Assembly: GCA_003141795.1 (NCBI GenBank)
Contig: PLNO01000320.1
Span: 1 to 13,756 of the forward strand
Length of the DNA stretch: 13,756 nucleotides
Source of the DNA: Spirochaetaceae bacterium
Lineage (GTDB): Bacteria; Spirochaetota; Spirochaetia; SZUA-6; Fen-1364
Reading direction: 5' to 3'
The notes below the pieces were generated by a model. That model saw nothing but the letters and a program-made list of their open reading frames with translations, did no database searches and had not been told where the DNA came from. Position 1 is the stretch's first letter. Each line of letters starts with the position of its first letter. This document shows, in pieces, positions 1-13,756 of the stretch. Position numbers and translations under genes: made by a program.

Positions 1-619
1 CGGCAATGTCTGGATCGGTGAGAGCCTCGGTCCAATCTCCGATGGCGCAGTCGCGGTGGCTCTCGACCCAGGCTCGCACAATCAGGGGGAAGAGCGCATC
101 GACAAGGGCCGATACAACGGTACTACCTCCTGGGCGGCCACCATCGAGTTCGTCACCGAGCACGGACACCATCGCCCGAAGGCTGTGGTGGCTTCCAAGC
201 GCGGTGGAAACGTGCAGGAAGTCTGGCAACGCGGTCAGCAAAGGATGCGGGTGGCCGTAATCCAGCTGATAGCCGCCGCTGATGAGCAGCGATCGAGTTC
301 CGTTTCCACCGAGGGTTTCCATTTTCTCCTGCGGCTTATCTTGGAGATCCGGGACCTCGGCGGGCGGCGTTTGCGGATCATCCGCTATGACGTGCGAGAC
401 GAAGCGGGGGAACAGAACGAGATCGCCGGGGCCGAGTGCGAGAGGTGGTCTGCCGTCGGGGAGTATCAGCCAGCAGGAGCCACGGAGGACGGTGTGGAAA
501 ACCGCCCCGAGGCTCTCCGGGGCACGGAAGGCCCAGGGGCTGCGAATGTCGAGCCGTAGCGAGTGCCCGGGCCCGGTCCGGATCATTTCAACGATATCGC
601 TGAGGACATCCATCTCCAT
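1..619 (-). CDS. AraC-family transcriptional regulator, RclR-like cupin sensor domain (partial)
   Basis: The reading frame is open on the minus strand from an ATG at 619 to the left edge, giving 206 residues with no stop. The product starts MEMDVLSDIVEMIRTGPG. It continues with a cupin-like beta-rich region (about residues 20-82, with RGSCWLILPDG and LGPGDLVLFPR) and an alpha-helical linker (about 125-206). This matches the N-terminal 'Cupin_6' sensor of AraC-type regulators such as E. coli RclR. The HTH pair that normally follows is outside the window, so DNA binding is inferred from the family. A second in-frame ATG lies at 613, and GGGG at about -10 fits either start. The gene is divergent from the plus-strand isochorismatase stub, flavoprotein and aldo/keto reductase, and AraC/Cupin_6 regulators often control adjacent oxidoreductase genes. 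The inducer cannot be read from the sequence. The family call is fairly secure. Confidence 0.8.
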   Translation of the reverse strand, partial: MEMDVLSDIVEMIRTGPGHSLRLDIRSPWAFRAPESLGAVFHTVLRGSCWLILPDGRPPLALGPGDLVLFPRFVSHVIADDPQTPPAEVPDLQDKPQEKMETLGGNGTRSLLISGGYQLDYGHPHPLLTALPDFLHVSTALGSHHSLRAMVSVLGDELDGGRPGGSTVVSALVDALFPLIVRAWVESHRDCAIGDWTEALTDPDIA

Positions 620-755
620 AGTATACCCCAAAGCGCTGTCTTGTGAGACGCTCGAACATGAAAACAAGATTAATAGATATGGACGATCTCAGTATCTGAT
701 CTTATCGTTTAGAAGAGATGTATAAGGACGAGTTCAGTCAGGTGGAAGGTATCTG
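620..755. promoter_or_regulatory. Divergent intergenic region between the AraC-type regulator and the redox operon
   Basis: This 136-bp spacer is clearly more AT-rich than the flanking genes and lies between two divergent starts, so both promoters and the regulator's operator should lie here. A TATAAG box at 721-726 could be a plus-strand -10 element, but I see no convincing -35 hexamer at the right distance. GATC-containing half-sites (about 685-702) are present without a clear dyad. The call rests on position and composition only. Confidence 0.4.
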
Positions 756-896
756 ATGTCCAAAAGGCTAGTGACTTCCTTTATGGGTGAGCAGAACTTG
801 CTCAGCCCCGACAACAACGTGCTGCTGCTCATCGACCGCAAACCGTCTCAGTTCGCAGCAGTCCAGAGCTTCTATTTTTTCCAGAGGAGGGTATGA
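756..896 (+). pseudogene. Isochorismatase-family hydrolase, N-terminal remnant
   Basis: A 46-codon frame starts at ATG 756, six bases after a GGAAGG ribosome-binding site (744-749). Residues 1-38 read like the N-terminus of YcaC-like isochorismatase-family hydrolases: TSFMGEQNLLSPDN followed by VLLLIDRKPSQFAAVQS. D27 sits where the family's catalytic aspartate lies. After AVQS the similarity stops. The frame ends with an unrelated FYFFQRRV tail and a TGA at 894-896 that touches the flavoprotein start. Full-length members are about 180-220 residues with a catalytic Lys and Cys, both missing here, so this cannot be an active enzyme. The simplest reading is an internal deletion that joined the 5' end of the hydrolase gene to the ribosome-binding site of the next gene. 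It may still be translated as a short peptide that couples to the downstream gene. The family call is from memory of the motif, not a search. Confidence 0.6.
883..890 (+). promoter_or_regulatory. Shine-Dalgarno site that decides the flavoprotein start
   Basis: AGAGGAGG lies just before two adjacent ATGs (893 and 896). The spacer is 2 nt to the first and 5 nt to the second, so ATG 896 is the better start. The stop of the upstream truncated frame (TGA 894-896) overlaps this start, which permits translational coupling. Confidence 0.65.
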
Positions 897-2524
897 TGTT
901 GACGGAATTTGAAGAACTGAATCGTATCGCGGCGCTGGCATCGGGTCCAGAGTCGGAAGCGGCTGCAGACATCCTGCCCGTCGCTCCCCCAAAGGCATGG
1001 AACCACGAGGCGGATATTGTGATAGTCGGAGGCGGTGGTGCAGGCTTGGCTGCCGCTTGCAGAGCAGCGGACATGCGCCGCTCGGTCATTGTCCTTGAGA
1101 AGACATCGCATACAGGCGGGAACGCCCAACATGCCGAAGGTGCGGCGGTATATGGGACCAAAGCCCAGGCGCGGGCGAATATCAAATTTGATCGAGACGC
1201 GCTCATAGCCCAAATATCGGCCACATACGCGGATACCATCAGTCGGCCACTGCTTACGACCCTTATCGATAGGGGACACGAGTTCTTTGATTGGGCCGAA
1301 GACCATGGCTTCCAATGGGGATCCTGGGAGGTGTTTGGGGTTCCGAGGCTCACATGCGCAGACAAGTATCCCTGGTGGGAAGATGACCCGAGGCCCGGGA
1401 ACTCTCGTCTATTGACCTTCAAACCTCTCACCGATTGGCTCCGCAAGTTCGCCGATGGCAAGGGCGTCCAGACCCTCGTCTCGACAAAGGTTTTGGCCTT
1501 AGTGGAAGAGAAGGGCAAGATCCTCGGGGTCAAGGCGCAAACGGTCGACGGCAAGGAACTGTTCGTGAAGGCGAAGCTGGGAGTCGTGCTGGCTTCCGGA
1601 GGTTTTACGAACAATCGGGCCATGCTTAAGAAGTATATCGATGGAGCAGCTTATGCCGTAGGTTCAACAGTCCCCCCGCGCGATACCGGCGAGGTCTTGA
1701 GGATGGCGCTTGGAGCCGGCGCAGACTCGGCGGGCCGTGGAACATGGATGGGCGGCCCTGGCGGCATACCCTATTATGACACGAAGTATACAGGCAAGGC
1801 GACTCCTGGGCCCTGGTCCCGGTATTATGTTTCGGGAGATGCCGGCTTGGCGAGGGCTTTCTGGCTGGAGTTGAACCAGGTGTGCGAAGAGTTCATGCCC
1901 TTCAACAACCTGGCCATGCAGCTGCCTGCCGCCGCGGTATACCTCGCACAGCCTGGACACTGCGGCTACGCGATCTTCGACGCCGACTTTCCCACGACCC
2001 TCTTCAAGTGGGGCCCATACCTGGGTCGGCGGCCTCTGCAGGAGTCGGACGCTGTCGATCCCGCTTTCGATTTCGGCATCGCCTCGCACAATTGGCTCGA
2101 CGACGTCAAGAAGGGGATCGAATGGGGAGGCATCAAGACCTCCGACACGATTGTCGGTTTGGCGAAGGAGCTCGGTCTCGATGCTGGCAAGCTAACCAAG
2201 GCGGTTGAAGCCTGGAATGCCAAGAGCTCGACCGGCCAGATGGACGAATGGGGTCGGCCTCCCGAGTTCCAGCCACCAGTCAAGAAAGCGCCGTACTACG
2301 GCATCAAGACGGGTGTTGCGGCCGTAGGAACTTTCTTTGGGGCGCGGGTGAACGAAAACTTCCAGGTGCTGGACGTGGACCAGAACCCCATACCAGGGCT
2401 CTACGCTGCGGGAGAGACCGCGGGTGGATCGGCCGGAGAACTCAGGCCTCAGTTCGGCGTTCTCTCCTGCCTCGGTTATGGGCTGGCTAGCGGTTTCATC
2501 GCTGGTGAAACGGCCCGGGCATAG
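896..2524 (+). CDS. FAD-dependent oxidoreductase, fumarate reductase/3-ketosteroid dehydrogenase flavoprotein type
   Basis: The product has 542 residues from ATG 896 (543 from ATG 893; positions below count from 893). The N-terminal Rossmann fold is clear: DIVIVGGGGAGLAAA at 41-55 has the GxGxxG dinucleotide signature, E69 ends the second strand (VIVLEK), and TGGN follows at 74-77. The C-terminal FAD motif PIPGLYAAGETAGG is at 499-512. This is the FAD_binding_2 family, which includes soluble fumarate reductases, urocanate reductase and 3-ketosteroid delta-1-dehydrogenase. These catalyse hydride transfer to or from a C=C bond next to a carbonyl or carboxylate. No signal peptide, haem motif or membrane segment is visible, so it is probably cytoplasmic. 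It lies 33 nt upstream of an aldo/keto reductase and probably shares its mRNA. Substrate and direction cannot be assigned, because I could not place the usual active-site arginine with certainty. Confidence 0.85.
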   Translation: MLTEFEELNRIAALASGPESEAAADILPVAPPKAWNHEADIVIVGGGGAGLAAACRAADMRRSVIVLEKTSHTGGNAQHAEGAAVYGTKAQARANIKFDRDALIAQISATYADTISRPLLTTLIDRGHEFFDWAEDHGFQWGSWEVFGVPRLTCADKYPWWEDDPRPGNSRLLTFKPLTDWLRKFADGKGVQTLVSTKVLALVEEKGKILGVKAQTVDGKELFVKAKLGVVLASGGFTNNRAMLKKYIDGAAYAVGSTVPPRDTGEVLRMALGAGADSAGRGTWMGGPGGIPYYDTKYTGKATPGPWSRYYVSGDAGLARAFWLELNQVCEEFMPFNNLAMQLPAAAVYLAQPGHCGYAIFDADFPTTLFKWGPYLGRRPLQESDAVDPAFDFGIASHNWLDDVKKGIEWGGIKTSDTIVGLAKELGLDAGKLTKAVEAWNAKSSTGQMDEWGRPPEFQPPVKKAPYYGIKTGVAAVGTFFGARVNENFQVLDVDQNPIPGLYAAGETAGGSAGELRPQFGVLSCLGYGLASGFIAGETARA

Positions 2525-2557
2525 CATCAAGCTCCACGTGGACGAAGGAGGCATCGA

Positions 2558-3592
2558 ATGCGGTATCGAAGATTCGGCCGGACTGGATTATTCGTGTCGG
2601 AGCTCTCGCTCGGGGCGATGACCTTCGGGGGCGGAAAGGGAACCTGGGGCGCCATCGGCAGGCTCGACCGTGATGAGGCCGAGAGGCTCATCGGGACGGC
2701 CCTGGACGCAGGAGTCAACCTCATCGACACTGCCGACGTCTATTCCGAGGGAGACTCGGAGACCCTCGTCGGCGCAGCCCTCGCCTCGCTGGGTCGGCCC
2801 CGGGACCAGATTCTCGTAGCGACGAAGGTCCGGGACCGGATCGGTCCCGGAGTCAATCAGCTGGGGCTCTCGCGGAGCCGAATCGTGTCGGGAGCCGAGG
2901 CGAGCCTGCGAAGGCTCAAGCTCGATCACATCGATCTCTATCAGATCCACGGCATGGACAGCGAGACCCCCATAGAGGAGACCCTCCGCGCTCTGGACGA
3001 CCTCGTCCGCTCGGGCAAGGTCCGCTACACCGGCTTCTGCAACCTCCCGGCATGGCTGGCGATGAAGGCCCTCGCGTTCTCCGAATCGAGGGGCTTGGCG
3101 CGCTTCGAGAGCGCCCAGGTCTATTACTCCATCGCCGGCCGCGACATCGAGCGCGAGATCGTCCCGCTCGCCAAAGACCAAGGTCTCGCAATCCTCCCCT
3201 GGAGCCCCCTGGCCGGGGGCCTTCTGTCCGGCAAATTCGACCTGGAGAGCCCCGGACCGGAAGGCGCGCGGCGTAGCAGCTTCGACTATCCGCCCGTAGA
3301 TAGGACGCGGGCGAAGGCCGTCCTGGCCGAGATGCGGAGTCTCTCCTCTGAGACGGGCCTGAGCGTGCCCCGCATAGCCCTCGGCTGGCTCCTGACGCGG
3401 CCTTTCGTGACGAGCGTAATCGTCGGCGCGAAAAGCCTCGAGCAGCTCGGCGACAACCTTGGCGCCACCGATGCAAGGCTGAACGCCGGACAAGTGGCCA
3501 GGCTCGACTCGGCGAGCGCCCTGCCTCCGGAGTATCCCGGATGGATACTCGAGTTTCAGGACGGCGGTCGCCGTCCCAAGGAGCTGGCTTAA
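2558..3592 (+). CDS. Aldo/keto reductase
   Basis: The 344-residue product starts MRYRRFGRTGLFVSELSLGA, the typical N-terminus of the (beta/alpha)8 aldo/keto reductase superfamily. AAGGAGG (2545-2551) lies 6 nt before the ATG. The catalytic tetrad is present: D57 and Y62 in DTADVYSEG, K90 in VATKVRD and H131 in QIHGMD. Later family motifs include GKVRYTGFCN (153-162), QVYYSIAGRDIE (187-198) and LPWSPLAGGLLSGKF (213-227). Members reduce aldehydes and ketones with NADPH, and this one resembles the YajO/Tas-like branch. Length is normal and the frame is intact. It follows the FAD enzyme by 33 nt, suggesting a two-enzyme redox operon opposite the AraC-type regulator. The physiological substrate is unknown. 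No terminator is obvious after the stop, and the downstream DNA is a graveyard of gene fragments. Confidence 0.9.
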   Translation: MRYRRFGRTGLFVSELSLGAMTFGGGKGTWGAIGRLDRDEAERLIGTALDAGVNLIDTADVYSEGDSETLVGAALASLGRPRDQILVATKVRDRIGPGVNQLGLSRSRIVSGAEASLRRLKLDHIDLYQIHGMDSETPIEETLRALDDLVRSGKVRYTGFCNLPAWLAMKALAFSESRGLARFESAQVYYSIAGRDIEREIVPLAKDQGLAILPWSPLAGGLLSGKFDLESPGPEGARRSSFDYPPVDRTRAKAVLAEMRSLSSETGLSVPRIALGWLLTRPFVTSVIVGAKSLEQLGDNLGATDARLNAGQVARLDSASALPPEYPGWILEFQDGGRRPKELA

Positions 3593-3622
3593 CCAAGGCC
3601 TACCGGATACGGTCCGCGCCCC

Positions 3623-3691
3623 TCACTGCCCCTCGTACCGCTGCAGCTCGTCGTAGACGAACTCGAGCTTCACCCCGGCGGCGCGGAACAT
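3623..3691 (-). pseudogene. C-terminal gene stub of unknown family
   Basis: Read on the minus strand, GC-rich DNA encodes 22 residues, MFRAAGVKLEFVYDELQRYEGQ, then TGA. Codon use matches the genes around it, not the AT-rich tract beside it. Immediately upstream the frame meets TAG and TAA, and the composition changes sharply at about 3692. This looks like the 3' end of a host gene cut by insertion or deletion. The pattern 'F..AG..LEFV...L..Y' vaguely recalls the C-terminus of WbqC-like proteins, but the piece is too short to assign. Confidence 0.4.
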
Positions 3692-3849
3692 GTCCTATTA
3701 CGTCTTTGATCCAACCCATCATTGGGAAATATTTTGAATACTTGGCATCATAAGCCCAAGGGTTCAGAAGAGCATTAACAGCTATGTTTTCCTGAAAGGA
3801 AATATCTTCAGGAGCTTCTCCTTTTCAAGGGATACTAGAATATAACAAG
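3692..3849. other. AT-rich non-coding tract next to the transposase fragment
   Basis: The sequence turns AT-rich at about 3692, just beyond the gene stub, and stays so up to the transposase stop. No coding frame with recognisable content is present. Small perfect dyads occur, TTTCCT/AGGAAA at 3788-3802 and AGGAG/CTCCT at 3810-3822. The tract is probably the non-coding end of the insertion element whose transposase remnant follows. A terminal inverted repeat could not be fixed because the other end of the element is missing. Confidence 0.45.
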
Positions 3850-4062
3850 TCAGGTCTTAGTCGGCTTTTGGGTTTGTTTTGAAGAACCGAAAAATTCATC
3901 AAGATCAATTGTCAACGGTGGTGCCTCGGGGAGCATGCATGTAATGATTTTTAGGTCAAGATGCTCCACGTCCTTGTATCCGTATCCCTGAGCTTGGATT
4001 TTGCGTATCCGACCATTCATTCTTTCGACGAAACCGAGCGGAACCCGATTCTCCTTCTTACA
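3850..4062 (-). pseudogene. DDE transposase C-terminal fragment, ISL3-like
   Basis: The minus-strand frame ends at TGA 3852-3850 and is open back to about 4068, where a TGA closes it. About 70 residues remain. The readable part is GFVERMNGRIRKIQ, then GYGYKDVEHLDLKIITCML, then a Lys/Thr-rich tail. The pattern [E/N]-x-N-x-[K/R]-I-[K/R]-x-I-[K/Q] followed by a GYG/GFRD block and an LKI helix is the usual C-terminus of ISL3-family transposases, where the last catalytic acidic residue sits close to this block. Most of the roughly 400-residue protein is missing, including the other catalytic acids, so it is inactive. The 5' break coincides with the 3' break of the reverse transcriptase fragment at 4058-4062. 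Base composition is lower in GC than the host genes. The transposase identity is fairly firm and the ISL3 family is tentative. Confidence 0.6.
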
Positions 4063-4276
4063 CCACGGTCATCTCGTCGATTCCCGCGGCTCCGCGATTC
4101 CCCACCACCTTTCGGTAGGCCTCCTGCATGTTCTTGCTCTCGACCACCTCCTCCATCAGACTCTGTTCTGTCGGTCGGGTCTCTTCCTTCTTTGCCGAGG
4201 CGCTTGAGGCACCAACACCCTGTCCTCGCGGATTCCGTCCGCTACTCTCGGGTATGGGATCGGGCTTCTCAGCCAT
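4058..4276 (-). pseudogene. Group II intron reverse transcriptase/maturase, N-terminal fragment
   Basis: A 72-codon frame starts at ATG 4276 after GGAGAGG (9-nt spacer). An in-frame ATG at 4300 is possible but has no such site. After a low-complexity, charged leader, the sequence SLMEEVVESKNMQEAYRKVV then GNRGAAGIDEMTV is the conserved start of group II intron-encoded proteins, before and into the RT-0/RT-1 region. The frame stops at TAA 4060-4058, right after MTVV, so the RT palm (YADD), maturase and any endonuclease domains are missing. Full proteins have about 420-600 residues. Location inside the intron RNA, after domain I sequence, is as expected for an ORF in domain IV. The break is shared with the transposase fragment. 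It cannot support splicing or mobility. Confidence 0.8.
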
Positions 4277-4710
4277 ACTACTCTGCCTCTCCTTCGCCAT
4301 CGAAACTCAGGCTCCCGTCCTCCAAGCTCATGTTCGGGCCTTCGGCGCTGATCGAATCGCCTACTATGCCCTCGGCTGACTTCTGCTCACCCATCCCCTC
4401 GCCTCGCGGCAAGAGTAGCTCACCGAGCAGATGGACAGATCTCCCCAGGTAATGCGCACCCACCTTCACGCTTATACCCGCTGCATCTACATCCGTGAGT
4501 TCCGTACAGGTATTGGACTTTGAGTTTAATGGCCCTCTCGTCCCTCATGGATGCCTCTATGCAGTTTCTGTTCGTCAGGCCAGCGCTTTGCCTGCGGCTT
4601 CCTTCGGATTCCGTCTCGCGACGGACACCCTTGCCGTTCGGCTAACTGTTCCCCCTGTCGGGCCAGTAGAGGACTTCCACCTCCGAGTGGGTGCGCCCTG
4701 CCGGGCGCAC
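4060..4710 (-). mobile_element. Group IIC intron, 5' portion (3' truncated)
   Basis: Read on the minus strand, the element starts at 4710 with GTGCGCCC, which pairs perfectly with GGGCGCAC (4698-4691) around a GGCA loop. It is followed by conserved domain I blocks such as AGTCCTCTACTGG, GAACAGTTAGC, GGCAAGGGTGTCCGT and GAATCCGAAGGAAGC. These closely recall the group IIC introns of Bacillales such as the O. iheyensis intron. The 5' GUGCG is the group II start consensus. The 5' exon end is the U-tract and CGTG of the rpmB terminator. Group IIC introns typically insert after intrinsic terminators in this orientation. The intron-encoded protein starts at 4276. I found no domain V motif or 3' splice site: the intron ends at a breakpoint near 4060 where transposase sequence begins. 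It is therefore a dead 5' fragment of about 650 nt. Confidence 0.82.
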
Positions 4711-4714
4711 CACG

Positions 4715-4748
4715 AAAAAAAGGGCTGCCCATTTTGGACAGCCCTTTT
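4715..4748 (-). terminator. Intrinsic terminator of rpmB
   Basis: In the minus-strand transcript, GGGCUGUCC (4744-4736) pairs with GGGCAGCCC (4730-4722) over 9 bp with one G-U pair and a 5-nt AAAAU loop. It is flanked by AAAA upstream and a run of seven U (4721-4715). It lies 22 nt after the rpmB stop. The group IIC intron begins four bases beyond the U-run. Confidence 0.92.
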
Positions 4749-4770
4749 CATTGGCAAACAACCGGTGAGG

Positions 4771-4962
4771 TCAGACGACCTTCACCACCTTGCCACTGCG
4801 GAGGCAGCGGGTGCACACCTTCAGGGTCGTTTTGGTCTTCCCGACCATGGTCTGGACCTTGAGAAGATTAGGCTTCCATACCCTGCGCGTTCTGTTCTTG
4901 GCGTGGCTCACCTTGTTTCCCGAGACCGTACCTTTTCCGCATATGTCACACTTGCGTGCCAT
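4771..4962 (-). CDS. rpmB: 50S ribosomal protein L28
   Basis: The 63-residue protein starts [20 protein letters not shown] and ends [27 protein letters not shown] (24-33) is the L28 signature region, which binds 23S rRNA in the large subunit. Two CxxC pairs, C5/C8 and C50/C53, make this the zinc-binding (C+) form of L28. Length and basic composition are normal. The frame is open upstream to 5160, but the family N-terminus and the MARKC start fix ATG 4962. The ribosome-binding region GGCAGGGAACC is modest. The gene stands alone, 151 nt from the caspase gene, with its own promoter-like element (5002-5030) and a strong terminator. It is therefore probably transcribed independently of the rhamnose operon. 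Confidence 0.96.
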
Positions 4963-5001
4963 TGGTTCCCTGCCTTCTGTGTCGTGTATCTTTAGGGGAG
5001 A

Positions 5002-5030
5002 AAAATACCCCAAAAACCGTGTCGTGTAAA
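5002..5030 (-). promoter_or_regulatory. rpmB: Candidate sigma-70-type promoter of rpmB
   Basis: On the minus strand a -35-like TTTACA (5030-5025) and a -10-like TATTTT (5007-5002) are separated by exactly 17 nt, 39 nt before the rpmB start. The region is the only AT-rich stretch between the caspase gene and rpmB. The -35 element overlaps one copy of a direct repeat, tgtcgtgta (5020-5028), whose other copy is at 4980-4988. The match is good but was found by eye. Confidence 0.55.
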
Positions 5031-5113
5031 GGGGGAAAGGAGAGATTCCGGCGGGGCACCGGCTCGCTCCCATCCACGGGGCAACCGGCAAGGGAATCAT
5101 CGCAGGGAGGTCG

Positions 5114-8100
5114 TCATGGCCGGCCCACCGGTAACGGAAGCGTCGCGTAGATGTTGTCACGGTCGACCACGGGCAACTGCTCCCTCAGATAGCCCGTGCG
5201 TGTTTCGGAGAGGACCTCACGGGACACGTAGGAGCGCAGCTCCTGCGAATCGACGATTCCGTCACCGTTCGTGTCGGCCTTCCCCGCCAGCGCTTCGAGG
5301 ATGAACCTCGTGAACAGCCCATTGCGGTAGTCGTCGCTCTCCCAGCTCACCTGGTCTCCCGTGCAGGAGGAGAACACGATCGCGCCGGACCGCCTGTAGA
5401 GATCGTTGTAGACGTAGCGGTCCCGCTCGAACCGCCAGGGCTGATAGCCGCCGGTTCCCGAGGAAGAGGCGGATGCGGTTCCCGTGTCGCTCACCGCGGC
5501 AACGACCCGTATGCCTTTGCCTCCGGCAGTAAACACCGGCCGGGACGGATCACGCTCCCCCGAGGCACACGTATCCATGAGAAACAGCTTGTTGCGGGCA
5601 GCGGTGCCCTGCAGCAGCTCGTCGAACAGCGCGAACGGGGCTGCGGTCTCCGCCAGACGATCGATCCTTGCTTCGTTGGTCAGGTAGTAGTACGTGGAGT
5701 GCGCATCGTAGAGCCCGTGACCGGAAACGAACATGATGACCGTATCGTCCGGCCGCGCCTGCCCCAGGATGTCGCGGGCCGCCCTGATGCCGTCCACCGT
5801 GGCCTTGTCATCTGCGAACACGGAGCTGATCACACGGCCGTAGCTGCCCTGCGGAATACGGGCGAAGAAGGCCCCGAGGTCCTGAGCATCCTTGGCCGCA
5901 TACTTGAGATCTATCGACGCCCCATTGTAGGTGTAGCGGTAATGCGAGACTCCGAATCCCACGAAGTACAGGTCGGGGAGGGAACGCCCCGACCACGGGA
6001 TGAAACGTGAGGGCCTGTAGCTTTCCGCTCCGCCCGCGTCCATGCAGCTGATCTCCACCTTGTTCATGCCGCCTGTGAGCTCGACGTCCTCGGTGACGCG
6101 CACTTCGCTTCCCGCCGTCTTCTTTCCCGGTGCACTGAAGAGCGGCACATCGTTCACGTAGATGTTGTACCAGGCGATCTCCTCCCCGCGTGGGGAGCGA
6201 AACAGGAGATCGAGGGCTACGTGCTTGTCAGATTGCCGGGAGGAGAGGAACCGGGCCTCCGGCGCCCCATCGTCCGATGTCAGAGCGCTCTCCTTCAGAC
6301 CGAGCCTGTCGAGGCGCTTCTGGTACAGCGTGCGGTAATAGTCGATCCGAGGCTTTGCCGTGCACCCCAGACGCTGGAGAATGATGTCCGGCCTGTTGTT
6401 GCGGACGGCGAATTGATCGATGTTCCAGTCCTCCATGCCCCGGGCCATGGCGACCATCTCCCCGGCTTTGGGGGATGAATCCCAGTAGCCGTCATCGGTG
6501 AAGATGAGCCAGTCCTTCCCGTTGGGGAGCGTCAGGAATGCCACCCATCTGCCCGTGGAGAGGTCCCACAGCCGCACCACACGGTCCAGGGAGAACGAGG
6601 CGGCCCTGCGGCCGTCAGGGGAAAAGGAAACGGAGAGGACGCGGCTCACCGTACCGGACAGCGTGCGCAGAGCCCTGCCGGTGGCGACATCCCAAAGAAT
6701 GATCGTACGATCATCCGATCCCGAGAGGAGCGAGCGAGCGTCAGGGGAGAACTGCAGGGCCGCCACCCGTGCGGCGTGACCGGCAAGGGTTTTGAGCTTC
6801 TTTCCCGTTCGCAGGTCCCACAGGTCGATCGAGGCATCCGAGCTCGAGGTTGCCGCAACGCGACCGTTGGGGGAGACAGCCGCGCATTCCACCCGGTAGT
6901 CCGGTCGCGCGAAAGACAGCACGCTCCTCCTCGCGGCGATGTCCCACACGTGAAATGAACCGGCATTGGAAATGGACAGGAGGACCCGCCCGTCGGGAGA
7001 TGCTGCCATGACGAGCACCTCTTCACCGGGAGCGGCATTGAAGGAGGGGATCTCCTCACCCGTCCGAGCAGACCACCGTTTGACCGTTCCATCGTAGAAA
7101 CCGGCGATCGCGACGGTGGACGTCATGCCGGCCATCACGATCGGGCTCTTCGTTCCGGCATCGAGCTCGCGAACGAGCTTCGCCTGCGGAAGGTCCCAGA
7201 GCTGGAGCCGGGATCCGTCAGCGGAGGAGATCGGGTTCGTCCCCGTGAGGAGGCGAGTGCGGTCGGGTGAGAGCGCGAGGTTGTCGATGATCCCCGAAGG
7301 GTGCGGCCCGGAAAGTTCCCACCACTGGCGCTGTTCGGGCACGAAACGGGCCTCGCTGAGCTTCCACGATCTCATCTGCCTGTCGCCACCCGCCAGCAGG
7401 ATCTGATCCCCGTCGGGAGTGAAGAAATCCCGGCCCACTGGTTCGAGGTACGTTATGGCGCCCGACTGGTTCCAATCGGGGAAGGAACGCACGCTCTTCC
7501 ACGAGACGCCGTCCACCAGGGTGAGCTTCGAAGACGTGTCGGAGAAGAGGAAGTTTCCGTCCCCTGCGGGGACGATGGCGCTGATCCAGGTGTCGCCCTG
7601 GAAGCTCCCGAGCTCCGCGCCGCTGTCCGCGTCCAATGCGACGATCCACCCGGCCTCCGAGCCGCACAGCACTTGACGGTCATCGTCTGAGAACGAGACG
7701 CACGTGATCGGTCCCTTGCCTCCGGTGAAACGCCGCATTTCCCTGCCGTCGTCCGCGATGTCCCACACCCTGACGGTCCCGTCGCTCGAGCCGCTCACTC
7801 CCCGCCTCCCGTCCTTCGCAAAAGCGACGGAGGTGACGGTGTCGGAGTGACCGGAGAGGATCCGCGGGTCCCCGCCGGAAGCGAAGTCCCACACGAGCAC
7901 CGATCCGTCGCGTGCTCCCAGCAGCGCGGATCGTCCTGACGGAGAAACCGCCACGGAGGTGAGGAGACCCCGCGCACCGTTCAGCCCGCCGTTCAGACGG
8001 CCTTCGACGGCACCTGACTCGGCTCGGATGAGGATGACGCTGGAGCCTGAAACGACGAGGGCGTGGAGGTCATCGGGAGTCACGGCAACGGCATCCGCCG

Positions 8101-8470
8101 ATGCGGGGACATCGAGGGCGAGCGACCAGTTCTGCTTTCCGCTGGCGAGGTCCCAGGAGGATACGACGCCCGCAAGGCCGGAGCAGGACAGCGCCGTTTT
8201 CCCGTCATGCGTCAGGGCCACGGCCTGGATCCCCGTCCTCGAGCTGCTGAAGAATGTCCTCATCTGCTTGCCCGAGCCGAGATCCCAGAGGATCATGGTG
8301 GCGTCAGCGGAGCCCGACAGTGCGAACCTGCCGTCGCTCGACACGGCACACGACGTGATGCTGTCGCTGTGCCCGTTCTGGACAACGAGCATCGGTGCAT
8401 CCAGGGCGGCGAGCGGCGCCGCTGAACAGAGGATCGCAATGAGCGTTGCGGCAACGCGGGGAGTCCGCAT
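5114..8470 (-). CDS. Secreted WD40-repeat caspase-like (peptidase C14) protein with EF-hand loop
   Basis: The product has 1118 residues from ATG 8470, chosen because [23 protein letters not shown] is a clean signal peptide and rhaEW ends 20 nt upstream. The open frame itself extends further into rhaEW. Residues about 30-650 contain many WD40-type repeats (for example [39 protein letters not shown]), likely one or two beta-propellers. A linker with DDGYWDSSP (659-667) and [10 protein letters not shown] (693-702) is typical of bacterial WD40-caspase proteins. The caspase p20-like fold spans about 830-1060. SGHG gives catalytic His918 and MDTCASG gives Cys968, so the dyad is intact. [12 protein letters not shown] (1066-1077) is a canonical EF-hand calcium loop. 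The protein is probably a calcium-responsive, exported cysteine endopeptidase (Arg/Lys-specific in related families). Target and role are unknown. It is the last gene of the rhamnose operon. Confidence 0.88.
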
Positions 8471-8490
8471 GGGAGGCCTGCCGGCCCCGC

Positions 8491-10470
8491 CTATCCCAGC
8501 ATGACCTGACCGCCGGTGACCGGCACGGCCTGACCGGTCTCGTAGTCCTGGTCCACGATGTACAGGATGGCCTTCATCACGTCCTCCACCCTGCACCCGC
8601 GGCCCATGGGGACACGCGACTCGTACGAGCGGCGCACGTCCTCCACCGTTTTCGCTCCGGAGACCTTTCCCGCGCGGAGGTACTGCACGAACAGCCCCTT
8701 CTCAGGGTCCGACCATAGAGGACCCTCGAAGAAGTTCCCAGGACAGACCGCGTTCACCTTGATCCCGTGCTCGACCAGCTCGAGTGCGAAAGACTGGGTG
8801 AGACCGATCCCGCCGAACTTCCCCCCCGCATAGGCGAAGTTCTTGTTGCTCCCCTGGAGGCCGGACTTGGAGTTGATCTCCACGATGTCCCCGGTCCACT
8901 GGGGCCGGCAGCGTCGCTGGAGCTTCATCACGGGTGAGAGGTACTTCACGCAGAGGAAATAGCCCGTGTAGTTCACCTTTGTCACGAACTCGAATCCTTC
9001 GGGGGTCATCTCCTCCAGGCTCCCCGCCTTGAGGACTCCGGCATTGCTCACCAGGAGGTCGAGACCTCCGAAGGCTTTCACGCATTCCCTGCCCAGCCCC
9101 TGCAGGGACGCGGGGCTCGTCACGTCAGCGGTTACGAACAGGGTCCTGTTCGTGGCACCCGAGGCGACGGCGGACGCGTTCAGCTCCGCCTCAAGGCTGT
9201 GGCCCGCGGATTCGTTGAGGTCCGCGATGACGACGTTCGCCCCTTCTCGGAACAGGCCTTCGGCGATGCCCTTGCCGAAGCCCTGCGCGGCACCGGTGAC
9301 GATGGCGATCTTCCTCTCCATCCTTCGATGACCGGCGGCCCCTTTTGCCACGCTGCGCCTGTAGTTCTCCACCTCCCAGGTATCGATGAACTGGATGTGC
9401 GAAGCTGCGAGGAAGTGCGGTCCACCGAAGGATCCGGAGAGGAAGCTCACCTTCATCAGGTCGTCGAAGACGTCGAGGCACGTGTCCGCGGAGCGCTTGT
9501 TGTCCTCCACGGCAACGACGCCCAGCCCGCCGATGAGGATGATCTTCGGCGCGTACCCCCAGGTCTTTCGATACACCTCCACGGCCGCAGGGAAGCCGTT
9601 CAGGAATGCGTCCGGGTCCTCCCCGAGGTCCAGGATGAGGGGCGCCGACTTGCAGTACACGATGTTGTCCGGCATGAAGGGAAACGACACCGCCGCGCGG
9701 TTCTCCGGCAGCAGGAAATGCTCGGCAAGCGCATTGTTTCGCGCAGCGGCGACAGAAAGCCCTTCTGGACCGGAGAGGAGCACGCGGATGCCGGGAAGCA
9801 CGCGGGCAATCGCGTCGGGAACAGCCTTTTCCTCCCGCGGCAGGGACACCGTGAATCGCGCGGTGATCTTCCGGACGATCCCGTCGGTGAGCGTGTTGAT
9901 CTCCTTCACCGTGTCGGCGGCAACCACAAGACCGTGGTTCTGCATGAAGACGATGTGGGGGTCCCCGCGAAAGCGGCTGCGGTATGCCGCGAGCTTTTCC
10001 TCCATGAGCTTGGCCAGACGGTAGCCGGGATCCGAATACGGGACCCAGAGCGCTTCGTCTCCGAAGAGCTCCTTTGCCGTTGCCTCGCCGCGCACGGAGC
10101 AGGTGAGAGCGTTGATGACGGTCGGATGCGTGTGCACGACGAGGCGGAAGCCGATCATCTCGTGGAGGGATGTTTCCACGGACGGTCGTCCCCCTTTGTC
10201 GGGCTCCGTTCGGCAGGCCATGAGATCAACCTTGATCTCTGACTCGCGCTTGAAGGGGTCCGTGCTGTAGCTCTTCGCCATGATCCCCCGCAGCGCCGCG
10301 CGGGAGAGCTCGACGAAACCTGAAGCGGCGATGTCCCGCAGCCCGATTCCGCTCGCCTTGATGACGAGGCGCTCCGCATCCTTGATGGACGTGTTGCCGC
10401 CGCCTGCGATCACGAAATCGTTTCCCCGCCCGTAGAATCTCGATACTTCGATGAGATCAGCCAGCTCCAT
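8491..10470 (-). CDS. rhaEW: Bifunctional L-rhamnulose-1-phosphate aldolase / L-lactaldehyde dehydrogenase
   Basis: The 659-residue fusion starts MELADLIEVSRFYGRGNDFV. The ATG at 10470 is 2 nt after the rhaA stop, with AAGAGG inside the end of rhaA as ribosome-binding site. Residues 1-380 form a class II aldolase domain, with GGGNTSIKD (23-31) for phosphate binding and metal ligands likely at H113 and H115 (HTHP) and H179 (NHG). Residues 385-659 form an SDR domain: TGAAQGFGKG at 392-401, NAG at 476-478, S534, and Y547/K551 of YxxxK. This architecture is the YuxG/RhaEW type. The aldolase splits L-rhamnulose-1-P into dihydroxyacetone phosphate and L-lactaldehyde, and the SDR oxidises lactaldehyde with NAD+. 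Length is close to the family's usual 680-700. The rhaA neighbour supports the pathway. All expected catalytic residues are visible. Confidence 0.92.
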   Translation of the reverse strand: MELADLIEVSRFYGRGNDFVIAGGGNTSIKDAERLVIKASGIGLRDIAASGFVELSRAALRGIMAKSYSTDPFKRESEIKVDLMACRTEPDKGGRPSVETSLHEMIGFRLVVHTHPTVINALTCSVRGEATAKELFGDEALWVPYSDPGYRLAKLMEEKLAAYRSRFRGDPHIVFMQNHGLVVAADTVKEINTLTDGIVRKITARFTVSLPREEKAVPDAIARVLPGIRVLLSGPEGLSVAAARNNALAEHFLLPENRAAVSFPFMPDNIVYCKSAPLILDLGEDPDAFLNGFPAAVEVYRKTWGYAPKIILIGGLGVVAVEDNKRSADTCLDVFDDLMKVSFLSGSFGGPHFLAASHIQFIDTWEVENYRRSVAKGAAGHRRMERKIAIVTGAAQGFGKGIAEGLFREGANVVIADLNESAGHSLEAELNASAVASGATNRTLFVTADVTSPASLQGLGRECVKAFGGLDLLVSNAGVLKAGSLEEMTPEGFEFVTKVNYTGYFLCVKYLSPVMKLQRRCRPQWTGDIVEINSKSGLQGSNKNFAYAGGKFGGIGLTQSFALELVEHGIKVNAVCPGNFFEGPLWSDPEKGLFVQYLRAGKVSGAKTVEDVRRSYESRVPMGRGCRVEDVMKAILYIVDQDYETGQAVPVTGGQVMLG

Positions 10471-10472
10471 TC

Positions 10473-11747
10473 CTATCGCCTCTTCAAGAGAACAGTTTTC
10501 TCGTACTCGGTGACCTTTTCCAGCCATGCGGCTCCGACGGGAACTTTCTGACGCGCACAAAACGCGTCCCAGACCGCGCCGTAGGGGAGGTCACGGATCT
10601 CTTCCAGCAGGGAAAGTCGGGCGGTGAAGTTGCCCGCGGCCTCTTCCCGTCGCAGCATCTCCGTCGGTTCCAGCAGGGCAAGGAGGATCGCCTTCAGGGT
10701 CGCACGCGCGCCGATCACCCACGCGGCCACCCTGTTGATGCTCGCATCGAAATAGTCGGTAGCGACAAACACCTTGTCCCATGCGCCCGCCCGGGCCACC
10801 TCTGCGGCCACGGCCTTCACGTCGTCGTTCAGCGTCACCACATGGTCGCTGTCCCAGCGGACCCCCCTGCTCACGTGCAGGAGAAGACCGCGGCCGAACA
10901 GGAGGATCGTGGAGATCTTGTCGGCGACGGATTCGGTGGGATGGTAGTGCCCCATATCGAGGCAGAGCAGCAGGTCCTTCTGCAGCGCATAGGAGAGGTA
11001 GAACTCGTGAGAGCCCACGACGCAGGATTCCGAGCCGATGCCGAAGAGCTTCCCCTCCAGCGCGTCGCGGATGAAACGCGGGTCCCTGCGCTTCTCGAAG
11101 ATCGTGTCCAGGGAATCCTTGAGGAGCTGGCGCGGCGTGGTGCGGTCCACGGGCGTGTCCTTGAAGCCGTCCTGGATCCAGAGGTCAACGACGCAGGGGC
11201 TGCCCAGCTCCTTCCCCATCGCCTCCCCGATCTCACGACAGCGCAGCGAATGGTTCACCCAGAACTCCCGCACCTTCCTGTCCCGGGAGGAGAGGGTGAA
11301 TCCCGATTCCGCCATGGGGTGGCTGAAATACGTCTCGTTGAAGTCGAGCCCGATTCCGAGCTTCTTCGCCCATGCCATCCAGCCGGCAAAGTGCTCGGGG
11401 GCAAGGGCGTCACGGGAGACAGCGCGTCCGCCCGTCTCGGCGTAGGTGGCATGGAGATTTGCCCTGTGGAGGCCGGGGATGAGGGAAAAGGCGAGCTCGT
11501 AATCGGCGCGCAGCTCATCCGCGTTGCGGGCCTTACCGGGATAGCTGCCGGTGGCCTGGATACCGCCTCCTGTGAGGCCCGCGGAGTTTTCGAACCCTCC
11601 AACGTCGTCTGCCTGCCAGCAGTGCAGGGACAGGGGGATTTTCGCGAGCATTGAGAGGGCTTTTTCGACGTCGACACCCCACAGAGCGTAGGCCGCGCGC
11701 GCGTTCTCGAAGTTTCGCTCGACCTGGTCAGGGGAAAGATGCTGCAT
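10473..11747 (-). CDS. rhaA: L-rhamnose isomerase
   Basis: The protein has 424 residues, close to the 419 of E. coli RhaA. It starts MQHLSPDQVERNFENARAAY, with GGAGG (11761-11757) 9 nt before the ATG. RhaA hallmarks are WQADDVGGFE (44-53), SCVVGSHEFYLSYA (241-254), CLDMGHYHPTE (262-272), LLLHVSRGVRWDSDHV (288-303) and FDASINRVAAWVIG (333-346). The metal ligands known for the family (E. coli E234, D267, H294, D334) match E231, D264, H291 and D331 here with a constant offset of three. The enzyme interconverts L-rhamnose and L-rhamnulose in the cytoplasm with a divalent cation. It lies 40 nt after the hexokinase-family gene and 2 nt before rhaEW, so it is the middle of a catabolic operon. The gene is intact. 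Confidence 0.96.
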   Translation of the reverse strand: MQHLSPDQVERNFENARAAYALWGVDVEKALSMLAKIPLSLHCWQADDVGGFENSAGLTGGGIQATGSYPGKARNADELRADYELAFSLIPGLHRANLHATYAETGGRAVSRDALAPEHFAGWMAWAKKLGIGLDFNETYFSHPMAESGFTLSSRDRKVREFWVNHSLRCREIGEAMGKELGSPCVVDLWIQDGFKDTPVDRTTPRQLLKDSLDTIFEKRRDPRFIRDALEGKLFGIGSESCVVGSHEFYLSYALQKDLLLCLDMGHYHPTESVADKISTILLFGRGLLLHVSRGVRWDSDHVVTLNDDVKAVAAEVARAGAWDKVFVATDYFDASINRVAAWVIGARATLKAILLALLEPTEMLRREEAAGNFTARLSLLEEIRDLPYGAVWDAFCARQKVPVGAAWLEKVTEYEKTVLLKRR

Positions 11748-11787
11748 TCTCGGGGACCTCCGGCGTTCCTACGGTATGCGCCGGGCC

Positions 11788-13101
11788 TCAGTTGGTCAAT
11801 GCCGCGATGGCAGACCCCAGGAGCGGCGCGTCCTCGACGGCAGTGATCTCCCATGCGCGTTCCTGCCCTGCCCGCAGCAGCCGACGCATGTGGTGCTCCA
11901 CCCGGGAGCGGAACGTGCGCAGCTGCCAGAACGTCGTTCCGTCGACCGTGATGCACACCGGGAACCGGGGGTCCCGCCCGCTGTCGGTCTTCAGGAGGAT
12001 CGCCCCGAGATCCACAGCGACGAGAAGCGCTGCCCGCTCGACGATGGTGTCGCAGATGACGTATATGCTGCGCGCATCCTCCGAGGGGAGCCTGCCGCAC
12101 ACGACGCCGAGGGGATTGCTGGGGGTGTCGGGATAATTGAGGAAGTCATTGAGCTCCCGGGTCGAAAGGGACGGCACCCGGTCGAGCTCCTTGGACGCCT
12201 GAGGGGAGAGCAGGCCCACCTTTGCCGCGCTGCGCACCGCGAAGAAGCACAGCGCGCCCAGATATGCGCCGGAAATGGCTTTTTCGTTCCGATACTTGCC
12301 GGGGTTGGCCATGGTGGCATCGAACTCGTCGTCGACCCGGCCGCGCGGCCACCCGGCGAAGGAACCGGATTCCGTGTTCACGATCTGCGAGCCGTCGGGG
12401 TCCAGGCCCGCCGTCTTCGTGATGAGGGCGTTGCGCTCCACGTAGGCGGCGTTGAGACCCGTGCCGCAGACCAGACCGATGAAGTCGTCGAAATGCCGGC
12501 CCGGCAGGGCGTTACGCCCGGCGAGCAGCGTAGCCACCGTGTCGTTGATCACCACTATCCGCGAAGGCTCCCTGCCGCCGACCGCCGCGAGCGCCCGCCC
12601 CAGGCTGCGGCCCACGAGCTGCCCTTCCACCCCGCGCGCCTTGATCTCCTTCGTGAACTGGATGAGCTTCCCGTCCTTCTCGGGGGTGATCTCCGCGGGA
12701 AACGAGAAGCAGAAACCGATCCTGTCGACACCGCGCGCCACGGGAAGAACGAACTCTGCCATGGCCCGGAAGAACTCGTCGCGCTCCAAGGCTTCGTCGA
12801 TGCCGGGGATCCTGTGCCGCACGAGATCCTCGATCAGGGGCTTTCCCTGCGCGTCGAAGCTCACCCGGGCGACCCTGAGGTTCGTGCCCCCGACGTCCAG
12901 CGCCACGACCTTTTCTCCCCGGGACACGGAGCGGGCGGTCTCGATGTAGGTGGGGATCATCGGCAGGGAGGAGGGGCGGCCTTCCAGCCCGCGCGTCATC
13001 TCTTCCCCGTAGGCGCGGCAGCAGTCACCGATGTCCATGGCCTCGGCAAGCATGCGGTTGCGACGGAGAAAATCAGTCAACGGCTTTCGGGGATCCTTCA
13101 T
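11788..13101 (-). CDS. Hexokinase-family sugar kinase (candidate L-rhamnulose kinase)
   Basis: The 437-residue protein belongs to the eukaryotic-type hexokinase family (hexokinase_1 and hexokinase_2 domains), one half of the mammalian enzyme's length. Motifs in order: ATP phosphate-1 LDVGGTNLRVARV (68-80), sugar-binding FSFPAE (132-137), catalytic Asp187 in NDTVATLLAG (186-195), adenosine/phosphate-2 GTGLNAAYVE (213-222), NTESGSF (242-248), EKAISGAYLG (273-282) and VDGTTFW (386-392). It should transfer phosphate from ATP to a hexose. ATG 13101 has GGAGG 6 nt upstream. The TTG at 13116 would put this site inside the coding region and is less likely. The ATG overlaps the stop of the aminotransferase by four bases (ATGA). 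Directly downstream is rhaA, and no FGGY rhamnulokinase is in the window. The operon therefore suggests L-rhamnulose as substrate, but glucose or a general hexokinase role remains possible. Confidence 0.88.
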   Translation of the reverse strand: MKDPRKPLTDFLRRNRMLAEAMDIGDCCRAYGEEMTRGLEGRPSSLPMIPTYIETARSVSRGEKVVALDVGGTNLRVARVSFDAQGKPLIEDLVRHRIPGIDEALERDEFFRAMAEFVLPVARGVDRIGFCFSFPAEITPEKDGKLIQFTKEIKARGVEGQLVGRSLGRALAAVGGREPSRIVVINDTVATLLAGRNALPGRHFDDFIGLVCGTGLNAAYVERNALITKTAGLDPDGSQIVNTESGSFAGWPRGRVDDEFDATMANPGKYRNEKAISGAYLGALCFFAVRSAAKVGLLSPQASKELDRVPSLSTRELNDFLNYPDTPSNPLGVVCGRLPSEDARSIYVICDTIVERAALLVAVDLGAILLKTDSGRDPRFPVCITVDGTTFWQLRTFRSRVEHHMRRLLRAGQERAWEITAVEDAPLLGSAIAALTN

Positions 13102-13756
13102 ACTGTGCCTCCACAACGGCGCGCGTAGCGGACGGCCTCCGCCATGTAGCCGACCGCATCCGACAGCCGCCCTGCCTCCTCGTACCCGTAGGAGAAGCGG
13201 AGCTGACGCATGCCCTGCTCCACCATGCGGCCCTTGGGGTGCACGCAGAACTGTCCGGGGATGTAGGCCACGCGCGGCAGACGGCTCTTCGGCGGTCCAT
13301 CCAGGGCATCCTCACCGGTCGTGCGGGCGAGATAACGGAAGAACGCGGAGGACTCGTCGGTGCGAACGCCGTCGAGAGTGAGGTAATAGTAGAAGCTGGC
13401 CTGCCCGCCGCGACATTCGAGCATGGCATCCCCCAGGCGGGAGTCGAGCCAGCCCCGCACCTTCAGAGCCTTGTCGCGGTAGCCGCGGGTCACGTCGTCG
13501 AGCTGCCGGTCGAGCGCGTTGTCCAGGAGCCAGCTGGCGATCTCCTGGTTGATGAGCGGGCCGCTGAAGCCGGCGTCGCTCGTGCGCTGGATCATCGCGC
13601 GCACGAGCGGGCTGTCCCTGGCGATGAGGTAGCCGATCCGCAGGGACGGGGCGATGATCTTGGAAAGCGTGCCGATCTCGAGCACCACGCCGTCCTCGTC
13701 ATCGAGGAGGCCCGAGCGGGGCTTCTCCACACTGGGGTCGTGGATGAGGTCCTCGT
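13098..13756 (-). CDS. PLP-dependent aminotransferase, class I/II fold (partial, N-terminus outside window)
   Basis: The frame enters from the right edge and gives 218 residues to TGA 13100-13098. IGTLSKIIAPSLRIGYLIA contains the Schiff-base lysine (K32 of the visible part, counted from the first complete codon at 13754), in the SxK..xPxLRxGY form of fold-type I aminotransferases. QLRFSYGYEE near the C-terminus has the arginine that usually binds the substrate carboxylate. The branch resembles 2-aminoadipate/aromatic aminotransferases and the C-terminal domain of MocR-type GntR regulators. Whether a winged HTH precedes it cannot be seen. The stop overlaps the kinase start by four bases, so both are probably translated in a coupled way. 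Its role in a rhamnose operon is unclear. If it proves to be MocR-like it could be the local regulator; otherwise it is an unrelated amino-acid enzyme co-transcribed by position. Confidence 0.82.
   Translation of the reverse strand, partial: EDLIHDPSVEKPRSGLLDDEDGVVLEIGTLSKIIAPSLRIGYLIARDSPLVRAMIQRTSDAGFSGPLINQEIASWLLDNALDRQLDDVTRGYRDKALKVRGWLDSRLGDAMLECRGGQASFYYYLTLDGVRTDESSAFFRYLARTTGEDALDGPPKSRLPRVAYIPGQFCVHPKGRMVEQGMRQLRFSYGYEEAGRLSDAVGYMAEAVRYARRCGGTV
13108..13112 (-). promoter_or_regulatory. Shine-Dalgarno site that decides the hexokinase-family gene start
   Basis: GGAGG lies 6 nt before ATG 13101 and inside the last codons of the aminotransferase gene. It supports the ATG over the upstream in-frame TTG at 13116, which has no such site and would place GGAGG within the coding sequence. 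The arrangement, with overlapping ATGA, is typical of translational coupling. Confidence 0.75.

Follow-up and report, generated by a model that had tools for sequence, protein, structure and literature searches.

A eukaryotic-type hexokinase encoded beside rhaA in mostly uncultured Spirochaetia is probably an ordinary hexose 6-kinase

Eukaryotic-type hexokinases are widespread in bacteria. They are described in Bacteroides and two spirochaetes in the accessible part of PMC1665464, and the 80 hexokinase loci that we kept from the GTDB collection (L001–L080) include members from Planctomycetota, Bacteroidales, Clostridia, Balneolales, Kiritimatiellae, Lentisphaerae, Aminicenantes and Spirochaetes. 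RhaB and FucK (solved structures 2cgj and 4c23), which would occupy the same pathway step as a hexokinase acting on L-rhamnulose, belong to a different kinase family, FGGY. In the available portion of PMC2876114, rhamnulose is named only as a substrate of FGGY kinases; according to the accessible text of PMC3245297, RhaB and FucK form a single, poorly resolved cluster of possibly mixed specificities, and the rhamnulokinase of E. coli accepts L-fuculose. A rhamnose kinase gene of Caldicellulosiruptor is mentioned in the available part of PMC4187192 with no family given there, and no report of a hexokinase-family rhamnulokinase was found among the matches listed from the open-licence literature, as far as the available portions of those texts go. 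RhaEW of Bacillus subtilis and Chloroflexus, a class II aldolase–short-chain dehydrogenase (SDR) fusion encoded beside rhaA, is described in the accessible part of PMC3870299.

Here we analyse a 13,756-nucleotide stretch of DNA (the window; contig PLNO01000320.1), probably from an uncultured spirochaete. It encodes a eukaryotic-type hexokinase whose gene, in distinction to the bacterial members of this family cited above, has an aminotransferase gene on one side and rhaA on the other. The features of the window are as follows.

13098..13754, minus strand: PLP aminotransferase (class I/II; PF00155), 3' part, open at the window edge; a 79% identical gene lies upstream of the hexokinase gene of the related genome G001
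11788..13101, minus strand: eukaryotic-type hexokinase gene, 437 aa (open reading frame from the ATG at 13101; PF00349 and PF03727; best match in the PDB by sequence, human hexokinase-2)
12541..12543, minus strand: codon of catalytic Asp187, in the INDTVAT motif (placed by motif position in the sequence)
11748..11787, minus strand: 40-nt gap between the hexokinase gene and rhaA, with GGAGG ahead of the rhaA ATG (by eye)
10473..11747, minus strand: rhaA, L-rhamnose isomerase (NF002203, 639 bits, cut-off 572; TIGR01748, 597 bits, cut-off 585)
8491..10470, minus strand: fused class II aldolase/SDR gene, divergent RhaEW-like (PF00596 and PF00106; TIGR02632, 236 bits)
4771..4962, minus strand: rpmB, ribosomal protein L28 (TIGR00009, 80 bits), the end of the conserved neighbourhood; in G001, it comes after the fused aldolase gene

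The minus strand thus carries, in order, the end of the aminotransferase gene, the hexokinase gene, rhaA, the fused aldolase/SDR gene and, about 20 nt further on, a WD40-caspase gene (8470–5114), followed by rpmB. The preliminary description, made from the DNA alone, had placed a hexokinase with intact Asp187 ahead of rhaA at a distance of 40 nt; the open reading frame, the Pfam scores, the motif position and the rhaA ATG at 11747 all bear this out. It had overlooked that the aminotransferase TGA overlaps the hexokinase ATG (ATGA, 13101–13098). The fused gene most likely starts at ATG 10470, 2 nt past the rhaA stop, the starts of this gene and of the WD40 gene being our choice, and the hexokinase gene is probably co-transcribed with rhaA and the fused gene. 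Among the listed Pfam results for the nine main window ORFs scanned, no FGGY match was found.

Other genes of the window include the WD40 gene itself (5114–8470, minus strand), whose large product combines WD40 repeats with a caspase-like domain at the C terminus (NF047832, 63 bits, cut-off 140) and which is absent from this position in G001, rpmB there coming after the fused aldolase gene. A short ORF at 4058–4300 (minus strand) resembles, by eye, the beginning of a reverse transcriptase of the group II intron kind and is possibly a remnant, and a FAD-binding oxidoreductase gene and an aldo/keto reductase gene lie at 893–3592 (plus strand), 33 nt apart.

The names rhaA and rhaEW given in the preliminary description fared differently. 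RhaA passes both L-rhamnose isomerase equivalog cut-offs and keeps its name. The fused protein shares the domain order of RhaEW and, like the RhaEW fusions described, lies beside rhaA, yet it scores 236 bits against a cut-off of 568 for the RhaEW model TIGR02632, so that "rhaEW" holds only as a family-level name. The 28% identity measured is with a Martelella protein that is encoded on a plasmid and annotated as RhaEW-type, rather than with the two assayed enzymes of B. subtilis and Chloroflexus, and the closest PDB relative of its SDR half is sorbitol-6-phosphate dehydrogenase. Stand-alone relatives of its aldolase half adjoin rhaA at several other Spirochaetia loci, as expected for a rhamnulose-1-phosphate aldolase. 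A Bacteroidales locus (L061) encodes a 51% identical relative of the fused protein at 3585–5564 and a eukaryotic-type hexokinase at 9983–11266, about 4.4 kb off, together with a Zn-dehydrogenase, a fructokinase-like kinase and deoC. No RhaA match was found in this locus, so the fused aldolase may have other roles.

The survey of relatives proposed in the preliminary description did recover the arrangement, in two genomes of one family. In G001, the gene for a hexokinase 70.5% identical to that of the window immediately precedes rhaA and the fused aldolase gene, and the whole row reads aminotransferase, ACT protein, hexokinase, rhaA, fused aldolase, rpmB. The aminotransferase gene of G007 is followed by a transporter-like and an ACT gene (both recognised by eye), then by a frame-broken hexokinase gene and by rhaA at the contig end. 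The GcvR-like ACT-domain gene between aminotransferase and hexokinase genes (L189, 1418–1987; L190), present in G001 and, by eye, in G007, is missing from the window. G001 carries a second, unlinked hexokinase, paralogue C57. G008, the third genome of this family, has rhaA and two hexokinase fragments that lie outside the clade and on other contigs. Among 394 Spirochaetia genomes, G001 and G007 alone have a listed hexokinase no more than 20 kb from rhaA, a lower bound drawn from the 79 of 95 genomes with both genes for which hexokinase positions are among the matches listed. No RhaA match (E≤1e-8) occurs in any of the 80 kept GTDB hexokinase loci, of which the best is 54% identical and many lie on short contigs; a RhaEW-like match occurs in one of the 80, and one, L001, belongs to G001.

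Beyond these genomes, the hexokinase and RhaA match lists have 32 contigs in common by equal longest-contig size, where chance gives a mean of 1.15 and a maximum of 5 (120 offset shifts). Likewise, 21 contigs are common to the hexokinase and fused-aldolase lists (chance mean 0.91), and 23 to the RhaA and fused-aldolase lists (chance mean 0.73), ten of these without a listed hexokinase. The comparison used the best 120 hexokinase, the best 120 fused-aldolase and 119 RhaA matches, leaving out the window's own fragment (P0346); it takes equal size to mean the same contig and speaks for co-occurrence rather than adjacency, notably for the 14 of 32 contigs longer than 20 kb. The hexokinases on contigs shared with RhaA are 57–86% identical to that of the window, and the four entries of the homologue list that carry an organism name all read Spirochaetia bacterium. 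The linkage of hexokinase gene and rhaA is thus old and conserved. A chance linkage, the alternative offered in the preliminary description, is unlikely, and we reject it on the gene order of G001 and G007 together with the 32 shared contigs. The neighbourhood of aminotransferase, ACT, hexokinase, rhaA, aldolase/SDR and rpmB genes, in the window without ACT, appears to be a shared inheritance of a clade of Spirochaetia, most of them uncultured. It is not clearly specific to rhamnose, since the aminotransferase, ACT and rpmB genes, for which no part in rhamnose use is evident, belong to the conserved block.

The hexokinase itself scores over the curated cut-offs of both of its Pfam domains (PF03727, 139 bits against 24; PF00349, 89 bits against 24.3), and no FGGY model among Pfam and NCBIfam matched it, which sets it apart from the known RhaB and RhaK. 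It aligns with human hexokinase-2 over residues 30–414 (441-aa frame) and has the same active-site motifs as human hexokinase-2 and hexokinase-1 (2nzt, 1hkb), but it is a single unit rather than a duplicated one, and Y270 replaces the glutamine of the human NPGKQ motif. INDTVAT begins at residue 185, and Asp187 is intact. Human hexokinase IV contacts glucose through T168, K169, N204, D205, G229, E256 and E290 (accessible part of PMC7201273). The window residues T150, K151, N186, D187, G215, E244 and E273 align with these; the mapping runs through the hexokinase-2 alignment and the residue numbering, and they are putative glucose contacts. We added N217, which we take to be the equivalent of N231 of human hexokinase IV. 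Two residue comparisons were made. One set 33 clade rows (30 of the 46 aligned P-series rows, up to P0080, plus the window, G001 and G007) against 107 other bacterial hexokinases and left out L001, C57 and two G008 rows, the frame-broken G007 row being unusable at residues 270–273 and beyond; the other covered all 120 P-series proteins, the close homologues.

Seven of the eight contacts (K151, N186, D187, G215, N217, E244 and E273) are identical in 107/107 other bacterial hexokinases, and the same seven are identical in 119 or 120 of the 120 close homologues, so that in Pfam domains, catalytic Asp and putative contacts the window protein is like the bacterial eukaryotic-type hexokinases compared. 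Only residue 150, the counterpart of T168, varies: it is T in the window, G001, G007 and human hexokinase IV, S in paralogue C57, and S (58), T (18), C (18), N (7), V (4) or A (2) in the 107 others. It does not track linkage to rhaA, since T and S occur both in the 32 homologues on contigs shared with RhaA (T 27, S 5) and in the other 88 (T 68, S 20). A simple column criterion marked V211, C212, W392 and M405 as typical of the clade, and all four also occur in the unlinked C57. By distance in a quick tree, of which part of the drawing was available, the window protein clusters with C57 and its own close homologues, away from the remaining hexokinases in the sample. The preliminary description had proposed a comparison of the sugar pocket for signs of altered specificity; for the contacts listed and with this simple criterion, seven of eight contact residues reveal no change towards an L-ketose. 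Judged by its residues, the pocket resembles the one found in ordinary glucose kinases and is hardly changed.

We then consider candidate rhamnulokinases elsewhere. The preliminary description proposed to check for the absence of FGGY RhaB. Both searchable relatives with the hexokinase–rhaA arrangement carry RhaB/FucK-family kinases, as does G008, and for the relatives we reject a lineage devoid of rhaB-type kinases, be the candidates RhaB or FucK. FGGY-kinase matches number 20 in G001, 18 in G007 and 10 in G008. The curated cut-off of the rhamnulokinase model is 528 bits. Scored against this model, two kinases of G001 are candidates (373 bits with the entire model covered, and 350 bits over positions 56–452), as are one of G008 (397 bits) and one of G007, split by an assembly gap; all fall below the curated cut-off, which a kinase exceeds in only 3 of the 394 class genomes. 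The G001 candidate C186 has orthologues in G007 (70.5% identity, gapped) and G008 (66.6%); among proteins of solved structure, those nearest to it in sequence are FucK (4c23, 249.5 bits) and RhaB (2cgj, 244 bits). About 7 kb from it on its contig lies a rhamnose-mutarotase-like gene (74.9 bits, cut-off 99.6). FucI-family matches occur in all three genomes, and the FGGY kinases may therefore serve fuculose; next to the FucI-family genes in L267–L272, where the contigs of G001, G007 and G008 span only 5–7 kb, none of the FGGY kinases used as queries was recognised. A rhaB gene elsewhere in the genome, which the preliminary description itself had named as speaking against its proposal, is thus closely approached in G001 and G007, except that the candidates score below the cut-off and are possibly fuculokinases.

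Across the 394 Spirochaetia genomes, rhaA is found in 143, a RhaB-type kinase (E≤1e-60, a threshold that misses the split kinase of G007) in 122, and both in 89 (odds ratio 10.9); the hexokinase family is found in 228, in 95 of them with rhaA (odds ratio 1.76, p 0.011). These counts take no account of phylogeny or missing genome parts, and linked genes separated by a contig break look unlinked. The co-occurrence of hexokinase and rhaA across the class is weak, slightly above that expected. In at least 36 genomes, the listed RhaB-type matches include one no more than 5 kb from rhaA; with 89 genomes having both, RhaB-type kinases are commonly encoded at a distance from rhaA in the class, contig breaks allowed for. 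No RhaB-type match at E≤1e-60 was found in 54 of the 143 rhaA genomes, and some rhaA loci in those 54 adjoin other FGGY-like kinases (by eye). As to whether the hexokinase is the sole glucose kinase, the three family genomes point neither way: ROK-family matches are present in all three and Glk (PF02685) in none of them. With 10 ROK matches besides its FGGY matches, the 4.1-Mb genome bin G001 looks to have a large set of sugar kinases.

Taken together, the hexokinase is probably an ordinary hexose 6-kinase encoded beside rhaA, with rhamnulose-1-phosphate made by an unlinked FGGY kinase. It would be a canonical eukaryotic-type bacterial hexokinase that phosphorylates D-glucose and similar hexoses at O6 with ATP, and L-rhamnulose would most likely be phosphorylated by an unlinked kinase of the RhaB/FucK group, which the window's own genome presumably encodes as its relatives do. 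The contacts unchanged except at residue 150, the clade markers shared with C57, the RhaB/FucK-type kinases of G001, G007 and G008, the stronger association of rhaA with RhaB-type kinases than with hexokinases, and the non-rhamnose genes of the conserved neighbourhood all argue for it. However, the linkage with RhaA persists down to 57% hexokinase identity, beyond what a purely accidental neighbour would lead one to expect; the unlinked hexokinase of G001 could cover glucose, and ROK proteins are at hand in all three family genomes; and the FGGY kinases of the relatives could be fuculokinases, with many rhaA genomes of the class lacking a RhaB-type match. The T at residue 150 in the linked proteins of the window, G001 and G007, against S in C57, also stands on this side, yet S occurs in 5 of 32 linked homologues and T in hexokinase IV.

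The same observations bear on the preliminary description's own proposal, which gained no positive support, that the hexokinase replaces RhaB by non-orthologous displacement as the rhamnulokinase of the pathway, acting on O1 of an L-ketose. We regard this as unlikely. The position just upstream of rhaA in G001 and G007, the 32 shared contigs, the nine window ORFs without an FGGY match, the second G001 hexokinase that could serve glucose and the sub-cut-off scores of the relatives' RhaB/FucK-type kinases would all fit it, but the contacts are unchanged save at the variable residue 150, G001 and G007 have RhaB/FucK-family kinases, and 6-deoxy-L-fructose would, by stereochemical reasoning rather than computation, offer a D-sugar pocket the mirror images of its 3- and 4-hydroxyls in either ring orientation. 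That in this mostly uncultured clade a standard glucose pocket serves as an L-rhamnulose 1-kinase, the FGGY kinases elsewhere being for L-fuculose, is likewise improbable. A D-hexose kinase might instead be kept in the operon where rhamnose is imported with glucose or mannose from mixed glycosides (e.g. rutinosides) and both are activated together; this would reconcile the intact D-hexose pocket with the conserved linkage, but we consider it doubtful, as no glycosidase or sugar transporter was found among the nine scanned window ORFs and the genes next to the hexokinase gene in G001 and G007 are instead those of an aminotransferase and an ACT protein. Members of the RhaA family accept D-allose, L-lyxose and L-mannose, and isomerase, hexokinase and aldolase could act on another sugar altogether, the hexokinase phosphorylating O6 of the resulting ketose, e.g. 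D-psicose. The divergence of the fused protein from RhaEW, the sorbitol-6-phosphate dehydrogenase likeness of its SDR half and the Bacteroidales relative about 4.4 kb from a hexokinase gene in a locus with no RhaA match found would suit such a route, which is nevertheless very improbable, given a RhaA over both L-rhamnose isomerase cut-offs and the stand-alone aldolase relatives adjoining rhaA at several other Spirochaetia loci.

Were the hexokinase a rhamnulokinase after all, it would mean a change of both sugar handedness and phosphorylation position within the hexokinase family. As the evidence stands, the locus is a caution that gene neighbourhood alone can point to the wrong kinase, and a clear case in itself, combining a conserved linkage, an unchanged pocket and candidate FGGY kinases elsewhere.
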